Origin: Micromonospora echinaurantiaca
Lineage (GTDB): Bacteria; Actinomycetota; Actinomycetes; Mycobacteriales; Micromonosporaceae
Assembly: GCF_900090235.1 (NCBI RefSeq)
Contig: NZ_LT607750.1
Location: 2,058,501 to 2,122,500 of the forward strand
DNA length: 64,000 nucleotides
Direction of reading: 5' to 3'
Below the pieces are notes generated by a model. It was not told the origin of the DNA and made no database searches. It saw only the letters and a list, made by a program, of their open reading frames with translations. Position numbers and translations under genes: made by a program. Shown in pieces: positions 1-64,000 of the stretch. Positions within the stretch are counted from its first letter, which is position 1, and every line of letters begins with the position of its first letter.

Positions 1-1566
1 CCGGACCAGGAACACGTCGCCGTCGGCGCAGCGGTCCAGCCGGGCAAACTCGGCCAGCGTGGCACAGTCGCCGATCCGCAGGTCGGCGTAGTCGTGCCCG
101 GCGGTGAGCCCGGTGACCAGCGTGGCGTTGCTGGCGCTGACGCCGGGCGCGGTGGCCAGCCGGTCCACCGCGGCGGTGACGTCGGCCCGGGCCGGGAACT
201 GCACCAGCACCTGGGCGCGGGACGGATCCTGCCCGGTCGAGTGGGTGAACTGGTCGGCCACGCCGGCGAAGAGCATCTGCAGTCCGATGGTGCCGGCGAC
301 GGCGACCGCGATGCCGTTCACCAGCCGCGCCGAGGCGGCGCTGTCGATCTGGAGCCGGCGTACCGCCAGCTGCCACGGCACCGGGCCGCCGTGCAGCCGG
401 CGTACCACCAGGTCGGTCAGCCAGGGCAGCAGGGTGACCGTGCCGACCAGCAGCAGCACCGCGCCGGCCGCGGTCTGGTTCTCGGCGCCGGCCGGGGCGA
501 CGCCGGCCGCGGCGGCCAGCAGCAGCCCCAGCCCGGCGGCCGGCAGCAGCAGCCGCCACGCCAGCCGGCGACGGACCGGGGTGGCCCGGCGGGTCACCCC
601 GAGCGGCTCGACCACCACGGCGCGCAGCGCCACCATGGCCACCAGCACCGCCAGCGCGGGCACCGCCAGGGCGACCCCGACGACCAGCGGCAGCGGCGGG
701 CGCACGTCGGCCGCGTACACGCTCAGGTCCAGCAGCGTGACCAGCGGCACCACCTGGCGTCCGGCCAGGAAGAACAGCCCACCGACCGCGACGCCGAGCA
801 GCGCGGCGGCGGCGGCCTCGCCGGCGGCGATCCGGCGGATCATGCCGGCGTCCGCACCGACCAGCCGCAGCGCGGCCAGCCGCCGGTCCCGGCGTTCGCC
901 GCCGAACCGCACGGCCGCGCCGAGGAAGACCGCGATGGGCAGCAGCAGTACGACGAAGATGACCACCACGAGCAGCATGAGCACCGGCCCGAACCCCTCG
1001 CCCGGCAGCCCGCCGCCGAACTCGTCCAGCCGGGCCGCGCCCTCGTCGGCCGAGAGCGTGTCGCTGCCCAGGTAGTAGGCCAGCTCGTTCGGCCCGGCCA
1101 GGCCCTCGGCGCCGATGGTGCCGGTAACCCGGGCGCCACCGAGGCGCGGGGCGAGCAGCGCGCCATCGGGTGAGTCGAGCAGGTCGCGCAGCGCGGGGGA
1201 GACCACCACCTCGCCCGGACCGGGCAGCGCGGCGACCCCCGGCGGCACCGGCGCGGCCGGACCCTCCGGACGCAGCACCCGGCCCCGGATCGGCCGGTCC
1301 CGGAAGGCGGTGTCGGTCGCCCGGATCAGCAGGGTGTTCGCGGCGGCCGGGATCTGGGCGCCCATCCGTAGGTCGTCGCGGGCGTCGCCGCGGGCCTCCC
1401 GGGCGTCCAGCGCCTGCGGTACGGCGGCGGCGAGTAGCAGCATCGCCACGCCGATGCCGACGCCGAGCGCGGTCAGCAGCGCACGCAGCCAGCCGTCCCG
1501 GCCACCGGTGACGGCCATCCGGGCGCCCATCGCGAGGTCGGCCGCGCCGGCACGCAGCCGGGTCAC
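1..1566 (-). CDS. FtsX-like ABC transporter permease (3' end outside window)
   Basis: The reverse frame is open from a GTG at 1566 to the window edge, giving 522 residues with no stop. It begins with a basic cytoplasmic stretch and a first membrane segment (residues about 25-45), then a large extracytoplasmic domain. A cluster of hydrophobic segments follows, beginning VLMLLVVVIFVVLLLPIAVF. A first helix, a large outer domain and then a helix bundle is the layout of MacB/FtsX-type permeases, which move substrates such as lipoproteins or peptides outward or work mechanically in the membrane. Its GTG start overlaps the TGA of the upstream ATPase by four bases, so the two are translationally coupled and probably form one transporter. 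The substrate cannot be told from sequence. The C-terminus lies beyond base 1. Confidence 0.85.
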   Translation of the reverse strand, partial: MTRLRAGAADLAMGARMAVTGGRDGWLRALLTALGVGIGVAMLLLAAAVPQALDAREARGDARDDLRMGAQIPAAANTLLIRATDTAFRDRPIRGRVLRPEGPAAPVPPGVAALPGPGEVVVSPALRDLLDSPDGALLAPRLGGARVTGTIGAEGLAGPNELAYYLGSDTLSADEGAARLDEFGGGLPGEGFGPVLMLLVVVIFVVLLLPIAVFLGAAVRFGGERRDRRLAALRLVGADAGMIRRIAAGEAAAAALLGVAVGGLFFLAGRQVVPLVTLLDLSVYAADVRPPLPLVVGVALAVPALAVLVAMVALRAVVVEPLGVTRRATPVRRRLAWRLLLPAAGLGLLLAAAAGVAPAGAENQTAAGAVLLLVGTVTLLPWLTDLVVRRLHGGPVPWQLAVRRLQIDSAASARLVNGIAVAVAGTIGLQMLFAGVADQFTHSTGQDPSRAQVLVQFPARADVTAAVDRLATAPGVSASNATLVTGLTAGHDYADLRIGDCATLAEFARLDRCADGDVFLVR

Positions 1567-2243
1567 GCCGCGATCTCCAGGTCGCGGGTACGCCCGTCGC
1601 GCACCACCACCTCCCGGTCGGAGTACGCGGCCACCCGCGCCTCGTGCGTCACCAGCACCACCGCGGCGCCGGTCTCCCGGGCGGCCCCGGTGAGCAGCCG
1701 CATCACCCGTTCGCCGTTGAGCGAGTCCAGCGCCCCGGTCGGTTCGTCGGCGAAGACCACCTGTGGCCGGGTCACCAGCGCACGGGCCACCGCCACCCGC
1801 TGGCCCTGCCCGCCGGAGACCTCGCCGGGCCGCTTGCCGGCCACCTCGGCGACCTCCAGCCGGTCCAGCCACTCGGCCGCCCGGCGCTCGGCTTCCCGCC
1901 GGCCGACGCGGTCCAGCCGCAGCGGCAGCGCCACGTTCTCCAGGCAGGTCAGCTCCGGCACCAGCTGACCGAACTGGAACACGAAGCCGAACGCCGCGCG
2001 GCGCAGCGCGCTGCGCTCGGTGTCGGAGAGGGCGCCCAGGTCACGCCCGGCGAAGAGCACCCGGCCGGAGTCCGGCCGGACGATGCCGGCCAGGCAGTGC
2101 AGCAGGGTGGACTTCCCGGAGCCGGACGAGCCCATCACGGCCACCACCTCACCCCGGTCGACCCGCAGGCTGGCGCCGGCCAGGGCCCGGGTCGGCCCGA
2201 AACAGCGGTGCAGGTCATCGGCGACCAGCAGCGGGGCGGTCAC
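1563..2243 (-). CDS. ABC transporter ATP-binding protein (MacB/LolD type)
   Basis: This is a 226-residue ATPase, the usual size for the LolD/MacB/FtsE group. It carries a Walker A GSSGSGKST (about residue 38), Q-loop region FQFGQL, signature VSGGQGQR, Walker B VVFADEPTGALD and the H-loop VTHEARV. The DEPTGALD form is typical of ATPases paired with FtsX-like permeases. The start is GTG at 2243, which overlaps the stop of the upstream PadR gene by four bases, and its own stop overlaps the permease start. The order regulator-ATPase-permease suggests an exporter operon repressed by its own PadR protein. The substrate is unknown. Confidence 0.93.
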   Translation of the reverse strand: MTAPLLVADDLHRCFGPTRALAGASLRVDRGEVVAVMGSSGSGKSTLLHCLAGIVRPDSGRVLFAGRDLGALSDTERSALRRAAFGFVFQFGQLVPELTCLENVALPLRLDRVGRREAERRAAEWLDRLEVAEVAGKRPGEVSGGQGQRVAVARALVTRPQVVFADEPTGALDSLNGERVMRLLTGAARETGAAVVLVTHEARVAAYSDREVVVRDGRTRDLEIAA

Positions 2244-2764
2244 GCCAGCACCGCCTTGGCCAGCTCGTCGAGGCGGGCCGCGGTCAGCTCCAGCCAGCGC
2301 AGGTCGGCCTCCAAATGGAACAGGGCGTGGTCGCAGATCAGCTGCTCGGCGAGGTCGCCGTCGCGCTTGCGGCGGGTCAGCTCGCGCATCATCCGCAGGT
2401 GCTCCGCGCGCTGCACGTCGAGCAGATCGGCGGCGCTGCGGCCGGTGAGCAGCGCGAGCACCACCTTGGTGTAGAGGGTGCTCTGCAGGTAGGGCTCGGG
2501 CTTCTCGGCGCGGGCCAGCCAGCCGGCCACGTCGGTGACACCGGCGTCGGTGATCGCGTACCGCTTACGCTCCGGGCCCTCGCCGGGCTCGACGGCCTCG
2601 ACCTCGACCAGGCCACTGCGCAGCAGCCGGGACAGGGTGGCGTAGACCTGGCCGTAGGCGAGCGGGCGGGCGTGGCCGAAGCGCTCGTCGTAGAGGCGTT
2701 TGATGTCGTAGCCGTGCCGGGGGGTGGCCTCCAGGAGGCCGAGGAAGGTCTGTCCGATCGACAT
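2240..2764 (-). CDS. PadR family transcriptional regulator
   Basis: The 174-residue protein starts MSIGQTFLGLLEATPRHGYDIKR, a typical PadR N-terminal winged helix (residues 1-80, including GQVYATLSRLLRSGLVE). A C-terminal helical dimerisation region of the Vir_act_alpha_C type follows. I chose ATG 2764 over an upstream in-frame ATG at 2779 because the family begins at this point and the extra residues would run into the operator-like palindromes. PadR proteins usually repress a neighbouring exporter and are released by a small ligand. Here the gene is first in a coupled operon with the ABC transporter, so autoregulation is likely. Confidence 0.9.
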   Translation of the reverse strand: MSIGQTFLGLLEATPRHGYDIKRLYDERFGHARPLAYGQVYATLSRLLRSGLVEVEAVEPGEGPERKRYAITDAGVTDVAGWLARAEKPEPYLQSTLYTKVVLALLTGRSAADLLDVQRAEHLRMMRELTRRKRDGDLAEQLICDHALFHLEADLRWLELTAARLDELAKAVLA

Positions 2765-2772
2765 GCGGGGAC

Positions 2773-2805
2773 TATACACACCGCGTATACGCCGGATGTA
2801 TACAC
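2773..2805. promoter_or_regulatory. Candidate PadR operator / promoter of the ABC operon
   Basis: Immediately upstream of the PadR start lies an AT-rich island in otherwise GC-rich DNA. It holds a TATACAC at 2773 and two GTATAC hexamers (2785-2790 and 2798-2803) whose starts are 13 bases apart. GTATAC is self-complementary, so this is an array of short palindromes of the kind PadR dimers bind. The site would also overlap the operon promoter on the minus strand. That PadR binds here is inferred from position. Confidence 0.5.
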
Positions 2806-2908
2806 CCGGAAGCTCCCGGCTGTCCGGTCCCGCCAGGGGCGCTCGGGCGGCCGGCTCCGGCCGGCGGCAAGATCAGGGGCGACCTGTCCCGCACCCGACG
2901 GAGGTTCC

Positions 2909-3484
2909 GTGTTCGCCCTGCCCATCACCGAGGACGCCGAGCTGCGTCCGCTCGACCCGTGGCTGGCCGAGGAGTTCCTGGCCCACCTGGACCGGGCCCG
3001 CGAGCACATCGCGCCCTGGGTGTCTCCGTCCTTCGTGGCCACCGACCTGCCCTCGGCCCGCGCCGTCCTGCAGCGCTACGCCGACCGCTGGGCGCGCGAC
3101 GCAGGTGGCATCTGGGGCATCTGGCAGGCCGGCACCCTGGTCGGCGGGGTCATGTTCGTCTCGTTCGACGTGGCGGTCGGCGTGGCCGAGGCGGGCTGCT
3201 GGCTGGAACCGGGCGCCGAGGGGCGCGGCCTGATCAGCCGGGCGGTCACCCGGATCGTCGACTGGGCGGTACGGGAGCGGGGCATCCAGCGGGTGGAGTG
3301 GCGGACCAACGCCGAGAACGCGCGCAGCATCGCGGTCGCCCGCCGGCTCGGCATGCACCACGACGGAACGCTGCGGCAGGTCTACCCCGGCCCGGCCGGG
3401 CGGCGCATCGACATCGAGGTGTGGTCGGTGCTGGAACCCGAGTGGCGCGGCGGGTCAGACGTGCGCGAGCACCGCGTCCAGTGA
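2909..3484 (+). CDS. GNAT family N-acetyltransferase (RimJ/RimL type)
   Basis: This 191-residue protein transfers an acetyl group from acetyl-CoA to an amine. It opens with the RimL-like pattern AELRPLDPWLAEEFLAHLDR and contains the acetyl-CoA loop region WLEPGAEGRGLISRAVTRIVDW and the NAENARSIAVARRLGM motif of the RimJ/RimL subgroup. The start is GTG 2909, preceded by GGAGG at 2900-2904. Upstream in-frame sequence looks non-coding. The last 30 bases overlap the 3' end of the convergent TOPRIM gene. The substrate (ribosomal protein, antibiotic or metabolite) cannot be told. Confidence 0.88.
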   Translation: MFALPITEDAELRPLDPWLAEEFLAHLDRAREHIAPWVSPSFVATDLPSARAVLQRYADRWARDAGGIWGIWQAGTLVGGVMFVSFDVAVGVAEAGCWLEPGAEGRGLISRAVTRIVDWAVRERGIQRVEWRTNAENARSIAVARRLGMHHDGTLRQVYPGPAGRRIDIEVWSVLEPEWRGGSDVREHRVQ

Positions 3485-4036
3485 CCGGGGCATCCGGTCC
3501 GGCTCCAGCGCCTCGACCAGCAGCCGCCCGTACGCCTCCTTGCGGCCGGACCGGGTGCCGAGGAACCGGCGCAGCTGGGCGGTGACCGGGCGGCCCTGCT
3601 GCGCCGGCTGGCGTTCGAAGATCCGGAAGGCGCGCAGCTCGCCCTGGGCGGCGAACACCTCCCGGACGCCGGCGGGGCCGACCGCGCGGACGAGTTCGTC
3701 CTCCAGGTCGGCGACACAGGCGTGGAAGCCCAGCTTTGCCATGGCCGCCCGGGACAGGCCGGCGCCGAGGCCGGCCCGCTCCAGGCTCCGCCGGACGAAG
3801 CCCTCCTCGTTTTCGTCGTAGAGACCGGCCAGCCGCAGGTCGCGCCCGGGTGGGCCGAGCCGGGCGAGGAAGTGGCCGACGTTGGTGACGCCGCCCATCA
3901 CCACCACGTGCACGCCCTCGGCGGCGAGGTCGCGACCGCGTCGGGCCGCGAGGGCCAGCACCGCGGCCCGGTCGCTGACCCCCTCGACCAGGACGACGGC
4001 GCGGGCGTCGACGACGGCGCCGAGTTCGATCCGCAC
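3455..4036 (-). CDS. Solo TOPRIM-domain protein (OLD-nuclease-like)
   Basis: The 193-residue protein consists mainly of a TOPRIM fold. It has the conserved glutamate motif VLVEGVSDRAAVLAL (residues about 15-29), a second strand ending VVVMGGVTNVGHFL, and the acidic loop GLYDENEEGF that would bind Mg2+ in place of the DxD motif. The C-terminal half is helical (VSTAQLRRFLG-like and KEAYGRLLVEAL). OLD-family nucleases normally have an ABC-type ATPase in front of the TOPRIM; none is present here or next door. It may be a small nuclease, a primase-like protein or a nucleotide-binding relic. It overlaps the GNAT gene tail to tail by 30 bases. Confidence 0.75.
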   Translation of the reverse strand: MRIELGAVVDARAVVLVEGVSDRAAVLALAARRGRDLAAEGVHVVVMGGVTNVGHFLARLGPPGRDLRLAGLYDENEEGFVRRSLERAGLGAGLSRAAMAKLGFHACVADLEDELVRAVGPAGVREVFAAQGELRAFRIFERQPAQQGRPVTAQLRRFLGTRSGRKEAYGRLLVEALEPDRMPRSLDAVLAHV

Positions 4037-4143
4037 GGGACACCTCCAGCTCGGTCCCGGCCATCATGCCGGCGACCGCGTCGCGCGCCCACCGTAATTC
4101 GCCGTGCGCCACGCCCGCCGCCGCGCCGCTGGACCGCGACCAC

Positions 4144-4219
4144 GGTGACCCGTCCGGCCGGCGGTGACCCGGCTGGCCGGCGGTGACCCGGCCGGCCGGC
4201 GGTGCCTCGGCCGGCCCGG
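4144..4219. repeat. Four 19-bp tandem repeats
   Basis: Four head-to-tail 19-base units start at 4144, 4163, 4182 and 4201. The unit is GGTGACCCGGCCGGCCGGC, with one or two changes in units 1 and 2; the fourth is degenerate. They fill much of the 245-base gap between the TOPRIM start and the chitinase stop. GGCCGGCC palindromes inside the units could fold and help stop chitinase transcription. There is no spacer structure, so this is not CRISPR. Confidence 0.8.
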
Positions 4220-4281
4220 CGGGCCCGGTGGTGCCCCGGCCGGGGTCGGCCGGGGCACCGGGCGGCGAGCGGAGGCGCCGG

Positions 4282-5826
4282 TCAGGGCAGTGCCTTCAGG
4301 AAGGGGCCGTGGTTCAGCCGGAACTCCCAGTTGTAGTAGCGGTCCCAGTTGATCGACCAGGTCATCAGGCCGCGGAAGTTGGGGTTGGTGCCGCTGCGCG
4401 GGGTGTACGACCCGCAGCTCTGGCCGCGTACCAGGCAGGTCACCGCCGCCTGCACCCCGGCCGGGGCGACGTAACCGTTGCCGGCGCTGACCGAGGACGG
4501 CGCGCCGAAGGCGACCTGGTCCTCGCGCAGCGGCGGGAAGACGGCGTTGGCGTTGCCGGCCACCGGGAACCCGGCGAGCAGCATGTCGGTCATCGCGATG
4601 TGGAAATCGGCCCCGCCCATCGTGTGGTACTGGTTGTCCAGCCCGACGATCGGTCCGGAGTTGTAGTCCTGCACGTGCAGCACGGTCAGGTCGTCGCGCA
4701 GCGCGTGGATCACCGGCAGGTACGACCCGGCGCGCGGGTCCTGCCCGCCCCACGGCCCCGGCCCGTAGAACTGGTAGCCGAGCTGGACGAAGAACGTCTC
4801 CGGAGCCATGGTGAGCACGAAGTTCGCCCCGTACCGCTGCTTCAACGCGCGGATCGCGGAGATCAGGTTGACGATCACCGGCGTGGTGGGGTTGCGGAAG
4901 TCGGTGTCGCCGGCGTTCAGGTAGAGCGAGTGCCCCTCGAAGTCGATGTCCAGCCCGTTCAGCCCGTACCGGTCGATGATCGCCGAGACGGACCGGACGA
5001 AGGTGTCCCGGGCGGCGGTGGTGGTGAGCTGCACCTGGCCGTTCTGCCCGCCGATGGAGAGCAGCACCTTCTTGCCCTGCTGCTGCTTGGCGCGGATCGC
5101 GGCGATGAACTCGGCCTCGCTCTCCACGCCCGGGCACTCGGCCGGCGGGCAGAGCTGGAAGCGGATGTCGCCGGAGGTCACCGAGGTGGGTTCGCCGAAG
5201 GCCAGGTTGACGATGTCCCAGTCGGCCGGCACGTCGGCCATCCGCAGATAGCCGGAGCCGTTGGCGAAGCTGGCGTGCAGGTAGCCGATCAGCGCGTGCT
5301 TGGGCAGCCCGCCGGCGGGCGGCGTGGTGGGCGGCGGCGTGGTCGGTGGCGGGGTCGTCGGCGGTGGGGTGGTGGGTGGGGTGCTGGTGGGCGGCGGCGT
5401 GGTCGGCGGGCTGGTCGGGGTGCCACCGCCGCACGGCGCGCCGTTCAACGTGCAGTCGGTGGGGGAGCCGGAACCGGTGGCCAGGAAGCCGAACGAGACC
5501 GAGGCGCCGGGGGCGATGGTGCCGTTCCACGAGCGGTTGGTGAAGGTGTGCCGCTGGCCGGCGCTGCTCACCGTGGCGTCCCAGTAGGACCCGAGCGTGG
5601 TGCCGGCCGGCAGGCTGAAGGCGACCTGCCAGCCGTTGATCGTGCCGGTGCCGCCGTTGGTGATGGTGTATCTGCCCTCCCAGCCGGTGCCCCAGTCGGC
5701 GGTCTTGACGAAGGTGGCGGTCGGGCCGGCGGCCCGGGCCGGGGCGGCCAGGACGAGCGTGGTGGCGGCGGCGGTGGTGAGGGCCGCGACCGCGGCCAGC
5801 AACAGGTGTCGGGCAGGGCGACGCAT
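4282..5826 (-). CDS. Secreted chitinase, CBM2 + GH18
   Basis: This 514-residue secreted enzyme should hydrolyse chitin. A twin-Arg-free signal peptide (residues 1-33, ending APARA) leads into a CBM2 cellulose/chitin-binding module (about 34-135; conserved Trp residues in DWGTGWEGRYTI and RSWNGTI). A Pro/Thr linker of TTPPP repeats follows (about 138-185), then a GH18 barrel. The catalytic DxDxE signature reads GLDIDFEGH, with the glutamate as proton donor and a Phe where Trp is more usual. The start ATG 5826 has a GGGAGGT ribosome site. An AT-rich palindromic promoter region lies just upstream. Chitin binding and secretion fit a soil actinomycete lifestyle. Confidence 0.95.
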   Translation of the reverse strand: MRRPARHLLLAAVAALTTAAATTLVLAAPARAAGPTATFVKTADWGTGWEGRYTITNGGTGTINGWQVAFSLPAGTTLGSYWDATVSSAGQRHTFTNRSWNGTIAPGASVSFGFLATGSGSPTDCTLNGAPCGGGTPTSPPTTPPPTSTPPTTPPPTTPPPTTPPPTTPPAGGLPKHALIGYLHASFANGSGYLRMADVPADWDIVNLAFGEPTSVTSGDIRFQLCPPAECPGVESEAEFIAAIRAKQQQGKKVLLSIGGQNGQVQLTTTAARDTFVRSVSAIIDRYGLNGLDIDFEGHSLYLNAGDTDFRNPTTPVIVNLISAIRALKQRYGANFVLTMAPETFFVQLGYQFYGPGPWGGQDPRAGSYLPVIHALRDDLTVLHVQDYNSGPIVGLDNQYHTMGGADFHIAMTDMLLAGFPVAGNANAVFPPLREDQVAFGAPSSVSAGNGYVAPAGVQAAVTCLVRGQSCGSYTPRSGTNPNFRGLMTWSINWDRYYNWEFRLNHGPFLKALP

Positions 5827-5866
5827 CCGGACCTCCCGGTTCGAGGGCCGTCGGATCGACGGATGC

Positions 5867-5883
5867 ACAATTATTAGGATTGT
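5867..5883. promoter_or_regulatory. AT-rich inverted repeat upstream of chitinase
   Basis: ACAAT (5867-5871) and ATTGT (5879-5883) form an inverted repeat around a seven-base AT-rich centre, about 40 bases upstream of the chitinase start. The block from 5866 to 5890 is strikingly AT-rich for this genome, so it probably holds the minus-strand promoter and an operator. No regulator gene is adjacent. Confidence 0.4.
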
Positions 5884-6015
5884 TAACTGTAGATGTCCAG
5901 CCCTCGTCCGGCACTCCTGCCGCGGATCCACCGGGCCGCCGTTGCCTCCGCCGATGATCCGTCCTACCAGGACGCCCGGCCGGAGATTGTCGTACCCGGC
6001 GGTCACCATGCATCC

Positions 6016-6429
6016 ATGGCTGTCCCCGCCCGCACCCCGCCGTCGGCCCAGCCGCGCTCGCTGCCCCTGCGCGAGGCGCGCACCCGGCTGACCCAGCTCG
6101 TCGCGCTCGCCGAGCTGACCGACACCGTCACGGTGCTCACCCGCGACCGCGACGCCCGTCCGGTGGCCGCGATCGTGCCGGCCGCCGCCGCCCGCACCGC
6201 CGCCCAGGCCCGCGCCGACGCCGACCGGCTCGCCGAGGTCACCGCCGGCTGGGCGCGCCGCCTGGACGACCTGCACCGGCAGAGCGGCCGGCGGCACGCC
6301 GCCGAGCTGCACGCGGTGCGCACCGCGCTCGCCGAGGTCTGGGCCGAGCTGGACCGCCGGGTGGTGCCGGGCAGCGATCCCGGGCTGACCCGGCTGCGCG
6401 CCGCGCACGCCGACCTGCTGCCCCGCTGA
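6016..6429 (+). CDS. Phd/YefM-like protein (possible antitoxin, no toxin seen)
   Basis: The 137-residue product starts with a segment resembling the Phd/YefM DNA-binding fold: LREARTRLTQLVALAELTDTVTVLTRDRDARPVAAIVP, where the strand-turn-strand 'V.vLTr..rPVA.i' is the family hallmark. The rest is Ala/Arg-rich helix that could be a long dimerisation arm. Antitoxins of this class normally sit just upstream of a toxin gene, but downstream there is only the convergent SDR gene. It may be an orphan antitoxin or a DNA-binding regulator. Start ATG 6016 is the first in the coding stretch. Confidence 0.65.
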   Translation: MAVPARTPPSAQPRSLPLREARTRLTQLVALAELTDTVTVLTRDRDARPVAAIVPAAAARTAAQARADADRLAEVTAGWARRLDDLHRQSGRRHAAELHAVRTALAEVWAELDRRVVPGSDPGLTRLRAAHADLLPR

Positions 6430-6558
6430 GCAGCGCCGCGGCGCCACGTCCGGCCCGGTCGGTGGCGGGCCCGATCCCGGGTGGCACCCGTGGTCAGCAC
6501 GTCGCCGGCGTCGAGCCACCCCTTCCACTGGCGACGTGGGCGTCCGGGAGATCGGAGT

Positions 6559-7269
6559 TCAGGCGGCCCGGCCGACCCAGGTGTAGAACTCGCCGGGGTC
6601 GCGGGCCAGCGACGCCTTGACGTGCCGGCTCCAGTCGTCGACGAGCACCTCCAGCATGCCCGCCTCGACGCCGTCCAGGGCCGCCCGGGCGACCTCGGCG
6701 GGGTCCACCTTGTCCCCTTCGACGTCGGCGCTCATGTCGGTGTCGGCGGCGCCGAGGTGCAGGCCGGTCACCAGCGTCCCCTGGCCGGCGAGTTCGAGCC
6801 GGATGCCGTTGGTGAGGTTCCAGGCGGCGGCCTTGGCGGCGGCGTAGGCGTTGGCGCCGTCGTAGGCGAACCAGGACAGCGCGGACAACGTGTTCAGGAT
6901 CGCCCCGCCCCCGTTGGCGCCCAGCACCGGCGCGAACGCGCGGACCAGCCGCAGGGTGCCGTAGAAGTGGGTGTCCATCTCGAGCCGGATCTGGTCCATG
7001 TCCCCGGTGACCAGGTTGGCGTGGGTCAGTACGCCGGCGTTGTTGACCAGCAGGGTGACGTCCGTGGCCACGGCTGCCGCGGCGGCGACCGACGCGGGGT
7101 CGGTGACGTCCAGGCGGAGGGGCTCCACGCCCGGGATGTCGACGCGCTCGGGGTCGCGGGCGGTCGCGTAGACCTTCGCCGCGCCCCGCGCCACGAGTTG
7201 CTCGGCGAGGCGGCGGCCGATGCCCCGGTTGGCGCCGGTGACGAGTGCGACGGAATCGGCGATCTTCAT
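6559..7269 (-). CDS. SDR family NAD(P)-dependent oxidoreductase
   Basis: This 236-residue short-chain dehydrogenase has the cofactor motif TGANRGIG (about residues 11-18), the NNAG motif (LLVNNAGVL), the active-site Ser of the LSALSWFAYDG stretch and the catalytic YAAAK (Tyr and Lys). It should interconvert an alcohol and a ketone with NAD(P)H. The start ATG 7269 follows a MerR-type promoter region shared with the divergent MerR gene, so it is the likely target of that regulator. The substrate is unknown. Confidence 0.92.
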   Translation of the reverse strand: MKIADSVALVTGANRGIGRRLAEQLVARGAAKVYATARDPERVDIPGVEPLRLDVTDPASVAAAAAVATDVTLLVNNAGVLTHANLVTGDMDQIRLEMDTHFYGTLRLVRAFAPVLGANGGGAILNTLSALSWFAYDGANAYAAAKAAAWNLTNGIRLELAGQGTLVTGLHLGAADTDMSADVEGDKVDPAEVARAALDGVEAGMLEVLVDDWSRHVKASLARDPGEFYTWVGRAA

Positions 7270-7309
7270 GCTGGTCTCCCAAGGTCGATGAGTGGGTCGT
7301 ACGGGCGCT

Positions 7310-7335
7310 ACGCTAAAACCTGACGTTGACGTCAA
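7310..7335. promoter_or_regulatory. MerR-type divergent promoter/operator
   Basis: Between the SDR and MerR genes there is a perfect 10-base palindrome TTGACGTCAA at 7326-7335. On the minus strand a TAGCGT -10-like hexamer lies at 7315-7310, about 40 bases before the SDR start. TTGAC-type -35 boxes combined with TAGCGT are typical of MerR-activated promoters. The binding of the adjacent MerR protein is inferred. Confidence 0.5.
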
Positions 7336-7374
7336 AGGCAAATGTTGTGACCCGGACCATGGTGAGGAGGACCC

Positions 7375-7770
7375 GTGCGCATCGGCGAGCTCGCCGCCAG
7401 GGCCGGCGTCAGCACCCGGGCCCTGCGCTACTACGAGGAGCAGAAGCTGCTGACCGCCGAGCGCAGCGCGAGCGGCCAGCGGCACTACCCGGAGAGCGCT
7501 GTCGCCCGGGTCCAGTGGATCCAGCGGCTCTATGCGGCCGGCCTGCCCAGCCGCACGGTCGCCGGCCTGCTTCCCTGCGTGTTCTCGCCCGATTCGGTCA
7601 GCGCGCCGGAGATGCTCGGGAAGATGTCGGCCGAGCGCGACCGCATCGACGCGAAGGTCGCCGACCTGGTCGCCACCCGCGACAAGCTCGACACCCTGAT
7701 CGAGGCGGCCCGGGAGTTCTTCACCGACCGCTCGACGCCCGCGGGGGCCGGGGAAGCCGTCGGACCGTGA
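7375..7770 (+). CDS. MerR family transcriptional regulator
   Basis: The 131-residue protein has the N-terminal MerR winged helix-turn-helix (MRIGELAARAGVSTRALRYYEEQKLL) followed by the long dimerisation coiled coil (SAERDRIDAKVADLVATRDKLDTLI). The C-terminal region is short, with one Cys (LLPCVF) and no metal-binding Cys cluster, so it is more likely an effector- or stress-responsive member than a metal sensor. GTG 7375 is preceded by GGAGGA. It is divergent from the SDR gene and probably controls it. Confidence 0.92.
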   Translation: MRIGELAARAGVSTRALRYYEEQKLLTAERSASGQRHYPESAVARVQWIQRLYAAGLPSRTVAGLLPCVFSPDSVSAPEMLGKMSAERDRIDAKVADLVATRDKLDTLIEAAREFFTDRSTPAGAGEAVGP

Positions 7771-7799
7771 CCGGGCCGGCGGAGCCGGTCGAGGGCCGG

Positions 7800-8867
7800 T
7801 CAGCCGCTCGCCGGGTAGGCGTGGGTCTCGGCGGCCTTCACCGCCGCCCAGACCGGCTGCCCGGGCGCCAGGCGCAGCTGGGCGGCGGCCGCCGGGGTGA
7901 CGTCCGCGGCGACCACGATCGGGCCGTCCAACTGCACCCGCAGGTTGTCGCCGTGCCGCTGCACCCCGCTCACCCGCGCCGGCCAGGTGTTGCGCGGGCT
8001 GCCCGCGGGGCGGTCCGGATGCAGGGCCACCGCCGCCGGCCGGAAGGCCACGAAGGCGTCCCCGTCGAGCCGCTCGGCGACGGTGAGCGCCAGGTCGTCG
8101 GCGACCCGCACGACGTGCCCGTCCGCCTTGCCGCGGTGCAGGTTCAGCCCGACCAGCCGGGCCACGTAGTCGGTGCGCGGCCGGGCGGTCACCGTGGCGG
8201 CGTCGCCCTCCTGCACCACCCGGCCGTCCTCCACGATGACCAGCCGGTCGGCCAGCACCAGCGCGTCCAGCGGGTCGTGGGTGACCAGCAGCGTCGCCCC
8301 CGGGTGGGCGGCGAGATGCCGGTGCAGTTCGGCGCGGGTGTCCAGCCGGGTCCGCGCGTCCAGGGCGGCGAGCGGCTCGTCCAGCAGCAGCAGCGACGGC
8401 GTGACGGCGAGCGCGCGGGCCAGCGCCACCCGCTGGGCCTGCCCGCCGGAGAGCTGCCGGGGTCGCCGGTGGGCGTGCTCGGCCAGCCCCACCCGGTCGA
8501 GCCAGTCGAGGGCCGTCCGCCGGGCGGCACGCCGGTCCAGGCCGTGCCGGCGTAGCCCGAAGGCCACGTTGTCCCGCGCGCTGAGGTGCGGGAAGAGCAG
8601 GTAGTCCTGGAAGACCACGCCGACCGGCCGGCGCTCGGTCGGCGTACGCACCCGGCGCCGGGGCCGGTCCAGGTCCGCGCCGGCCAGCGTGACGTGCCCG
8701 TCGGTCAGCGGATGCAGGCCGGCGAGCGCGCGCAGCGCGGTGGTCTTGCCGGCGCCGTTCGGGCCGAGCAGCGCGACCACCTCGCCGGCGGCGATCCGCA
8801 GCGGCACGTCGAGGTGAAACGTGCCCCGGTCGGCGACGAGGTGGGCGTCGAGCAGCGCGTCGGTCAT
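7800..8867 (-). CDS. modC: Molybdate ABC transporter ATP-binding protein
   Basis: This 355-residue ATPase powers molybdate (or tungstate) import. It has Walker A GPNGAGKTT, the Q-loop VFQDYLLFPHLS, signature LSGGQAQR, Walker B LLLLDEPLAALD and the H-loop VTHDPLD. A C-terminal TOBE-like domain (about 230-355) is as expected for ModC. Its ATG overlaps the ModB stop by four bases, and the order ModA-ModB-ModC is the standard operon. The identity rests on the adjacent ModA-type binding protein and the TOBE regulator. Confidence 0.9.
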   Translation of the reverse strand: MTDALLDAHLVADRGTFHLDVPLRIAAGEVVALLGPNGAGKTTALRALAGLHPLTDGHVTLAGADLDRPRRRVRTPTERRPVGVVFQDYLLFPHLSARDNVAFGLRRHGLDRRAARRTALDWLDRVGLAEHAHRRPRQLSGGQAQRVALARALAVTPSLLLLDEPLAALDARTRLDTRAELHRHLAAHPGATLLVTHDPLDALVLADRLVIVEDGRVVQEGDAATVTARPRTDYVARLVGLNLHRGKADGHVVRVADDLALTVAERLDGDAFVAFRPAAVALHPDRPAGSPRNTWPARVSGVQRHGDNLRVQLDGPIVVAADVTPAAAAQLRLAPGQPVWAAVKAAETHAYPASG

Positions 8868-9694
8868 GGGCTGGTGATCCACCGGTCGCGCAGGGCGGCG
8901 AGGATGGCAACCGAGACGGTGAGCAGGATCAGGCTGAGCACCACGGCCGCCTCCAGGTCGGTCTCCAGCGCCAGGTAGACCGCCAGCGGCATGGTCTGCG
9001 TCCGGCCCGGGTAGTTGCCGGCGAAGGTGATGGTGGCGCCGAACTCGCCCAGCGCCCGAGCCCAGCAGAGCACCGCGCCGGCGGCCAGCCCGGGGGCCAC
9101 CAGCGGCACGGTGACGTGGGTGAAGGTGGTCCACCGGCCGGCGCCGAGGGTGGCTGCCGCCTCCTCGTAACGCTGGTCCGCCCCGCGCAGCGCGCCTTCG
9201 ACCGCGATGACCAGGAACGGCATCGCGACGAACGCCTCGGCGAGCACCACGCCGGCGGTGGTGAACGGCAGGGTGATGCCGAACGTCGCGTCGAGCCAGC
9301 CGCCGAGCAGTCCGCGCCGGCCGAAGACCAGCAGCAGCGCCACCCCGCCGACCACCGGCGGCAGCACCAGCGGCACGGTGACCAGGGCGCGGACCAACCG
9401 CCGGCCGGGGAACTCGACCCGGGCCAGCAGCCAGGCCAGCGGCACCCCGAGCAGCAGGCAGAGCAGGGTGGCCAGGGTGGCGGTCTGCAGCGACAGCCGC
9501 AGCGCGGTGAGCACGCCGGGCTCGGCGAGCCGCCGTGGCAGGTCGGCCCAGGGCGTACGGGCCAGCAGCCCGACCAGCGGCAGGGTGAGGAAGACCAGCC
9601 CGAGTGCCGCCGGGAGCAGCAGCGCGACGGGAATGCCCGGGCGCGCCCGGGCCGGCCTGACCCGTGGCGGAGCCGAGGTGTCGGTGCGGGCCAT
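8864..9694 (-). CDS. modB: Molybdate ABC transporter permease
   Basis: This 276-residue inner-membrane permease has about six membrane segments. The EAA loop that docks the ATPase reads EEAAATLGAGRWTTFTHVTVPL, and the ModB/CysT-like LGEFGATITFAGN motif is near the C-terminus. That GEFGAT motif is characteristic of molybdate permeases. The gene starts five bases after the modA stop and overlaps modC by four bases, so the three subunits are co-translated. Confidence 0.92.
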   Translation of the reverse strand: MARTDTSAPPRVRPARARPGIPVALLLPAALGLVFLTLPLVGLLARTPWADLPRRLAEPGVLTALRLSLQTATLATLLCLLLGVPLAWLLARVEFPGRRLVRALVTVPLVLPPVVGGVALLLVFGRRGLLGGWLDATFGITLPFTTAGVVLAEAFVAMPFLVIAVEGALRGADQRYEEAAATLGAGRWTTFTHVTVPLVAPGLAAGAVLCWARALGEFGATITFAGNYPGRTQTMPLAVYLALETDLEAAVVLSLILLTVSVAILAALRDRWITSP

Positions 9695-9699
9695 CGGCG

Positions 9700-10476
9700 C
9701 TACGGTGCCTGGAACCCGGCCTCGGCGAGCACCGCCTGCCCCCGGCCGGAGCGGACGTACTCGACGAACGCCCGCCCGCCCGCCGGGTTCGGCGCGTCCC
9801 GGAGCGCGACGATCGGGTAGTCGGTGACGGCCCGGGCCGACTCGGGGAACTCGACGCCGGTCACCTTCGCCGCGACGGCCCGGGTGTCCGTGCGGTAGAC
9901 CAGGGCGGCGTCGACCTCGCCGAGCGTCACCTTGGACAACGCCCCCTTCACGTCCCGCTCGAGGGTGACCGGGGTGAGCGCCACCGACGCGGCGTCCAGC
10001 GCAACGCGGGCGGCCGTGCCGCAGGGCACCTGGTCGGCGCAGAGCGCCACCGTCACGTCCGGGCCTGCCAGGTCGGCGAGGCCGGTGATGCCCTTCGGGT
10101 TGCCGGCCGGCACGGCGATGACCAACTGGTTGCGGGCGAAGGTGACCGGCGTGCCGTCGGCGTTGCCGGCCTCGGTGACGGTGACCATGGTGCGGGCGGC
10201 GGCCGAGGCGAAGACGTCGGCCGGCGCGCCCTGGTTGATCTGGGTGGCGAGCCCGGAGCTGCCGGCGAAGTTGAAGACCACCGTGGTGCCCGGGTGGGCG
10301 GCCTCGAAGTCCCGGCCGATCCGGGTGAAGGACTCGGTCAGCGACGCGGCCGCGAAGACGCTCACCGTGCCGGTGACGCCGCCGGTCGCGTCGGCCGGCC
10401 CGGTGGCCGGGTCGCCGCCACACCCGGCGACCAGGGCGGCCACCGCGGCGCCGGCCAGGGCCCGCACCCGCCTCAC
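9700..10476 (-). CDS. modA: Molybdate ABC transporter substrate-binding lipoprotein
   Basis: The 258-residue lipoprotein has a signal sequence ending in a VAGC lipobox, followed by the ModA hallmark VSVFAAASLTESFTRIG. The motif FNFAGSSGLATQINQGAPADVFASA supplies the Ser residues that bind the oxyanion. The start is the GTG at 10476, overlapping the stop of the upstream TOBE regulator by four bases. It captures molybdate outside the membrane and hands it to ModB. Confidence 0.93.
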   Translation of the reverse strand: MRRVRALAGAAVAALVAGCGGDPATGPADATGGVTGTVSVFAAASLTESFTRIGRDFEAAHPGTTVVFNFAGSSGLATQINQGAPADVFASAAARTMVTVTEAGNADGTPVTFARNQLVIAVPAGNPKGITGLADLAGPDVTVALCADQVPCGTAARVALDAASVALTPVTLERDVKGALSKVTLGEVDAALVYRTDTRAVAAKVTGVEFPESARAVTDYPIVALRDAPNPAGGRAFVEYVRSGRGQAVLAEAGFQAP

Positions 10477-10898
10477 GCGGCGCCCCGTCCCCGGCCGGCG
10501 CCGGCCGGCCCGCCGCGCTCCACCACCACGGTGGTCGACTTGATCACCGCTACCGCCACCGTGCCGACCCGCAGGTCCAGCTCGTCGACCGCCTCCCGGC
10601 TCATCAGCGACACGAGCCGGAACGGCCCGGCCTGGATGTCGACCTGCGCCATCACGGTGTCCTTGACGACGTTGACGACGATGCCGCGCAGCCGGTTGCG
10701 GGCGGAGGAGGCGTCCGAGCGGTCGTCCGGATCGGCCGCCTGCGACCGGGCGTACGCGGCCAGGTCGACGCCGTCGACCACCCGGTGGCCGTGCTCGTCG
10801 CGGACCGCGGCGAGCCGGCCGCCGTCGATCCACCGCCGTACGGTGTCCGGGCTGACGCCGAGCAGTTCGGCCGCCTCCCCGATCCGGAACCTCGTCAC
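10473..10898 (-). CDS. HTH + TOBE molybdate-responsive regulator
   Basis: The 141-residue protein joins an excisionase/MerR-like helix-turn-helix (RIGEAAELLGVSPDTVRRW, residues 4-22) to a single TOBE/Mop domain (about 66-130; NRLRGIVVNVVKDTVMAQV and VAVAVIKSTTVVVE). TOBE domains bind molybdate or tungstate, so this is a compact analogue of ModE. The start is taken as GTG 10898 because the HTH begins there; an upstream ATG at 10997 would add a low-complexity Arg-rich tail. It is the first gene of the mod operon and probably senses cellular molybdate. Confidence 0.85.
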   Translation of the reverse strand: MTRFRIGEAAELLGVSPDTVRRWIDGGRLAAVRDEHGHRVVDGVDLAAYARSQAADPDDRSDASSARNRLRGIVVNVVKDTVMAQVDIQAGPFRLVSLMSREAVDELDLRVGTVAVAVIKSTTVVVERGGPAGAGRGRGAA

Positions 10899-11039
10899 CG
10901 GGCCACCATAGCGGACGCATCTGCGAACCGGTGCTGCCCTGATCAGCCGTGGATCGCGGCTCGGATGGCAGGAACGCCTCGCACCTGCGGCGGGCATCGG
11001 GACGTCCCGCGCCGGTGCGGGACGTCCCGACCGGCCCGG

Positions 11040-11432
11040 TCAGCAGTTGCGCAGCTCGGGGGACTGGTTGAGCAACTGGCCCCGGGCTGAGACGAAGGCC
11101 CGGTACGCCGCGGAGTCGACCGCGGCCGGGCGGAACGCGGCCACCCGGTGGCAGTTCTGGAAGGCGAGCCGGACGTTGAAGTGCCGCTCCAGGCCGCCCC
11201 GGATCGCGTCGCTGGCCAGGGCCCGCAGCAACTGGCCGCGCTCGGCCTCGGTGGGTGGCGGGACGGCGTCGTCGGCGTGGTCGGCGCCGGTGGCCTCCAG
11301 TTCGGTCACCACCCGGCGCACGGTCTCGAAGGCGTACGGCAGGGAGTCGCGGACGCAGGCGACGAACTCGGCGTCGTCGACCGGGCCGCGCTCGGCGGCG
11401 TCGAGCAGGGCGGGTGAGACGGTGAGCGACAT
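11040..11432 (-). CDS. SCO5389 family protein
   Basis: This 130-residue protein matches a conserved actinobacterial family of unknown function (SCO5389 in Streptomyces). Recognisable blocks are MSLTVSPALLDAAERG, FVACVRDSLPYAFE, RGQLLRALASDAIRG and the C-terminal RGQLLNQSPELRNC. It has two Cys residues (in CVRD and CHRVAAF) before a terminal Cys, which could hint at metal or redox chemistry. No membrane segment or signal is visible. A 25-base palindrome resembling a zinc-uptake-regulator box sits 34 bases upstream. Confidence 0.85.
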   Translation of the reverse strand: MSLTVSPALLDAAERGPVDDAEFVACVRDSLPYAFETVRRVVTELEATGADHADDAVPPPTEAERGQLLRALASDAIRGGLERHFNVRLAFQNCHRVAAFRPAAVDSAAYRAFVSARGQLLNQSPELRNC

Positions 11433-11465
11433 GGCATCTCCTTCGGTGGGTCCTCAGGTCGGATT

Positions 11466-11490
11466 GGTAATGAACACGGTTTCCATTACC
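11466..11490. promoter_or_regulatory. Zur/Fur-like palindrome upstream of SCO5389-family gene
   Basis: A 25-base interrupted palindrome runs from GGTAATG (11466-11472) to CATTACC (11484-11490) around an ACACGGTTT-like centre; 10 of 12 base pairs match. AATG-A-rich-CATT palindromes of this size are typical of actinobacterial zinc-uptake regulator (Zur) boxes. Position and symmetry are seen; the identity of the regulator is inferred. The rest of 11433-11642 holds nothing else I can support. Confidence 0.55.
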
Positions 11491-11642
11491 GACGTACGCT
11501 GAGGACACCACAGGGTCGACGAGGGCGTCAACAGGTTCCGGCGGGTCGCGTCGACAGCACGTGATCGGCGGCGGCGCGGCGGTGCGCGTCGGTGACGGGC
11601 GGCCGGGCCGTGGCGGGGTACGGGGACGAGGGCTGCCGGCGG

Positions 11643-12131
11643 TCAGCCGCGCCGGGTCCGGCCCTTGAGGTGGCGGCCCAGTTCCCGGGCGATCTCCCGG
11701 TTGGCGTCCCGCTCGGCCAGCGCCTGCCGCTTGTCGTACGACCGGCGGCCCTTGGCCAGGGCGAGCTCGACCTTGGCCCACCCGTTGGCGAAGTACATCG
11801 ACAGCGGCACCAGGGTCAGGCCACCCTCGCGGACCTTCTCCCGGATCCGGTCGATCTCGACCCGATGCAGCAGCAGCTTGCGGGTCCGCCGCGGCGCGTG
11901 GTTGGTCCAGCTGCCGAAGCCGTACTCGGCGATGTGCAGGCCGTACAGCATGAGCTCGCCGTCGCGCTCCTGGGCGAACGCGTCGACCAGCGACGCCCGG
12001 CCCTCGCGCAGCGACTTCACCTCGGTGCCGGCCAGCACGATCCCCGCCTCGTACGTCTTGAGCACGGTGTAGTCGTGCCGCGCCCGCTTGTTCGAGGCGA
12101 TCAGCGTGCGTTCCTGCCGGGACCGGTCCAC
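11643..12131 (-). CDS. smpB: SsrA-binding protein SmpB
   Basis: The 162-residue protein binds tmRNA and brings it to stalled ribosomes for trans-translation. It shows the family landmarks [32 protein letters not shown] and the [23 protein letters not shown] block, plus the basic tail [20 protein letters not shown]. Length is normal. No ssrA (tmRNA) gene was found in the flanking gaps, although the two are often neighbours. Confidence 0.97.
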
Positions 12132-12152
12132 CGGGCGAAGGATAGCCGCCGG

Positions 12153-13046
12153 TCAGCCGGCGCGGGCCTGGGTGGCGAGGCCGTCGAGCAGCCGGTCGAC
12201 CGCGGGCGAGCGGTGCCGCCCGGCGACGGTGGCCGCGTACACCCGCCGCACCGGGGCGTCGTCGGGGTGCAGCCGGAGCAGCGCCAGGTCGGCCGGGGCG
12301 GCCCGGACGGCCAGCGCGGGCACCAGCGCGACGCCCAGCCCGGCCGCAACGCAGCCCAGCTTGCCGGTCCAGTCGGCGGCGACGATGTCGATCCGGGGCC
12401 GGAAGCCGGGCGGCATGGCGGCCCGCATCAGCGGGTCGTCGGCGCCGGTCGAGCCGGTGACGAACGAGTCGTCGCCCAGTTCGGCCAGGCGTACCGTGCG
12501 CCGCCGGGCCAGCCGGTGGTCTCGGGGCACGGCCACCAGCAGCCGCTCGTCGAGCAGGTGGCGCAGGTCGAACCGGCCGGCGTCCAGCGGCTGGTCCGGC
12601 GGCGCGGTCACCACCGCCAGGTCGGCGTCGCCGGCCAGCAGCCGCTCCAGCAGGACCGGCGTCCGACCCTCCACCAGGGAGAGCGCCACCTGCCGGTGGG
12701 CGGCCCGGAACGCGGCCAGTGCGCGTGGCACGAGGGCCGCCATCGCGGTGGGGAACGCCCCGACCCGGAGGCGGCCGGCACCCAGCCCGCGCAGCGCGTC
12801 CAGTTCGCGGTGCACCGTGTCCAGCCGCTCCAGCACCGCCTCCGCGTGCGGCAGCAGGCAGCGCCCCGGTTCGGTCAGCGCCACCCCGCGGGGCAGCCGG
12901 TCGAAGAGCACCACCCCGAGGTCGGCCTCCAGGGCGGCGATCTGCCGGGACACGGCCGACTGGGTGTACCGGAGTTCCCGCGCGGCGGCGGTGATCGACC
13001 CGTGCCGGGCCACGGTGCGGAACACGTCGAGGGAGTGCGGCTGCAT
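12153..13046 (-). CDS. LysR family transcriptional regulator
   Basis: The 297-residue regulator begins MQPHSLDVFRTVARHGSITA, with the LysR helix-turn-helix AARELRYTQSAVSRQIAALE (about 20-40) and a ligand-binding domain to the end. I chose ATG 13046 rather than the upstream ATG 13070 because LysR proteins begin about six residues before 'F..V...gS.t'. It is divergent from the dehydrogenase/RidA pair, with 95 bases between, and likely controls that operon. Confidence 0.92.
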   Translation of the reverse strand: MQPHSLDVFRTVARHGSITAAARELRYTQSAVSRQIAALEADLGVVLFDRLPRGVALTEPGRCLLPHAEAVLERLDTVHRELDALRGLGAGRLRVGAFPTAMAALVPRALAAFRAAHRQVALSLVEGRTPVLLERLLAGDADLAVVTAPPDQPLDAGRFDLRHLLDERLLVAVPRDHRLARRRTVRLAELGDDSFVTGSTGADDPLMRAAMPPGFRPRIDIVAADWTGKLGCVAAGLGVALVPALAVRAAPADLALLRLHPDDAPVRRVYAATVAGRHRSPAVDRLLDGLATQARAG

Positions 13047-13141
13047 GACCGGCAGGCTATCCGGTGCCATGCGTGGAACGCATGGCAGTCATCCCCAACA
13101 TTCGTTGGTAGCATCCTTTCGGCGCTCCTACCGTTGCCGGC

Positions 13142-13963
13142 ATGACAGAGATCGCCGTACTCGGCACGGGCCGGATGGGCGCGTCGGTCGCCCACCGGCT
13201 GCTCGACGCCGGTCACCCGGTGACGGTGTGGAACCGCACCGCCGTACGCACCGTGCCGCTCCAGCGCGCCGGCGCCCGGGTGGCCGGCTCCCCGGCCGAC
13301 GCCGTCCGTCGGGCCGCCGTCGTCGTCACCATGCTCACCGACGCGACCGCCGTCGACGCGGTGCTGTCCGGTCCGCACGGCGCGGCGGCGGCGCTGGCTC
13401 CGGGCGCCTGCCTCGTCGAGATGTCGACCATCGGCCCGGCCGCGGTGCGGGACCTGGCGCGCCGGCTGCCCCCGGCGGTCGACCTGGTCGACGCCCCCGT
13501 CGGCGGCAGCGTCGCCGCCGCCCGGGCCGGCCAGCTACGGGTGTTCGCCGGCGGCGCCGCCCCGGCGGTGGAGCGGGTCACCCCCGTGCTCGCCGCGCTC
13601 GGCAGCGTCCGGCACTGCGGCGACCTCGGCAGCGGCGCGGCGCTGAAGCTGGTGCTGAACACCGCGCTGCTGGTCGCGGTCACCGGGCTGGCCGACACGC
13701 TCGCGGTGGCCGGCGCGGTCGGTGTCGACCCGCGGACCGCCCTGGACGCGCTGGCCGGCGGCCCGCTCGCCGGGGCGCTCGCCCGGGCCACCGCGCCGGA
13801 CGCCGACTTCCCGGTCGCGCTCGCCGGCAAGGACCTCGACCTGGTGCGGGCCGCCCTCGCCGGCGCACCGGCACCCCTCGTCAGCGCGGCCCGCACCGCG
13901 CTGGCCGCCGCCTCCGACCCCACCGCCGACATCGCCACCCTCGTCACCCGGGAGTACCTGTGA
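13142..13963 (+). CDS. NAD(P)-dependent beta-hydroxyacid dehydrogenase family
   Basis: This 273-residue protein belongs to the 3-hydroxyisobutyrate dehydrogenase / imine reductase-like group. It has the Rossmann motif LGTGRMGASVAHRLL at the N-terminus, the DAPVGGSVAAARAGQL substrate loop and the GSGAALKLVLN catalytic-lysine motif (about residues 160-170). The C-terminal helical domain is somewhat shorter than the roughly 290 residues usual in the family. It is coupled to a RidA-like gene by a GTGA overlap. The pairing suggests conversion of a small hydroxy- or amino-acid-like compound. Confidence 0.88.
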   Translation: MTEIAVLGTGRMGASVAHRLLDAGHPVTVWNRTAVRTVPLQRAGARVAGSPADAVRRAAVVVTMLTDATAVDAVLSGPHGAAAALAPGACLVEMSTIGPAAVRDLARRLPPAVDLVDAPVGGSVAAARAGQLRVFAGGAAPAVERVTPVLAALGSVRHCGDLGSGAALKLVLNTALLVAVTGLADTLAVAGAVGVDPRTALDALAGGPLAGALARATAPDADFPVALAGKDLDLVRAALAGAPAPLVSAARTALAAASDPTADIATLVTREYL

Positions 13964-14379
13964 AGCTCACCCTCGACAACCCGAGCACCGTCGCCGCCCC
14001 GTTCGGCGACCGCTTCGCCCACCTGGCCCGCCTCGACCTGCCCGGCGGCGGCGCCCTGCTCGTGCTCGCCGGCCAGGTGGCCGTCGACGACGCCGGTGCG
14101 GTGGTCGGGGTGGGCGACATCGTCGCGCAGTCCGAGCGGATCTTCGAGATCGTCGGCGGGGTGCTGGCCGCCCACGGCGCGACCCTGGCCGACGTGCTGC
14201 ACATCCGGACGTTCCTCACCGACCTCGGCGACCTGCCCGGCTACGCCGTGGTCCGGCGCCGGCTCTTCACCGCCGTGCCGCCGCCGGCCAGCACGACCGT
14301 GGAGGTGAGCCGGCTCTTCCTGCCCGACGCGCTGATCGAGGTGGAGGTGACCGCCGCCGTGCCGGCCGGGCGGGCCTGA
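13960..14379 (+). CDS. RidA/YjgF family protein
   Basis: This 139-residue protein matches the RidA family (LAGQVAVDDAGAVVGVGDIVAQSERIFEIVGGVL, then VLHIRTFLTDLGDLP). Canonical RidA proteins deaminate reactive enamines or imines made by PLP enzymes. The conserved Arg that holds the substrate carboxylate is probably the one in HIRTFL. The GTG start overlaps the dehydrogenase stop. Together with an imine/hydroxyacid reductase, it could clear a reactive imine intermediate; that link is inferred. Confidence 0.87.
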   Translation: MKLTLDNPSTVAAPFGDRFAHLARLDLPGGGALLVLAGQVAVDDAGAVVGVGDIVAQSERIFEIVGGVLAAHGATLADVLHIRTFLTDLGDLPGYAVVRRRLFTAVPPPASTTVEVSRLFLPDALIEVEVTAAVPAGRA

Positions 14380-14427
14380 CCGCCGGGCGAACCGGCCCGC
14401 CCCGGGCCGCCGGGGTCCCGGCGGTCA
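14377..14427. terminator. Bidirectional hairpin containing both stop codons
   Basis: TGACCGCCGGG (14377-14387) and CCCGGCGGTCA (14417-14427) are perfect 11-base inverted arms. The first three bases of each arm are the stop codons of the two converging genes. The GC-rich interval between them can also pair. It is a compact shared terminator between RidA and the large membrane-protein gene. Confidence 0.6.
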
Positions 14428-16671
14428 GCGGTACGCCTGCCGGCGCAGCCGCTCGGCCAGTTCCCGGACCGCCTCGGCGAAGCGGTCGTCGGACTCGGCG
14501 GGCCAGTGCCCGAGGATCGGCGGCGGGACGCTGTCGCTGGGCGGGGGCACCACGTCCCACGGGTCACGCAGCCGCCGGTCGACCGTGCCCGCCGGTCCGG
14601 GCGCCGCCGGCGGCTCGCCAAGGCGGTGCGGGGAGAAGATCCAGCTGCCGATCTGGTCGGTGTCGCGCCACAGGTTCACCCACCGCCAGCCGACCCGGTC
14701 GCCCACCTCGCGCAGCACGTCGGGGTTGACGTACTCGGGGAAGAGCCGGGTGTAGAGCCGGCGCAGCGGCGACCCGTACGTCAGCAGGGCCACCCGGTCG
14801 CTGACGTGCGCCGGCAGTTGGAGCACGGTCGCGGCGAGCAGCACCGAGCCGTGACTGTGCCCGGCCAGCAGCACCCCGACGCCGCTCTCGGCGAGGTAGG
14901 TGATCCGCCGGCCCAACTCCGGTACGGCCCGCTCGGCGTAGCAGGGCGGCGCGAACGGATGGGCCGCCCGCGGCCAGAAGGTGCCCAGGTCCCACAGCAC
15001 CCCGATGTACCGGCGGAACTCGGCCGTCCGGTAGGCGAAGATGCCACCCATCACCAGCACGAGCACCACGCCCGCGACCGCGTAGCTGCCCATGCCGATG
15101 CCAAAGTTGACCATGTCGGCCGGCACCCCGAGGTACCGCTGGACGAACTCGCCCGGGTGGAGGTCCAGCAGCCCGAGGACGCTGGTGGCCATGCCGAGCG
15201 CGATCAGGCAGGCGTACACCGCGGCGAGCGGTTCCAACCGCTCGGTGAACCGGGCCCGCGCGATCGTCCGGGTGACCTGCCGCAGCCGGGCAGCGGCCTC
15301 CGGCGGGGCGTCGGGGAAATCCCGGGCGACGGTCGCCGCGGCGGCGCGCAGCCGACCCCGGCGGGTGAGCACGGTGACCAGCGCGGCGGCCAGCAGCATG
15401 GTGAGCACCGCGAGGAAGAAGCCGAAGATCGCCCACTTGTACATCAGCGGCGGGCTGAGCGCCACCCGGTCCGCGGTCGGCTCGTTGCGGTCGAGGAAGT
15501 CCGCCGCCCGGTAGACCAGCTCGGCGGAGAACGCCACCGCCAGGCCGGTCGCGGCGGCCGCGATGATCGGGGCGCCCAGCGCGCGCAGCGGCCCGCCGCC
15601 GTGTCGGCCCCGCCGCCGCCAGCCGCTGCGCCGGACGCGCACCCACAGCACCAGCGCCCCGAGCCCGGCGAGCAGGAGGGTCTGGAAGACCAGCAGGTAG
15701 GTGACCATCTCCCCGTGCCCGGGCAGGCCGACCGCGGCGGGCCAGGGCGCCGGGTGCGCCGCCACCACGACGAGCACCAGCACGGTCAGGCCGCTGGCGG
15801 TGAACCGTAGCCAGCGGGCCACCCGGTCGACCCGCCGGCCCACCTCGGTCTGGTCGATCGCCGGATGCGCGCAGACCAGCACGACACAGGTCACCAGCAC
15901 CGCGCCGGTGGCCACCGCGAGCACGACGGTGGCCGGGGCGGCGCCCGCCCGGGCCCGCGCGGTGAGCAGGGCGGCGTCCAGCGTGCCGAACGCGACCGCG
16001 ACATGGATCGACCGCAGCCGCCCGACCAGCGGCGCCGCGTCCCACTGGCCCACGGCGCTGAGCTGGTGCACGGTGGTGGTGGCGCGCGGCGCCCGGAACG
16101 CGTCGAAGTTGCGACCCGGGCGGGCGCCGAGCCGCCAGACCAGGCCGATCGCGGCGATCGGGACGATCGAGAGCACGGCCAGCCGCAGGCCCGCCGGCCG
16201 ATCGCCGAGCCAGGACAGCCAGGTGCGCTCGCTCAAGCACTGCGGCGACGCCAGGCACCGCCAGGCGACCAGGTCCAGCGCCACCCCGACGATGGAGAGC
16301 ACGTACAGGGCGGTCAGTGAGAGCGCCAGCACCCGGCACAGCGCCTTGAGTACCAGTTCGCTGCGACCCAGGCCGCGCGGACGCATCCAGATCGCCACGT
16401 TGCAGAGCATGAAGGGCAGCAGGAAGACCAGCGACAGCGTCCGGATCGCGGTGCCCGAGGGCAGGTCGCTCCAGCGGTACGCCTCCAGCACCACACCGGC
16501 CGACCCTCGGGTGTCCGGGTAGCCGGGGCGCGGCCGGAAGAAGCCGCCGCTGCGGTCCCCGGCCACCTGCGCCACGTTCGGGCGGTCCAGCACCTGGTCC
16601 GCGCCCGCGCCGGACACCCCGTGCACCCGCAGCTCCACGACGTCGTACGACGCCGCCGGTCCATCGGACAT
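14425..16671 (-). CDS. Large polytopic membrane protein with lipase-like GHSHG motif
   Basis: I do not recognise this 748-residue protein by name. The N-terminus (SYDVVELRVHGVSGAGADQVL) looks like the first strand and oxyanion region of an alpha/beta hydrolase. There are then about eight to ten membrane segments in several groups, for example TLSLVFLLPFMLCNVAIW and AIFGFFLAVLTMLLAAALV. Near residue 610 the sequence GVLLAGHSHGSVLLAAT gives a GxSxG nucleophile elbow, followed by YGSPLRRLYTRLFPEYV. Split hydrolase halves at both ends of a membrane core suggest a membrane-bound lipase or esterase, possibly acting on lipids at the inner face. The start ATG 16671 is the best placed. Confidence 0.7.
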   Translation of the reverse strand: MSDGPAASYDVVELRVHGVSGAGADQVLDRPNVAQVAGDRSGGFFRPRPGYPDTRGSAGVVLEAYRWSDLPSGTAIRTLSLVFLLPFMLCNVAIWMRPRGLGRSELVLKALCRVLALSLTALYVLSIVGVALDLVAWRCLASPQCLSERTWLSWLGDRPAGLRLAVLSIVPIAAIGLVWRLGARPGRNFDAFRAPRATTTVHQLSAVGQWDAAPLVGRLRSIHVAVAFGTLDAALLTARARAGAAPATVVLAVATGAVLVTCVVLVCAHPAIDQTEVGRRVDRVARWLRFTASGLTVLVLVVVAAHPAPWPAAVGLPGHGEMVTYLLVFQTLLLAGLGALVLWVRVRRSGWRRRGRHGGGPLRALGAPIIAAAATGLAVAFSAELVYRAADFLDRNEPTADRVALSPPLMYKWAIFGFFLAVLTMLLAAALVTVLTRRGRLRAAAATVARDFPDAPPEAAARLRQVTRTIARARFTERLEPLAAVYACLIALGMATSVLGLLDLHPGEFVQRYLGVPADMVNFGIGMGSYAVAGVVLVLVMGGIFAYRTAEFRRYIGVLWDLGTFWPRAAHPFAPPCYAERAVPELGRRITYLAESGVGVLLAGHSHGSVLLAATVLQLPAHVSDRVALLTYGSPLRRLYTRLFPEYVNPDVLREVGDRVGWRWVNLWRDTDQIGSWIFSPHRLGEPPAAPGPAGTVDRRLRDPWDVVPPPSDSVPPPILGHWPAESDDRFAEAVRELAERLRRQAYR

Positions 16672-16831
16672 CGGCTCCCCGAGACGTCTCCGGCCGGTGC
16701 CGCCGGCCACCCGGCGCCGGCACCGTCTACCCGTCCTGGGGCTGGTCAACCGTGCCGCCGTGCGGCGCGGGCGACCGTCCGCGCCCCGGCCGGTGGTGCG
16801 CCGCCCGGTCGGCGGGTGGTTGGATCACGCC

Positions 16832-18490
16832 ATGGCGAACCCGGTGATCCTGAGCATCGACGACGACCCGGCGGTGTCCCGCGCGGTCGCCCGCGACCTG
16901 CGCCGCCGCTACGGCGACCGGTACCGGGTGGTCCGGGCGGCCTCCGGCGCGGACGGGTTGACCGCGCTGCGGGAGATCAAACTCCGTGGCGAGCAGGTGG
17001 CCGTGCTGCTGGCCGACTACCGGATGCCGGAGATGAACGGCATCGATTTCCTCGAGGCCGCGATGGACCTGTTCCCGGCCGCCCGCCGGGTGCTGCTCAC
17101 CGCGTACGCGGACACCGACGCCGCGATCGACGCGATCAACCTCGTCGACCTGGACCACTACCTGCTCAAGCCGTGGCATCCGCCGGAGGAGAAGCTGTAC
17201 CCGGTGGTGGACACGCTGCTTCGGGCGTGGGCAGCCAGCCCGGACGCCACGGCGACCGAGATCCGGGTGGTCGGGCACCGCTGGTCGGCCCCGTCGTTCA
17301 AGGTGCGCGACTTCCTCGCCCGCAACCTGGTCCCGTTCCGCTGGCTGCTGGCCGACGACCCGGAGGGCGTCCGGCTGCTCGCCGCGGCCGGAGCGACCGA
17401 GGCGGACCTGCCGCTGGTGGTCACCGGCGAGGGCAAGGCGTTGGTCGCCCCGACCGAGGCGGAGCTGGCCGGGCTGGCCGGGCTCACCGTGGTGCCCGCT
17501 GCCGACTTCTACGACCTGGTGGTGGTCGGCGGCGGCCCGGCCGGCCTCGGCGCGGCGGTGTACGGCGCCTCCGAGGGACTGCGCACGGTGCTGGTCGAAC
17601 GCCGGGCCACCGGCGGGCAGGCCGGGCAGAGCAGCCGGATCGAGAACTACCTGGGCTTTCCCGACGGGGTCTCCGGCGCGCAGCTCACCGACCGGGCCCG
17701 CCGGCAGGCGTTGAAGTTCGGCGCCGAGCTGCTCAGCACGCGGGAGGTGGTGGGGCTGGCCGAGGCCGGCTCGGCCCGGCTGCTGCGCTTCGGCGACGGC
17801 ACCGAGATCGCCGCGCACACCGTGGTGCTGGCCACCGGCGTGTCCTACCGGGTGCTCGACGCCCCCGGGCTGGCCGAGTTCACCGGGCAGGGCGTCTTCT
17901 ACGGCTCCACCGCGACCGAGGCGCCGAGCTGCGAGGCGCAGGACGTCTACATCGTGGGTGGGGCCAACTCGGCCGGCCAGGCGGCGGTGCACTTCGCCCG
18001 GTACGCCGCGCGGGTGCACCTGCTGATCCGCGGTGCCGACCTCACCGCCTCGATGTCGCGCTACCTGATCAACCAGCTCGACCGGATCGACAACATCGTC
18101 GTGCACCCGCACACCGTGGTGGCCGGCGGATCCGGCAGCGGCCACCTGGAACAGCTCACCCTCTGCGACACCCGCAGCGGTGAGACCCGCACGGTGGACG
18201 CGTCCTGGCTGTTCATCTTCATCGGCGCGGAGCCGCGCACCGAGTGGCTGGACGGGGTGCTGGTCCGGGACCGGCGGGGTTTCGTGGTCACCGGTCCCGA
18301 CCTGGTCACCGACGGCCGGCGGCCGGCCGGCTGGGCGCTGTCGCGGGACCCGTACCACCTGGAGACCAGCCTGCCGGGCGTCTTCGCCGCCGGCGACGTC
18401 CGGGCCGAGTCGGTGAAACGGGTCGCCTCCGCCGTCGGCGAGGGCGCGATGGCCGTCTCGCTGGTGCATCGCTACCTGGAGGCGCAGTGA
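16832..18490 (+). CDS. Receiver-domain / thioredoxin-reductase-like fusion flavoprotein
   Basis: The 552-residue fusion has three parts. Residues 1-125 are a response-regulator receiver with acidic pocket DDD (10-12), phospho-acceptor Asp62 (LLADYRMPEMNG) and the KPW lysine. Residues about 145-215 are a small thioredoxin/glutaredoxin-like region (VVGHRWSAPSFKVRDFLA). From about 228 to the end is an FAD/NAD(P)H oxidoreductase with GGGPAGLGAAVYGASEG and GGANSAGQAA nucleotide motifs and the C-terminal FAAGDVR. The usual CxxC redox pair of thioredoxin reductase is absent, and a single Cys is seen in STATEAPSCEAQD. A GTGA overlap couples it to the kinase gene that follows. A phosphorylation-controlled redox switch is plausible. 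Confidence 0.88.
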   Translation: MANPVILSIDDDPAVSRAVARDLRRRYGDRYRVVRAASGADGLTALREIKLRGEQVAVLLADYRMPEMNGIDFLEAAMDLFPAARRVLLTAYADTDAAIDAINLVDLDHYLLKPWHPPEEKLYPVVDTLLRAWAASPDATATEIRVVGHRWSAPSFKVRDFLARNLVPFRWLLADDPEGVRLLAAAGATEADLPLVVTGEGKALVAPTEAELAGLAGLTVVPAADFYDLVVVGGGPAGLGAAVYGASEGLRTVLVERRATGGQAGQSSRIENYLGFPDGVSGAQLTDRARRQALKFGAELLSTREVVGLAEAGSARLLRFGDGTEIAAHTVVLATGVSYRVLDAPGLAEFTGQGVFYGSTATEAPSCEAQDVYIVGGANSAGQAAVHFARYAARVHLLIRGADLTASMSRYLINQLDRIDNIVVHPHTVVAGGSGSGHLEQLTLCDTRSGETRTVDASWLFIFIGAEPRTEWLDGVLVRDRRGFVVTGPDLVTDGRRPAGWALSRDPYHLETSLPGVFAAGDVRAESVKRVASAVGEGAMAVSLVHRYLEAQ

Positions 18491-19938
18491 CCACCCCGAC
18501 CGACCGGCTGACCCCCGACGAGCTGCGCACCCTGTTCCTGTTCGAGGCGCTCGACGACCGGCAGCTCGACTGGCTGGCCGAGCACGGCCGGGTGGAGCAG
18601 CGCGCCGCCGGCACCGTCGTCTACGCCGAGGGCGAGCCGGCGACCTGCTTCTTCGTCCTGCTCCGCGGGGCGGTGGCGCTGAGCCGGCGGGTGCACGGCG
18701 ACGAGGTGGAGGTCACCCGGACCGGCCAGCGCGGGGTGTACGGCGGGGCGACCCAGGCGTACCTCGACGACGAGGCCGAGCAGGTCTACCGCAACACCTT
18801 GCGGGCGGTCGACGAGGCGGAGTTCTTCGTGCTCCCCGCGGAGAGCTTCGCGCACGCCGTGCGCTCCTGGTTCCCGATGGCGATGCACCTGCTGGAGGGG
18901 CTCTTCATCGGGATGCGGAACGCCCAGACCATCGTCGGCGAGCGGGAACGGTTGCTGGCGCTGGGCTCCCTGTCGGCGGGGCTGACCCACGAGCTGAACA
19001 ACCCGGCCGCCGCGGCGGTCCGGGCCACCTCGGTGCTGCGCGACCGGGTGGCCGGGATGCGGCACAAGCTGGCGATGATCGCCGACGGGCGGCTGGACGG
19101 GCGGGCACTGCACACGCTGGTGGAACTCCAGGAGGAGGCGGTCGCCCGGGTGGCCGCCGCACCGCAGCTGAGCGCGATGGCCGCCGCGGACGCCGAGGAC
19201 GCCCTGGCCGACTGGCTGGCGGAGCAGCGGATCGGCGCCGGCTGGGACCTGGCGCCGACCCTGGTCGCCGGCGGGCTGGACGAGGAGTGGCTGGCCCGGG
19301 TGCGGGCGGCGGTGGGCGCGGCGGACCTGGAGGCCGCCGTCCGGTGGTTGACCTACACGGTCGAGACCGAGTTGCTGATGCGGGAGATCGGCGACGCGGT
19401 CACCCGGATCTCCGGCCTGGTCGGCGCGGCCAAGCAGTACTCGCAGCTGGACCGGGCGCCGTACCAGGTGGTCGACGTGCACGACCTGCTCGACGCCACC
19501 CTGGTGATGTTCAAGGGCAAGCTGCCCGCCGGGGTCCGGCTGGTCAAGGAGTACGACCGCGGCCTCCCGCCGGTGCCGGCGTACGCGGCGGAGCTCAACC
19601 AGGTCTGGACCAACCTGATCGACAACGCGCTCGGCGCGATGGGGGAGAAGGGCACGCTGACCCTGCGGACCGGGCGGGATGGCGACCTGCTCGCGGTGGA
19701 GATCGCCGACACCGGGCCGGGCATCCCGCCGGACGTGCGGCCGCGCATCTTCGAGCCGTTCTTCACCACCAAGCCGGTCGGCTCCGGCACCGGCCTGGGG
19801 TTGGACATCTCGTACCGGATCGTGGTCCACAAGCACCACGGCGACATCCGGGTCGAGTCGACCCCCGGCGCCACCACCTTCCGGGTGCTGCTGCCGCTGA
19901 CCGCCGCCCCGGCGGCCGGACCGGAGCCGGTGCCCTGA
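18487..19938 (+). CDS. Sensor histidine kinase with N-terminal cNMP-binding domain
   Basis: This 483-residue soluble kinase has an N-terminal cyclic-nucleotide-binding fold (about 15-130; GTVVYAEGEPATCFFVLLRGAVAL). The phospho-acceptor box is SLSAGLTHELNNPAAAA (His about residue 169). The C-terminal HATPase domain has LNQVWTNLIDNAL (N box), DTGPGIP (G1) and GSGTGLGLDIS (G2). No membrane segment is seen, so the signal is intracellular. It overlaps the receiver-flavoprotein gene by four bases and is its obvious phosphoryl donor. No separate DNA-binding response regulator lies nearby. Confidence 0.9.
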   Translation: MTTPTDRLTPDELRTLFLFEALDDRQLDWLAEHGRVEQRAAGTVVYAEGEPATCFFVLLRGAVALSRRVHGDEVEVTRTGQRGVYGGATQAYLDDEAEQVYRNTLRAVDEAEFFVLPAESFAHAVRSWFPMAMHLLEGLFIGMRNAQTIVGERERLLALGSLSAGLTHELNNPAAAAVRATSVLRDRVAGMRHKLAMIADGRLDGRALHTLVELQEEAVARVAAAPQLSAMAAADAEDALADWLAEQRIGAGWDLAPTLVAGGLDEEWLARVRAAVGAADLEAAVRWLTYTVETELLMREIGDAVTRISGLVGAAKQYSQLDRAPYQVVDVHDLLDATLVMFKGKLPAGVRLVKEYDRGLPPVPAYAAELNQVWTNLIDNALGAMGEKGTLTLRTGRDGDLLAVEIADTGPGIPPDVRPRIFEPFFTTKPVGSGTGLGLDISYRIVVHKHHGDIRVESTPGATTFRVLLPLTAAPAAGPEPVP

Positions 19939-20061
19939 CGCGGCCCGGCCGACACGCCGTTGGCACGGGAGTTCGACACGCCGTTCACGCCACGACACGA
20001 CCCGATCGCTGTCGGTAGTCTCGGGCGGCGTCCGGTTCACCCGCGTCCCCCGGGAGGGTCC

Positions 20062-22035
20062 GTGGAGTCGATGGCCCGCCAGCGCCACCCGTCCGAGCCG
20101 GACGACCCACCGGCCGAACCGACCGACGACACCGTCACCGGCCCGGTCCTGCCGGAGCTGGAGGACGCCGCCTGGATGCACCACGCCACCGCGTTCGCGC
20201 ACACCAGCTTTCGCGCGGTGGCCCGCCGGCTGCCCCGGCTGGTGCGGGACGCGGTGGCGCTGGCCTGGGCCACCAGTCGCCGGGACACCGTCGCCTCCAT
20301 CGGGCTGAACGTCGCCGCCGGGGTGATGACCACGTTCGGGCTGCTCGCCACGACCAGCGTGCTGCGCGAGCTGTTCGCCGCCGGCCCCACTCCGGACCGG
20401 GTGCGCGCGGCGCTGCCGGCGCTGGTCCTGGCCGCCGCGGCGGTCTCCGCCCGGGGCGGGTTGATGATCGCGGCCGGCTGGGCCCAGGCCCGGCTCACCC
20501 CGCAGATCAACTACGAGGTGGAGCTGCGCCTGTTCGAGGCCACCACGGCGGTCGACCTCGCCGCGTTCGACGACGCCGGTTTCGCCGAGGAGATGGACCG
20601 GGCCCGGGAGCGGGGGATGGCCGAGGCGGCGTACATCGTGGACCACACTGTCAACCTGGTAACCGGGGTGGTCGGGATGGCCGCCACCGCGGTGGCGGTC
20701 GCGGTGATCCAGCCGATCCTGCTGCCCTGCCTGCTGCTCGCGGCGGTGCCGGAGGCGGTCACCGCAGTCCGGGTGGCCCGCCGGCAGTACCTGGCCATGC
20801 TGGCCCGGATCACCCGCCGCCGGCGGATGTGGATGCTGGCGCACCTGATGGCCAACCGACGCACCGCGGCCGAGGTGCGCGCCTACCAGATGCGCGGGTT
20901 CCTGATCGCCGAGTACCGCCGGGTGATGGCCGTCGAGACCCGGGCCCAGCTGCGCCTGGTCCGGTCGCAGACCGGCACCCGGGTGGCCGGTGCGAGCGTC
21001 GCCGGGCTCGCCGCGTTCGGCGTCTACGCCGTCCTCGGCGCGCTGCTGCTCGGCGGGCTGGTCGCGCTCGCCGCGGCGGCCACGGCGCTGCTGGCCATCC
21101 AGTCCGCCCGGACCAGCCTCGGCGTCGCGGTCCTGGCCACCAACTCGCTCTACGAGGACGCCCTCTACTACCAGGACTACCGCGACTTCCTGGAGCGCGC
21201 CCGGAGCCGGATGCCGGCCACCGGCGGGCGGGCCGTCGACGGCTTCGACGTGATCGAACTCGACCGGGTCAGCCTGCGCTACCCGGACACCGAGCAGCCG
21301 GCCGTCGACGAGGTGAGCCTCACCCTGCGCCGGGGCCAGGTGATCGCGCTGGTCGGCGAGAACGGCTCGGGCAAGACCACCCTGGCCAAGCTGATCGCCG
21401 GCCTCTACCGGCCGACCGGGGGCGTCATCAGGTGGGACGGGGTGGACACCGCCGATCTCGACCCGCGGGCGGTCGGCGAGCACGTGGCGGTGATGACCCA
21501 GGACTGGTGGCGGTTCCCGTTCACCGCGGGGCAGAACATCCGCATCGGCCGCCACGACCGGGCGCCCGGGCGATCCGGGCCGAGCGTGCGGGAGGCCGCC
21601 CGGGCCGCCGCCGCCGACGAGGTGATCGACAACCTGCCGTACGGCTACGACACGCTGCTGGACCGCGAGTTCAAGAACGGCCACGACCTGTCCGGCGGGC
21701 AGTGGCAGCGGCTGGTCGCCGCGCGTGGGCTCTACCGCGACGCCGCGCTGCTGATCTGTGACGAGCCGTCCGCCTCCCTCGACGCCCGGGCCGAGCACGC
21801 GCTCTTCCAGCACCTGCGCCGGCACCCGGACCGGGCCGTCGTCCTGATCACCCACCGGCTCGCCAACGTCCGGCACGCCGACCAGATCTTCGTGCTCGAC
21901 CAGGGGCGGTTGGTCCAGCACGGCACCCACGACGAGCTGATGGCCGCCGACGGCCTCTACCGTGAGCTGTTCGACCTGCAGGCCAGCGGCTACCTGGCCG
22001 GCTCCCCGCAGGCCGGCGACGCCGTGCCCCGGTGA
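20062..22035 (+). CDS. ABC exporter, fused membrane and ATPase domains
   Basis: This 657-residue half-transporter has a membrane domain with about six segments (residues roughly 75-370; e.g. VASIGLNVAAGVMTTFGLLA) and a C-terminal ATPase. The ATPase has Walker A GENGSGKTT, signature LSGGQWQR, Walker B LLICDEPSASLD and H-loop ITHRLANV. It resembles the lipid/peptide/multidrug exporters that act as homodimers. The start is GTG 20062 with GGAGG at 20053-20057; ATG 20071 is the alternative. An insertion after the Q-loop (HDRAPGRSGPSVRE) is unusual. The upstream kinase/flavoprotein pair is on the same strand but 123 bases away, so co-transcription is possible and unproven. Confidence 0.92.
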   Translation: MESMARQRHPSEPDDPPAEPTDDTVTGPVLPELEDAAWMHHATAFAHTSFRAVARRLPRLVRDAVALAWATSRRDTVASIGLNVAAGVMTTFGLLATTSVLRELFAAGPTPDRVRAALPALVLAAAAVSARGGLMIAAGWAQARLTPQINYEVELRLFEATTAVDLAAFDDAGFAEEMDRARERGMAEAAYIVDHTVNLVTGVVGMAATAVAVAVIQPILLPCLLLAAVPEAVTAVRVARRQYLAMLARITRRRRMWMLAHLMANRRTAAEVRAYQMRGFLIAEYRRVMAVETRAQLRLVRSQTGTRVAGASVAGLAAFGVYAVLGALLLGGLVALAAAATALLAIQSARTSLGVAVLATNSLYEDALYYQDYRDFLERARSRMPATGGRAVDGFDVIELDRVSLRYPDTEQPAVDEVSLTLRRGQVIALVGENGSGKTTLAKLIAGLYRPTGGVIRWDGVDTADLDPRAVGEHVAVMTQDWWRFPFTAGQNIRIGRHDRAPGRSGPSVREAARAAAADEVIDNLPYGYDTLLDREFKNGHDLSGGQWQRLVAARGLYRDAALLICDEPSASLDARAEHALFQHLRRHPDRAVVLITHRLANVRHADQIFVLDQGRLVQHGTHDELMAADGLYRELFDLQASGYLAGSPQAGDAVPR

Positions 22036-22126
22036 CCGGCCACCACGGCCGGGGCACGTCCGCTCGGTCGGCGGCACGGGCTGGCGCGTCCGGCGATCCG
22101 GGGCGTCGCGGCGGCACCGCCCGGTG

Positions 22127-22157
22127 TTGACCTCGAGCGCACTCGAATTCCTAGCGT
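22127..22157 (+). promoter_or_regulatory. MerR-type promoter with 19-bp spacer
   Basis: TTGACC (22127-22132) and TAGCGT (22152-22157) are separated by exactly 19 bases, too long for a normal sigma-70 promoter but standard for MerR-activated ones. The spacer carries the inverted repeat TCGAG-CGCA-CTCGA (22133-22146). It lies 55 bases upstream of the aldo/keto reductase start. No MerR gene is adjacent; the nearest in the window is at 7375. Confidence 0.7.
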
Positions 22158-22212
22158 GGGCGGCGCCGCCGGCGGATCCGCCGCCGGGGCGGACACCGCG
22201 AGGAGCACCACC

Positions 22213-23262
22213 ATGCGTTACCGGGTACTGGGCGGCACCGGCATCGAGGTCAGCGTCCACGCCCTCGGCACGATGATGTTCGGCGCGGTCGGCAACCCCG
22301 ACCACGACGACTGCGTGCGGATCATCCACGCCGCGCTCGACCGGGGGATCAACCTGGTCGACACCGCGGACATGTACTCGGCCGGGGAGAGCGAGCGAAT
22401 CGTCGGCCGGGCGCTGCGGGGCCGGCGGGACGACGTGGTGCTCGCCACCAAGGTGCACTTCCCGATGGGCGAGGGCCCCAACCGGGGCGGCAACTCGCGC
22501 CGCTGGATCCTGCGCGCGGTGCACGACAGCCTGCGCCGGCTGGGCACCGACTGGATCGACCTCTACCAGGTCCACCGTCCCGACCACACCACCGACGTCG
22601 AGGAGACCCTCGGCGTGCTCAGTGACCTGGTCCGGGCCGGCACCATCCGGGCGTTCGGCTGCTCCACCTTCCCGGCCGAGGAGATCGTCGAGGCGCACCA
22701 CGTCGCCGAGCGGCGCGCTCTGGGACGGTTCCGCACCGAGCAGCCGCCGTACTCGATCCTGGCCCGGGGCATCGAGGCCGACGTGCTGCCGGTCTGTCAG
22801 CGGTACGGCATGGGGGTGCTGGTCTGGAGCCCGCTCGCCTCCGGCTTCCTCTCCGGCCGCTACCGGCAGGGCCGGCCGGTGGACCTGACGGCGGGTCGTC
22901 CCGCGCTGACCCCGGCCCGCTTCGACCCGGCGCTGCCCGGCAACGGAGCCAAGTACCGCGCGGTCGAGCAGCTCGTGGAGCTGGCCGCCGACCTCGGTCG
23001 GACGCTGCCGGAACTGGCGGTGGCGTTCACCGTCGCTCACCCGGGGGTGACCTCGACGATCATCGGCCCGCGCACCATGGACCAGCTGGACGGGCTGCTC
23101 GCCGGCGCCACCCTGACCCTCGACGACGCCACCCTGGACCGGATCGACGAGATCGTCCCGCCCGGCACCAACCTGTACGCCCCCGACGGCGTCTGGCGCC
23201 CGCCGGCGCTGACCGATCCGGCCCGCCGGCGCCGCCCGACCGCCGACCGCGCCGCCGCCTGA
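22213..23262 (+). CDS. Aldo/keto reductase
   Basis: This 349-residue NADPH-dependent reductase has the AKR landmarks: Asp and Tyr in LVDTADMYSAGES (about 50-60), the Lys in VVLATKVHF, and the His in LYQVHRPDH. The C-terminal cofactor region TSTIIGPRTMDQL is also present. Start ATG 22213 follows AGGAG at 22201-22205. The MerR-type promoter suggests induction by a small electrophile or stress signal. It ends in front of a strong hairpin shared with the converging C39-like gene. Confidence 0.93.
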   Translation: MRYRVLGGTGIEVSVHALGTMMFGAVGNPDHDDCVRIIHAALDRGINLVDTADMYSAGESERIVGRALRGRRDDVVLATKVHFPMGEGPNRGGNSRRWILRAVHDSLRRLGTDWIDLYQVHRPDHTTDVEETLGVLSDLVRAGTIRAFGCSTFPAEEIVEAHHVAERRALGRFRTEQPPYSILARGIEADVLPVCQRYGMGVLVWSPLASGFLSGRYRQGRPVDLTAGRPALTPARFDPALPGNGAKYRAVEQLVELAADLGRTLPELAVAFTVAHPGVTSTIIGPRTMDQLDGLLAGATLTLDDATLDRIDEIVPPGTNLYAPDGVWRPPALTDPARRRRPTADRAAA

Positions 23263-23303
23263 GGGCGGACGCCTGTGGCGCCGGGCGTCGGGCGCGGGAA
23301 AGC

Positions 23304-23338
23304 CGTGGCCCGGGCTCCCGCCGGGAGCCCGGGCCACG
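23304..23338. terminator. Strong bidirectional hairpin terminator
   Basis: Arms of 17 bases, CGTGGCCCGGGCTCCCG (23304-23320) and its exact complement (23322-23338), meet with one base between them. The structure sits between the converging aldo/keto reductase and C39-like genes, 42 bases after the first stop and 17 after the second. Confidence 0.8.
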
Positions 23339-23354
23339 ACCATGCCACGCGGCG

Positions 23355-23999
23355 TCAGCTGGAGTAGCCGCGCTCCGCGATCCAGGTGGCCACCTTGTCG
23401 TCGCTCATCCAGTAGTGCTTCTTCGGGTCGTACGGGTCGGCGATCTGCACCGCCTCACCGTTGTCGCGGTAGCCGATGATGGTCACGTAGTGTCCGCCCG
23501 GGAACGAGTGTCGCCGGCCCTCGGTGTCGACAGCGGTGCCCATGGTGTTGGCCACCACGCCCCGCTTGCCGTCGACCGCCTCGACCACGTCGGCGCGCAG
23601 CTCATCGACCTGTGCCGGCTCGGCGGTGGGGCCGTCGATCTCGGTGGTCTCGTAGCCGCCGCCGGTCATCTCGTTCAGGACGCGGGTGGTGTCGTCGGCC
23701 GACTGGGTACCGGCCTTGGTGGTGCCCAGCTTCTCCGCCACCTCGCGCTGACTCGGCGTCTTACCCTGCGTGGACAGGGCGATCCGAGTCGCCGCCGGAG
23801 CGCAGTAGTACGCGTTCGGTTGCCGCTGGTACTCGTGGTCGAGCACCTTCTTGTCCTGACCAGGGGGCTCCTCCGCCTGCACCGCGATGGCCGGTTTCGC
23901 TGGCGCGGTCTCGGCGGCGATCGCCGGAACGGCGACGGCTCCACCGGTCATCAGCAGACCGGCAACCGACAGCGCGCTCTTGCGGAAGATCGAGTTCAT
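23355..23999 (-). CDS. Secreted C39-like cysteine peptidase
   Basis: The 214-residue protein has a signal peptide (residues 1-28, ending PAIAA). A C39_2-type papain-like domain follows, with the catalytic Cys in NAYYCAPAATR (about 66), His in GGHYVTIIGY (about 169) and Asp in IADPYDP. It has no transporter module, so it is a free extracellular peptidase rather than a bacteriocin exporter. It lies on the same strand as the PGA locus but is separated from it by 684 bases holding a strong terminator, so it has its own promoter. It could process a secreted protein or peptide at the cell surface; the substrate is unknown. Confidence 0.85.
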   Translation of the reverse strand: MNSIFRKSALSVAGLLMTGGAVAVPAIAAETAPAKPAIAVQAEEPPGQDKKVLDHEYQRQPNAYYCAPAATRIALSTQGKTPSQREVAEKLGTTKAGTQSADDTTRVLNEMTGGGYETTEIDGPTAEPAQVDELRADVVEAVDGKRGVVANTMGTAVDTEGRRHSFPGGHYVTIIGYRDNGEAVQIADPYDPKKHYWMSDDKVATWIAERGYSS

Positions 24000-24380
24000 C
24001 GTGAAGCTCCCATCGGGGTTGACGCCGCTGGGATCGGGAGCGCAAGCACCGCAGGTAGCAGAACCCCGCGCGTACGCCGGAGTCGCTGTTTCCGGACGCT
24101 CCCGGTTCCCGGGCTCTCGATTGGCTTCCCGGCTCTCTCGCCAGACGATTACCCGGCCCGGGTTCGTGAAAACGCCCGCAGGCCGACGCGGTTGGTACTA
24201 CACTCCTGGTCCCCCTCGAGCCCCGGCGGTGGCCGACCCATCCGCCCCGGTCCGTCGAGCTCCGGGATCGCTCCCACGCAAGGGGCCAAGCCGCACCGGG
24301 GACGACCGATCCAGAGCTGGTTCGCCGGCCCGTGGACGGGCGCTTCCGCGTCCACCTCGAACCCGCTGCCGCCCCGGCAT

Positions 24381-24464
24381 CCGACAGCTGCGGCGGGGAC
24401 TCAGCCGGAGCGACGGCCGGTCTGCCGCCCCAGGCTCCGACAGTTGCGGCGGCGGGACTCAGCC
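24381..24464. repeat. Degenerate direct repeat
   Basis: Two copies of a 26-28 base element beginning CCGACAG(C/T)TGCGGCGG and ending GGACTCAGCC lie at 24381-24406 and 24437-24464, their starts 56 bases apart. The second copy has two extra bases inside. They lie in the gene-free gap before the NlpC/P60 gene. The function is unknown. Confidence 0.6.
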
Positions 24465-24510
24465 AGCTGCGGATACCCGCCGCCGGCCCTGACCCTGAGC
24501 GGGTAGCGAT

Positions 24511-24555
24511 CAGCGGGCGGTTGAGCAGCCTCGTGCGCTGCTCAACCGCCCGCTG
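24511..24555 (-). terminator. Perfect 19-bp hairpin, terminator of the pgs-like operon
   Basis: CAGCGGGCGGTTGAGCAGC (24511-24529) and its exact complement (24537-24555) flank a seven-base loop. It lies about 130 bases downstream of the NlpC/P60 stop codon, the last gene of the pgsB-pgsC operon on the minus strand, and probably ends that transcript. Confidence 0.75.
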
Positions 24556-24683
24556 ACGACCAGACGGGGCCGGTCGGGCATCGTCGTGCGATACCCGACT
24601 CGGCCGCGGGTGGGCCGCCGGGCGGGGCATGCCGCCCGGCGGCGGGAACGCGTAGCCGGTGCCGCTGACGCTCGGTGGGCGGC

Positions 24684-25736
24684 TCAGATCCGGCGGGCGG
24701 TGCGCCACCGGTCCGGCCAGTAGCCCATGCCGTCGAGGATGGGTTCGCCGGACAGGTCGCCCATGGTCGGGCCGTCCGTCTGCGAACGGCTGGAGACGAA
24801 CCGGTGATGGCCGCTGTCATCGAGGCCGAGGTAGATGCCGGAGTGGTCGATCTGCCGGCTCGGTACCGGCTGCGCGTTGAAGAACAACAGGTCGCCGGGG
24901 AGCAGGCGGTCGATGCCGCGGGCTCGCTGACCGGTGTTCGGCGTCAGGGCGACCCCTGGGCCCACTTCGGCCATCGCGTACGCGCGGCGCGGCAGCCCGT
25001 CACCCGGGTTGTTGGTGCCGAGCAGCGGAAACCCGAGCCGGTGCCCGTAGACCATCCGCAGGTAGCCGGAGCAGTCCAGCGCCAGGGCGCGTTCGGGGTC
25101 GGGCAGCGAGTTCTTACCGTCCGAGAACGACCACGGGACCTGCAGGTAGTCGTAGAAGTCCGAGCGCTCGGCCCGGCCATCGGGATCCAACGGGTCCGGT
25201 GGCCCGAACGACGCGTCGCCGGAATACTGCTGTCCCTGGTTGTCCTTCTTCGCCGGCGCGCCGTCGACATATTCGAAGGCGATCGCCAGCACGTCCGGCG
25301 AGCGGTCGTTGCGCACCCCCTCGAGCCAGTCGATGAACCACTGCTCCTGTTCGGCGCCCGCCCGCCACGCCTGTGGGGCGAGGCGGACCCAGACGTTGGT
25401 CTCGACCTTGGCGGCGGTGAAGCGTGGTTCCTCGAACGTTCGGAGCGGACCGTAGATCTGCACGGTCCGCGCGCCGTCGGTCATGGTCGCGACGGGTTCC
25501 CCCGACGAGTCGATGATCTCCGTGCGATCAGGCTCCGTCAGGCGCTGGTAGGTGTACCCGGACGCGCCGCGGGTCGGGCCCTGGGACGGCATGCCCGTGC
25601 CCAGGGTGATCTCCGTCTGGTCCGCCGGCGACGGCAGCACCACCGCGTAGGTACCCGCACCGGCGGTGAGCAGCAGGACGAACACGCCGGTAGTCAGAAG
25701 TACGGTCCGTCTGCGCAGGTACGTCCAGTACTTCAT
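24684..25736 (-). CDS. Membrane-anchored NlpC/P60 hydrolase (candidate PGA or peptidoglycan hydrolase)
   Basis: This 350-residue protein has an N-terminal signal anchor (residues 10-32, VLLTTGVFVLLLTAGAGTYA). A middle region without a clear match (about 60-200) precedes a C-terminal NlpC/P60 domain. The catalytic Cys is in LALDCSGYLRMVYG (about 221) and the His in RQIDHSGIYLG (about 297), with HRFVSSR supplying a third polar residue. NlpC/P60 enzymes cut D-gamma-glutamyl bonds. In Bacillus the pgs operon is followed by the NlpC/P60-family PGA hydrolase pgdS, and this gene directly follows pgsB-pgsC in the same order. I infer a PGA-trimming or releasing role. Confidence 0.85.
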   Translation of the reverse strand: MKYWTYLRRRTVLLTTGVFVLLLTAGAGTYAVVLPSPADQTEITLGTGMPSQGPTRGASGYTYQRLTEPDRTEIIDSSGEPVATMTDGARTVQIYGPLRTFEEPRFTAAKVETNVWVRLAPQAWRAGAEQEQWFIDWLEGVRNDRSPDVLAIAFEYVDGAPAKKDNQGQQYSGDASFGPPDPLDPDGRAERSDFYDYLQVPWSFSDGKNSLPDPERALALDCSGYLRMVYGHRLGFPLLGTNNPGDGLPRRAYAMAEVGPGVALTPNTGQRARGIDRLLPGDLLFFNAQPVPSRQIDHSGIYLGLDDSGHHRFVSSRSQTDGPTMGDLSGEPILDGMGYWPDRWRTARRI

Positions 25737-25774
25737 GCCCGCGTCTCCTTTCGCGACTCGGCTCTGGGCTGCGG

Positions 25775-26260
25775 TCAGGTCACCGGCACGAAACCGGCCA
25801 CGACGCCGCTGTACGCGACCCCGAAGGTGATGGCGGTGACGATGACGGTCGCCATGATGGTGGCCTTCGGCGGCTGCCGCACGAGCTGGTACGCGATGAG
25901 CCCGGGGATGACGAAGCCCAGCGTCTGGTGGGCGAACAGCAGCGGAAGGTCACGTTGGACGATGACGAACAGGGTCAGCTGCAACAGGACGCTGAGTAGC
26001 ACGATCGCCGCGAACAGCCGCTTGCCGTACAGGATCACCACCCGTTGCATCAGCAGGGTGAGCAGGTAGGTGAGCACGGTCATCCCGGCGATGATCACCG
26101 CCTGCAGTTGGTCCTCGATGAGCGTCAGGGCGATCCACCCGGGCGTGATCATGCCGCCCGGCGAGAGGTTCGTGGTCAGATAGCACAGCAGCGCGAACAC
26201 CAGGCCGATCCCGAGGCTCGCGGTGGCCAGTTGGGCGCTGAGTTCTCCGCCGAAGGTCAT
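25775..26260 (-). CDS. pgsC: Poly-gamma-glutamate biosynthesis protein PgsC/CapC
   Basis: The 161-residue, very hydrophobic protein has four to five membrane segments. It shares the CapC pattern: a first segment followed by LSPGGMITPGWIAL, then VLTYLLTLLMQRVVILYGKRLFAAIVL and VIPGLIAYQLVRQ. PgsC associates with the PgsB ligase to form the membrane PGA synthase. The ATG at 26260 overlaps the pgsB stop by four bases. Length is slightly above the roughly 150 residues of Bacillus PgsC. Confidence 0.9.
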   Translation of the reverse strand: MTFGGELSAQLATASLGIGLVFALLCYLTTNLSPGGMITPGWIALTLIEDQLQAVIIAGMTVLTYLLTLLMQRVVILYGKRLFAAIVLLSVLLQLTLFVIVQRDLPLLFAHQTLGFVIPGLIAYQLVRQPPKATIMATVIVTAITFGVAYSGVVAGFVPVT

Positions 26261-27498
26261 CGCTGAATCCTTTCTCCGGTCGGCGTACGAAGCGTGGAGG
26301 CCGATGGAGACCCGTCCTCGCAGGTCCAGCCCGGCAGTTCCGCCAGCTTGTGGATCAGGACCTCGCCTTGCCCGTGGATGTTCCCCACGGCGACGATCGA
26401 GGAGTCGGCCGGCGTCTCCGCCATCACGCCCTCCAGCAGGCGGTCAGGGGCGAGCTTGCCGCCGATGTCGACCACCCGGTCCTGAAGCTCCGACGGCACG
26501 CTCGTCCGCGCGCTCTTGGTCACCTCGCCGATGAGAACGATCTTCTCCGGTCGCACCCGGCCGCTGAGTTCACCCATCTGACCGTTGCGCTCGATCCGGT
26601 CCGGCCGGCAGTTGACCACCATCGTCAGCGGACGGGTGATGAGGTGCTGATTCTCCAGTTGCTGGATGTTCATGAAGGTGGACTCGGGATCGTTGGCGGC
26701 GAAGATGTTGGCGAACCGCATCCGCTTGCTGCCGTGCATCACCCGCGCCACGGACAGCACACCGGGGTCGGGCGGGGCCTCCCACATGCCCCGCAGCGCG
26801 CTGTGCCGGTCAACGCCCAGTTGCTCGGCGACGGCCAGCGCGATGGCGACGTTCTCCTTGAACGTGATCCACCCGAACCCGTCCATCTCGCGGTCGGTCA
26901 CCGACTCGGGATCGACCGCGATCAGGCGGCAGTCGCGCCGTTCGGCCTCCTCCTGCAGGATCGCCAGCCGTTCCCGCTCGGCGGTGATGCAGACACCACC
27001 CACCGGCATGGACCGGCTCAGCGACCGGGCCACATCGTCCAGGGTGGGACCCATCTCGGTGAGATGGTCCTCGCGCACGTTGCACAGCACCCCGATGTTC
27101 GACCGGATCAGCTTGCTCTGGTTGACCTCCTGCAGCGCCGGCATCACCGCCATGCACTCCATGACCAGGGCGTCGGGGTGGTAGACGGCGGCCCGCCGCA
27201 CGATCCCGATCTGCTCCACCACGTTCGCGATGCCGAACTTCCGGTGCACCGGCTCTTCACTGGCGTCCGGGAAGATGAACCGGGCCGCGGTGCCGGTGGT
27301 CTTGGCCACCACCACCCGCCCACCGCCGCGCAGCGCGCCGGCACAGAGCCGGGTGATGGAGCTCTTGCCGCGAATGCCGTTGACCAGCACGCGGTCCGGG
27401 ATCTTGTCCAGGTTGCGGTTGTGGTTGCGGTGCTCGACGATCCCGGCGACGAGCAGAGCCAGGCAGCAAAGGACGAATACGACGTATAGATATGCCAC
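26257..27498 (-). CDS. pgsB: Poly-gamma-glutamate synthase PgsB/CapB
   Basis: The 413-residue Mur-ligase-like enzyme joins glutamates through the gamma-carboxyl using ATP. An N-terminal membrane anchor (1-20) is followed by the P-loop NGIRGKSSITRL (39-50) and the CapB-specific blocks VVVAKTTGTAARFIF, ALVMECMAVMPALQ, GVLCNVREDHLTEMGPTLDDVA and MVVNCRPDRIER. The ending VAVGNIHGQGEVLI also matches. I chose GTG 27498, one base after the upstream stop, because the protein then begins exactly at the family's membrane anchor. It is coupled to pgsC by an ATGA overlap. No pgsA/capA-type gene is present in the window. Confidence 0.93.
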   Translation of the reverse strand: MAYLYVVFVLCCLALLVAGIVEHRNHNRNLDKIPDRVLVNGIRGKSSITRLCAGALRGGGRVVVAKTTGTAARFIFPDASEEPVHRKFGIANVVEQIGIVRRAAVYHPDALVMECMAVMPALQEVNQSKLIRSNIGVLCNVREDHLTEMGPTLDDVARSLSRSMPVGGVCITAERERLAILQEEAERRDCRLIAVDPESVTDREMDGFGWITFKENVAIALAVAEQLGVDRHSALRGMWEAPPDPGVLSVARVMHGSKRMRFANIFAANDPESTFMNIQQLENQHLITRPLTMVVNCRPDRIERNGQMGELSGRVRPEKIVLIGEVTKSARTSVPSELQDRVVDIGGKLAPDRLLEGVMAETPADSSIVAVGNIHGQGEVLIHKLAELPGWTCEDGSPSASTLRTPTGERIQR

Positions 27499-27499
27499 G

Positions 27500-29809
27500 T
27501 CAATCCCCTTCGTCTCGGCCGGCAGACTGGTGACCGCCGCGATAGACGGTCGGCGGGGCGACCCTCTCCGGACTGGCCGGCGGTGGCACCTCGGGGAGCA
27601 CCACGGTCGGGTCGTCCTCCGTGCCGCGAATCCGCGGCACCCCGCCCAACCGATCCGAGCCGGTGTGCCGGGCCTGACGGCAGACCTCCAGACACATGGC
27701 CAGTTCCCCGATGTCGTCGTGCCGCTGCGGCGGGATGGGCGTCTCGACCGAGCCGCCGCGGATCCGGTCGGCTTCGGTCGCCAGCCGCCGCAGCGGCCGG
27801 GCGAAGACGTAGTACTGCCACACCTGACTGAGCAGCACGACACCGGTCGCGGCGCCGGCGACCAGCAGCGTCCACCGGCGTCCGTCGCTCTGCGGCAGCC
27901 GCAGTCCGGCCAGGTCCTGCTCCACGACCAGGGACCACTTCAGCGGCGCAACCGTGTTGGGTTTGTTCAAGCCGGCGGCGGCGATCAGGGCCGCACCGCC
28001 CCCAGGCGTCTCGGCCCGCCCCACGGTGCCGCCCTTCAACGCCTCGGCCGCGGCGCCACGGGCGCTGCCCTCCAGCTCCTCGAAGGCGCGGAAGCCCTCC
28101 GAGTCGAAGACCGTGCGCAGATCCTCGTCCACGATCCGGGCCTGGCCGTCCACCTCGCGCAGCATCCCCAGCAGGTAGTCGATGTTGTACTCACCCACCG
28201 TGGCGACGCCGTTGGCGCCGACCCGGAAGGCGTAGACCACCGGGACTCGGGCGGTCTTGTCGTCCAGGTCGATGCCGGCCTCACCCCGCAGCGGCTCCTT
28301 CCGCAGCGGCTCGCGTCCGGCCGAGCTGATCACCGATCCGCTCGAATCCATCAGGTAGAGGCTGCGGAACCGCTGCTTGTCGGCCAGTTCGTGCTTGAGT
28401 AGCGGCGTCAGCTGCGCGGGGTCGCTGGACTCGGCGGTCTGCGAGACGCGGATCACCGTCTGCAGCCCGTTGTTGAGCGCCTTGCCCATCATCGTGCTCG
28501 CCGCCTCGGCCCGGCTCTCCTCGTCCTTGACGAGCTGGTCGGGGATCGACGGCTTGGGCGCGCCGAGGGCGGTCGCCACCGCCGCCGCCGGCCAGAGCAG
28601 CGCTACGACCGTGGCCACGGCCAGGGCCTGCGTCACGGTCGGCCGCCAACGCCACCGCCACCGGGTGCGCGGGCTGCTGGCCGACGAGGTGTCGCCGGAC
28701 GTGAAAGCCAGCGCCTGGGCGATGCGGTGCGCCTCCGCGATCCGCAGCGGATGTCGTTTGGCCGGGGCGGCGCCGGAGGCGTTGGCCTTGGCCTGCTCGA
28801 GCAGCGAGCGCACGGGACGGACCAGCGCCAGCCGCATCAACAGGAAGCTCGGCACCGCCAACGCCAACAGGGTCAGGCCGAGCAGGAGACCGCGGACCGC
28901 GGAGGTACCGCCCGCCTCGTCGGCGACGATCAGGGTCGCCAGCGTCACGCCGGTGTTCCCCACCGGAGCGGACGAGACGACCAACTGGCGGTCCTGCCAC
29001 TCGGTCACCCTGATCGGGTGGCCCTCGCTGGAGTCGGACTGTGCCAGCTCGCCGAAGACCACCGGCAGGTGGACCTCGTCGACGGCACTCACCCCCTGCA
29101 TCAGCGTGCTCTTCCCGTCCGGCGTGAGCACGAAGACGCCCTGGCGGGCCTTGGGATTGAGCCGCAACTCGTCCACGTTGAGCGGTTGCATCGCCAGCAA
29201 GGTCCGCGACTGGTCAAGCGCGATACTGCGGACCAGCGCCGGACCGTCGGCCGTGCTGACCGGGAACACGTTGGCCGGCAGTGTCGGCGGCAGTTGCTCG
29301 AGCGGCAGCTGCGGCCCCAGGGTCGCCACCGGGCGCCGGCTGGCCGTTTCCATGATCGTGGCCCCGTTCCAGGTGGCTCCGTCGCCCACCGCCTGCTTCA
29401 GCAGTTCGGGGTCCGGCGTCCCGGGTGCCCGGGTGGAGACCCGCTGGTCGAGCTCCTCGACCGAGTGCTGGATGGTCATTCGCGTGCTGGTGGCGACCTT
29501 CGACACGTTGTCCCGTTGCGAATCCACCACGGCGGGGGGCACGCCCCGCTGGTGGTTGACGGCGAACCCCAGCACGATGGCCGCCGCCAGGCACATCGTC
29601 ACCCAGAGATACACCAGCGAGGGTGTCCCGGAACCCGCTGGAAACCCGGCAGCCGGTAGCTGCTGCTCCAGGGCGCGTCGCCGCCAGGCGACCATTTCCT
29701 CCGGCGGCAGCTCGGCCGGCTTCCCCGTCACGGGAGCCTGGCCACGGAAGCTCTGCTGTTCTGTGTCCCGGTCAGGCGCAGGCTGTTCGCCTTCGCTCCT
29801 TCTATTCAT
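27500..29809 (-). CDS. Two-module receptor-like membrane protein in the PGA operon
   Basis: I do not recognise this 769-residue protein by name. It has a cytoplasmic Pro/Glu-rich head (1-60) and four membrane segments at about 64-84, 305-327, 392-414 and 648-667. These enclose two large extracytoplasmic domains (about 85-304 and 415-647). The second resembles a Cache-like sensor (FRSLYLMDSSGSVISSAGREP). After the last segment comes a HAMP-like stretch (FARPLRRLATEADRIRGG ... DDIGELA), then a Pro-rich tail with no kinase, cyclase or methyl-acceptor domain. Its stop is one base from the pgsB start, so the two are co-translated. It occupies the place where pgsA would be expected and may sense or organise the PGA polymerase. 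The start ATG 29809 has a GGAAGGGAAGGGG upstream. Confidence 0.8.
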   Translation of the reverse strand: MNRRSEGEQPAPDRDTEQQSFRGQAPVTGKPAELPPEEMVAWRRRALEQQLPAAGFPAGSGTPSLVYLWVTMCLAAAIVLGFAVNHQRGVPPAVVDSQRDNVSKVATSTRMTIQHSVEELDQRVSTRAPGTPDPELLKQAVGDGATWNGATIMETASRRPVATLGPQLPLEQLPPTLPANVFPVSTADGPALVRSIALDQSRTLLAMQPLNVDELRLNPKARQGVFVLTPDGKSTLMQGVSAVDEVHLPVVFGELAQSDSSEGHPIRVTEWQDRQLVVSSAPVGNTGVTLATLIVADEAGGTSAVRGLLLGLTLLALAVPSFLLMRLALVRPVRSLLEQAKANASGAAPAKRHPLRIAEAHRIAQALAFTSGDTSSASSPRTRWRWRWRPTVTQALAVATVVALLWPAAAVATALGAPKPSIPDQLVKDEESRAEAASTMMGKALNNGLQTVIRVSQTAESSDPAQLTPLLKHELADKQRFRSLYLMDSSGSVISSAGREPLRKEPLRGEAGIDLDDKTARVPVVYAFRVGANGVATVGEYNIDYLLGMLREVDGQARIVDEDLRTVFDSEGFRAFEELEGSARGAAAEALKGGTVGRAETPGGGAALIAAAGLNKPNTVAPLKWSLVVEQDLAGLRLPQSDGRRWTLLVAGAATGVVLLSQVWQYYVFARPLRRLATEADRIRGGSVETPIPPQRHDDIGELAMCLEVCRQARHTGSDRLGGVPRIRGTEDDPTVVLPEVPPPASPERVAPPTVYRGGHQSAGRDEGD

Positions 29810-29855
29810 GGCGACCCCTTCCCTTCCGTGAACACCGGAAGTTGCACGGTCGAAT

Positions 29856-30020
29856 CGATCATCGGACTCGACGGGGTGAGCCAGCATCACCTCACCGGGA
29901 CGAACCTGGGCATGCCTCGGACCTCTGCCGGACCCCGCCAAACGCTGGATGGGGCGGTATGACCCGATCATGGAACTCGGCAGGGTGAGCCAGCCTCACC
30001 CTGCCGAGATGAACCCGCGT
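29856..30020. repeat. Diverged direct repeat around the terminator
   Basis: Two aligned 56-base copies begin CGATCAT and run through a shared GGGTGAGCCAGC core, at 29856 and 29965, 109 bases apart. I count about 43 of 56 positions the same, with no gaps. The second copy forms a perfect hairpin; the first has lost most of the pairing. This looks like a duplicated terminator-type element between the gamma-glutamyltransferase and the PGA operon. Confidence 0.65.
29976..30008 (-). terminator. Hairpin terminator after gamma-glutamyltransferase
   Basis: CTCGGCAGGGTGAG (29976-29989) and its exact complement (29995-30008) flank a five-base loop CCAGC. It lies 50 bases past the gamma-glutamyltransferase stop codon on the minus strand, so that gene is probably a separate transcript from the pgs genes. 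Confidence 0.8.
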
Positions 30021-30057
30021 GCCGGGCCGGCGCGGCACGACACCGGCCGGCGTGACG

Positions 30058-31947
30058 TCAGCCCCCGGTGGCGGTGCCGTCCCGGCGTGGGTCGGCCGCG
30101 CCGAGCAGCTGCTTGCCGCGAATCTCGATCGCCGTGAGACCGCTGTCCAGTGCGATGAGTCGGGGACAGGGGTGCCGACGCTCGACGAGGTTCGGCATCC
30201 GTAGGGCCACTCTCCGGTTCGCCTCGATGGCCGACGGCGCATCCCGTTCCCCATCACAGTCGCGGGTGATGTCCTGTCCGCTGTAATGGCCCTGGTTGAT
30301 CGCCTCTGCCGGGGTCATGCCGTCGACGATCACTCCCACGATGGTCTGGACCACGTAGTCAGGAATGTGGGAGCCGCCGGCAGCGCCGACCACCAGCCTC
30401 AGTTCCTTACCCTCACCGTCCAGCACGAGCGTCGGCGCCATCGAGGCCGTGGGCCGCTTCCCCGGCTGCATGACGTTGACGGGCTTTCCCGGTGAGACCG
30501 ACGCGGTGTCCGTGAAGTTGTTCAACGCGTTGTTGAGAATCATCCCCTGGACTTCCAGGTGCGACCCGAAATGACTGTTGTTGGTGGTCGTCATGGAGAC
30601 GGCGTTGCCCTCGGCGTCGACGATGCTCACGTTGCTCGTCGGGTCGCCGACGTCCACCGTGGCGGGTTCGTCGCCCACCACCGGAGGTTCGGGTCGCACT
30701 CCCGGCGGGTCACCCGGTTCGACGGGTCGGACCGCCCGGTCGCGAGAGAAGAGGGAGAAGCGGTTGTCGAGGTACCGGTCGTCGAGGAGACCGTCCACGG
30801 GCACGCCGTGATAGTCCGGGTCACCGATGTAGGCGCGACGGTCCAGATTCGCCAACCGGCTGGCCTCCAGCGACAGATGGATTCGGGCGGCCGAGCCCGG
30901 GTCGGTCTTCTTCACGTCGCCGCGTTCGAGCAGGCCGAGCTCTTCCAGGACCGCCACTCCGCCGAACGCGGGGGGCGGTGAGGTGCACACCGAGACGCCG
31001 AACGGCTTCCGGCAGATCTCGGTGCGCTCCACCGGGGTGTAGTCGGCGAAGTCCTGCGGGGTGATCAGGGAGGGGATCACCACCGGGCCCGCCGTGTTGC
31101 CCTTGAGCTTGATCGGGCCCTTCGCCGCGTGCTTGGCGATGGTCGGGGCGATCTCGCCGTCCGGGTCGTAGAACGCCTCCGCGCCCCCGTCCCGCACCAG
31201 CCGCAGCACCTCGGCGATCTCAGGGTTGTAGAGCGTGCTGCCCACCGGCTTGGGCTCGTCGCCGTTGCAGTAGCGGGGGCGCAGGTCGGGATAGTTGCAG
31301 CGCTTCCGCCCGTTGAAACGCTCCTCGAAACCGTCGTGCAGGTTCGGGGACATGGGGAACCCGTCCTTGGCCAGCCTGATGGCGTCGTCGAAGAGCTGGT
31401 TCCACGGGAGTTCGCCGTACAACTCGTGCACGTCCGCGAGCACCCGCAGGGTGCCGGGAACGCCGAACGCGCGTCCGGTCGCCGAGGCGTCGTTCGGGAA
31501 GCGATCCGTTCCGAGATCCTCGGCCTCCTGCGCGGTGGGCGTCCGCACATTCTCGGTCACGTTCCGCGGCGCTCTGGACATGCCGTCGAAGAAGCGGATG
31601 TCGCGCTTGTCCTTGTCCCAGTGGTTGATGAGCGTGCCGCCGGCGAGCCCGGAGGCGTGCGGCTCCACGACAGCGAGGACCGCCTGAACGGACACCGCGG
31701 CGTCCGCGGCGCTGCCGCCCCTGGCAATGATCTTGCAACCGGCCTCGGCGGCGAGCGGATGGGCGGCGGCCACCATGAACTTCTCGACGACAGCGTCGTC
31801 CTCCCGGCCGCTCTTGCTTCTCGGATTCTTCGTGCAGGCCTCGGCGGGCGCAGCGACCGGAGTTGACGCGGGTGCCACGGCCACGGCGGACATACCCAGC
31901 GCCATCGCCAGCGCGGGAATGAGATGGTGCGCCCTGCGTGCGAACAT
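30058..31947 (-). CDS. Secreted gamma-glutamyltransferase (CapD-like role possible)
   Basis: The 629-residue precursor has a signal peptide (1-37, ending PAEA). The GGT fold follows: AAAHPLAAEAGCKIIARGGSAADAA, then SGLAGGTLINHW. The self-cleavage site and nucleophilic Thr are in GDPTSNVSIVDAEGNAVSMTTT (about residue 436, aligned with the TTHxSVVD site). The small subunit has APTLVLDGEGK and VVGAAGGSHIPDYV. GGT enzymes hydrolyse or transfer gamma-glutamyl groups; the CapD member of this family cuts PGA and anchors it to peptidoglycan in Bacillus anthracis. Location beside pgsB-pgsC suggests a related job. The Cys pairs in the large subunit (e.g. CNYPDLRPRYC) suggest disulfides. Confidence 0.9.
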   Translation of the reverse strand: MFARRAHHLIPALAMALGMSAVAVAPASTPVAAPAEACTKNPRSKSGREDDAVVEKFMVAAAHPLAAEAGCKIIARGGSAADAAVSVQAVLAVVEPHASGLAGGTLINHWDKDKRDIRFFDGMSRAPRNVTENVRTPTAQEAEDLGTDRFPNDASATGRAFGVPGTLRVLADVHELYGELPWNQLFDDAIRLAKDGFPMSPNLHDGFEERFNGRKRCNYPDLRPRYCNGDEPKPVGSTLYNPEIAEVLRLVRDGGAEAFYDPDGEIAPTIAKHAAKGPIKLKGNTAGPVVIPSLITPQDFADYTPVERTEICRKPFGVSVCTSPPPAFGGVAVLEELGLLERGDVKKTDPGSAARIHLSLEASRLANLDRRAYIGDPDYHGVPVDGLLDDRYLDNRFSLFSRDRAVRPVEPGDPPGVRPEPPVVGDEPATVDVGDPTSNVSIVDAEGNAVSMTTTNNSHFGSHLEVQGMILNNALNNFTDTASVSPGKPVNVMQPGKRPTASMAPTLVLDGEGKELRLVVGAAGGSHIPDYVVQTIVGVIVDGMTPAEAINQGHYSGQDITRDCDGERDAPSAIEANRRVALRMPNLVERRHPCPRLIALDSGLTAIEIRGKQLLGAADPRRDGTATGG

Positions 31948-32563
31948 GGAGTGACCTTTCGAGATCGGTCCGGAGCGAAGCGTTCACGCTGACCATCACG
32001 AAGCTCCCCAACCGGAATGCGTCTCCCTGTCTTGCCTCCCGGGCCTGCCGCCCGCGCTCTTCGCCCCGACGTCTCCCGCAGGTGGGCTGCGATCCCGGAT
32101 GGCCCGACCGTCCGAACGGCAGCAGGCGAAGTTAGGGGCATCATCGATGTCACCCGGGTGATGGCGCAGGACATCGCCGGAAGTCGTGGCCTGCGGGGCG
32201 AAGGTGTCGCCGGTGATAGCGGAGAAAGTCCACGCACCTCGACTCGGCGCGCAGGCCGACCGGCGGGCCCTGGTCGTCCCCCGACTGGCCGCCAGTGGCG
32301 ATTCGACGGTTCAGTGCACCACGGTCCGGGCTGTCCGTTCCGCAGGCGCCAGCCGGCGCAATCGGGGCCATCTTACGCTCAGTGAGGAATTGACCCCGAG
32401 AAGTCCACTCTGTGTTAGCGTCGAGGAGGCGGGCCCTGTGATGTGCGGCACTTGCGCCATCACACCGGAACCCATCGCCCTGCCCGACAACAGGTGGTCA
32501 GGCGCCGTGCGCGACCACCACATCCGTCCGGAAGACCGCGCGACATCCACCCGAGGAGCAATC
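31948..32563. other. Divergent intergenic region, candidate promoter at 32390-32420
   Basis: This 616-base gap separates the gamma-glutamyltransferase (leftward) from the DUF6230 gene (rightward). I see no gene I can support. A TTGACC at 32390 and TTAGCG at 32415 with a 19-base interval could be a rightward promoter. An ATG at 32441 is in frame with the DUF6230 gene but has no ribosome site, so that interval more likely is leader. Confidence 0.4.
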
Positions 32564-33178
32564 GTGCAGGAACGGATCGGTAACCCCGTGGGACGTACCC
32601 GGTGGCGAAGGTTCGCCGCGATGCTGGTGCCGGCGAGCGCGGTCGCTGCCGGGATCGTCTTCGGTATGGCCAACGGCGCGATCGCCGCCTCGTTCGCCGT
32701 GTCCGGGCAGACGTTCAAGGTGTCGGCCTCGGAGTTGCAAGGGGAGGGCTTCGTCCAGTACGGCGGGGTCGCCAGGGAGGTCGACGGAACGGAGCACCCG
32801 GTGGCGGTCACCGGCATCCGCGAGGCGCGGCTGTTCGACCTGTGCCAGTCGGTGAAGGCGCCGGGCGCTCCCGTAGTGCTCACCATCACCGCCGGCGGTG
32901 GCGGCCGACCCGCCACGGCGAGCGACCTGCTGCTCGATGTCGAGTCGCTCGAGGGCGACGTCAGGTTCACCAACATCAACATCGGGCAGGACGCGTCGAC
33001 CCTCGAGGGCGGCCCGCCCGGCGCCCGGGGTCCCCGGGGCGCCTTCGGCCAACAGGCCGACGCGGTCAACATCAAGAACCTGCGTCAGGTGGCCCGCTCC
33101 ACCCAGGCCGGGCAGTTCAACCTCACCGGACTGCGGTTGAAGGTCAATGTCGGCCCGGCCGCCAGGGAATGCTTCTGA
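32564..33178 (+). CDS. DUF6230 family secreted protein
   Basis: The 204-residue protein matches a Streptomyces/Micromonospora family of unknown function. It has a GRTRWRRFAAMLVP leader and one membrane/signal segment (about 20-45). The family pattern ASFAVSGQTFKVSASELQGEGFVQYGG is present, then LFDLCQSVKAPG, GGGGRPATASDLLLDVESLEG and an ending AARECF. Two Cys residues (LCQS and the penultimate ECF) may pair. Start GTG 32564 has GAGGAG just upstream. It is followed by a DUF6114 gene, the usual partner of this family. Confidence 0.85.
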   Translation: MQERIGNPVGRTRWRRFAAMLVPASAVAAGIVFGMANGAIAASFAVSGQTFKVSASELQGEGFVQYGGVAREVDGTEHPVAVTGIREARLFDLCQSVKAPGAPVVLTITAGGGGRPATASDLLLDVESLEGDVRFTNINIGQDASTLEGGPPGARGPRGAFGQQADAVNIKNLRQVARSTQAGQFNLTGLRLKVNVGPAARECF

Positions 33179-33250
33179 GCCGGCCGTCCCGGCCGCCAGG
33201 CTCTCCGCGTGCCCTCCCCACCGTCCACTCCTCATCCGGCAGGAGGATGC

Positions 33251-33856
33251 GTGACAGACGCCGAACTCCAGCAGGCCCGGCCCGGCCGGTTCCGCCTGGC
33301 ACGGGACGGTTTCCGCCACTGGCGGCGGACCCGGCCCTTCTGGGGCGGCCTGCTCACCGGCCTGGCCGGCCTCGAAATCTTCGGCACCACCCAGATGTCG
33401 CTCGCTGGTCTCTCCTTCCAGACGGGGCCGACGGGCTTTCTCTCCTGGCTGATCCCCGCCATCCTGGTGACCTGCGGGCTGCTGATGTGGTTCAAGCCGC
33501 AACACCGGGCCCTCTACGCCGTGGTCGCCGCGGTCACCGCCCTCTTCTCGCTGATCGGGGTCAACCTCGGCGGCTTCTTCTTCGGTCTGATCCTCGGCAT
33601 CGTGGGCAGTGCCCTGGGCTACGCGTGGACGCCGGAACCCGCCCCCGCGGTCGGACGCGCAGAGCCCGAGGACGACGCGACGACACGCGAGTCGACCGGG
33701 GAGGGGCGGGGCGGGTCGCCCGACGCCGCGCGGGACGGGTCACCGGACGAGGCGACGACGCGGCGCGATCGGGCGGCCGGGCCGGACCCTGACCGCCCGG
33801 CCCCCGGTGCAGGACCGGCGCCGAGCGGGAGTAGCCGGCCGTCGTCGACGAGCTGA
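33251..33856 (+). CDS. DUF6114 family membrane protein
   Basis: This 201-residue membrane protein matches the DUF6114 pattern: FRHWRRTRPFWGGLLTGLAGLEIF followed by four membrane segments to about residue 125 (FSLIGVNLGGFFFGLILGIVGSALGYAW). A hydrophilic tail (about 130-201) rich in Asp, Glu, Arg and Pro follows and is longer than usual. GTG 33251 has AGGAGG directly upstream. Its stop overlaps the ATG of the next gene by one base, so all three genes are probably one operon. The function is unknown. Confidence 0.85.
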   Translation: MTDAELQQARPGRFRLARDGFRHWRRTRPFWGGLLTGLAGLEIFGTTQMSLAGLSFQTGPTGFLSWLIPAILVTCGLLMWFKPQHRALYAVVAAVTALFSLIGVNLGGFFFGLILGIVGSALGYAWTPEPAPAVGRAEPEDDATTRESTGEGRGGSPDAARDGSPDEATTRRDRAAGPDPDRPAPGAGPAPSGSSRPSSTS

Positions 33857-34647
33857 TGTCGGGCCGGGACGGCTGCGGTCCGCGCGTCGTCTCGCGGGCA
33901 GCCGCCGACGAGGTTCCCTGCGGGCCGGGGACGGCCCAGCGAATCGGTGACGTCCCGCCTCGCAAGCCCGACCGCCGGACCGTCGCGGTGCTGCTCGGAC
34001 TGCTCGGCCTGGTGGCCGCCGTGGCGCCCGCCGCGCTGAGCCCGACGCGGGCGTCCGCGGTGCCGGCTACTGTGCGGGACGGACCTACCTGCCCGAGCCC
34101 GCCGGGACCGGGCGTGCCGCAGGGGAGTCCGCCCGCGTCGTCCGGCCCGAGCGGCGTCCGTCCGGCTGACTGCGACCGAGCGAAGTCGTTCCCGGGCGCG
34201 ACCGGCGGCGTCGACGCCGGTACCGCGTTGCCGTGGATCAGCGCCGATCCGGGGCAGCCGCTGGTCGCGGCGATCCCCGCGAAGCTGACCGGCTCCAAGC
34301 TGACCATGAGCGGGCTCCGGCTGGAAGGGATCGTCCAACTGCCCACCGCCGACGGCCCCCTCACGGCGTTGAAGTTCAGCATGAACGAGGCGGTCACCGA
34401 GGATGTCGTGCTGCGGCCGCCGGGCCCGCCGGACCGGACCGTCCGGCTCGCCGCCGTGACGGCCCGCGGTGACGTCGCGCTCTACGCCACCCGCTTCGTC
34501 GGGCGACTCCCCGGCTTCACCATCACGCTGGCTCCCGACCTGCCGGTGCCGGCCGGCGTCCCGATCATGTCGACCGGTGCGATCACCTTCACCGATCCCG
34601 CCATCGACCTGGCCTTCGTCAAGAGCGACACGTTCAGCGGCCGGTAG
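33856..34647 (+). CDS. Unrecognised secreted or membrane-anchored protein
   Basis: I do not recognise this 263-residue protein. After a basic head, a hydrophobic segment (about 41-65, TVAVLLGLLGLVAAVAPAAL) could be a signal or anchor. A Pro/Ser-rich spacer with two Cys residues follows, then a domain of mostly beta strands (about 115-263). Repeated motifs include KLTMSGLRLEGIVQLPT and ITFTDPAIDLAFVKSDTF. The 'L.m.gLrL.g' and TN/TF-type strands faintly echo the DUF6230 protein two genes upstream, so it may share its fold. It is translationally coupled to the DUF6114 gene. Confidence 0.65.
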   Translation: MSGRDGCGPRVVSRAAADEVPCGPGTAQRIGDVPPRKPDRRTVAVLLGLLGLVAAVAPAALSPTRASAVPATVRDGPTCPSPPGPGVPQGSPPASSGPSGVRPADCDRAKSFPGATGGVDAGTALPWISADPGQPLVAAIPAKLTGSKLTMSGLRLEGIVQLPTADGPLTALKFSMNEAVTEDVVLRPPGPPDRTVRLAAVTARGDVALYATRFVGRLPGFTITLAPDLPVPAGVPIMSTGAITFTDPAIDLAFVKSDTFSGR

Positions 34648-34718
34648 GCGAGCCGTTCGCGGGACCTGCGCCGGGACGGGTCGTGATCGGGGGGGCGCGC
34701 TCGGGTGACAATGCCGAG

Positions 34719-35264
34719 GTGGATCACGCGGATCTGGTCAGGTTGAGCAAGCGGATGTCGCTCGCGTTGCGGCACCAGCCCGGCCGGTTCGGCCTCACGC
34801 TCGACGGGGCGGGCTGGGTGCCGGTCGGGGAGTTCCTCGCCGCGCTGCGGATCGACCGCGCCGACCTCGACGCGGTGGTGGCCGGCAACGACAAGCAGCG
34901 GTTCGCGGTCGAGCGGGGTCCGGACGGGGTGGAGCGGATCCGGGCCAGCCAGGGGCACTCGATCCCGGTCGACCTCGGGTTGGTGCCCGTGCCACCGCCG
35001 GACACGCTCTACCACGGCACCGGGGCGGCCGCCGTCGCGTCGATCCGGGCCTCCGGCCTGCACCGCGGCGGACGGCACCACGTCCACCTGTCGCCCGACG
35101 TCGAGACCGCCCGGCGGGTGGGCGCCCGGCGTAATGGGGCGGTGGTGGTGCTCAGCATCGACGCGGCGGCGATGGCCCGCGACGGACACGTCTTCTATCG
35201 CAGCGCGAACGGGGTCTGGCTCACCGATGCGGTCCCCGCCGGCTACCTGACCGGCACCGACTGA
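34719..35264 (+). CDS. kptA: RNA 2'-phosphotransferase, Tpt1/KptA family
   Basis: The 181-residue enzyme transfers an internal RNA 2'-phosphate to NAD+ in eukaryotic tRNA splicing. Bacterial members have the same chemistry, but their natural substrate is unclear. Landmarks are LSKRMSLALRHQPGRFGL, YHGTGAAAVASIRASGL, RHHVHLSPDVETARRVG and VFYRSANGVWLTDAVP. They include the family His/Arg residues. I placed the start at GTG 34719, which matches family N-termini; a longer start at 34683 is possible. No RNA-ligase partner lies nearby. Confidence 0.92.
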   Translation: MDHADLVRLSKRMSLALRHQPGRFGLTLDGAGWVPVGEFLAALRIDRADLDAVVAGNDKQRFAVERGPDGVERIRASQGHSIPVDLGLVPVPPPDTLYHGTGAAAVASIRASGLHRGGRHHVHLSPDVETARRVGARRNGAVVVLSIDAAAMARDGHVFYRSANGVWLTDAVPAGYLTGTD

Positions 35265-35298
35265 GCGTCGCAGTCACCGCCGGCGGCGGGGGCGCGGC

Positions 35299-35811
35299 TC
35301 AGCCGGCGCGGCGGGCGAGGAAGTCGGCCAGTACCCGGGTGTGCGTGGAGAACGCCAGCTCGGTCGGCTCGGTGAGCACCAGCCACTCGGTCGCCTCCTC
35401 GGTCGGCGCGGACGGCGGCAACTCCTCGGCCGGCCGCTCGGGCAGTTCGCCGAAGAGCATCATGGTGCCGCCGGCCGGGGCGCTGTGCACCGCGAAGAGC
35501 CGGGCGTCGGCGGCGTCGGCGAGCAGGCCCGTCTCCTCGCGCAGTTCCCGCACCAGCGCGTCGTTCCACTCCTCGCCGTACTCGACGAAGCCGCCCGGCA
35601 GCGCGAGCAGCCCGCGGGCCGGCTCGATGTCCCGGCGTACGACGACGACGCCGAGACCCGCGGCCGTGCGGACCGGCAGCACCGCCACCGCGACGGGCAG
35701 CGGGTTGCGCCAGACCGTCTGGCCGCAGACCGCGCAGATCCGCGGCCAGCCGGCCGCCGCCGGGTAGGCGGCCCCGCAGTAGGAGCAGTGGGAGTACGGC
35801 ACGCCACTCAT
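35299..35811 (-). CDS. NUDIX hydrolase with N-terminal zinc ribbon
   Basis: This 170-residue protein has an N-terminal zinc ribbon (HCSYCG at 8-13 and CAVCG at about 27-31), followed by a NUDIX fold. The catalytic box is GGFVEYGEEWNDALVRELREETGL (about 70-93), with the REXXEE core intact. The layout resembles NudC/ADP-ribose pyrophosphatase-like proteins that split nucleoside diphosphate derivatives. Convergent with kptA, which is itself an NAD-using enzyme; a metabolic link through ADP-ribose products is possible but only suggested by position. Confidence 0.9.
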   Translation of the reverse strand: MSGVPYSHCSYCGAAYPAAAGWPRICAVCGQTVWRNPLPVAVAVLPVRTAAGLGVVVVRRDIEPARGLLALPGGFVEYGEEWNDALVRELREETGLLADAADARLFAVHSAPAGGTMMLFGELPERPAEELPPSAPTEEATEWLVLTEPTELAFSTHTRVLADFLARRAG

Positions 35812-35911
35812 GCCGCTGCACGTTACCGGCCCGGGGTGGGCCCTCACGACGGGCGGCGTGGGCCCGCACGACGGGCGGCGCGCTCGACCGGAACCGTTCG
35901 GGCGGCGGGGG

Positions 35912-36553
35912 TCAGCTCTCCGGGGTGCCGGTGTAGAAGGCGGTGGTGCGCCCGGCGGCGGCCCGGGCCGCCGCGGCGTCGGTGCCGGCGGCGATGCTCG
36001 CGTCCCCCCACCGGTCGCTGGCCGACGACATGAACGCCCGGCCCTCCGGGGAGGCGCTCCAGACCTCGCTCTGCTCGGGGCTGACCCCGCTGCCGTCGTC
36101 GGCCAGGTGTGTGGCCAGGCCGAGCAGGGCCAGGTCCCAGCCCACCCCGACCGCGCCGGGGCCGAACTGGTCCCAGCGCTCCTGGTCGACGTGCGCGATG
36201 TGCTCCAGCTCGAACCGGGTGCGACCGTCGCCGGTCGGGGTCAGCCGGACCTCGATCCAGCTCACCTCGCCCATCATCTCCCAGGTGGCGGCGAAGCTCT
36301 TCGGTGGGTCGCAGCGCTCGATGACGCCGGAGGCGTTGCCCTCCAACTGGTAGCGGCCGTGCAGGCGCAGGTCGCCGCTGACCGGCAGGAACCAGCGGGG
36401 GATGCGCTCGGCGTTGGTGCAGGCGTCCCAGACGTCCTCCAGCGGCGCGTCGTACGTCTGGCTGATGGTCGTCACCCGGGCCTCGCCGGCCTCCAGCGTC
36501 CGCTGGCCCACCTGGCGACGCACGGCGTTGAGCTGGCTGGTCGCGTCGATCAT
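35912..36553 (-). CDS. SRPBCC (AHSA1-like) domain protein
   Basis: The 213-residue protein carries a START/SRPBCC fold: TTISQTYDAPLEDVWDACTNAERIPRWFLPVSGDL, then SFAATWEMMGEVSWIEVRLTP and GVGWDLALLGLATHL. Such proteins bind a small hydrophobic ligand or act as AHSA1-type chaperone partners. Its ATG overlaps the ArsR stop by four bases. An ArsR-SRPBCC pair is a very common operon in actinobacteria. The C-terminal 60 residues are a non-conserved Ala-rich helix. Confidence 0.9.
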   Translation of the reverse strand: MIDATSQLNAVRRQVGQRTLEAGEARVTTISQTYDAPLEDVWDACTNAERIPRWFLPVSGDLRLHGRYQLEGNASGVIERCDPPKSFAATWEMMGEVSWIEVRLTPTGDGRTRFELEHIAHVDQERWDQFGPGAVGVGWDLALLGLATHLADDGSGVSPEQSEVWSASPEGRAFMSSASDRWGDASIAAGTDAAAARAAAGRTTAFYTGTPES

Positions 36554-36921
36554 GATTCTCTCCTGTCGTCGGGAGCCTCGGCGCGCTGCTCGCGCAGTCG
36601 CCGTTCGCGCTTGCCCCTGGCGAGCTCGGTGGCGAGCGCCTGCAGCGGTGGGGTCCAGAACCGGCGGAAGTGACCGAGCCAGTCGTCGACCTCGCGCAGC
36701 GGCGCCGGGTCCACGGCGTAGAGCCGGCGGGTCCCCTCCGGCCGCACGGTGGTGAAGCCGCTGTCCCGCAGCACCTTCAGGTGCTGGGAGACGGCCGGCT
36801 GGGAGATGCCGAACTCGGCGCGGATCACGTCGCAGAGCCCGCCGGCGGTCATCTCGCCGCCGGCGAGCAGTTCGAGGATCCGGCGCCGCACCGGATCGCC
36901 GAGCACGTCGAAGGCATGCAC
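36550..36921 (-). CDS. ArsR family transcriptional regulator
   Basis: The 123-residue winged-helix regulator shows HAFDVLGDPVRRRILELLAGG, the recognition helix ISQPAVSQHLKVLRDSG and the wing VRPEGTRRLYAVD. The metal-binding Cys motif of ArsR sensors is missing (a single Cys in GLCDVIR), so it probably does not sense metal. It leads the SRPBCC operon, and a perfect palindrome lies just upstream. Confidence 0.93.
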   Translation of the reverse strand: MHAFDVLGDPVRRRILELLAGGEMTAGGLCDVIRAEFGISQPAVSQHLKVLRDSGFTTVRPEGTRRLYAVDPAPLREVDDWLGHFRRFWTPPLQALATELARGKRERRLREQRAEAPDDRRES

Positions 36922-36941
36922 CGGACCTTTATATCAGTACA

Positions 36942-36955
36942 CGCTTATTTAAGCG
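36942..36955. promoter_or_regulatory. ArsR operator candidate
   Basis: CGCTTATTTAAGCG is a perfect 14-base palindrome at 36942-36955, about 21 bases upstream of the arsR start, next to an AT-rich TTTATATCAGTA stretch that probably includes the promoter. It is of the size ArsR dimers recognise and suggests autoregulation. Confidence 0.6.
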
Positions 36956-36991
36956 AGGACGCATAGGGGTCGGCGGGGTCGGCCCGGCGGA

Positions 36992-37666
36992 TCAGCCCGG
37001 CCGGCGAGCCGGCGAGCGCCGGCGGCGGATTCCCTCGCTGGTGACGGCGTGATAGATGATCATGACGATGATGGCGACCAGCCCGACCATCGGGTCCACG
37101 AACCAGCCGAGCAGCCCGGCCAGACCGTAGAGGACCAGGCCGGTGATCGGCCGCCGCGCCTGAGCCCGCACGTAGGCGTGGTCGACGCCAGTCGCGTACA
37201 CCTCCGGCCGCCGGCGCAGGTAGCCGAAGACCACCAGCCACGGCAGCGACATCAGCGCCGCGGCGAGCGCGTACAGAGCGACCGCCGCCTGCCGGTCGTG
37301 CCGGTCGCCGTGGTCGGTGAACGCCGAGGCGAGCACCGCGGTCGGAAACGGGATGATCACCACGCCGAACAGGATCGCCAGGTTGATCCAGTTCAGGGCC
37401 GGATTGGTGCCGCGCAGCAGCCGCAGCAGCGCGTGGTGGTTGAGCCAGAGAACGCCGACGTAGCCGAAGGAGATCACGAAGGCGAGATAGGCGGAGCCCT
37501 CGTGCAGCAGCCCGGTCAGCAGTTCGCCCGGCTCGTACGACGGGACGCGCAATTCCAGCACGAGGAGGGTGATGACGATCGCGAAGACGCCGTCGCTGAA
37601 CGCCTTCATCCGGTCGATCTCGGCCAGGCTGGCGCCGCCCGTCGGGTCCTGCTCCGTCGCGGCCAC
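36992..37666 (-). CDS. TMEM175-family potassium channel-like protein
   Basis: The 224-residue membrane protein has six segments and begins with the family signature RMKAFSDGVFAIVITLLVLEL (FSDG motif at about 23-26). Bacterial TMEM175 proteins are tetrameric potassium channels with one six-helix repeat, consistent with this length. The second segment block FVISFGYVGVLWLNHHALLR also fits. Flanking genes give no functional clue. Confidence 0.9.
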   Translation of the reverse strand: MAATEQDPTGGASLAEIDRMKAFSDGVFAIVITLLVLELRVPSYEPGELLTGLLHEGSAYLAFVISFGYVGVLWLNHHALLRLLRGTNPALNWINLAILFGVVIIPFPTAVLASAFTDHGDRHDRQAAVALYALAAALMSLPWLVVFGYLRRRPEVYATGVDHAYVRAQARRPITGLVLYGLAGLLGWFVDPMVGLVAIIVMIIYHAVTSEGIRRRRSPARRPG

Positions 37667-37731
37667 GGGGGGAGGCTATCGCCGTTCGGGCCGGCGCCGG
37701 AGTGCCTCCGCGACCGACCACCCGGACGGGG

Positions 37732-37762
37732 CCCTGGGTGCCGCCCGGTGCGGCACCCAGGG
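37732..37762 (-). terminator. Terminator of the GH1/sugar transport operon
   Basis: CCCTGGGTGCCGC (37732-37744) and its exact complement (37750-37762) flank a five-base loop. It lies 22 bases downstream of the GH1 stop codon on the minus strand. Confidence 0.8.
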
Positions 37763-37783
37763 TTCCCGGGCCCCGTCGGCCCG

Positions 37784-39169
37784 CTATCCGGCCACCGGGG
37801 CGACGGCCTCCGCCGCTCCGGCGCGCCGCTGGTGGGAGCGGATCAGCTCGGCGTAGCGGTGACCGCTCGCCTTCACCGTCCGCCGCTGCGTCGGGTAGTC
37901 CACGTGCACCAGGCCGAACCGCTTGTCGTAGCCGTACGCCCACTCGAAGTTGTCCAGCAGCGACCAGACGAAGTAGCCGGCGAGCGGGACGCCCCGGCCG
38001 ACCGCCCCGGCGCAGGCGGCCAGGTGCTGCTCCAGGTGGTCGGTGCGCTCCTTGTCCTCCACGGTGCCGTCCGGGGTGACCTCGTCGTCCGGCCAGGCCG
38101 AGCCGCTCTCGGTGACGACGATCCTCGCCGGCCGGTACTCCTCGTGCACCGCGACCAGCAGCTGCTCCAGCCCGGGCGGGTACATCTCCCAGCCCATCGC
38201 GGTCTCCACCGAGCCGGGCACCGGCACCTGCCGGGCGTACGGCGGCGGCCCGGCCGGGTCGTCCATCACCACCTGCCGGAAGTAGTAGTTGACGCCGAGG
38301 AAGTCGGTCGGGGTGGCGATCACCGCCAGGTCGTCGCCGCGCACCGGCGGCTCCACCCCGTAGGTGGCGAGCATGTCGGCGGGATAGCCGCGGCCGTGCA
38401 CCGGGTCCAGCCACCAGCGGTTGACGTGGCCGTCCATCCGCCGGGCCGCCGCGACGTCCGCCGGCCGGTCGGTGGCGGCCGGCTCGATCGGGCTGAGGTT
38501 GAGCACCAGCCCGACCGACGCGGGGCGCGCGGCGTTCGCCCGGATCGCCCGGGTGGCCAGGCCGTGCCCGAGCAGCACGTGGTGCGCGGCGCGGACCGCC
38601 CGGCCCAGGTCCCGCTCACCCGGGGCCATCCGCCCCTCCAGGTGCCCGATCCAGCACACGCAGAGCGGCTCGTTGACGGTGGTCCAGTCGGCCACCCGGT
38701 CGCCGAGCCGGGCGGCCACCACGGCCGCGTAGTCCGCGAACGCCTCGGCGGTGGACCGCTCCGGCCAGCCGCCCCGGTCCTGGAGCACCTGCGGCAGGTC
38801 CCAGTGGTAGAGCGTGACGAACGGTCGGATCCCGGCGGCCAGCAGCGCGTCGACCAGCCGGTCGTAGAAGTCCAGCCCCTTCGCGTTCACCGCGCCGACG
38901 CCGTCCGGGCGCACCCGCGGCCAGGCCACCGAGAACCGGTACGCGTCGACGCCGAGCCGCCGCATCAGCGCCACGTCCTCCGGCCAGCGGCGGTAGTGGT
39001 CGCAGGCGACGGCGCCGGTGTCGCCGTTGTCGACGGCCCCGGGCAGCCGGCAGAAGGTGTCCCAGATGGACGGTGCCCGACCGTCGGTGTCGACGGCGCC
39101 CTCGATCTGGTACGCCGAGGTGGCGACGCCCCAGAGGAAGTCGGGCGGCAGGTTGGACAGGTCCGGCAC
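37784..39169 (-). CDS. GH1 family beta-glucosidase
   Basis: This 461-residue intracellular enzyme should release glucose from beta-linked oligosaccharides. It begins [19 protein letters not shown], has the acid/base Glu in TTVNEPLC (about residue 166) and the nucleophile Glu in [10 protein letters not shown] (about 353), and ends with [22 protein letters not shown]. No signal peptide is present, so it acts on sugar brought in by the ABC transporter encoded just upstream. It is the last gene of the operon binding protein-permease-permease-GH1. Confidence 0.95.
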
Positions 39170-39205
39170 TTCTCGATTCTCCTTCAGACGGCGGTGAACG
39201 TGGTC

Positions 39206-40045
39206 CTACTTGACCGCGCCGGCGGTCAGGCCGGCGACGAAGTAGCGCTGCAACGCCAGGAAGCCGGCGACGACCGGGACGCTGACCACCAGCGACGCCG
39301 CCATGATCTGGTTCCAGTAGACGTTGAACTGGGTGGAGTAGCCCTGCAGACCGACGGCCAGCGTGCGGCTGGACTCGTCGGTCATCACCGAGGCGAAGAG
39401 CACCTCGCCCCAGGCGGTCATGAACGCGTACACGGTCACCGCGACCACGCCGGGCACCGCCGCCGGCAGCACCACCTGGAACAGGGTGCGCAGCGGCCCG
39501 GCCCCGTCGACCTGGGCGGCCTCGTCCAGCCCGCGGGGGATGGAGTCGAAGTAGCCCACCAGCATCCAGATCGAGAACGGCAGCGAGAAGGTCAGGTACG
39601 TGATGATCAGGCCGGTCCGGCTGGCGTACAGCTGGAGGCCGGTGGCGTTGCCGAGGTTGACGTAGATCAGGAAGAGCGGCAGCAGGAACAGGATCCCGGG
39701 GAACATCTGGGTCGACAGCACGGTGACCGAGAACAGGCCCCGGCCGCGGAACCGGTAGCGGCTCACCGCGAACGCCGCGAAGATCGCCACGGTGACCGAG
39801 AAGACCGCCGCCACGCTGGCGACGACCAGGCTGTTCACCAGGTAGCGGCCGAGTGGCACGGTCGACCACATGTCCACGAACGCCTGCAACGTCGGGCGCC
39901 GCGGCCACCAGGTGAACGCGTTCTGCACGTCCTGCAGCGGCTTGATCGCCGAGCTGACCATCACGTACAGCGGCACCAGCACGAAGATCGCCAGCAGGGT
40001 CAGCACCATCCGGCGGGCCCAGCGCTCGGTCGCGGTCTCACGCAT
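39206..40045 (-). CDS. Carbohydrate ABC transporter permease (MalG type)
   Basis: This 279-residue permease has six membrane segments and the EAA loop DEAAQVDGAGPLRTLFQVVLPAAVPG (about 180-205), which contacts the ATPase. The start MRETATERWARR overlaps the preceding permease gene by eight bases. It pairs with the MalF-type subunit to import an oligosaccharide. No ATPase is encoded in the operon, so a shared MsiK-type ATPase elsewhere is expected, as is common in actinobacteria. Confidence 0.93.
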   Translation of the reverse strand: MRETATERWARRMVLTLLAIFVLVPLYVMVSSAIKPLQDVQNAFTWWPRRPTLQAFVDMWSTVPLGRYLVNSLVVASVAAVFSVTVAIFAAFAVSRYRFRGRGLFSVTVLSTQMFPGILFLLPLFLIYVNLGNATGLQLYASRTGLIITYLTFSLPFSIWMLVGYFDSIPRGLDEAAQVDGAGPLRTLFQVVLPAAVPGVVAVTVYAFMTAWGEVLFASVMTDESSRTLAVGLQGYSTQFNVYWNQIMAASLVVSVPVVAGFLALQRYFVAGLTAGAVK

Positions 40046-41024
40046 CGTTCCTCCGGCGGTTGGTGATCAGCAGGTACCCGGCGGTGACCACGAGCAGGAA
40101 CAGCAGCAGCGCCACCGACATCGCCGAGCCGGAGCCGAAGTCCCAGGTCTTGAAGGAGCTGCGGTAGATGTGGATCGAGATCAGGTCCGCCTGCTCCGGC
40201 GCGGAGCCGCCGAAGAGCACGTACGGGGTGTTGAAGTCGTTGAAGGTCCACAGGAACAGCACCAGCACCAGCACCAGGTTCACCGGCCGCAGCATGGGCA
40301 GGGTCACCGAGCGCAGCCGCCGCCAGAAGCCGGCCCCGTCCATGGCCGCGGCCTCGTACAGGTCGCCGGGGATGTTCTGCAGGCCGGCCATGATGCACAG
40401 GAAGGCGAACGGCCAGGAGCGCCAGACCGACACGATCAGCAGCGCGACGAAGCTGTTCCCGCCGATCAGCCAGAACGGCTTCTCGCCGAACAGGTGCAGC
40501 TGGTCGACCAGGACGTGGTTGACCAGGCCGGTGTCCCGCTGGAACAGGAAGCTCCAGGTGATCACCGCGGTGTAGACCGGCAGCGCGTACGGGGTGAGGA
40601 AGAGCGCGCGCAGCACGCCGCGGCCGCGGAACGGCCGTTGCAGCAGCACCGCCGCGGTGGTGCCGAGCAGCCAGGAGAGCCCGACCGAGGCGACCGTGTA
40701 GAGCACGGTCACCCAGAACGAGTGCAGCAGTTCGGCCCCGGCGGCGGAGTCGAAGTCGAGCACCACCCGGTAGTTCTCCAGACCGACGAAGGGCGCGGTC
40801 GACCAGTCGCGAATGTGGAACTGGGTCAGCTCCAGCAGGCTCATCCACGCGCCGACCAGCATCGGCACCACGTGGATCGCCAGCTCCAGCACGATGGCCG
40901 GGGCGAGCAGCAGGTACGGCAGGAGCGACCGGCGGGGCCGCCGCAGGCGGCTCCGGCCCGGCTTGCCGCCCCGGGCCGGTCGGTCGGGCGCGGTGACGTC
41001 CCGGGGGGTGGTGCTGGTTGCCAT
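40038..41024 (-). CDS. Carbohydrate ABC transporter permease (MalF type)
   Basis: This 328-residue permease has a basic head (1-32), a first segment LLPYLLLAPAIVLELAIHV and five further segments. The EAA loop reads YEAAAMDGAGFWRRLRSVTLPML. It is the first permease of the pair. An 87-base gap containing a perfect hairpin separates it from the binding-protein gene, allowing unequal expression within the operon. Start ATG 41024 follows the basic N-terminus pattern of the family. Confidence 0.93.
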   Translation of the reverse strand: MATSTTPRDVTAPDRPARGGKPGRSRLRRPRRSLLPYLLLAPAIVLELAIHVVPMLVGAWMSLLELTQFHIRDWSTAPFVGLENYRVVLDFDSAAGAELLHSFWVTVLYTVASVGLSWLLGTTAAVLLQRPFRGRGVLRALFLTPYALPVYTAVITWSFLFQRDTGLVNHVLVDQLHLFGEKPFWLIGGNSFVALLIVSVWRSWPFAFLCIMAGLQNIPGDLYEAAAMDGAGFWRRLRSVTLPMLRPVNLVLVLVLFLWTFNDFNTPYVLFGGSAPEQADLISIHIYRSSFKTWDFGSGSAMSVALLLFLLVVTAGYLLITNRRRNDA

Positions 41025-41040
41025 CGGGGTCCTCTCGCTG

Positions 41041-41079
41041 GGTGGCCGTGGGAGGGTCGGCGTCCCTCCCACGGCCACC
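41041..41079 (-). terminator. Intra-operon hairpin between binding protein and permeases
   Basis: GGTGGCCGTGGGAGGG (41041-41056) and its exact complement (41064-41079) flank a seven-base loop. It lies inside the operon, between the binding-protein stop and the first permease start. Such hairpins reduce read-through or protect the upstream mRNA, so the binding protein is made in excess over the permeases. Confidence 0.75.
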
Positions 41080-41111
41080 GGTCCGGCGGGCAGCGCGTCG
41101 TCGGCGCGTCG

Positions 41112-42407
41112 TCAGCGCATCTGCTGCTGGGCCTGGGTCAACTTCTGTCGGACGCTGTCCTCGGTCACCGGCTTGCCGCTGGCCGCGTCGGCGAAAAGCT
41201 CCTTGATGGCGGTGCCGACCAGCGTCTCGAAGGTGCTCTCCTCGGGCACCTGCGGCAGTGGCGCGGCCGTGCTGGCCAGGGTCTCCTGGAGCACCTTCTG
41301 CTCCGGGGCGGCGAACGCCGGGTCGCCGGCCACGGTCTTCACCGGGGGCAGCGAGCCGTACGTCTTGTTGAGCGTCACCTGCTCGGCGTCGCTGGTCATG
41401 AACTTGACGAACTCCAGCGCGGCGTCCCGGTTCTTCGTGTGCTTGAAGACCGCCATGTTGATCCCGGCGACCATGCTGTTGACCTTCTTGCCACCGGCCG
41501 GCGGGGCGGCCAGGAACGGCACCGGGGCGATCCCGTACGCGTCCGCGGCCATGTTCTGCGACTTCAGGTTCGACCCGGCGGCCTGCCAGAGCAGCATCGC
41601 GGCCTTGCCGTTGGCGAAGTCGGAGACGGACTGGTTCTGCGCGTACTCGGCGTTGCTCGGGTTGACGATCTTGTCGGCGGCCATCAGGTCGACGTAGCGC
41701 TTCACCGCCGCGACGTTCTGCGGGGTGTCGAAGGTCGGCTTGCCGGCCGAGTCGAACCACTCGCCGCCGTACTGCTGGCTGAAGGTGAAGGCGTGGTGGG
41801 CGTTCTCCGACGGGTTGGCGCCCTCGACCGCGAGGCCCCACCGGCCGCCGCCGGTGAGCTTCCGGCCGGCCTCGGCCACCTGCTCCCAGGTGGTCGGCGG
41901 GCTGGTGATGCCGGCGTCGGCGAACGCCTTCTTGTTGTAGTAGAGGGCGTAGGCGAGGCTGTAGAGGGGCACCGCCGCGGGCGGCTTGCCGGGGGCGCCG
42001 GCGGCGGCCAGCGCGGCCGGGACGAACCGGTCCTTGCCGCCGACCTTGGCCAGCGTGGCGTCGTCGAACTCCACCAGCGCGCCGGTGGCCTGCAACGAGG
42101 CCGACCAGGTGTTGCCGATGTTGACCACGTCCGGGCCCTGGCCGGAGGTGGCGGCGGCGAGCAGCCGGTTGAGCAGGTCCGACCAGGGCACCACCTCGAC
42201 GTTGACCTTGATGCCGGTCTGCTGCTCGAACTTGTCCAGCTCAGGCTGGAGGATCTGCTTGTCGGCCTCCAGGCTGGCGCCCTGGTTGCTGGCCCAGTAG
42301 GTGAGCGTCTTCGCGCCGCCCGAGGAGGAGTCGTCGCCGCCGCAGGCGGTCAGCGAGGCGGCGGCCAGCACGGCCGCGGTGAGTATCGCCAGGTGTCGTC
42401 TCGACAC
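41112..42407 (-). CDS. Extracellular sugar-binding lipoprotein
   Basis: The 431-residue solute-binding protein has a signal peptide with lipobox LTAC (about residues 17-20) followed by GGDDSSSGG. The family 1 binding fold starts KTLTYWASNQGASLEAD and contains GQGPDVVNIGNTWSASLQ and GKAAMLLWQAAGSNLKSQ. I chose GTG 42407 (VSRRHLAIL), because it gives a standard lipoprotein signal; the open frame extends upstream without such logic. It is the first gene of the operon and faces the divergent ROK regulator. Confidence 0.93.
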   Translation of the reverse strand: MSRRHLAILTAAVLAAASLTACGGDDSSSGGAKTLTYWASNQGASLEADKQILQPELDKFEQQTGIKVNVEVVPWSDLLNRLLAAATSGQGPDVVNIGNTWSASLQATGALVEFDDATLAKVGGKDRFVPAALAAAGAPGKPPAAVPLYSLAYALYYNKKAFADAGITSPPTTWEQVAEAGRKLTGGGRWGLAVEGANPSENAHHAFTFSQQYGGEWFDSAGKPTFDTPQNVAAVKRYVDLMAADKIVNPSNAEYAQNQSVSDFANGKAAMLLWQAAGSNLKSQNMAADAYGIAPVPFLAAPPAGGKKVNSMVAGINMAVFKHTKNRDAALEFVKFMTSDAEQVTLNKTYGSLPPVKTVAGDPAFAAPEQKVLQETLASTAAPLPQVPEESTFETLVGTAIKELFADAASGKPVTEDSVRQKLTQAQQQMR

Positions 42408-42542
42408 GGGTCTGCCCTTCCGGTGCGAGTGGTGGGGGTCGCCGGCGCCGGGTGGTGCGGGGGTCGCGGACGGGCCGGCGGAACGGGTGGGGCCGGTTCC
42501 GGCGGTGGCCGCCGGACGGTGTCGCGGGAGTTGCATCACGGC

Positions 42543-42577
42543 TTAATGAATGTCGTCATTAAAGTGGTTGTCGTCAT
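42543..42577. promoter_or_regulatory. ROK-type operator in the divergent promoter region
   Basis: TTAATGA (42543-42549) and TCATTAA (42556-42562) form a perfect inverted repeat with a six-base spacer. TGTCGTCAT occurs at 42551-42559 and again at 42569-42577, a direct repeat 18 bases apart on one strand, close to two helix turns. The site lies between the sugar-binding-protein gene and the ROK gene. Binding by the ROK protein is inferred. Confidence 0.65.
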
Positions 42578-42637
42578 GGGCCGTCAAGCACGGGGTCGTA
42601 CAGTCGCCTCGGACGGCCCGGGGGATCGAGGTGGCGT

Positions 42638-43837
42638 GTGGAGTTGGCCCGAGCGACGAATCGTGGCGTCCGGCTGCGGAACCGGTCGGCGCTGCTGTCG
42701 AAGCTCTTCCTCGACGGCCCGCTGACCCGTCAGGACCTGGTCCGCAGCACCGGGCTCAGCCAGCCGGCGGTGAGCAACGTGGTGGGCGACCTGATCGACG
42801 AGGGCCTGGTGGTCGAGGCGGGCGCGGCCGAGTCCGACGGCGGCCGGCCCAGCATGATCCTCCGGGTCGCGCCGCGGTTCGCCTTCGTGGTCGGCGTGGA
42901 TGTCGGTGAGACCCGGGTGCGGGTCGAGCTGTTCGACTTCGCGATGGCCCTGCTGGCCAGCGTCGAGTACCCGCTGGACCCGGCGCGTACCGAGCCGTCG
43001 GTGGTGGCCGGGCACGTGCTGGCCGGGATCGACGCGGTCACCGACCGGGCCGGGGTGGACACCGACGACGTGCTCGGCGTCGGCATCGGCGTCTCCGGCG
43101 TGGTCGAGCAGGGGGATCGGGCGGTGGTGCACGCCCAGGCGCTCGGCTGGGACCGCGTGCCGCTGGAGGGGCTGATCGCCGCCGGCACCGACCTGCCGCT
43201 GCACATCGACAACGGCGCCAAGACCCTCGGCCAGGCGGAGATGTGGTTCGGCGCCGGCCGGGGCGCCCGGCACGCGGTGTTCGCGCTGGTCGGCTCCGGC
43301 GTCGGGGCCGCCGTGGTGACCAACGGGGTCACCTACCGGGGGGCGTCCAGCAGCGCGGGGGAGTGGGGGCACACCACCCTGGTGTACGGGGGCCGGCCCT
43401 GCCGTTGCGGCGCGCGGGGCTGCCTGGAGGCGTACGTCGGGGCCGAGGCGCTGATCGACCGGTACCGGGAGGCGCGGGGCGGCCGGGCGGTGCCGGGCGA
43501 CGACGAGGAGTCCCAGCTGGCCGCCCTGGTCGAGGCGGCCGCCACGTCGGCCACCGCCCGCCAGGTGCTCGACGAGACCGCCGGCTACCTGGGCGCCGGG
43601 GTGGCCAACCTGATCAACCTGTTCAACCCGGAGCGGGTGGTGCTGGGCGGCTGGGCCGCGATGGCGCTGGGCGACCTGCTGCCGGCGGTGCGCGAGGCCG
43701 CCGGCCGGCAGGCGCTGCGCCAGCCGTACGAGCAGGCGTCGATCGAGCTGTGCCGGCTCGGTGTCGACGCGGTGGCGCTGGGGGCGGCCACCCTGCCGAT
43801 CGCCCGGCTGCTGGCGGCCGGCGGCGTCCGGCCCTGA
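42638..43837 (+). CDS. ROK family transcriptional regulator
   Basis: This 399-residue protein combines an N-terminal winged helix (about 15-75; LTRQDLVRSTGLSQPAVSNVVGDLIDEGLV) with a sugar-kinase-like ROK domain. The zinc site is in CRCGARGCLEAYVG (about 255-268) and the DNG-type sugar/phosphate loops include HIDNGAKTLGQAE. The sugar-binding part probably senses the imported sugar. It is divergent from the sugar ABC operon and likely represses it. GTG 42638 is the first start of the family-matching region. Confidence 0.93.
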   Translation: MELARATNRGVRLRNRSALLSKLFLDGPLTRQDLVRSTGLSQPAVSNVVGDLIDEGLVVEAGAAESDGGRPSMILRVAPRFAFVVGVDVGETRVRVELFDFAMALLASVEYPLDPARTEPSVVAGHVLAGIDAVTDRAGVDTDDVLGVGIGVSGVVEQGDRAVVHAQALGWDRVPLEGLIAAGTDLPLHIDNGAKTLGQAEMWFGAGRGARHAVFALVGSGVGAAVVTNGVTYRGASSSAGEWGHTTLVYGGRPCRCGARGCLEAYVGAEALIDRYREARGGRAVPGDDEESQLAALVEAAATSATARQVLDETAGYLGAGVANLINLFNPERVVLGGWAAMALGDLLPAVREAAGRQALRQPYEQASIELCRLGVDAVALGAATLPIARLLAAGGVRP

Positions 43838-43875
43838 CCGGCCCGTCGGGCAAACCGCACGCATCGAACCTTCGG

Positions 43876-43898
43876 GATATATAACAGCGTTATAGATC
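43876..43898. promoter_or_regulatory. Palindrome upstream of the beta-helix protein gene
   Basis: TATAAC-AGC-GTTATA (43880-43894) is a perfect inverted repeat with a three-base centre. It extends to GAT (43876) and ATC (43898) with one mismatched pair, giving about 23 bases of dyad symmetry. It is unusually AT-rich here and lies 156 bases before the start at 44054. It is likely an operator or promoter element; its regulator is not identified. Confidence 0.55.
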
Positions 43899-44053
43899 GA
43901 TGTCTTGACGCCGTCGCAACCGCGCCGTAACACTTCCCCGAGAGCGCTCTCCGGTCGCGGTGCCCGTCCCGGTGGCACACGTCCCGCGCCGCGGCCGGCC
44001 TCCCGTCACCCCGTCATGCCCGGCGTCCGTACCCCCTATCGACAGGCGAAGTC

Positions 44054-46681
44054 ATGACATCTCGCGCTACATCCGTACGCCCGGCACCGGGCCGGCGACC
44101 CCGCCGGCGTACCCTCATCGGCCTGGTGGTCGCGCTCGTCGCGGCGCTGGCGCCGACCGGCCCGACACCCCCGGCGCAGGCGGCGCCGGTGCTGCTCTCC
44201 CAGGGCCGCCCGGCCACCGCCTCCTCCACCGAGAACGCCGGCACCCCCGCCGCGGCCGCCGTCGACGGGAACACCGGCACCCGCTGGTCCAGCGCCTTCA
44301 GCGACCCGCAGTGGCTCCGGGTCGACCTCGGCGCCCGGGCCACCATCAGCCAGGTCACCCTGGTCTGGGAGGGCGCCTACGCCCGGGCCTTCCAGCTCCA
44401 GACCTCCGACGACGGCAGCACCTGGACCACCATCCACACCACCACCGCCGGCACCGGCGGCACGCAGACCCTGACGGTCAGCGGCGCCGGCCGCTACGTC
44501 CGGATGTACGGCACCGCGCGCGCCACCGGCTACGGTTACTCGCTCTGGGAGTTCCAGGTCTACGGCGAGACCGGCGGCGGCACGCCCACCTGCGGCAGCG
44601 CCAACGCCGCCCAGGGCCGCCCGGCCACCGCCTCGTCCACCGAGAACCCCGGCCTGCCCGCCTCGGCCGCGGTGGACGGCAACACCGGGACCCGCTGGGC
44701 CAGCGCGGCGAGCGACCCCCAGTGGCTCCGGGTCGACCTGGGCAGCACCCAGACCATCTGCCGGGTGGTGCTGAACTGGGAGGCCGCGTACGCCCGGGCG
44801 TTCCAGCTGCAGACGTCCGTCGACGGCGCCGCCTGGACCACGATCTACAGCACCACCACCGGCACCGGCGGTGTGCAGACCCTCGACGTGACCGGCAGCG
44901 GCCGCTACCTGCGGGTCTACGGCACCGCGCGGGGCACCGGCTACGGCTACTCGCTCTGGGAGTTCCAGGTGAACACCACCGGAGGCACGACCGACCCGGG
45001 CATCCCGCCGACCGACCCACGCAACCCGAACTTCGGCCCGAACACGTTCGTCTTCGACCCGTCCACCCCGACCGCCACCATCCAGAGCCGGCTGAACACC
45101 CTGTTCACCCAGCAGGAGACCAACCAGTTCGGCCCGCAGCGGTACGCGGTGCTGTTCAAGCCCGGCAGCTACACCGCCGACGTCAACCTCGGCTTCTTCA
45201 CCCAGGTCGCCGGGCTCGGCATGAGCCCGGACGACGTGAACCTCAACGGCCACGTCCGGGTCGAGGCGTTCTGGATGGGCGGCAACGCCACCCAGAACTT
45301 CTGGCGGGCCGCCGAGAACCTGTCGGTGACCCTGCCGGCCGGGGTGACCGTGGAGCGGTGGGCGGTGTCCCAGGCCGCGCCGTACCGCCGGATGCACCTG
45401 CGCGGCGGGCAGAACCAGATCCAGCTCTGGAACGGCGGCGACGGCTGGTCCAGCGGCGGGCTGATGGCCGACACCCGGATCGACGGCCTGGTCGTCTCCG
45501 GCTCCCAGCAGCAGTGGTACTCGCGCAACAGCGAGTTCGGCAACGGCTGGACCGGCTCGGTGTGGAACATGGTCTTCCAGGGCGTCGTCGGGGCACCCGC
45601 GCCGCACTTCCCGAACCCGTCGCACACCGTCATCGCGCAGACCCCACAGGTGCGGGAGAAGCCGTTCCTCTACGTCGACGGCACCGGCGAGTACCGCGTC
45701 TTCGTCCCGGCGCTGCGCACCAACTCCACCGGCACCAGCTGGTACGGCAGGACCCCGGCCGGCTCGTCCATCTCGCTGTCGCAGTTCTACCTGGTCCAGC
45801 CGGGCACCAGCGCGGCCACCATCAACGCCGCCCTCGCCCAGGGCCGGCACCTGCTGTTCACCCCGGGCGTGCACCACGTCACCGAGCCGATCCGGGTGGA
45901 CCGGCCGGACACGGTGGTCCTCGGCCTCGGCCTGGCCACCATCCAGGCCGACAACGGCACCGTGGCGATGCGGGTGGCCGACGTGGACGGCGTCAAGGTG
46001 GCCGGCATCATGTTCGAGGCCGGCCAGGTCACCTCGCCGGTGCTGATGGAGGTCGGCCCGCCCGGCTCGGCGGCCAGCCACGCGGCCAACCCGACCTCGC
46101 TGCACGACGTGTTCTTCCGGATCGGCGGGCCGGGCGTCGGCCGGGCCACCAACACGCTGACCATCCACAGCGACAACGTGATCGGCGATCACATGTGGCT
46201 GTGGCGGGCCGACCACGGCGACGGTGTCGGGTGGACGGTCAACACCGCCGACACCGGGCTCACCGTGAACGGCGACAACGTCACCATGTACGGCCTCTTC
46301 GTCGAGCACTACCAGAAGTACCAGACCGTCTGGAACGGCAACGGCGGGCGGACGTACTTCTACCAGAACGAGATGCCGTACGACCCGCCGAACCAGGCCG
46401 GCTGGATGAACGGGTCGACCCGGGGCTACGCCGCGTACAAGGTGGCCGACTCGGTGACCAGCCACCAGGCGTGGGGGCTGGGCAGCTACTGTTACTTCAA
46501 CGTCAACCCCGCGGTGGTCGCCGACCGGGCCTTCGAGGTGCCGACCAACCCGAACGTGCGGTTCACCAACATGGTCACCGTCTCGCTCGGCGGGGTCGGC
46601 ACGATCAACAGGGTGATCAACAACACCGGTGACACCGCGAACGCCGCCCACCAGCAGTCCTACCTGACCAACTACCCGTAG
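44054..46681 (+). CDS. Secreted two-CBM (F5/8C) beta-helix protein, candidate glycan-active enzyme
   Basis: The 875-residue protein has a signal peptide (1-43, ending PAQA) and two near-identical discoidin/CBM32-type modules (about 44-171 and 182-308). Each has an SSTEN...DGNTGTRW...DPQWLRVDLG core and ends YGYSLWEFQV. The C-terminal 550 residues begin FGPNTFVFDP and are rich in short beta strands with repeated N/G turns (e.g. GVKVAGIMFEAGQV, NVTMYGLFVEHY), as in a right-handed parallel beta-helix. Such folds are common in polysaccharide lyases and hydrolases. I recall homologues auto-labelled adenylyl cyclase; nothing here supports that. The neighbouring sugar operon suggests a glucan substrate. 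Confidence 0.75.
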   Translation: MTSRATSVRPAPGRRPRRRTLIGLVVALVAALAPTGPTPPAQAAPVLLSQGRPATASSTENAGTPAAAAVDGNTGTRWSSAFSDPQWLRVDLGARATISQVTLVWEGAYARAFQLQTSDDGSTWTTIHTTTAGTGGTQTLTVSGAGRYVRMYGTARATGYGYSLWEFQVYGETGGGTPTCGSANAAQGRPATASSTENPGLPASAAVDGNTGTRWASAASDPQWLRVDLGSTQTICRVVLNWEAAYARAFQLQTSVDGAAWTTIYSTTTGTGGVQTLDVTGSGRYLRVYGTARGTGYGYSLWEFQVNTTGGTTDPGIPPTDPRNPNFGPNTFVFDPSTPTATIQSRLNTLFTQQETNQFGPQRYAVLFKPGSYTADVNLGFFTQVAGLGMSPDDVNLNGHVRVEAFWMGGNATQNFWRAAENLSVTLPAGVTVERWAVSQAAPYRRMHLRGGQNQIQLWNGGDGWSSGGLMADTRIDGLVVSGSQQQWYSRNSEFGNGWTGSVWNMVFQGVVGAPAPHFPNPSHTVIAQTPQVREKPFLYVDGTGEYRVFVPALRTNSTGTSWYGRTPAGSSISLSQFYLVQPGTSAATINAALAQGRHLLFTPGVHHVTEPIRVDRPDTVVLGLGLATIQADNGTVAMRVADVDGVKVAGIMFEAGQVTSPVLMEVGPPGSAASHAANPTSLHDVFFRIGGPGVGRATNTLTIHSDNVIGDHMWLWRADHGDGVGWTVNTADTGLTVNGDNVTMYGLFVEHYQKYQTVWNGNGGRTYFYQNEMPYDPPNQAGWMNGSTRGYAAYKVADSVTSHQAWGLGSYCYFNVNPAVVADRAFEVPTNPNVRFTNMVTVSLGGVGTINRVINNTGDTANAAHQQSYLTNYP

Positions 46682-46695
46682 GCCGATCCCGCGGC

Positions 46696-46723
46696 GGGCC
46701 CGGCCGGGTGTCCGGCCGGGCCC
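46696..46723. terminator. Bidirectional terminator hairpin
   Basis: GGGCCCGGCCGG (46696-46707) and its exact complement (46712-46723) flank a GTGT loop between the converging beta-helix and debranching-enzyme genes, 14 and 10 bases from their stop codons. Confidence 0.85.
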
Positions 46724-46733
46724 ACCCGAAGCG

Positions 46734-48788
46734 CTACGCCCGGCGGGCGTCGGTGCGCACGTTACCGATGGCGTCGAGCCGGCCCCACCGGCCGGGGATG
46801 TCGAGCAGTTCCACCCGGCCGAAGCGCTCGGACAGCTCCGGGTCGACCACCAGGTCCTCGCCGTACGGATTCAACCCCAGCACCGTCCGCAGCAGCAGGA
46901 ACGCGGCCCCGGTGGAGCCGGCGTACGGGCTGGAGGCCGTGGGGTACTGGACCGGGTGCCGGGTCAGCTCGCGGTCGTACCCGCCGAACGCCTCCGGCAG
47001 CCGGCCGTCGAAGAAGTCCCCGGCGTCGATGATGCCCTCGGCGATGCGGGCCGCCTCCCGGCCGTACCCGTACCGGCGCAGCCCCCAGGCGATGAACGAG
47101 TTGTCGGCCGGCCAGACGGTGCCGACGTGGTAGCCGAGCGGGTTGTACCGCGCCTGGCCGGTGGCCAGCGTCCGCACGCCCCAGCCGGAGAAGAGTCGGG
47201 GACCGAGCAGGTGTTCAGCGATCTTTCCGGCCCGGGATTCGTCGACGATGCCGCTCCACAGCAGGTGGCCGATGTTCGAGGACAGGGCGTCGACCTGCCG
47301 GCCGTCGGCGTCCAGGGCGAGGGCGTAGTACTCGCCGTCGGCGACCCAGAAGTCCCGGTTGAACCGCTGCTTGAGCTCGGCCGCCTCCCGCTCCAACCGG
47401 TCGGCGTAGACCGGGTCACCCCAGAACTGTCGGGCCAGTCGGGCGCCGCGCCGCTTCGCGTCGTAGGCGTAGCCCTGCAACTCGCACGTGGCCCGGGGCA
47501 GGCCCGGCAACGTGCCGTCCCGGTACGAGATCGAGTCCCACGACTCCTTCCAGGACTGGTTCTCCAGGCCGGTGCGTTCGTTGCGGCGCTGGTAGCGCAC
47601 GTAGCCGTCGCCGAGCAGGTCGCCGTACTCGTCGATCCAGTGCAGCGCCGCCCGTGCTTCGTCCTCGAACTCCCGTACCAGCCCGACGTCGCCGGTCCAG
47701 CGTTCGTACTCGTCGAGCAGGACCACGTAGAGCGGGGTCGCGTCGGCGGTGCCGAAGTAGGGCGACTGTGGTCGTTCCTCGAACGCGGCCCACTCGCCGT
47801 AGCGGAACTCGCGCAGGATCTTGCCCGGCTCTTCGTCCCGGAAGTCGTCCAGCACGGAGCCCTGGTCGACGCCGAGCATGCGCAGTGTCGCGGCGGCCAG
47901 TTCCGGCGCGATGTGCAGCGACTGGAAGCTGGCAAGGATGCTGTCCCGACCGATGATGGTGGCGGCCCACGGCAGACCGGCGGCGGGCATGGCCTGGTCC
48001 GGGAGGGTCAGCGGCGAGTAGCGCAACGCCGCGAGGTCGACCAGGCTGCGCCGGTAGATGCTGGTCAGGGCCGGCCAGTCGCATTTCAGCTTCGGCGCCC
48101 GGTCGAGCCACCGGTCGAGATCGCGCTGGAGTTGCGGCGCGGTCCGCCGGCGGCGCGGCGGACGGATGCGGTCCCGGACGTCGTCGCCGTCCGGGCGCAG
48201 CACCGACCCGCGGATGTGCAGGGTGGTGCTCCACGAACCGTGCGGCCCGACCCGGATGTGGTACGTCAGCCCGTGTTCGTCGATCTGGGCCGGCTCGCTG
48301 GTGACGATGGTCGTCTCGCGCCGGAACTTCTCCCGTTCGTAGCCGAGCCGCAGGCATCCGGCCTCGACGCTCCGGTAGGTCCGGCCCGCCGGGTTCGGGG
48401 GTTGCGCGACCGCCAGGATCGGGATGAAGTCACTGTCCGCCGTCAGGCGGACGGTGAAGTCGGCCGGTTCGTCGCTGTGGTTGAGGACGGTCAGCCGCTC
48501 CTCGAAGCTGCCCGCGACGGACCGCTCGCGCAGGACCGACACCTTGGCGTCGAGGTAGTGGGTCGGCTCGCCCGGCACCAGGAAGAAGCGCACCGCGAAG
48601 TACTTCAGGTCGTCGATGGCCAGGGCGTGCAGCCGCTCGCCGTCGACCGTCAGCTGCCACTTGGAGAGGAACCGGGTGTCGAAGGAGAAGAACCCGCACG
48701 GAACGGCGGGCGACGACTCGATGTCGCCGCTGCGGTAGCTGAGCACGAAGATGTTGCCGTCCAGGATCCTGACCAGGTCCGACCTCAT
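46734..48788 (-). CDS. GDE_N-type amylo-alpha-1,6-glucosidase family protein (left mirror copy)
   Basis: This 684-residue protein has an N-terminal glycogen-debranching N-terminal domain (about 1-220; RILDGNIFVLSYRSGDI and FFSFDTRFLSKWQLTVDG). A C-terminal alpha/alpha barrel follows, of the GH63/GH15-like amylo-1,6-glucosidase group. Conserved acidic blocks are GRDSILASFQ, YQRRNERTGLENQSWKESWDSI and YHVGTVWPADNSFIAWGLRRYG. It is the mirror of the gene at 49740; the two share long identical stretches in the C-terminal half. The start ATG 48788 overlaps the SCP2-like stop by four bases. It probably trims alpha-glucan or a related branched sugar inside the cell; no secretion signal is present. 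Confidence 0.88.
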   Translation of the reverse strand: MRSDLVRILDGNIFVLSYRSGDIESSPAVPCGFFSFDTRFLSKWQLTVDGERLHALAIDDLKYFAVRFFLVPGEPTHYLDAKVSVLRERSVAGSFEERLTVLNHSDEPADFTVRLTADSDFIPILAVAQPPNPAGRTYRSVEAGCLRLGYEREKFRRETTIVTSEPAQIDEHGLTYHIRVGPHGSWSTTLHIRGSVLRPDGDDVRDRIRPPRRRRTAPQLQRDLDRWLDRAPKLKCDWPALTSIYRRSLVDLAALRYSPLTLPDQAMPAAGLPWAATIIGRDSILASFQSLHIAPELAAATLRMLGVDQGSVLDDFRDEEPGKILREFRYGEWAAFEERPQSPYFGTADATPLYVVLLDEYERWTGDVGLVREFEDEARAALHWIDEYGDLLGDGYVRYQRRNERTGLENQSWKESWDSISYRDGTLPGLPRATCELQGYAYDAKRRGARLARQFWGDPVYADRLEREAAELKQRFNRDFWVADGEYYALALDADGRQVDALSSNIGHLLWSGIVDESRAGKIAEHLLGPRLFSGWGVRTLATGQARYNPLGYHVGTVWPADNSFIAWGLRRYGYGREAARIAEGIIDAGDFFDGRLPEAFGGYDRELTRHPVQYPTASSPYAGSTGAAFLLLRTVLGLNPYGEDLVVDPELSERFGRVELLDIPGRWGRLDAIGNVRTDARRA

Positions 48789-49162
48789 CGCCGTCCCCTG
48801 TGCTCCCGGACGAACTCGCGCGGGTGGTGCGCCCCGGGCGGCTGCCGGAACAGCCGCTCGAGCAGGACGATCGGCCAGTATTCGCCCTCGGTGGTGATGT
48901 CGTTGCGCAGCCAGGCGGGCAGCGGTTTGACCTCGCCGAGCACCATCCGGTCGAAGACGGCGTTCTCGGCATGGATCACGCAATCGGCGTCACTCTCCTC
49001 TCTGGACACCCGTACCTGACCGTTCCGGATGGTGACGAACCAGTGGTCGTCCCCGTGCTCGTGCGCGAGGTCGAAGCGGATCGTGCCGGTGGTCTTCCGC
49101 AGCAGGCGCTCGGCGCCGTGGCGCGCGAGCCGGTCGAAGAACTCCTCGGTCGTGTCCGACAT
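48785..49162 (-). CDS. SCP2-like sterol-carrier-domain protein (left mirror copy)
   Basis: The 125-residue protein matches the SCP2 sterol-binding fold: TEEFFDRLARHGAERLL, then TGTIRFDLAHEHGDDHWFVTIRNGQVRVS and a final helix GEYWPIVLLERLF. SCP2 domains bind lipids or other hydrophobic ligands. It is coupled to the debranching enzyme by an ATGA overlap. The right-hand copy (49366-49743) has the same length and clear similarity, so the pair was duplicated as a unit. Why a lipid-binding-type protein should accompany a glucan enzyme is not clear. Confidence 0.8.
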   Translation of the reverse strand: MSDTTEEFFDRLARHGAERLLRKTTGTIRFDLAHEHGDDHWFVTIRNGQVRVSREESDADCVIHAENAVFDRMVLGEVKPLPAWLRNDITTEGEYWPIVLLERLFRQPPGAHHPREFVREHRGRR

Positions 49163-49226
49163 CAGCACCCCCCGCAGCGAGTCGGCCCGGCCGAGATAAA
49201 GCATCACCCGGAGCACCGCACGGCCG

Positions 49227-49308
49227 CATCACCCGCTCCGGGTGAGATCGGCGGGGCACGCGCCGGCGAGGCGAACCCGCCGCCGGATCTCACCCGTTCC
49301 GGGTGATG
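49227..49308. promoter_or_regulatory. Mirror-image pair of TCACCCG-NNN-CGGGTGA operators
   Basis: Palindrome TCACCCG-CTC-CGGGTGA (49229-49245) and TCACCCG-TTC-CGGGTGA (49290-49306) are each perfect in their arms. With flanks they form 23-base elements (49227-49249 and 49286-49308) that are inverted copies of each other, differing only in the three central bases. A half site TCACCCG is at 49204-49210, beside a TTTATCT -10-like box for the leftward genes. They lie in the 203-base gap between the two divergent SCP2-like genes, so one regulator could control both operons. Confidence 0.8.
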
Positions 49309-49365
49309 ACGGGGCGCTCGAACCCGCGCGAGGCTGACGTGTCAGTGCTGACCCGAGGGAGTCTG

Positions 49366-49743
49366 ATGTCGGATCGTACGGCGGAGTTCTTCGACCGGCT
49401 CGACCGTCGCGGGCACGAACCCCTGTTCGAGGGAGCCTCCGGCACCCTCCGTGTCGACCTCGTGCACGACCGCGGCGTCGACCGCTGGTTCGTGGTGATC
49501 ACCCACGGGGGCGTCCACGTCACCCGGGCGGACCGCGAGGCCGACGCGGTCCTCCGTGTCGATCGGGCGCTGTTCGACCGGTTCGTCACCGGGGAGGCGA
49601 ACATCTACGCGGCGTGGGTGCGCAACGAGCTGATCGCCGAGGGCGACGTGCTGTTGCCCTGGTTGCTCCAGCGGATCATGCCGCAGCCGGCGGGCGCGCG
49701 CCACCCGCGGACCTTCGTGGCGGAACGGAGTCGGCCCGCATGA
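49366..49743 (+). CDS. SCP2-like sterol-carrier-domain protein (right mirror copy)
   Basis: This 125-residue paralogue of the protein at 48785-49162 has the same start (MSDRTAEFFDRLDRRGHEPLFEG), GTLRVDLVHDRGVDRWFVVITHGGVHVT and a closing helical segment. It has diverged more than its downstream partner. Its stop overlaps the ATG of the debranching enzyme by four bases. Start ATG 49366 is preceded by GAGGGAGTC. The pair is transcribed rightward from the mirrored operators. Confidence 0.8.
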   Translation: MSDRTAEFFDRLDRRGHEPLFEGASGTLRVDLVHDRGVDRWFVVITHGGVHVTRADREADAVLRVDRALFDRFVTGEANIYAAWVRNELIAEGDVLLPWLLQRIMPQPAGARHPRTFVAERSRPA

Positions 49744-51776
49744 GCGAGGACCTCGTCCGGCTGCTGGACGGCAACACGTTCGTGGTCAGCGAGGAGAGCG
49801 GTGACGTCGACGCCTCTCCGACCATCCCGACCGGCCTGTTCTCGTTCGACACCCGATTCCTGTCCAGGTGGATCCTGACCGTCGACGGGGTACGGCTCAG
49901 CCCGCTCACCATCGACGACATCGAGTACTTCGAGGCCCGCTTCTTCCTCGTCCCGGTCACCTCGACGCCGCTCACCGACCCAACGGTGTCGGTGATCCGC
50001 CAGCGCTCGATCGACGGCGGGCTCATCGAGCGGCTGACCGTGGTCAACCACCAGGCCACCCCGGTCGAGCTGGGGATCCGGCTCGACGTCGGCAGCGACT
50101 TCGCCGACCTGTTCGAGATCAAGGACGTGCGAAACAAGAAGGGGACCTACTACGCGCGGGTGGAGAACGGATGCCTGCGGCTCGGTTACGAGCGGGCGGA
50201 TTTCCGGCGCGAGACGGTGATCTCGAGCACGGTGCCGGCGCACGTCGACGAAAACGGGCTGAGCTATCACGTCCAGATCGGACCGCACGCCGAATGGGCC
50301 ACCGAACTGCGGGTCAGGACGTTGGGCGTGCACGGGCGGGACATCCGGGAGAGCCTCGAGGGCCGGCCCGTCCGGCGCCGGACGGAGCTGCGCCGGGATC
50401 TCGAACGGTGGCTCGCCGAGGCGCCCCGGCTGACCTGCGACTGCGAGTCGCTCACCAGGACTTACCGGCGCAGCCTGGTGGACCTCGCCGCGCTGCGGTT
50501 CACGCCGCTGACGATGGGCGGGCGGACCGTGCCCGCTGCCGGGCTGCCCTGGTTCATGGCGGTGTTCGGCCGGGACAGCATCCTCACCAGCCTCCAGGCC
50601 CTGCCGTTCGCCCCCGATCTGGCCGCCACCACGCTGCGCCTGCTGGCCCTGACCCAGGGCTCCGTGCTGGACGACTTCCGGGAGGAGGAGCCGGGCAAGA
50701 TCCTGCACGAGTTGCGCTACGGCGAGAGCATCGGCTTCGAGGAACAGCCGCACTCGCCGTACTTCGGCAGCGCCGACGCGACCCCGCTCTACGTGGTCCT
50801 GCTCGACGAGTACGAACGCTGGTCCGGGGACGCCGAGACGGTTCGCCACCTCGAACGGGCTGGGCGGGCGGCGCTGCACTGGATCGACGAGTACGGCGAC
50901 CTGCTCGGTGACGGCTACGTGCGCTACCAGCGCCGCAACGAGCGGTGCGGGCTGGACAACCAGTGCTGGAAGGACTCCTGGGACTCGATCTCGTACCGGG
51001 ACGGGACGTTGCCGGGCCTGCCCCGGGCCACCTGCGAGTTGCAGGGCTACGCCTACGACGCGAAGCGGCGCGGCGCCCGGCTGGCGCGGGAGTTCTGGCA
51101 CGATCCGGTCTACGCCGACCGGTTGGAGCGGGAGGCGGCCGAGCTCAAGCAGCGGTTCAACCGGGACTTCTGGGTCGCCGACGGCGAGTACTACGCCCTC
51201 GCCCTGGACGCCGACGGCCGGCAGGTCGACGCGCTGTCGTCGAACATCGGCCACCTGCTGTGGAGCGGCATCGTCGACGAATCCCGAGCCGGGAAGATCG
51301 CCGAACACCTGCTCGGCCCCCGGCTCTTCTCCGGCTGGGGGGTGCGGACGCTGGCCACCGGCCAGTCGCGGTACAACCCGGTCGGCTACCACGTTGGCAC
51401 CGTCTGGCCGTTCGACAACTCGTTCATCGCCTGGGGGCTGCGCCGCTACGGCTACGACCGGGAGGCCGCCCGGATCGCCGAGGGCATCATCGACGCGGCC
51501 GACCTGTTCCACGGCCGGCTACCGGAGGCATTCGCCGGGTACGACCGGGAGCTGACCCGGTATCCGGTGCACTACCCGACGGCGTGCAGCCCGCAGGCGT
51601 GGTCCACCGGGACCCCGCTGCTGCTGCTGCGCACGATGCTCGGGATGGACCCGCGCGGCGACCACCTGGTGGCCCGGCCGGCGGTGCCGGTGAAGGTCGG
51701 GCGGATCGAACTGCTCGACATCCCGGGACGCTGGGGTAGGGCCGACGTCTTCGGGCGTGGCCGCGCCGACCGGTGA
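49740..51776 (+). CDS. GDE_N-type amylo-alpha-1,6-glucosidase family protein (right mirror copy)
   Basis: The 678-residue paralogue of 46734-48788 has the GDE_N domain (LLDGNTFVVSEESGDVDA, FDTRFLSRWILTVDG) and the same barrel with GRDSILTSLQ, YQRRNERCGLDNQCWKDSWDSI and YHVGTVWPFDNSFIAWGLRRYG. The N-terminal half has diverged, but the stretch around EFWHDPVYADRLEREAAELK and the following 100 residues is almost identical in both, which suggests recent duplication or gene conversion of that segment. The last residues (GRADVFGRGRADR) are unlike the left copy. Confidence 0.88.
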   Translation: MSEDLVRLLDGNTFVVSEESGDVDASPTIPTGLFSFDTRFLSRWILTVDGVRLSPLTIDDIEYFEARFFLVPVTSTPLTDPTVSVIRQRSIDGGLIERLTVVNHQATPVELGIRLDVGSDFADLFEIKDVRNKKGTYYARVENGCLRLGYERADFRRETVISSTVPAHVDENGLSYHVQIGPHAEWATELRVRTLGVHGRDIRESLEGRPVRRRTELRRDLERWLAEAPRLTCDCESLTRTYRRSLVDLAALRFTPLTMGGRTVPAAGLPWFMAVFGRDSILTSLQALPFAPDLAATTLRLLALTQGSVLDDFREEEPGKILHELRYGESIGFEEQPHSPYFGSADATPLYVVLLDEYERWSGDAETVRHLERAGRAALHWIDEYGDLLGDGYVRYQRRNERCGLDNQCWKDSWDSISYRDGTLPGLPRATCELQGYAYDAKRRGARLAREFWHDPVYADRLEREAAELKQRFNRDFWVADGEYYALALDADGRQVDALSSNIGHLLWSGIVDESRAGKIAEHLLGPRLFSGWGVRTLATGQSRYNPVGYHVGTVWPFDNSFIAWGLRRYGYDREAARIAEGIIDAADLFHGRLPEAFAGYDRELTRYPVHYPTACSPQAWSTGTPLLLLRTMLGMDPRGDHLVARPAVPVKVGRIELLDIPGRWGRADVFGRGRADR

Positions 51777-51935
51777 CCCCGCCCGGTGCCTTCGCCCGGT
51801 GACTCCGCCCGCGGCCGGCGGCCGGTTTCGGCGGCGGTGCGGCACGCCGGGGCCGCCGTGTCGTTTCGGGCCGGGGCGGTTCGTGTAGAGGATGAGAGGC
51901 CGGCGTCGGGCCGGCCGCCCCGGAGGAGGAGGCCG

Positions 51936-53147
51936 GTGGCCGATGTGGAGCAGGTCTTCCGCGCGGAGTACGGCCGCGCGGTGGCCGTCCTGGCCCGTCT
52001 CCTCGGCGACCTCGACCTCGCCGAGGAGGCGGTGCAGGACGCCTTCACCGTCGCCGCCGCCCGCTGGCCGGAGACCGGTCCGCCGCCCAGCCCGGCCGGG
52101 TGGATCATCACCACCGCCCGGAACCGGGCGATCGACCGGCTGCGCCGGGAGGCGTCCCGGGCCGACCGGCACGCCCAGGCCGCCCTGCTGTACGCCGCCG
52201 GCGAACCCGTCGAGGAGGGACCCGTGCGCGACGACCGGCTCCGGTTGATCTTCACCTGCTGCCACCCGGCGTTGAACCCGGCCGCCCGGGTCACGCTGAC
52301 CCTGCGCCTGCTCGGCGGGCTGAGCACCGCCGAGATCGCCCGGGCGTTCCTGGTGCCGGAGAAGACCATGGCGCAGCGGCTGGTCCGGGCCAAGGCGAAG
52401 ATTCGGGACGCCGGCATCCCGTACCGGGTGCCTCGGGAGGCCGACCTGCCCGATCGGCTCCGGGCCGTGCTGGCGGTGATCTACCTGATCTTCACCGAGG
52501 GGCACACGGCGACCTCCGGCGCCCGGCTGGTCCGCGACGACCTGTGCGCCGAGGCGATCCGGCTCGGCCGGCTGCTGGTGGAGCTGATGCCGGACGAGCC
52601 GGAGGCGCAGGGTCTGCTGGCCCTGATGCTGCTCACCGAGGCGCGCCGGCCCGCCCGCACCACCGCCGACGGCGCGCTGGTGCCGCTGCCGGAACAGGAC
52701 CGGCGGCGCTGGGACGCCGGGCTGGTCGGGCAGGGGCAGGAGCTGGTCCGCCGCTGCCTGCGCCGGGACCAGCCCGGCCCGTACCAGCTCCAGGCCGCCA
52801 TCGCCGCCGTGCACAGCGCCGCGCCGGACGCGGCCGGCACCGACTGGGCCCAGATCCTGGCGCTGTACGACCAGCTTCTGGCGTACCTTCCCGGGCCGGT
52901 GGTGGCGCTCAACCGGGCGGTCGCGCTGGCCGAGGTGGCCGGCCCGGCCGCGGCGCTGGCCGAGGTGGACCGCCTGGACCTGGCCGGCTACCACGTCTTC
53001 CACGCGGTCCGGGCCGACCTGCTGGGCCGGCTCGGGCGGCCGGAAGAGGCGGCGGCGGCGTACCGGCGGGCCGCCGAACTGACCGCGAACGCGACCGAAC
53101 GTGACTTCCTGACCCGGCGGGCGGTGACGGCGCGGGCCGGCGGATAG
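51936..53147 (+). CDS. ECF sigma factor with DUF6596 C-terminal domain (ECF42-like)
   Basis: The 403-residue protein joins an ECF sigma factor (region 2 [23 protein letters not shown] and DRLRRE, region 4 [28 protein letters not shown]) to a long C-terminal helical domain of the DUF6596 type. Such sigma factors are regulated by that C-terminal part and usually have a DGPF/YCII protein gene nearby; none is seen here. Start GTG 51936 follows a purine-rich GGAGGAGGAGG. It may itself control neighbouring genes, but no promoter is assigned. Confidence 0.9.
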
Positions 53148-53282
53148 CGGACGCGCGGCCCCGCGGGCGTGCCGGTGGCGGGGACCGGGCGCTCGGGGAC
53201 GTTTGCCCGGCCCGGCTGACGGGAACGGGTGTCGCCCAGCCGTGCGGCGCGGGCCGCCCGACGAAACGGACGCCGACCACCG

Positions 53283-54419
53283 ATGACGTACCGTCCGGCA
53301 GTTGCCACCAGCGTCCCCGACCTGACCACCCTGACCCTCGGGGTGGAGGAGGAGTACCTGTTGCTCGACCCGACCACCGGGGAGAGCCTGCCGGTGGCAG
53401 ACCGGGTGCTCACGGCCCTGCACGGCACCGCCCGGGACCAGAGCCGCCAGGAGTTCCGGCACAGCATGGTGGAGATGGTCAGCCCGGTCTGCGCCGACCT
53501 GGGGGAGTTGCGGGACCGGTTGGTCGGGTTGCGGCGTTCCGCGGCGGCGGCGGCCGAGGCGGCCGGCGCCCGGCTGGTCGCGGTCGGTGCCACCCCGGTG
53601 CACGAACCGCACCGGACGGTGCCGGACAAGCCGCGCTACCACGCCATGTCCCGCCGCTTCGGCCCGGTGGCACACGACCCGGCGGTCTGCGGCTGCCACG
53701 TGCACGTCGGGGTTCCCGACCGGGAACTGGCCGTGCAGGTCTGCAACCACCTGCGGCCGTGGCTGCCGGTGGTGCAGGCGATCACCACCAACTCCCCGCT
53801 GCACGACGGGCGGGACACCGGGCACGCCAGCTGGCGGTCGATGCAGTTGGAGCGCTGGCCGAGCATCGGCCCGACGCCGCACTTCGACTCCGCGGCCGAC
53901 TACGACCGCACCGTGAACGACCTGATCGCCGCCGGCATCATGCTCGACGCGGCGATGGTCTACTGGTACGCCCGGCCGTCGGCGGCGTACCCGACGGTGG
54001 AGGTCCGGGTCGGCGACGTGTGCCCGACCGTGGACGACACCGTGCTGGTCGCCGCCCTGGTCCGGGCGCTGGTCGCCACGGCCGTCGACGACGTCCGCTC
54101 CGGGGTGGCCGCCCCCCGGATCCGCAACTGCCTGGTCTCGGCGGCGCACTGGCGGGCCGCCCACGACGGCCTCGACGGCGACCTGATCGATCTGCACGCC
54201 GGCGGCGCCCGGCCGGCGTGGGACCTGGTCGACGAGATGTTCGCCGCGGTGACCCCGGCGCTGGCGCGGCACGGCGACCTGGACTACGCCGTCGCGCAGC
54301 TGATCCGGCTGCGCGGCGAGGGCACCGGCGCGACCCGCCAGCGGCGCATCATGGCCGAGACCGGCGGCGACATCCGCGCCGTGCTGGACCACGTCGCCGC
54401 CCAGACGATCACCGGCTGA
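53283..54419 (+). CDS. Carboxylate-amine ligase (GCS2/YbdK family)
   Basis: This 378-residue enzyme belongs to the glutamate-cysteine ligase 2 family, which forms an amide bond from a glutamate-type carboxylate and an amine using ATP. It shows LTLGVEEEYLLLDP, SPVCADLGELRDRL, GCHVHVGVPDRELAVQV and RPSAAYPTVEVRVGD. It is convergent with the amidotransferase gene. Start ATG 53283 is the obvious choice. The natural substrate of YbdK-type proteins is often not glutathione; in this setting an osmolyte dipeptide is a possibility. Confidence 0.92.
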   Translation: MTYRPAVATSVPDLTTLTLGVEEEYLLLDPTTGESLPVADRVLTALHGTARDQSRQEFRHSMVEMVSPVCADLGELRDRLVGLRRSAAAAAEAAGARLVAVGATPVHEPHRTVPDKPRYHAMSRRFGPVAHDPAVCGCHVHVGVPDRELAVQVCNHLRPWLPVVQAITTNSPLHDGRDTGHASWRSMQLERWPSIGPTPHFDSAADYDRTVNDLIAAGIMLDAAMVYWYARPSAAYPTVEVRVGDVCPTVDDTVLVAALVRALVATAVDDVRSGVAAPRIRNCLVSAAHWRAAHDGLDGDLIDLHAGGARPAWDLVDEMFAAVTPALARHGDLDYAVAQLIRLRGEGTGATRQRRIMAETGGDIRAVLDHVAAQTITG

Positions 54420-54455
54420 CCACGCCGCCGCCCACACGATCGCCGGCTCGGCTGA
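54389..54455. repeat. Imperfect tandem duplication across the ligase stop codon
   Basis: The last 30 bases of the ligase gene, beginning CACGTCGCCGCCCAGACGAT, are repeated immediately after its stop as CACGCCGCCGCCCACACGAT and on to a second GGCTGAC ending. The second copy lies outside the gene. It looks like a short slippage or duplication event at the 3' end. Confidence 0.6.
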
Positions 54456-54531
54456 CCGGCGCCGCCCGGCCGCTGCCGGCTGGCCGGCGCGGGCTGCCGG
54501 GCGACGCCGCCACCGCCTGCGCCCCGGTGGC

Positions 54532-56316
54532 TCACCGGATGTCGTGCGTCTGGAGCCAGAGTTCCAGCAGGCCGAGCTGCCACAGCTTGTTGCTGCCGGC
54601 GGCCGCCTCGGCCCGGTCCGGCTCGGCCAGCAGCTCGGCGACGTACTCCGGGCGGAACAGCCCGCGCTCCCGGGCGGCCGGCGCGCGCAGCGCCTCGGTG
54701 ACCAGTTGGCGCACCGGGCCGTCGACGTTGCGCAGCGCGGGCACCGGGAAGTAGCCCTTGGGCCGGTCGACCACCTCGGCCGGCAGCACCTCGCGGGCCA
54801 CCTCCTTCAGCACCGCCTTGCCGCCGTCGGCCACCTTGTGCTCGGGCGGGCAGGCCGCGGCCAGCGCGACCAGGTCCTGGTCGAGGAACGGGGTGCGCAC
54901 CTCCAGCCCCCACGCCATGCTCATGCTGTCCACCCGCTTGACCGGGTCGTCGGGCAGCATCAGGTGGGTGTCCAGCCGCAGCACCGCGTCCAGCGCGGTG
55001 TCCGCGCCGGGCGCGGCCAGCTCGGCGGCGAGCAGCTCCCGGCTGGCGTCGTGCGCGCAGGCGTACGCCGGGCTGACCACCCGGTGCAGCTCCGCGTGGT
55101 CGCGGTCGAAGAACGCGGCGGCGAACGCCTCCGCCGCCCCGTCCCGGGGCACCCGGGCCAGCGGCTGGTGGTAGCCGTACCCGGCGAACACCTCGTCCGC
55201 GCCCTGCCCCGACTGAGCCACCTTGACGTGCCGGGCCACCTGCTCGGAGAGCAGATGGAAGGCGACCACGTCGTGGCTGCCCATCGGCTCGGTCATCGCC
55301 AGCACGGTACGGCGTACCGCCGGGACCAGGTCGTCGTCGGCGAGCCGGATCCGGCGGTGGTCGGTGTCGAAGGCGCGGGCCACCAGGTCGGAGTAGTGGA
55401 ACTCGTCGCCGGTCTCCTCGCCGCGGCTGTCGAAGCCGATGCTGAACGTCTGGAGGTGGTGCTGGCCGGCCTCGGCGAGCAGCGCCACGATCATGCTGGA
55501 GTCCAGGCCGCCGGAGAGGAGCACGCCGACCGGCACGTCGGCGACCAGCCGCCGGCGTACCGCCGTGCGCAGGGCGTCGCCGACCATGGCCCGCCAGTCC
55601 GCCGCGTCCATGCCGGCGTGCGCCGGGTCGCGCAGGTACTCCGGCCGCCAGTAGACGTGGTCCCGGCTGCGCCCGTCCGCCTCGATCACCCGCAGGGTGG
55701 CCGGGGGGAGCTTGCGCACCCCGCGCAGCACGGTCCGCGGCGCCGGGACGATCGAGTGCCAGGACAGGTAGTGGTGCAGGGCCACCGGGTCGATCCCGGT
55801 GTCGACGTCACCGGCACGCAGCAGCGCCGGCAGGGTGCTGGCGAACCGCAGCCGCCCGGGCGTCTCGGCGAGGTAGAGCGGCTTGATGCCGAGCCGGTCG
55901 CGGGCCAGCAGCAGGCGGCGCCGCCGCCGGTCGACCAGGCCGATCGCGAACATGCCGACCAGGTGGTCGACGAAGCGTTCCCCCCAGTGGGCGTACGCCA
56001 CCAGGATCACCTCGGTGTCGCTGGTGGAGTGGAACGTGTACCCGGCGGCGCGCAGCTCGTCACGCAGCTGCGGGTAGTTGTAGACGCAGCCGTTGAAGAC
56101 CAGGCCGAGGCCGAGGTCCTCGCGGACCATCGGCTGGCCGCCGGCGTCGGAGAGGTCGATGATGGTCAGCCGGCGGTGCCCGAGGGTCACCCAGCCGTCG
56201 CGCCACAGCCCCTCGCCGTCCGGGCCGCGCGACCGCATCGCCTCGGTCATCCGGGTGACCGCCGCGGCGTCCGGCGTCGAGCCGTCGAACCTCGCCTCGC
56301 CGCTGATTCCGCACAT
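54532..56316 (-). CDS. Asparagine synthase-like, N-acetylglutaminylglutamine amidotransferase type
   Basis: The 594-residue glutamine-dependent enzyme begins MCGISGEARFDG, with Cys2 as nucleophile of the glutaminase domain (1-215), followed by an ATP-dependent synthetase domain with the PP-loop SGGLDSS (about 269). Its pattern (GPDGEGLW, FNGCVYNYPQLRDELRAAG, LARDRLGIKPLY, PAPRTVLRGVRKLPPATL) is close to the NAGGN amidotransferases that finish the osmolyte N-acetylglutaminylglutamine amide. The partner synthetase (ATP-grasp plus GNAT) is not in this window, while a GCS2-type ligase is next door, convergent. The annotation is by resemblance. Confidence 0.85.
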   Translation of the reverse strand: MCGISGEARFDGSTPDAAAVTRMTEAMRSRGPDGEGLWRDGWVTLGHRRLTIIDLSDAGGQPMVREDLGLGLVFNGCVYNYPQLRDELRAAGYTFHSTSDTEVILVAYAHWGERFVDHLVGMFAIGLVDRRRRRLLLARDRLGIKPLYLAETPGRLRFASTLPALLRAGDVDTGIDPVALHHYLSWHSIVPAPRTVLRGVRKLPPATLRVIEADGRSRDHVYWRPEYLRDPAHAGMDAADWRAMVGDALRTAVRRRLVADVPVGVLLSGGLDSSMIVALLAEAGQHHLQTFSIGFDSRGEETGDEFHYSDLVARAFDTDHRRIRLADDDLVPAVRRTVLAMTEPMGSHDVVAFHLLSEQVARHVKVAQSGQGADEVFAGYGYHQPLARVPRDGAAEAFAAAFFDRDHAELHRVVSPAYACAHDASRELLAAELAAPGADTALDAVLRLDTHLMLPDDPVKRVDSMSMAWGLEVRTPFLDQDLVALAAACPPEHKVADGGKAVLKEVAREVLPAEVVDRPKGYFPVPALRNVDGPVRQLVTEALRAPAARERGLFRPEYVAELLAEPDRAEAAAGSNKLWQLGLLELWLQTHDIR

Positions 56317-56585
56317 GCTCAGCGGCCACCGCTCGCCCGGGGCACCGGACCCACCGTCACCACTCCCGTCCCGCCGCCGCCTGTGACGGACCGCCCCTAC
56401 GGGGGTCCGGGTCCCGTCCGCAGGACGGGCAGCTCGGCTACCCGCCGCTGGCGCGCCCAAACTCCGCCCGGGCCTCGCGGCACCGCGGGCGCTGAGCCGA
56501 CCCCGCACGGCCCCCGCCCTGCTCGCATCCCCGGCCCGCTGGCGCGCCATCCGGCCGGGGTCGTGGCGGGTCGAGATGTGCCCCG

Positions 56586-56635
56586 CGAGGGTGATACCTC
56601 GGAGTCATTGTGATGACTGTGAGGTATCACCCTCG
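56586..56635. repeat. 50-bp near-perfect hairpin
   Basis: CGAGGGTGATACCTC (56586-56600) pairs with its exact complement (56621-56635). Inside it, AGTCAT (56603-56608) pairs with ATGACT (56613-56618) around a TGTG loop. Only two base pairs (GG/GT) fail to match. It lies about 270 bases upstream of the leftward asparagine synthase-like gene and about 250 before the rightward small gene, in the 571-base gap 56317-56887. That position does not suit a terminator for either. It could be a mobile small repeat, an operator or an RNA structure. Confidence 0.75.
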
Positions 56636-56683
56636 TTGGCGAGTGGCCCGCCCGGCAGTCCTTCGACTCGCCCGGTCGGCGTG

Positions 56684-56756
56684 ATCGACTCCGTTCCGCC
56701 GATATCGCGGCGTCCCGCTCGCGTCGACACCCCCGTTTCGGCGGCACGGAGTCGAT
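56684..56756. repeat. Inverted repeat of 19-bp arms
   Basis: The arm ATCGACTCCGTTCCGCCGA (56684-56702) and its complement (56738-56756) match at 18 of 19 positions across a 35-base loop. It is in the same 571-base gene-free stretch as the 50-bp hairpin, 48 bases further on. No gene or protein motif lies in between. Confidence 0.7.
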
Positions 56757-56887
56757 CGAGCGGAGGGCGCCGGCGGATCAGCCGCGCAGGGCGGCGAGGA
56801 TGCGGGCGAGGGTGTCCCGGTCGGCCGGGTCGGGCCGGCGCTCGACGGCCTGGCGCGGGCTTGCCGCGGCATGGCAGCCTCGGCGGC

Positions 56888-57481
56888 GTGGGCACCTTGC
56901 TGGCGCAGCTTCCGGCGCTGTTGGGCGTACTGGTCGGAACCCTGGGCACGATCCTCGCCACGTCGCTGGCCGACCGGGCCCGGTGGCGGCGCAACCAGAG
57001 CATCCGATGGGACGAGCGGCGGCTCGACGCCTACGTCGAGTACGCGCACGCCGTCAAGGAGAGCCACGCCACTGCCCTGCGGATGACCGCCGACCGCCGG
57101 CCGAACTCCCACAGCCACCCGATCGACCGGGAGGCCGGCCTGGCGAGGCTGGCCGAGGCGGACGCCCGGCGCACCATCGCCTGGGAGAACATGCTGCTGC
57201 TCGGCGACGAGGCGACGGTCGCCGCGGCCGGCGTCTGGCGGGACGCGGTGTGGCAGCTGGAGCGGCTGGCCCGGGGGATCGTCGACCCGGAACCGGACAT
57301 GACCGCCGTGCTCTCCCGGGTCAACGAGGCGCGGGACGGCTTCTACCGGGCGGCTCGGCGGAGCATCGCCGTCCGCGGCGGCTCGGTGGCGCAGTCGGCG
57401 TTGCTAGAGCAGGCGCTCCTCGACCGCGCGGTCGCCGCCGAGGCCAATGCCGTCTCACTACCGTCTCAAAAAAGTCGCTAA
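56888..57481 (+). CDS. Hypothetical membrane-anchored protein
   Basis: I do not recognise this 197-residue protein. It begins at GTG 56888 with a hydrophobic anchor (LLAQLPALLGVLVGTLGTILATSLADRAR), followed by a helical cytoplasmic-type domain (about 30-197) with many Ala, Glu and Arg residues. It has a charged coiled-coil feel (IRWDERRLDAYVEYAHAVKESH). Similar small proteins are often labelled hypothetical in Micromonospora. It converges on the TetR-fusion gene with only nine bases between stops, in a striking A-rich tail (57463-57490). Confidence 0.6.
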   Translation: MGTLLAQLPALLGVLVGTLGTILATSLADRARWRRNQSIRWDERRLDAYVEYAHAVKESHATALRMTADRRPNSHSHPIDREAGLARLAEADARRTIAWENMLLLGDEATVAAAGVWRDAVWQLERLARGIVDPEPDMTAVLSRVNEARDGFYRAARRSIAVRGGSVAQSALLEQALLDRAVAAEANAVSLPSQKSR

Positions 57482-57490
57482 AAAGTCTCG

Positions 57491-58240
57491 TTATCCGGCG
57501 GTGGTCTGCTCCAGGTGGCGGTAGACGGTCGCCCGGGACACCCCGAGGGCGGCGGCGATGTCGTCCACCGAGTGGGTGCCCGCGGCGTGCATGCGGCGGG
57601 CCGCCTCCACCTGCTCGCGACCGAGCGCCCGCGGCCGGCCCGGCCGCCGCCGCCCGGTCGCCGGCCCGGGCTCCACCGCACGCGGGGCGTCCGCGCCGGG
57701 TGCGGCCAGCAGCCGGCGTGCGCCGTCCAGCATGTCCGCGCGCAGCACCTCGTCGGACACGTCGGCGAAGAAGACCACCGGGTCGCTGCACATGGCGACC
57801 GCCTGCACCGCCCGGACCCGCTCCCGGCGCGCGGCGTCCGGCCCGGCGATGAGGTCGTTGGCCCGCATGGCGATGCGCATCAGCCGGTTGTAGGTGTCGC
57901 CGCGGGTGATCAGCGCGATGTCGTGGAAGAGCATGCCGAGCGGGCGGCGGTGGGTGAGCATGGTGTCCACCCAGCCCTCCAGCACCGTCCACCGGGCCTG
58001 GTCGGTGGGCAGCTCCTGGGCGCTGTCCAGCAGCTGCTCCAGATCCGCCACCAGCGGCTCGATCAAGGCCGCCAGCAGGTGCTCCTTGGCCGGGAAGTGG
58101 TAGAGGATGGCGGCCTTGGTCAGCCGCAGCCGGTCGGCGATCTGCCGCAGCGCGGTGCGCTGGTAGCCGTGCTCGGCGAACAGGTCGAGCGCGGCGCGCA
58201 GGATCCGGGTCCGGGTGTCGTCGGCGGGCTCGGCGGTCAT
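57491..58240 (-). CDS. TetR regulator fused to a Hin/resolvase-type HTH
   Basis: The 249-residue protein starts with a TetR DNA-binding domain (TRTRILRAALDLFAEHGYQRTALRQIADRLRLTKAAILYHF, about 9-49), followed by a ligand-binding helical domain. After a GRRRPGRPRAL linker it ends in a second helix-turn-helix (EQVEAARRMHAAGTHSVDDIAAALGVSRATVYRHL, about 212-246) of the Hin-recombinase type. Two DNA-binding domains in one chain are uncommon for TetR proteins, which are normally about 200 residues. It is divergent from the ABC-2 exporter, and an exact palindrome lies between. Confidence 0.85.
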   Translation of the reverse strand: MTAEPADDTRTRILRAALDLFAEHGYQRTALRQIADRLRLTKAAILYHFPAKEHLLAALIEPLVADLEQLLDSAQELPTDQARWTVLEGWVDTMLTHRRPLGMLFHDIALITRGDTYNRLMRIAMRANDLIAGPDAARRERVRAVQAVAMCSDPVVFFADVSDEVLRADMLDGARRLLAAPGADAPRAVEPGPATGRRRPGRPRALGREQVEAARRMHAAGTHSVDDIAAALGVSRATVYRHLEQTTAG

Positions 58241-58294
58241 GCCGGCAAGCCTAGCCGGCGCCCTGACCCGTGGCCGGTGTCACTGTTGATTGCG

Positions 58295-58309
58295 CTGACC
58301 GCCGGTCAG
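58295..58309. promoter_or_regulatory. TetR operator candidate at the exporter promoter
   Basis: CTGACCG-C-CGGTCAG (58295-58309) is a perfect 15-base palindrome in the 109-base gap between the TetR-fusion gene and the ABC ATPase gene. It lies 40 bases upstream of the ATPase ATG and touches a GTACAGT box that may be the -10. TetR repression of the exporter is inferred. Confidence 0.65.
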
Positions 58310-58349
58310 TACAGTGGGGTTCGTCGAGGTGTCAACGGCAGGAGGGGCG

Positions 58350-59294
58350 ATGCCCGTCATCGAGATCGGCGACCTGGTCAAGACGTTCGGCAGCGTCCGC
58401 GCGCTCGACGGGCTCGACCTGCGGGTCGAGGCGGGGGAGGTGCACGGTTTCCTCGGCCCGAACGGCTCCGGCAAGTCCACCACCATCCGCATCCTGCTCG
58501 GCCTGCTGCGACGCGACTCGGGCCAGGCGCGGGTGTTCGACGCCGACCCGTGGCGCGACGCGGTCGCCCTGCACCGCCGGCTGGCGTACGTGCCGGGCGA
58601 CGTCAGCCTCTGGCCGAACCTCTCCGGCGGCGAGGCGATCGACCTGCTCGGCAAGCTGCGCGGCGGCCTGGACCGGCGGCGCCGCGACGAACTGCTCGAC
58701 CACTTCGACCTGGACCCCACCCGCAAGTGCCGCACCTACTCTAAGGGCAACCGGCAGAAGGTCGCCATCGTCGCGGCCTTCGCCTCGAACGTCGAGCTGT
58801 ACGTGCTCGACGAGCCGACCTCCGGGCTCGACCCGCTGATGGAGGCGGTGTTCCAGGACGAGGTGCGGCGGATCAAGTCCGACGGCGCCACCGTGCTGCT
58901 CTCCAGCCACGTGCTCGCCGAGGTCGAGGCGCTCTGCGACCGGGTCAGCATCATCCGCGAGGGCCGCACCGTCGAGTCCGGCACCCTCACCGAGCTGCGG
59001 CACCTCACCCGCACCGCGGTGACCGTCGAGACCGCCCGGCCGCTGACCGGCCTGGACGCGCTGGCCGGCGTACACGACGTGCGCGAGGTCGACGGGCGTA
59101 CCCACCTGGAGGTGGAGCCCGCCCACCTCGACGAGCTGCTCGGGCACCTGGTCCGGTTCGGGGTCCGCGCCCTGACCAGCGCCCCGCCCACCCTGGAGGA
59201 GCTGTTCCTGCGCCACTACGGCGACGAGCGGCCGGCCGCCGAGGCGGCCGGGGAGGCCGCCCGCCCGGACGGCCGCCGGGCAGGTGCCCGATGA
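58350..59294 (+). CDS. ABC-2 exporter ATP-binding protein
   Basis: This 314-residue ATPase has Walker [10 protein letters not shown], a Q-loop region [14 protein letters not shown], a signature-like YSKGNRQK (a weak LSGGQ match), Walker [16 protein letters not shown] and H-loop [13 protein letters not shown]-terminal extension (about 225-314), rich in charged residues, is typical of DrrA/NatA-like drug exporters. ATG 58350 follows GGAGGGGCG. It overlaps the permease start by four bases, and the pair is controlled by the adjacent TetR gene. Confidence 0.93.
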
Positions 59295-60916
59295 GCGCGC
59301 TCACCGGCACCGGCGCGCTGGCCCGGCTCGTGCTGCGCCGCGACCGGGTCCGGCTCGCCATCTGGGTGCTCGGCGCGCCCCTGCTCGGCTACGCCCCCGC
59401 CGAGAGCGTCGTCGGCATCTACCCGGACGAGTCCGCCCGGGTCGGCTACGCCACCACGTCGGCGTCCAGCCTGGTCGCCCGCGCGTTCAACGGGCCGATC
59501 GCCGGCACCGACCTGGGCGCGGTGGTGGTCGCCGAAACGTACGTCACGTTGGCTTTGATCTTCGCGCTGCTGAGCACGTTCGCGGTGGTCCGGCACACTC
59601 GACAGAACGAGGAGACCGGCCGGGCGGAGCTGCTCGGCGCCTCCGTGGTCGGCCGGTACGCGCTGCTCACCGCCGCGCTGCTGGTGGTCGTCGCGGCGAA
59701 CGTGGCGGCCGCCGCCCTGCTCGCCGCCGGCCTGGCCGCCGCCGGCCTGCCGCTGGCCGGCTCGCTCGTCGCCGCCGGCGCGATCGGCGGCGTCGGGGTG
59801 GCCTTCACCGGCGTCGCCGCCGTCACCGCCCAGCTCTCGGTCACCTCCCGGGGCGCCAACGCGCTCGCCGCCGCCGTCGTCGGGGTCGCCTTCCTGCTCC
59901 GCGCCGCCGGCGACGTGCTCGGCGACCAGACCGACGGTGGGCTGCGGGTGGTCAGCGCCTGGCCGTCCTGGCTCTCGCCGCTCGGCTGGGGCAACCAGGT
60001 GCGCGCCTACGTCGACGACCGGTGGTGGGTCCTCGCGCTGCCCGTCGCGCTGCTGCTCGCCGCGGTGGCGGCCGCCTATGCGCTGGCCGAGCGGCGGGAC
60101 ATCGGCGCCGGCCTGGTAGCGCCCCGGCGCGGTCCGGCGAACGCCCCGGCCGGGCTGCTCAGCCCCGCCGGGCTGGCCTGGCGGCTGCAGCGCGGCGCGC
60201 TGCTCGGCTGGGCGGTCGGGGTGGCCGTGCTCGGGTTCTCGATGGGCATCGCCGCCGACGAGTTCAACGCCATGATCGAGGAGAACCCGGCCGCCGCCGA
60301 GGCGATCGCCGCGATGGGCGGCGGGGTCGACCTGGTCGACGCGTACCTGGCCGCCATGCTCGGGCTGTTCGCGCTGACCATCGGGGCGTACGTCGTGCAG
60401 GCCATGCTGCGGGTGCGCGGCGACGAGTCCGACGGCGTGCTGGAGGCCGTCCTCGCCACCGGGGTGAGCCGGGGCCGCTGGCTGGGCACCCAGGTGGCCG
60501 CCGCGGCGCTCGGCGCGCTGGCCCTGGTGCTGCTCGCCGGCCTCACCACCGGCCTGGGGCACGGCCTGGTCGCCGGCGACCCGGTCGGGCGCGCCGTCGA
60601 CCTGGGCGGCGCCGCGCTGCTGCGGCTGCCGGCCCTGCTCGTGGTGGTCGGCGTGGTGACCGCGCTGTTCGGCCTGCTGCCCCGCTGGTCGGTGGCGCTG
60701 TCCTGGACCGCGCTGCTGGTCTTCCTGCTGCTCGGTCAACTCGGCGCGGTGCTCGAACTGCCGCAGGCCGCGCTGAACCTCTCCCCGTACACCCACGTCC
60801 CGTCGGTGCCGGCGGTCGAGGCGACGGCGCTGCCGCTGGTGGTGCTGACCGCCGTGGCGGTGGCGCTGCACGCCGCCGGCGCGGCCGCCTTCCGCCACCG
60901 CGACGTCCCCTCCTGA
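59291..60916 (+). CDS. ABC-2 exporter permease, large
   Basis: The 541-residue permease has about twelve hydrophobic segments. It starts [28 protein letters not shown] and continues with segments such as [13 protein letters not shown] and [25 protein letters not shown], with a second repeat from about residue 280. Tandem six-helix halves make it an unfused full-size permease, resembling exporters next to polyketide or antibiotic genes. It is coupled to the ATPase. The substrate is not evident; the TetR sensor should be the clue. Confidence 0.88.
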
Positions 60917-60933
60917 CGCGCTCGCTGTCGCAC

Positions 60934-60981
60934 CTTCAGGGAAGTTGTGGCCTCGGCCTTCCGAGGCCACAACTTCTGAAG
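60934..60981 (+). terminator. Hairpin terminator after exporter operon
   Basis: AAGTTGTGGCCTCGG (60942-60956) pairs exactly with CCGAGGCCACAACTT (60961-60975) around a CCTT loop. An outer CTTCAG/CTGAAG pair (60934-60939 and 60976-60981) lies beyond a two-base bulge. It lies 18 bases after the permease stop. Confidence 0.8.
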
Positions 60982-61218
60982 TACGCGGCGCCGGTCGGCC
61001 CTGTCGGGTGCCGGACAACTGGCGCCGGCGGTGGACGTGTTCCCGCAGACTCTTCGGCCAGGCCCCGGATCAGGTGGGCGGCGGGGAGGGCGGGCGGGTT
61101 GTCGAAGGCGAGACGCCGGGGTGCTCCGAGACCGAGGAGGCCGGTCCGTGCGGCTCGGCCGTCGGCGGTCCCCGCGTTGACCGCTCAACGCGGCGGTGGG
61201 GTCGAGGTCCCGGACGAA

Positions 61219-61950
61219 ATGACCGGCTCGACCGCGGACGGCGGCGGCTACTCGGTGCGGGTGGAACGGCGCCGCCCTTCGCCCGTGCAGACTGCCGTGC
61301 TGCTCGCGGTGCCACTGCTCCTGCCCGCTGCGGGAGAGGCTGCCCTGTCCTCCGGCTTCGGTGAGTTCGGCGCGGCGTGGTCGGTCTGGTGGGACGGCCG
61401 GTCGGCGAGCCAGGAGCCGCTGTGGGGACACACCGTGATGTGGTGGGCGCGGGTCGGCAAGCTGTTGCAGTTCGCCGCCGGTCTGGTGGTCCTGCTCGAC
61501 CTGGTCGGGCCGGAGCGGCTCAGGAGCGCGGGCCGGCGGCTGTCGGCCAGCTACGCCGAGGCCCGACGACTCGCCACGGCGATGCGTCCCGAGATCAAGC
61601 GGACGCTGCCGGCCGCCGTGCGGAGCGCCATGGCGCAGGTCCTGCTGGTCGCCAACGTCGGCCTGGCCATCCTGGTCGCCGCCCAGTGGGCGACCGTCCG
61701 GCAGAATCCCGCCCTGCTGGCGCCGCTCGCCGTCTCGGTGGTGGCGTTCGGGGTGCTCCTCCTGATTGGCGGGCCGGCGGTGCAGTACGGCGTGCGGATG
61801 CCGTTCATCGGCCTGTTCTGGCTGCTGGCCACACTGATCCTGGCGCCGATCGCGGCGGTGCTGGACAACGCGAACCCCGGGCACCTGCTGCGCTGGCTCG
61901 GCGTCGGCTTCTTCGTCGCCGGCTTCACCCTCGACCTGCTCGGCTCGTAG
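61219..61950 (+). CDS. Hypothetical four- or five-helix membrane protein
   Basis: I do not recognise this 243-residue protein. After a basic lead it has hydrophobic segments at roughly 22-42, 68-92, 128-150, 160-185 and 195-243. Short conserved-looking stretches include FGAAWSVWWDGRSASQEPLWGHTVMWWARVG and AGFTLDLLG. The second segment carries a Trp-rich motif. No homologue family or catalytic motif is evident. The start ATG 61219 is preceded by a GAGG at 61204. About 300 bases before it hold only the hairpin. Confidence 0.65.
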   Translation: MTGSTADGGGYSVRVERRRPSPVQTAVLLAVPLLLPAAGEAALSSGFGEFGAAWSVWWDGRSASQEPLWGHTVMWWARVGKLLQFAAGLVVLLDLVGPERLRSAGRRLSASYAEARRLATAMRPEIKRTLPAAVRSAMAQVLLVANVGLAILVAAQWATVRQNPALLAPLAVSVVAFGVLLLIGGPAVQYGVRMPFIGLFWLLATLILAPIAAVLDNANPGHLLRWLGVGFFVAGFTLDLLGS

Positions 61951-61989
61951 CCGGCCGTTGCCCTCGCCACGGAGATCATTCTCGATAGC

Positions 61990-62352
61990 ATGTCGGTCGT
62001 GAACGAGGACGCGGAGCGACTGCTCGCCGCGCGGGAGCCGCGGGTCGCCGAGCTGGCCCGGAGCCTCTCCGCGCTGATCCTGGCGGTCTACCCGGAAGCC
62101 GTCGTCACGGTGGACGGAGGCGACATCGGGTTCGGCAGCGGCACCGGATACACCGGGCTGGTCTTCGTGGTGACACCGCACATCCGGCACGTCAACCTCG
62201 GCATCGCCGGGGGCGCGACGCTTCCCGACCCGGCTGGCCTCATGGCCGGCACCGGCAAGGTGCACCGGCACGTGCAGATTCGCCACGCCGACGACCTGGC
62301 ACGGCCGGAACTGCGCGAACTCATGGTCGCCGCGCTCGCCCGCCGGCACTGA
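61990..62352 (+). CDS. DUF1801-like small protein
   Basis: The 120-residue protein resembles YdhG/DUF1801 proteins: RVAELARSLSALILAVYPEAVVTVDGGDIGFGSG, then LVFVVTPHIRHVNLGIAGGATLPDP, with GLMAGTGKVHRHVQIRHADDLARPELRELMVAA. The fold binds small ligands in a few relatives, but the function is unknown. The start ATG 61990 has a second in-frame GTG at 61999. The 3' end overlaps the convergent gene below by 32 bases. Confidence 0.75.
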   Translation: MSVVNEDAERLLAAREPRVAELARSLSALILAVYPEAVVTVDGGDIGFGSGTGYTGLVFVVTPHIRHVNLGIAGGATLPDPAGLMAGTGKVHRHVQIRHADDLARPELRELMVAALARRH

Positions 62353-62656
62353 CCGGATCCGCCGTCGTCACGCCGCGAAGCACCGGGTCACCCGACGCGT
62401 TCACAGGGCGGGGTGCTGGGTGCCGGCGCAGGCCGGCGAGCTGGACGTAGACCTCGCGTCTGGCGGCCGCCTCGCCCCGGCGATTGAGGACGTAGCCGGT
62501 CAGCCAGACCCAGCCGGGGTACGTCGGCTGGCGCGAAACCGAGACGACGCGGAACCTCAGGGCGCGGTCTCCGGCGAACTGCACCGAGGCCCGGCCGTCG
62601 ACGAGAAGCAGGTCGCCGGGGGAGGGCACCCGGTCACCAGGGTCGCTCGTTGACAT
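62321..62656 (-). CDS. Small protein of unknown function
   Basis: This 111-residue protein (start MSTSDPGDRVPSPGD) has an N-terminal beta-rich part (VDGRASVQFAGDRALRFRVVSVSRQPTYPGWVWLTGYVLNR) and a basic tail (EVYVQLAGLRRHPAPRPV). No family match is clear. ATG 62656 is preceded by AGGAG, and the start overlaps the DivIVA-like stop by 23 bases. The two genes are probably co-transcribed. The 3' end overlaps the gene on the other strand by 32 bases, so its last residues are less certain. Confidence 0.6.
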   Translation of the reverse strand: MSTSDPGDRVPSPGDLLLVDGRASVQFAGDRALRFRVVSVSRQPTYPGWVWLTGYVLNRRGEAAARREVYVQLAGLRRHPAPRPVNASGDPVLRGVTTADPVSAGGRARRP

Positions 62657-62927
62657 GGTGCTCCTGCGGTGGCCGGCACTCCCGGGCGTGCATCGTCTGC
62701 CAGTCGCGCAGCGCCCGCTTGATCCGGTCGTTCTCCTGACTGAGCAGCCGCACGGCCTCGTTGAGGGCGGCCAGTTCGTCGGCCACCCGGGCCTGGAACT
62801 CGCGTACCTCCAGCGGGTCGACGCCACGCCGGCACGCGGCGAACGCGCGGGTCCGCACCTCGTGCGGCGTCAACCGGCCCGGATAGCCGGCCGGGTAGGG
62901 CTGTCCACCCCGATACAGCTGAGCCAC
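62634..62927 (-). CDS. DivIVA-like small coiled-coil protein
   Basis: This 97-residue protein starts YRGGQPYPAGYPGRLTPHEVRTRAFA (GTG 62927, GGAGGGG just upstream) and continues as a heptad-patterned coiled coil EVREFQARVADELAALNEAVRLLSQENDRIKRALRD. The N-terminal pattern 'LTphEV...F' resembles the DivIVA membrane-binding domain. It is shorter than polar-growth DivIVA, so it may be a small scaffold or partner. It is divergent from a frameshifted GntR gene and shares a palindrome with it. Confidence 0.7.
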   Translation of the reverse strand: MAQLYRGGQPYPAGYPGRLTPHEVRTRAFAACRRGVDPLEVREFQARVADELAALNEAVRLLSQENDRIKRALRDWQTMHARECRPPQEHHVNERPW

Positions 62928-63026
62928 GACGATCCCCTCCAAAGCAGGCGGAAGCACCAAGGGCATGCGCGGGTGGGTCGGGACGGGCAGGCGCACCCGC
63001 CCCGACCAGGGAATGAGCCGAACTCG

Positions 63027-63135
63027 TTGCCACGCGAGGACCGGCCCGGAGTCAACATATCTAGATAAGTCAGATGAGTCAACGTCGCTTGTTAGGCGCG
63101 TCGCGGTGTGATCGAATCGGATTGCCACGCGAGGA
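63027..63135. repeat. Direct repeat TTGCCACGCGAGGA
   Basis: The 14-base sequence TTGCCACGCGAGGA occurs at 63027-63040 and exactly again at 63122-63135, in the same orientation, 95 bases apart. The second copy includes the ribosome site of the GntR gene. The first lies in the gap behind the DivIVA-like gene. It may mark a small duplication in the regulatory region. Confidence 0.65.
63058..63067. promoter_or_regulatory. GntR operator candidate
   Basis: TATCTAGATA is a perfect palindrome (63058-63067) between the divergent DivIVA-like and GntR genes, in an AT-rich patch that probably holds one or both promoters. GntR proteins often bind such small palindromes. Binding by this particular protein is inferred, and the gene is frameshifted. 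Confidence 0.45.
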
Positions 63136-63140
63136 GTGCC

Positions 63141-63379
63141 ATGCGAGAAGTGCCGGATTACTGGCGCATCGCCGACGATGTGATCGCCGACGTCAAAGCC
63201 AGGAGATTGAAGCCGGGGACAGGTTGCCCTCAATTGCCGAGCTGCGCGACAGGTATGGGGTCAGCCACGGAACTGTGCAGATGTCGTATGCCCGGCTGGA
63301 GGCGCTACGGGTGATCCGGCGACAGCAGGGCAAGGGTGTCTTCGTCACCGACCCCAAGACCTGGATGCGCGAGCCCTGA
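63141..63379 (+). pseudogene. GntR family regulator with a one-base frameshift
   Basis: The N-terminus MREVPDYWRIADDVIADVKARRLKPG (ATG 63141, GAGGAG upstream) reads in one frame. The continuation GDRLPSIAELRDRYGVSHGTVQMSYARLEALRVI lies in another, and the two together give an ordinary GntR winged-helix domain. A single missing G in the run at 63215-63218 (four G where five would restore the frame) explains it. The joined protein would be about 79 residues, a short GntR regulator of the kind seen beside actinomycete DivIVA-type genes. It may be a true mutation or a sequencing error. Confidence 0.75.
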
Positions 63380-63391
63380 ACGTCGGGTTCT

Positions 63392-63454
63392 TGATCGTCT
63401 GATGGTGAGCAGGTGGAAACCGTCTTGCGGGACCTGCTGGGGATCAGACGATCA
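63392..63454 (+). terminator. Long interrupted hairpin after the GntR gene
   Basis: TGATCGTCTGAT (63392-63403) pairs exactly with ATCAGACGATCA (63443-63454). Inside it AGCAGGT (63408-63414) pairs with ACCTGCT (63432-63438), separated by a four-base internal loop. It starts 13 bases after the GntR stop and probably ends that transcript. The remaining 63455-63566 holds no further gene I can support. Confidence 0.65.
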
Positions 63455-63566
63455 CGGGTTTCCATAGCACGAGCCGCGGTTGCTTGGGGTGGCGTCCACA
63501 GGGGGTTGTGGTGTCCACAGCGGGAGGGTGTGGGGTCGCTGGGGAGGTGGGCGCGGGGGCACGGTC

Positions 63567-64000
63567 GTGCGGGTGAACGACGTGCTTCAGCGACTGGTCG
63601 AGCGGAGCGGTGGAGTGGTCACCTGGGAGGCCGCGCTGCGGGTGACCCCGCCCTGGGCGTTGCAGGACGCCTGCCGCTCGGGTCGCCTGCTCCGGCTGCT
63701 GCCCGGGGTCTACGTGGACGCGCGACTGGTGGACGGCGTCGGGGGGCCACCGCTACGCCGCGTCGAGCCGGCGCTGGCGCGCCGGGCGGCGCTGGCGTAC
63801 GCGGGCGGGCGGGGCGCCCTGAGTCACCTCACCGCGCTCGACGTGTGGGGACTGCGTCGGCAGCCGGCGGGCGAGCCGGTGCACGTCGAGGTGCCCGCGG
63901 AGTGCGGAATCCGTAGCCGGGAGCAGGTGGTGGTGCATCACCGCAGGGGTTTCGCTGTCGGGCCCCCGCACGTGGTGGTGCGGGGCGGCGAGGCGGTGAC
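63567..64000 (+). CDS. AbiEi-like (type IV antitoxin domain) protein, 5' part
   Basis: The open frame from GTG 63567 runs to the window edge without a stop, giving about 144 residues. It begins VNDVLQRLVERSGGVVTWEAALRVTPPWALQDACRSGRLLRLLPGVYVDA. This winged-helix arrangement, followed by RRAALAYAGGRGALSHLTALDVWGL, is the N-terminal pattern of AbiEi-like/type IV TA antitoxin proteins and related DUF559-bearing actinobacterial proteins. A C-terminal nuclease-like or AbiEi domain would lie outside. GTG 63573 is the alternative start. A partner toxin gene would be past base 64000. Confidence 0.7.
   Translation, partial: MRVNDVLQRLVERSGGVVTWEAALRVTPPWALQDACRSGRLLRLLPGVYVDARLVDGVGGPPLRRVEPALARRAALAYAGGRGALSHLTALDVWGLRRQPAGEPVHVEVPAECGIRSREQVVVHHRRGFAVGPPHVVVRGGEAV

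Follow-up and report, generated by a model that had tools for sequence, protein, structure and literature searches.

A receptor-like protein usually encoded beside PgsB may directly control a probable actinobacterial poly-gamma-glutamate synthase

Gene content of the cluster

Among described systems the closest is the PgsBCA(E)/CapBCA poly-gamma-glutamate (PGA) synthase of Bacillus, in which deletion of pgsA blocks synthesis according to the accessible part of one report (PMC5751247). A capsule survey, in its accessible part, sets CapA as an accessory component and places PGA systems in most phyla (PMC5542703), and on the same source CapA-less PGA systems are already known and not new in themselves. 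Actinobacteria also carry 'type 2' pgs loci (L026, L046, L047, L048 and L117 here).

We analysed a 64,000-nt stretch of the Micromonospora echinaurantiaca genome (the window), containing genes for a gamma-glutamyltransferase (GGT), a 769-residue receptor-like protein adjoining pgsB that we call RCP, PgsB, PgsC and an NlpC/P60 hydrolase, every one on the minus strand. The PgsB and PgsC families are common to this cluster and the Bacillus synthase, as are NlpC/P60 (PgdS-like) and GGT enzymes, and the CapA family also occurs in 22 of 40 related loci; unlike in Bacillus, RCP lies directly before pgsB and CapA is absent here, and in the relatives CapA stands before RCP. The type 2 loci share the PgsB, PgsC, NlpC and CapA families with RCP-type loci but lack RCP and carry CapA after NlpC, and their PgsB proteins form a separate clade together with L041 (6 rows, 90/100). 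Coordinates and profile scores agree with the genes and positions given in the original prediction, and the gene families support its reading of a PGA-type locus in an actinomycete, with PGA, judged from sequence, probably the product.

PgsB, the predicted PGA ligase (26257..27498; 413 aa), scored 391.9 bits against a cut-off of 222.7 for TIGR04012 and carries a P-loop, GIRGKS, beginning at residue 41 (27361-27378). Its gene overlaps by ATGA with that of its membrane partner PgsC (25775..26260; 161 aa), which exceeded the PF14102 cut-off (116.5 vs 27 bits) and fell below that of TIGR04011 (75.6 vs 96.45 bits). Both had been called clear by motif, which holds for PgsB and, on PF14102 though not on TIGR04011, for PgsC; a phmmer search of solved structures found no relative of either. 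The shortfall of PgsC under its equivalog cut-off would fit a PgsB-like ligase making another amide-linked polymer or modification, a most unlikely product given that PgsB lies far above its own equivalog cut-off and that the locus holds both enzyme kinds found with Bacillus PGA.

The first of these, the NlpC/P60 protein (24684..25736), matched PF00877 with 30 bits (cut-off 23) and carries DCSGY and DHSGIY; its catalytic domain is linked to pgsBC, as in PgdS-type PGA hydrolases, and it is probably a PGA hydrolase. The GGT (30058..31947; PF01019, 369.5 bits) has a threonine, Thr437, at the nucleophile position, aligned to the first residue of the light chains in solved GGTs. Among solved structures an ordinary GGT scored best (4y23, 226.7 bits), with the CapD chain 3g9k_L at 114 bits, which places the protein nearer to ordinary GGT than to CapD, the PGA-anchoring member of the GGT family; an accessory role in PGA trimming or recycling is probable. 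The two enzymes had been proposed as counterparts of pgdS and capD: both are present, but the likeness of the GGT to CapD did not hold.

Architecture of the receptor-like protein

The RCP reading frame (27500..29809) starts with an ATG at 29809, and its stop ends at 27500, leaving, as predicted, one base before the GTG of pgsB at 27498. Four hydrophobic segments (residues 66-84, 307-325, 395-413 and 646-664) delimit two TM-extracellular-TM-HAMP modules. Module 1 (residues 66-375; 28685..29614) comprises TM1, an extracellular domain, TM2 and a HAMP-like region, and module 2 (residues 395-714; 27668..28627) comprises TM3, a predicted double Cache domain, TM4 and a second HAMP, HAMP2. The HAMP match reached 35.1 bits (cut-off 25), and HAMP was present in all 26 members of the family that were profiled. 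No known output domain was found in the window protein with Pfam and NCBIfam profiles, its HAMP region giving two NCBIfam matches that were weak (20-23 bits) and far below their cut-offs; neither a kinase, a chemotaxis nor any other output domain appeared among the Pfam families listed at E up to 0.1 for any of the 26 members, and residues 719-769 are predicted to be disordered. The family is named in databases only 'cache and HAMP domain-containing protein', and the histidine kinase label of some UniRef entries can be set aside, the kinase domain being absent from 26/26 members.

The two modules are homologous (hhalign E 1.9e-15 over 288 columns, with a set of 103 sequences; a half-vs-half comparison with a smaller set of 67 gave a Prob of only 4.6), and by this alignment they stem from an old duplication. 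A double Cache fold is predicted for module 2, and Cache likeness extends to at least this module; by sequence the Cache match of the window's own RCP is weak (PF02743, 15.1 bits, cut-off 45). The originally predicted layout, with four membrane segments, two extracellular sensor-like domains and a HAMP-like region without an output domain, is in line with these results.

In the fold of module 2, its flanking membrane helices and its HAMP, RCP resembles double Cache-HAMP receptors such as the chemoreceptors PctA and PctC, DctB and KinD; unlike these, it has tandem modules and no known output domain. The best match of its HAMP among solved structures was AF1503, a membrane protein whose HAMP is C-terminal and which lacks a typical output domain; there, as in RCP, HAMP is the sole recognisable cytoplasmic part. 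Unlike AF1503, RCP has two modules, large extracellular domains and a partner gene that is constant.

Conservation of the locus and the optional status of CapA

That partner is pgsB: RCP was directly upstream of it in 40/40 RCP-type loci, at a spacing of -4 to +15 bases across families. When loci were reached through PgsC instead (n = 45), RCP was directly upstream of pgsB in 39, and the remaining 6 had PgsB-PgsC without RCP, indicating that PgsBC can do without it. Across 61 genomes of the genus, full-length RCP occurred in 10, exactly those with an RCP-type locus, which excludes RCP without PgsB within the genus. NlpC followed PgsC in 38/40 RCP-type loci, and GGT, found in 5/40 within the stretches examined around the loci, is outside the core. 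The constancy of RCP before pgsB, its co-occurrence in the genus and the presence of CapA in only part of the loci define a core of RCP-PgsB-PgsC, with NlpC/P60 behind it in nearly all cases, and make CapA an optional part. These counts support RCP as a conserved partner of pgsB.

RCP-type loci occur in Micromonosporaceae and Streptomyces; the relative from Streptomyces venezuelae, P0099, is known here as a protein only. The A2 profile search for RCP relatives, which scored the 7989 candidates sharing most words, missed the Streptomyces branch and gained one protein, a HAMP kinase (E 9e-4); the branch was recovered by a further search, which yielded 614 relatives of RCP. Searches of the open-access subset of the literature showed no Cache/HAMP partner described for an actinobacterial pgsB locus.

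The original prediction had also noted that PgsA/CapA is missing from the locus, and this is the case: no PGA_cap gene was found in the window (the three matches of the genome are at 2270947, 2283152 and 6028629), and tblastn with eight CapAs gave only scattered weak matches there (best E 0.026). None of these fell between GGT and RCP, and a capA remnant at that position was rejected; the 248-bp gap between the two genes can be aligned to the stretch separating CapA from RCP in L022 (76% over 209 bp). A replacement of PgsA by RCP, as further proposed, was not borne out. In the 22 loci that have both, including L022 and L023 from the window's own PgsB clade, CapA immediately precedes RCP. RCP is therefore an extra component, and the locus in the window is one of 18/40 that lack capA.

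A system that needs CapA and has lost it from the locus, using an unlinked CapA or making no polymer, would fit the requirement for pgsA in Bacillus noted above and the retention of CapA by relatives, either within the locus itself (L022, L023) or at another site, where it falls in a type-2-like clade (L065 of G038, and L118 of M. phytophila, some 6 kb away from its locus). A CapA of at least 393 bits was found elsewhere in 14/17 genomes whose RCP locus lacks a linked one, and an unlinked CapA in G000 scores 492.8 bits. However, the latter belongs to a stand-alone clade (100/100) also present in genomes of the genus that gave no PgsC match (G001, G016, G020, G027 and G059), CapA-less loci recur, and three of the 17 genomes (G083, G089 and G113) have no close CapA at all (best 57-128 bits). 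The other genes of the window's locus are moreover intact and near those of M. phytophila (84% for RCP, 92% for PgsB, 98% for PgsC, 86% for NlpC and 84% for GGT), and we consider an incomplete system very unlikely.

The three genomes with no close CapA, together with the more constant presence beside PgsB of RCP than of CapA (40/40 vs 22/40), are what would be expected if RCP were mainly a structural or assembly subunit, PgsA- or PgsE-like, that uses its helices and large extracellular part to keep PgsB-PgsC together or guide the polymer through the envelope, its Cache fold sensing nothing now. Such a subunit is fairly unlikely, since the most conserved region of RCP is HAMP2, a signal-relay domain (a conservation that could mirror the general HAMP pattern), and co-occurrence with CapA argues against simple substitution.

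A possible sensor subunit of the synthase

Upstream of RCP, the window's clade has two repeated dyads, here at 29965..30015 (copy a, with 14-bp perfect arms) and, at a distance of 109 nt, 29856..29906 (copy b), both on the minus strand, which could be operators or terminators. A hairpin reading of them is weak: the covariation score was reached by 12/500 shuffles, both-side pair changes by 32/500 and cells paired by 141/500, with a folding z of -1.6. An Rfam scan of 23000-33300 (E up to 1) found nothing, nor did a sigma-70 scan of 29600-32600 reveal a promoter.

As possible operators, these dyads would suit an RCP that relays its signal to an unlinked orphan kinase, diguanylate cyclase or transcription regulator, its adjacency to pgsB reflecting joint expression only; HAMP domains, too, usually act on a downstream domain. 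The spacing to PgsB itself is nevertheless held across families, and neither a kinase nor a regulator profile was found in RCP (Pfam, 26 members), which makes an unlinked partner distinctly unlikely. Tight spacing indicates co-translation and says nothing on contact.

We slightly favour an actinobacterial class of PGA synthase with an RCP-PgsB-PgsC core, in which RCP is a dedicated sensor subunit gating synthesis or release. The two extracellular modules would detect an external signal, which the last HAMP would hand straight to a PgsB/PgsC complex, its input gating polymer synthesis or release; the NlpC/P60 enzyme would then trim the polymer, and GGT would shorten or recycle it. More tentatively, and at somewhat less than an even chance, these proteins form one sensor-synthase machine in Micromonosporaceae and Streptomyces, derived from a doubled Cache-HAMP module, in which HAMP acts directly on a membrane polymer synthase, as a one-step switch from receptor to polymerase with no phosphorylation, second messenger or transcription in between, and which left CapA dispensable in some lineages.

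In the actinobacterial synthase, the distinction between a constant core and an optional CapA bears on the role of CapA, and a family named only for its Cache and HAMP domains gains a concrete partner. The relative in S. venezuelae could make the proposal testable in a laboratory species. Should the proposal hold, the very common relay domain HAMP would have a polymer synthase as a direct target of a new kind, and actinomycetes would have a means of making poly-gamma-glutamate on demand.

The probable poly-gamma-glutamate locus of the window

All five genes of the original prediction are present on the minus strand, and their reading frames are open: a gamma-glutamyltransferase (GGT, 31947-30058), the 769-aa receptor-like protein with two TM-extracellular-TM-HAMP modules (RCP, 29809-27500), pgsB (27498-26257), pgsC (26260-25775) and an NlpC/P60 hydrolase (25736-24684). 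In profile searches, the window PgsB clearly exceeded its curated cut-off, and PgsC scored above the PF14102 cut-off and below the stricter TIGR04011 cut-off. The predicted absence of PgsA/CapA (CapA hereafter; PGA_cap profile) from the locus also held, as neither a CapA gene nor a recognisable remnant was found in the 64-kb window of this 7.2-Mb, single-contig genome. The nearest relatives of RCP place the genome in Micromonospora (95% to M. echinaurantiaca).

NlpC is followed by a gene for a secreted C39-type peptidase-like protein (PF13529; 23355-23999, minus strand), and between the two genes lies a probable terminator, an inverted repeat whose 20-bp arms match perfectly and flank a 7-nt loop (24510-24556). 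The peptidase-like protein may belong to the pgs locus; its relatives occur after NlpC in L016, a locus of M. phytophila, and before GGT in the related locus L022. On the opposite side, a DUF6230/DUF6114 gene pair (32599-33856, plus strand) points away from GGT, with relatives on the same side in L016, L023 and L024.

Association of RCP with PgsB

PgsC (PF14102) was detected above cut-off in 10/61 genus, 21/150 family and 14/394 class genomes, these samples overlapping one another. We scored the neighbours in 44 such loci and in the window using profiles built from the window proteins and two CapAs. The proposed search for conserved pgsB-pgsC neighbours showed RCP to be kept with pgsB, directly upstream of it in 39 of these 45 loci (all except L026, L041, L046, L047, L048 and L062). 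Together with L016, reached via RCP itself, these make up 40 RCP-type loci, in all of which the RCP stop falls -4 to +15 bases from the PgsB start. NlpC follows PgsC in 38 (exceptions, L036 and L061), and GGT is present, within the stretches taken, in five (the window, L016, L022, L023 and L024). The class sample includes Streptomyces: L053 encodes an RCP that matches the one from Streptomyces sp. WAC06614 at 100% identity. When the 61 genus genomes were searched with a profile built from 26 RCPs, 10 contained the full-length protein (781-986 bits), each time at an RCP-type locus, and all other matches reached at most 38 bits over short stretches; within the genus, full-length RCP is restricted to RCP-type loci. 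The arrangement seen in the window is real and conserved.

One homologue, of 374 aa (L061:10686-11807), has a single module and overlaps PgsB by 4 bases, possibly reflecting the state before duplication. Split or stop-interrupted frames of RCP (L039, L043), PgsC (L045, L057) and NlpC (L045) reflect either errors in the drafts or genes that are broken.

A different arrangement, PgsB-PgsC-NlpC-CapA without RCP (type 2), was observed in L026, L046, L047, L048 and, in M. phytophila, L117. CapA follows NlpC in 5/7 RCP-less loci, L117 included; the match is partial and weaker in L062, and L041 has none. The PgsBs of six RCP-less loci group in a single clade (90/100), and that of L062 stands separately on a very long branch; one or two changes in RCP presence are possible on this unrooted tree. 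Both kinds of locus occur together in genomes G038 and G149 and in M. phytophila.

CapA in RCP-type loci

The suggestion that RCP replaces PgsA was not borne out: in 22/40 RCP-type loci, RCP is closely preceded by a CapA gene (104-422 bases from the CapA stop to the start of the RCP match), and the other 18 lack one. On the PgsB tree, CapA presence requires 7 changes, at least 4 of them forced by well-supported branches. Within the window's own PgsB clade (100/99), L022 and L023 carry CapA, and the window, L016 and L024 have none. The CapAs of L022 and L023 group in a clade (100/99) holding those of type-2 loci, which points to a swap.

Among the 17 genomes that have an RCP locus without a linked CapA, 14 encode one elsewhere (at least 393 bits), located within a second RCP locus in G120 and G300 and within a type-2 locus in G038, G149 and M. 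phytophila; G083, G089 and G113 had no CapA above 128 bits genome-wide. In the window's genome, the unlinked CapA with the highest score (492.8 bits) belongs to a stand-alone clade (100/100) that also takes in genus genomes where PgsC was not found. Since PGA_cap genes occur in 60/61 genus genomes and are much commoner than PgsC, the presence of some CapA relative says little.

Three CapAs (L017:13029-14237, L053:3732-5012 and L026:10715-11875) weakly matched the lasso peptide epimerase MslH family (27-43 bits; cut-off, 700), which hints at a possible action of CapA on the stereochemistry of residues.

Upstream dyads and the proposed role of RCP

Upstream of RCP, a dyad of about 50 nt is repeated at an interval of 109 nt (29856-29906 and 29965-30015, minus strand), each copy followed by a TCGATGATCGA-like sequence; these are the only such sites in the genome with up to 3 mismatches allowed. 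Other members of the window's clade share the dyad: L016, L022 and L023 each have two copies, at intervals of 104-111 nt, and L024 has a single one. In ten further loci, the region upstream of RCP showed no copy. The dyads may be operators; an equally simple reading is that they are terminators of the preceding gene. In L022 and L023 they fall between CapA and RCP.

An earlier survey describes PGA systems in most phyla and treats CapA as accessory (PMC5542703); in Bacillus, synthesis is blocked upon pgsA deletion (PMC5751247). Searches of the open-access literature turned up no description of a Cache/HAMP partner at a pgsB locus of actinobacteria. In place of a PgsA replacement, we propose that RCP is an additional sensor subunit, with CapA optional. 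Because RCP has two sensor modules, no known output domain and a constant position next to PgsB, the simplest reading is that it would act directly on PgsB/PgsC. The HAMP domain of its second module would then switch the synthase at the inner membrane face, where the P-loop domain of PgsB comes after its hydrophobic N-terminus.
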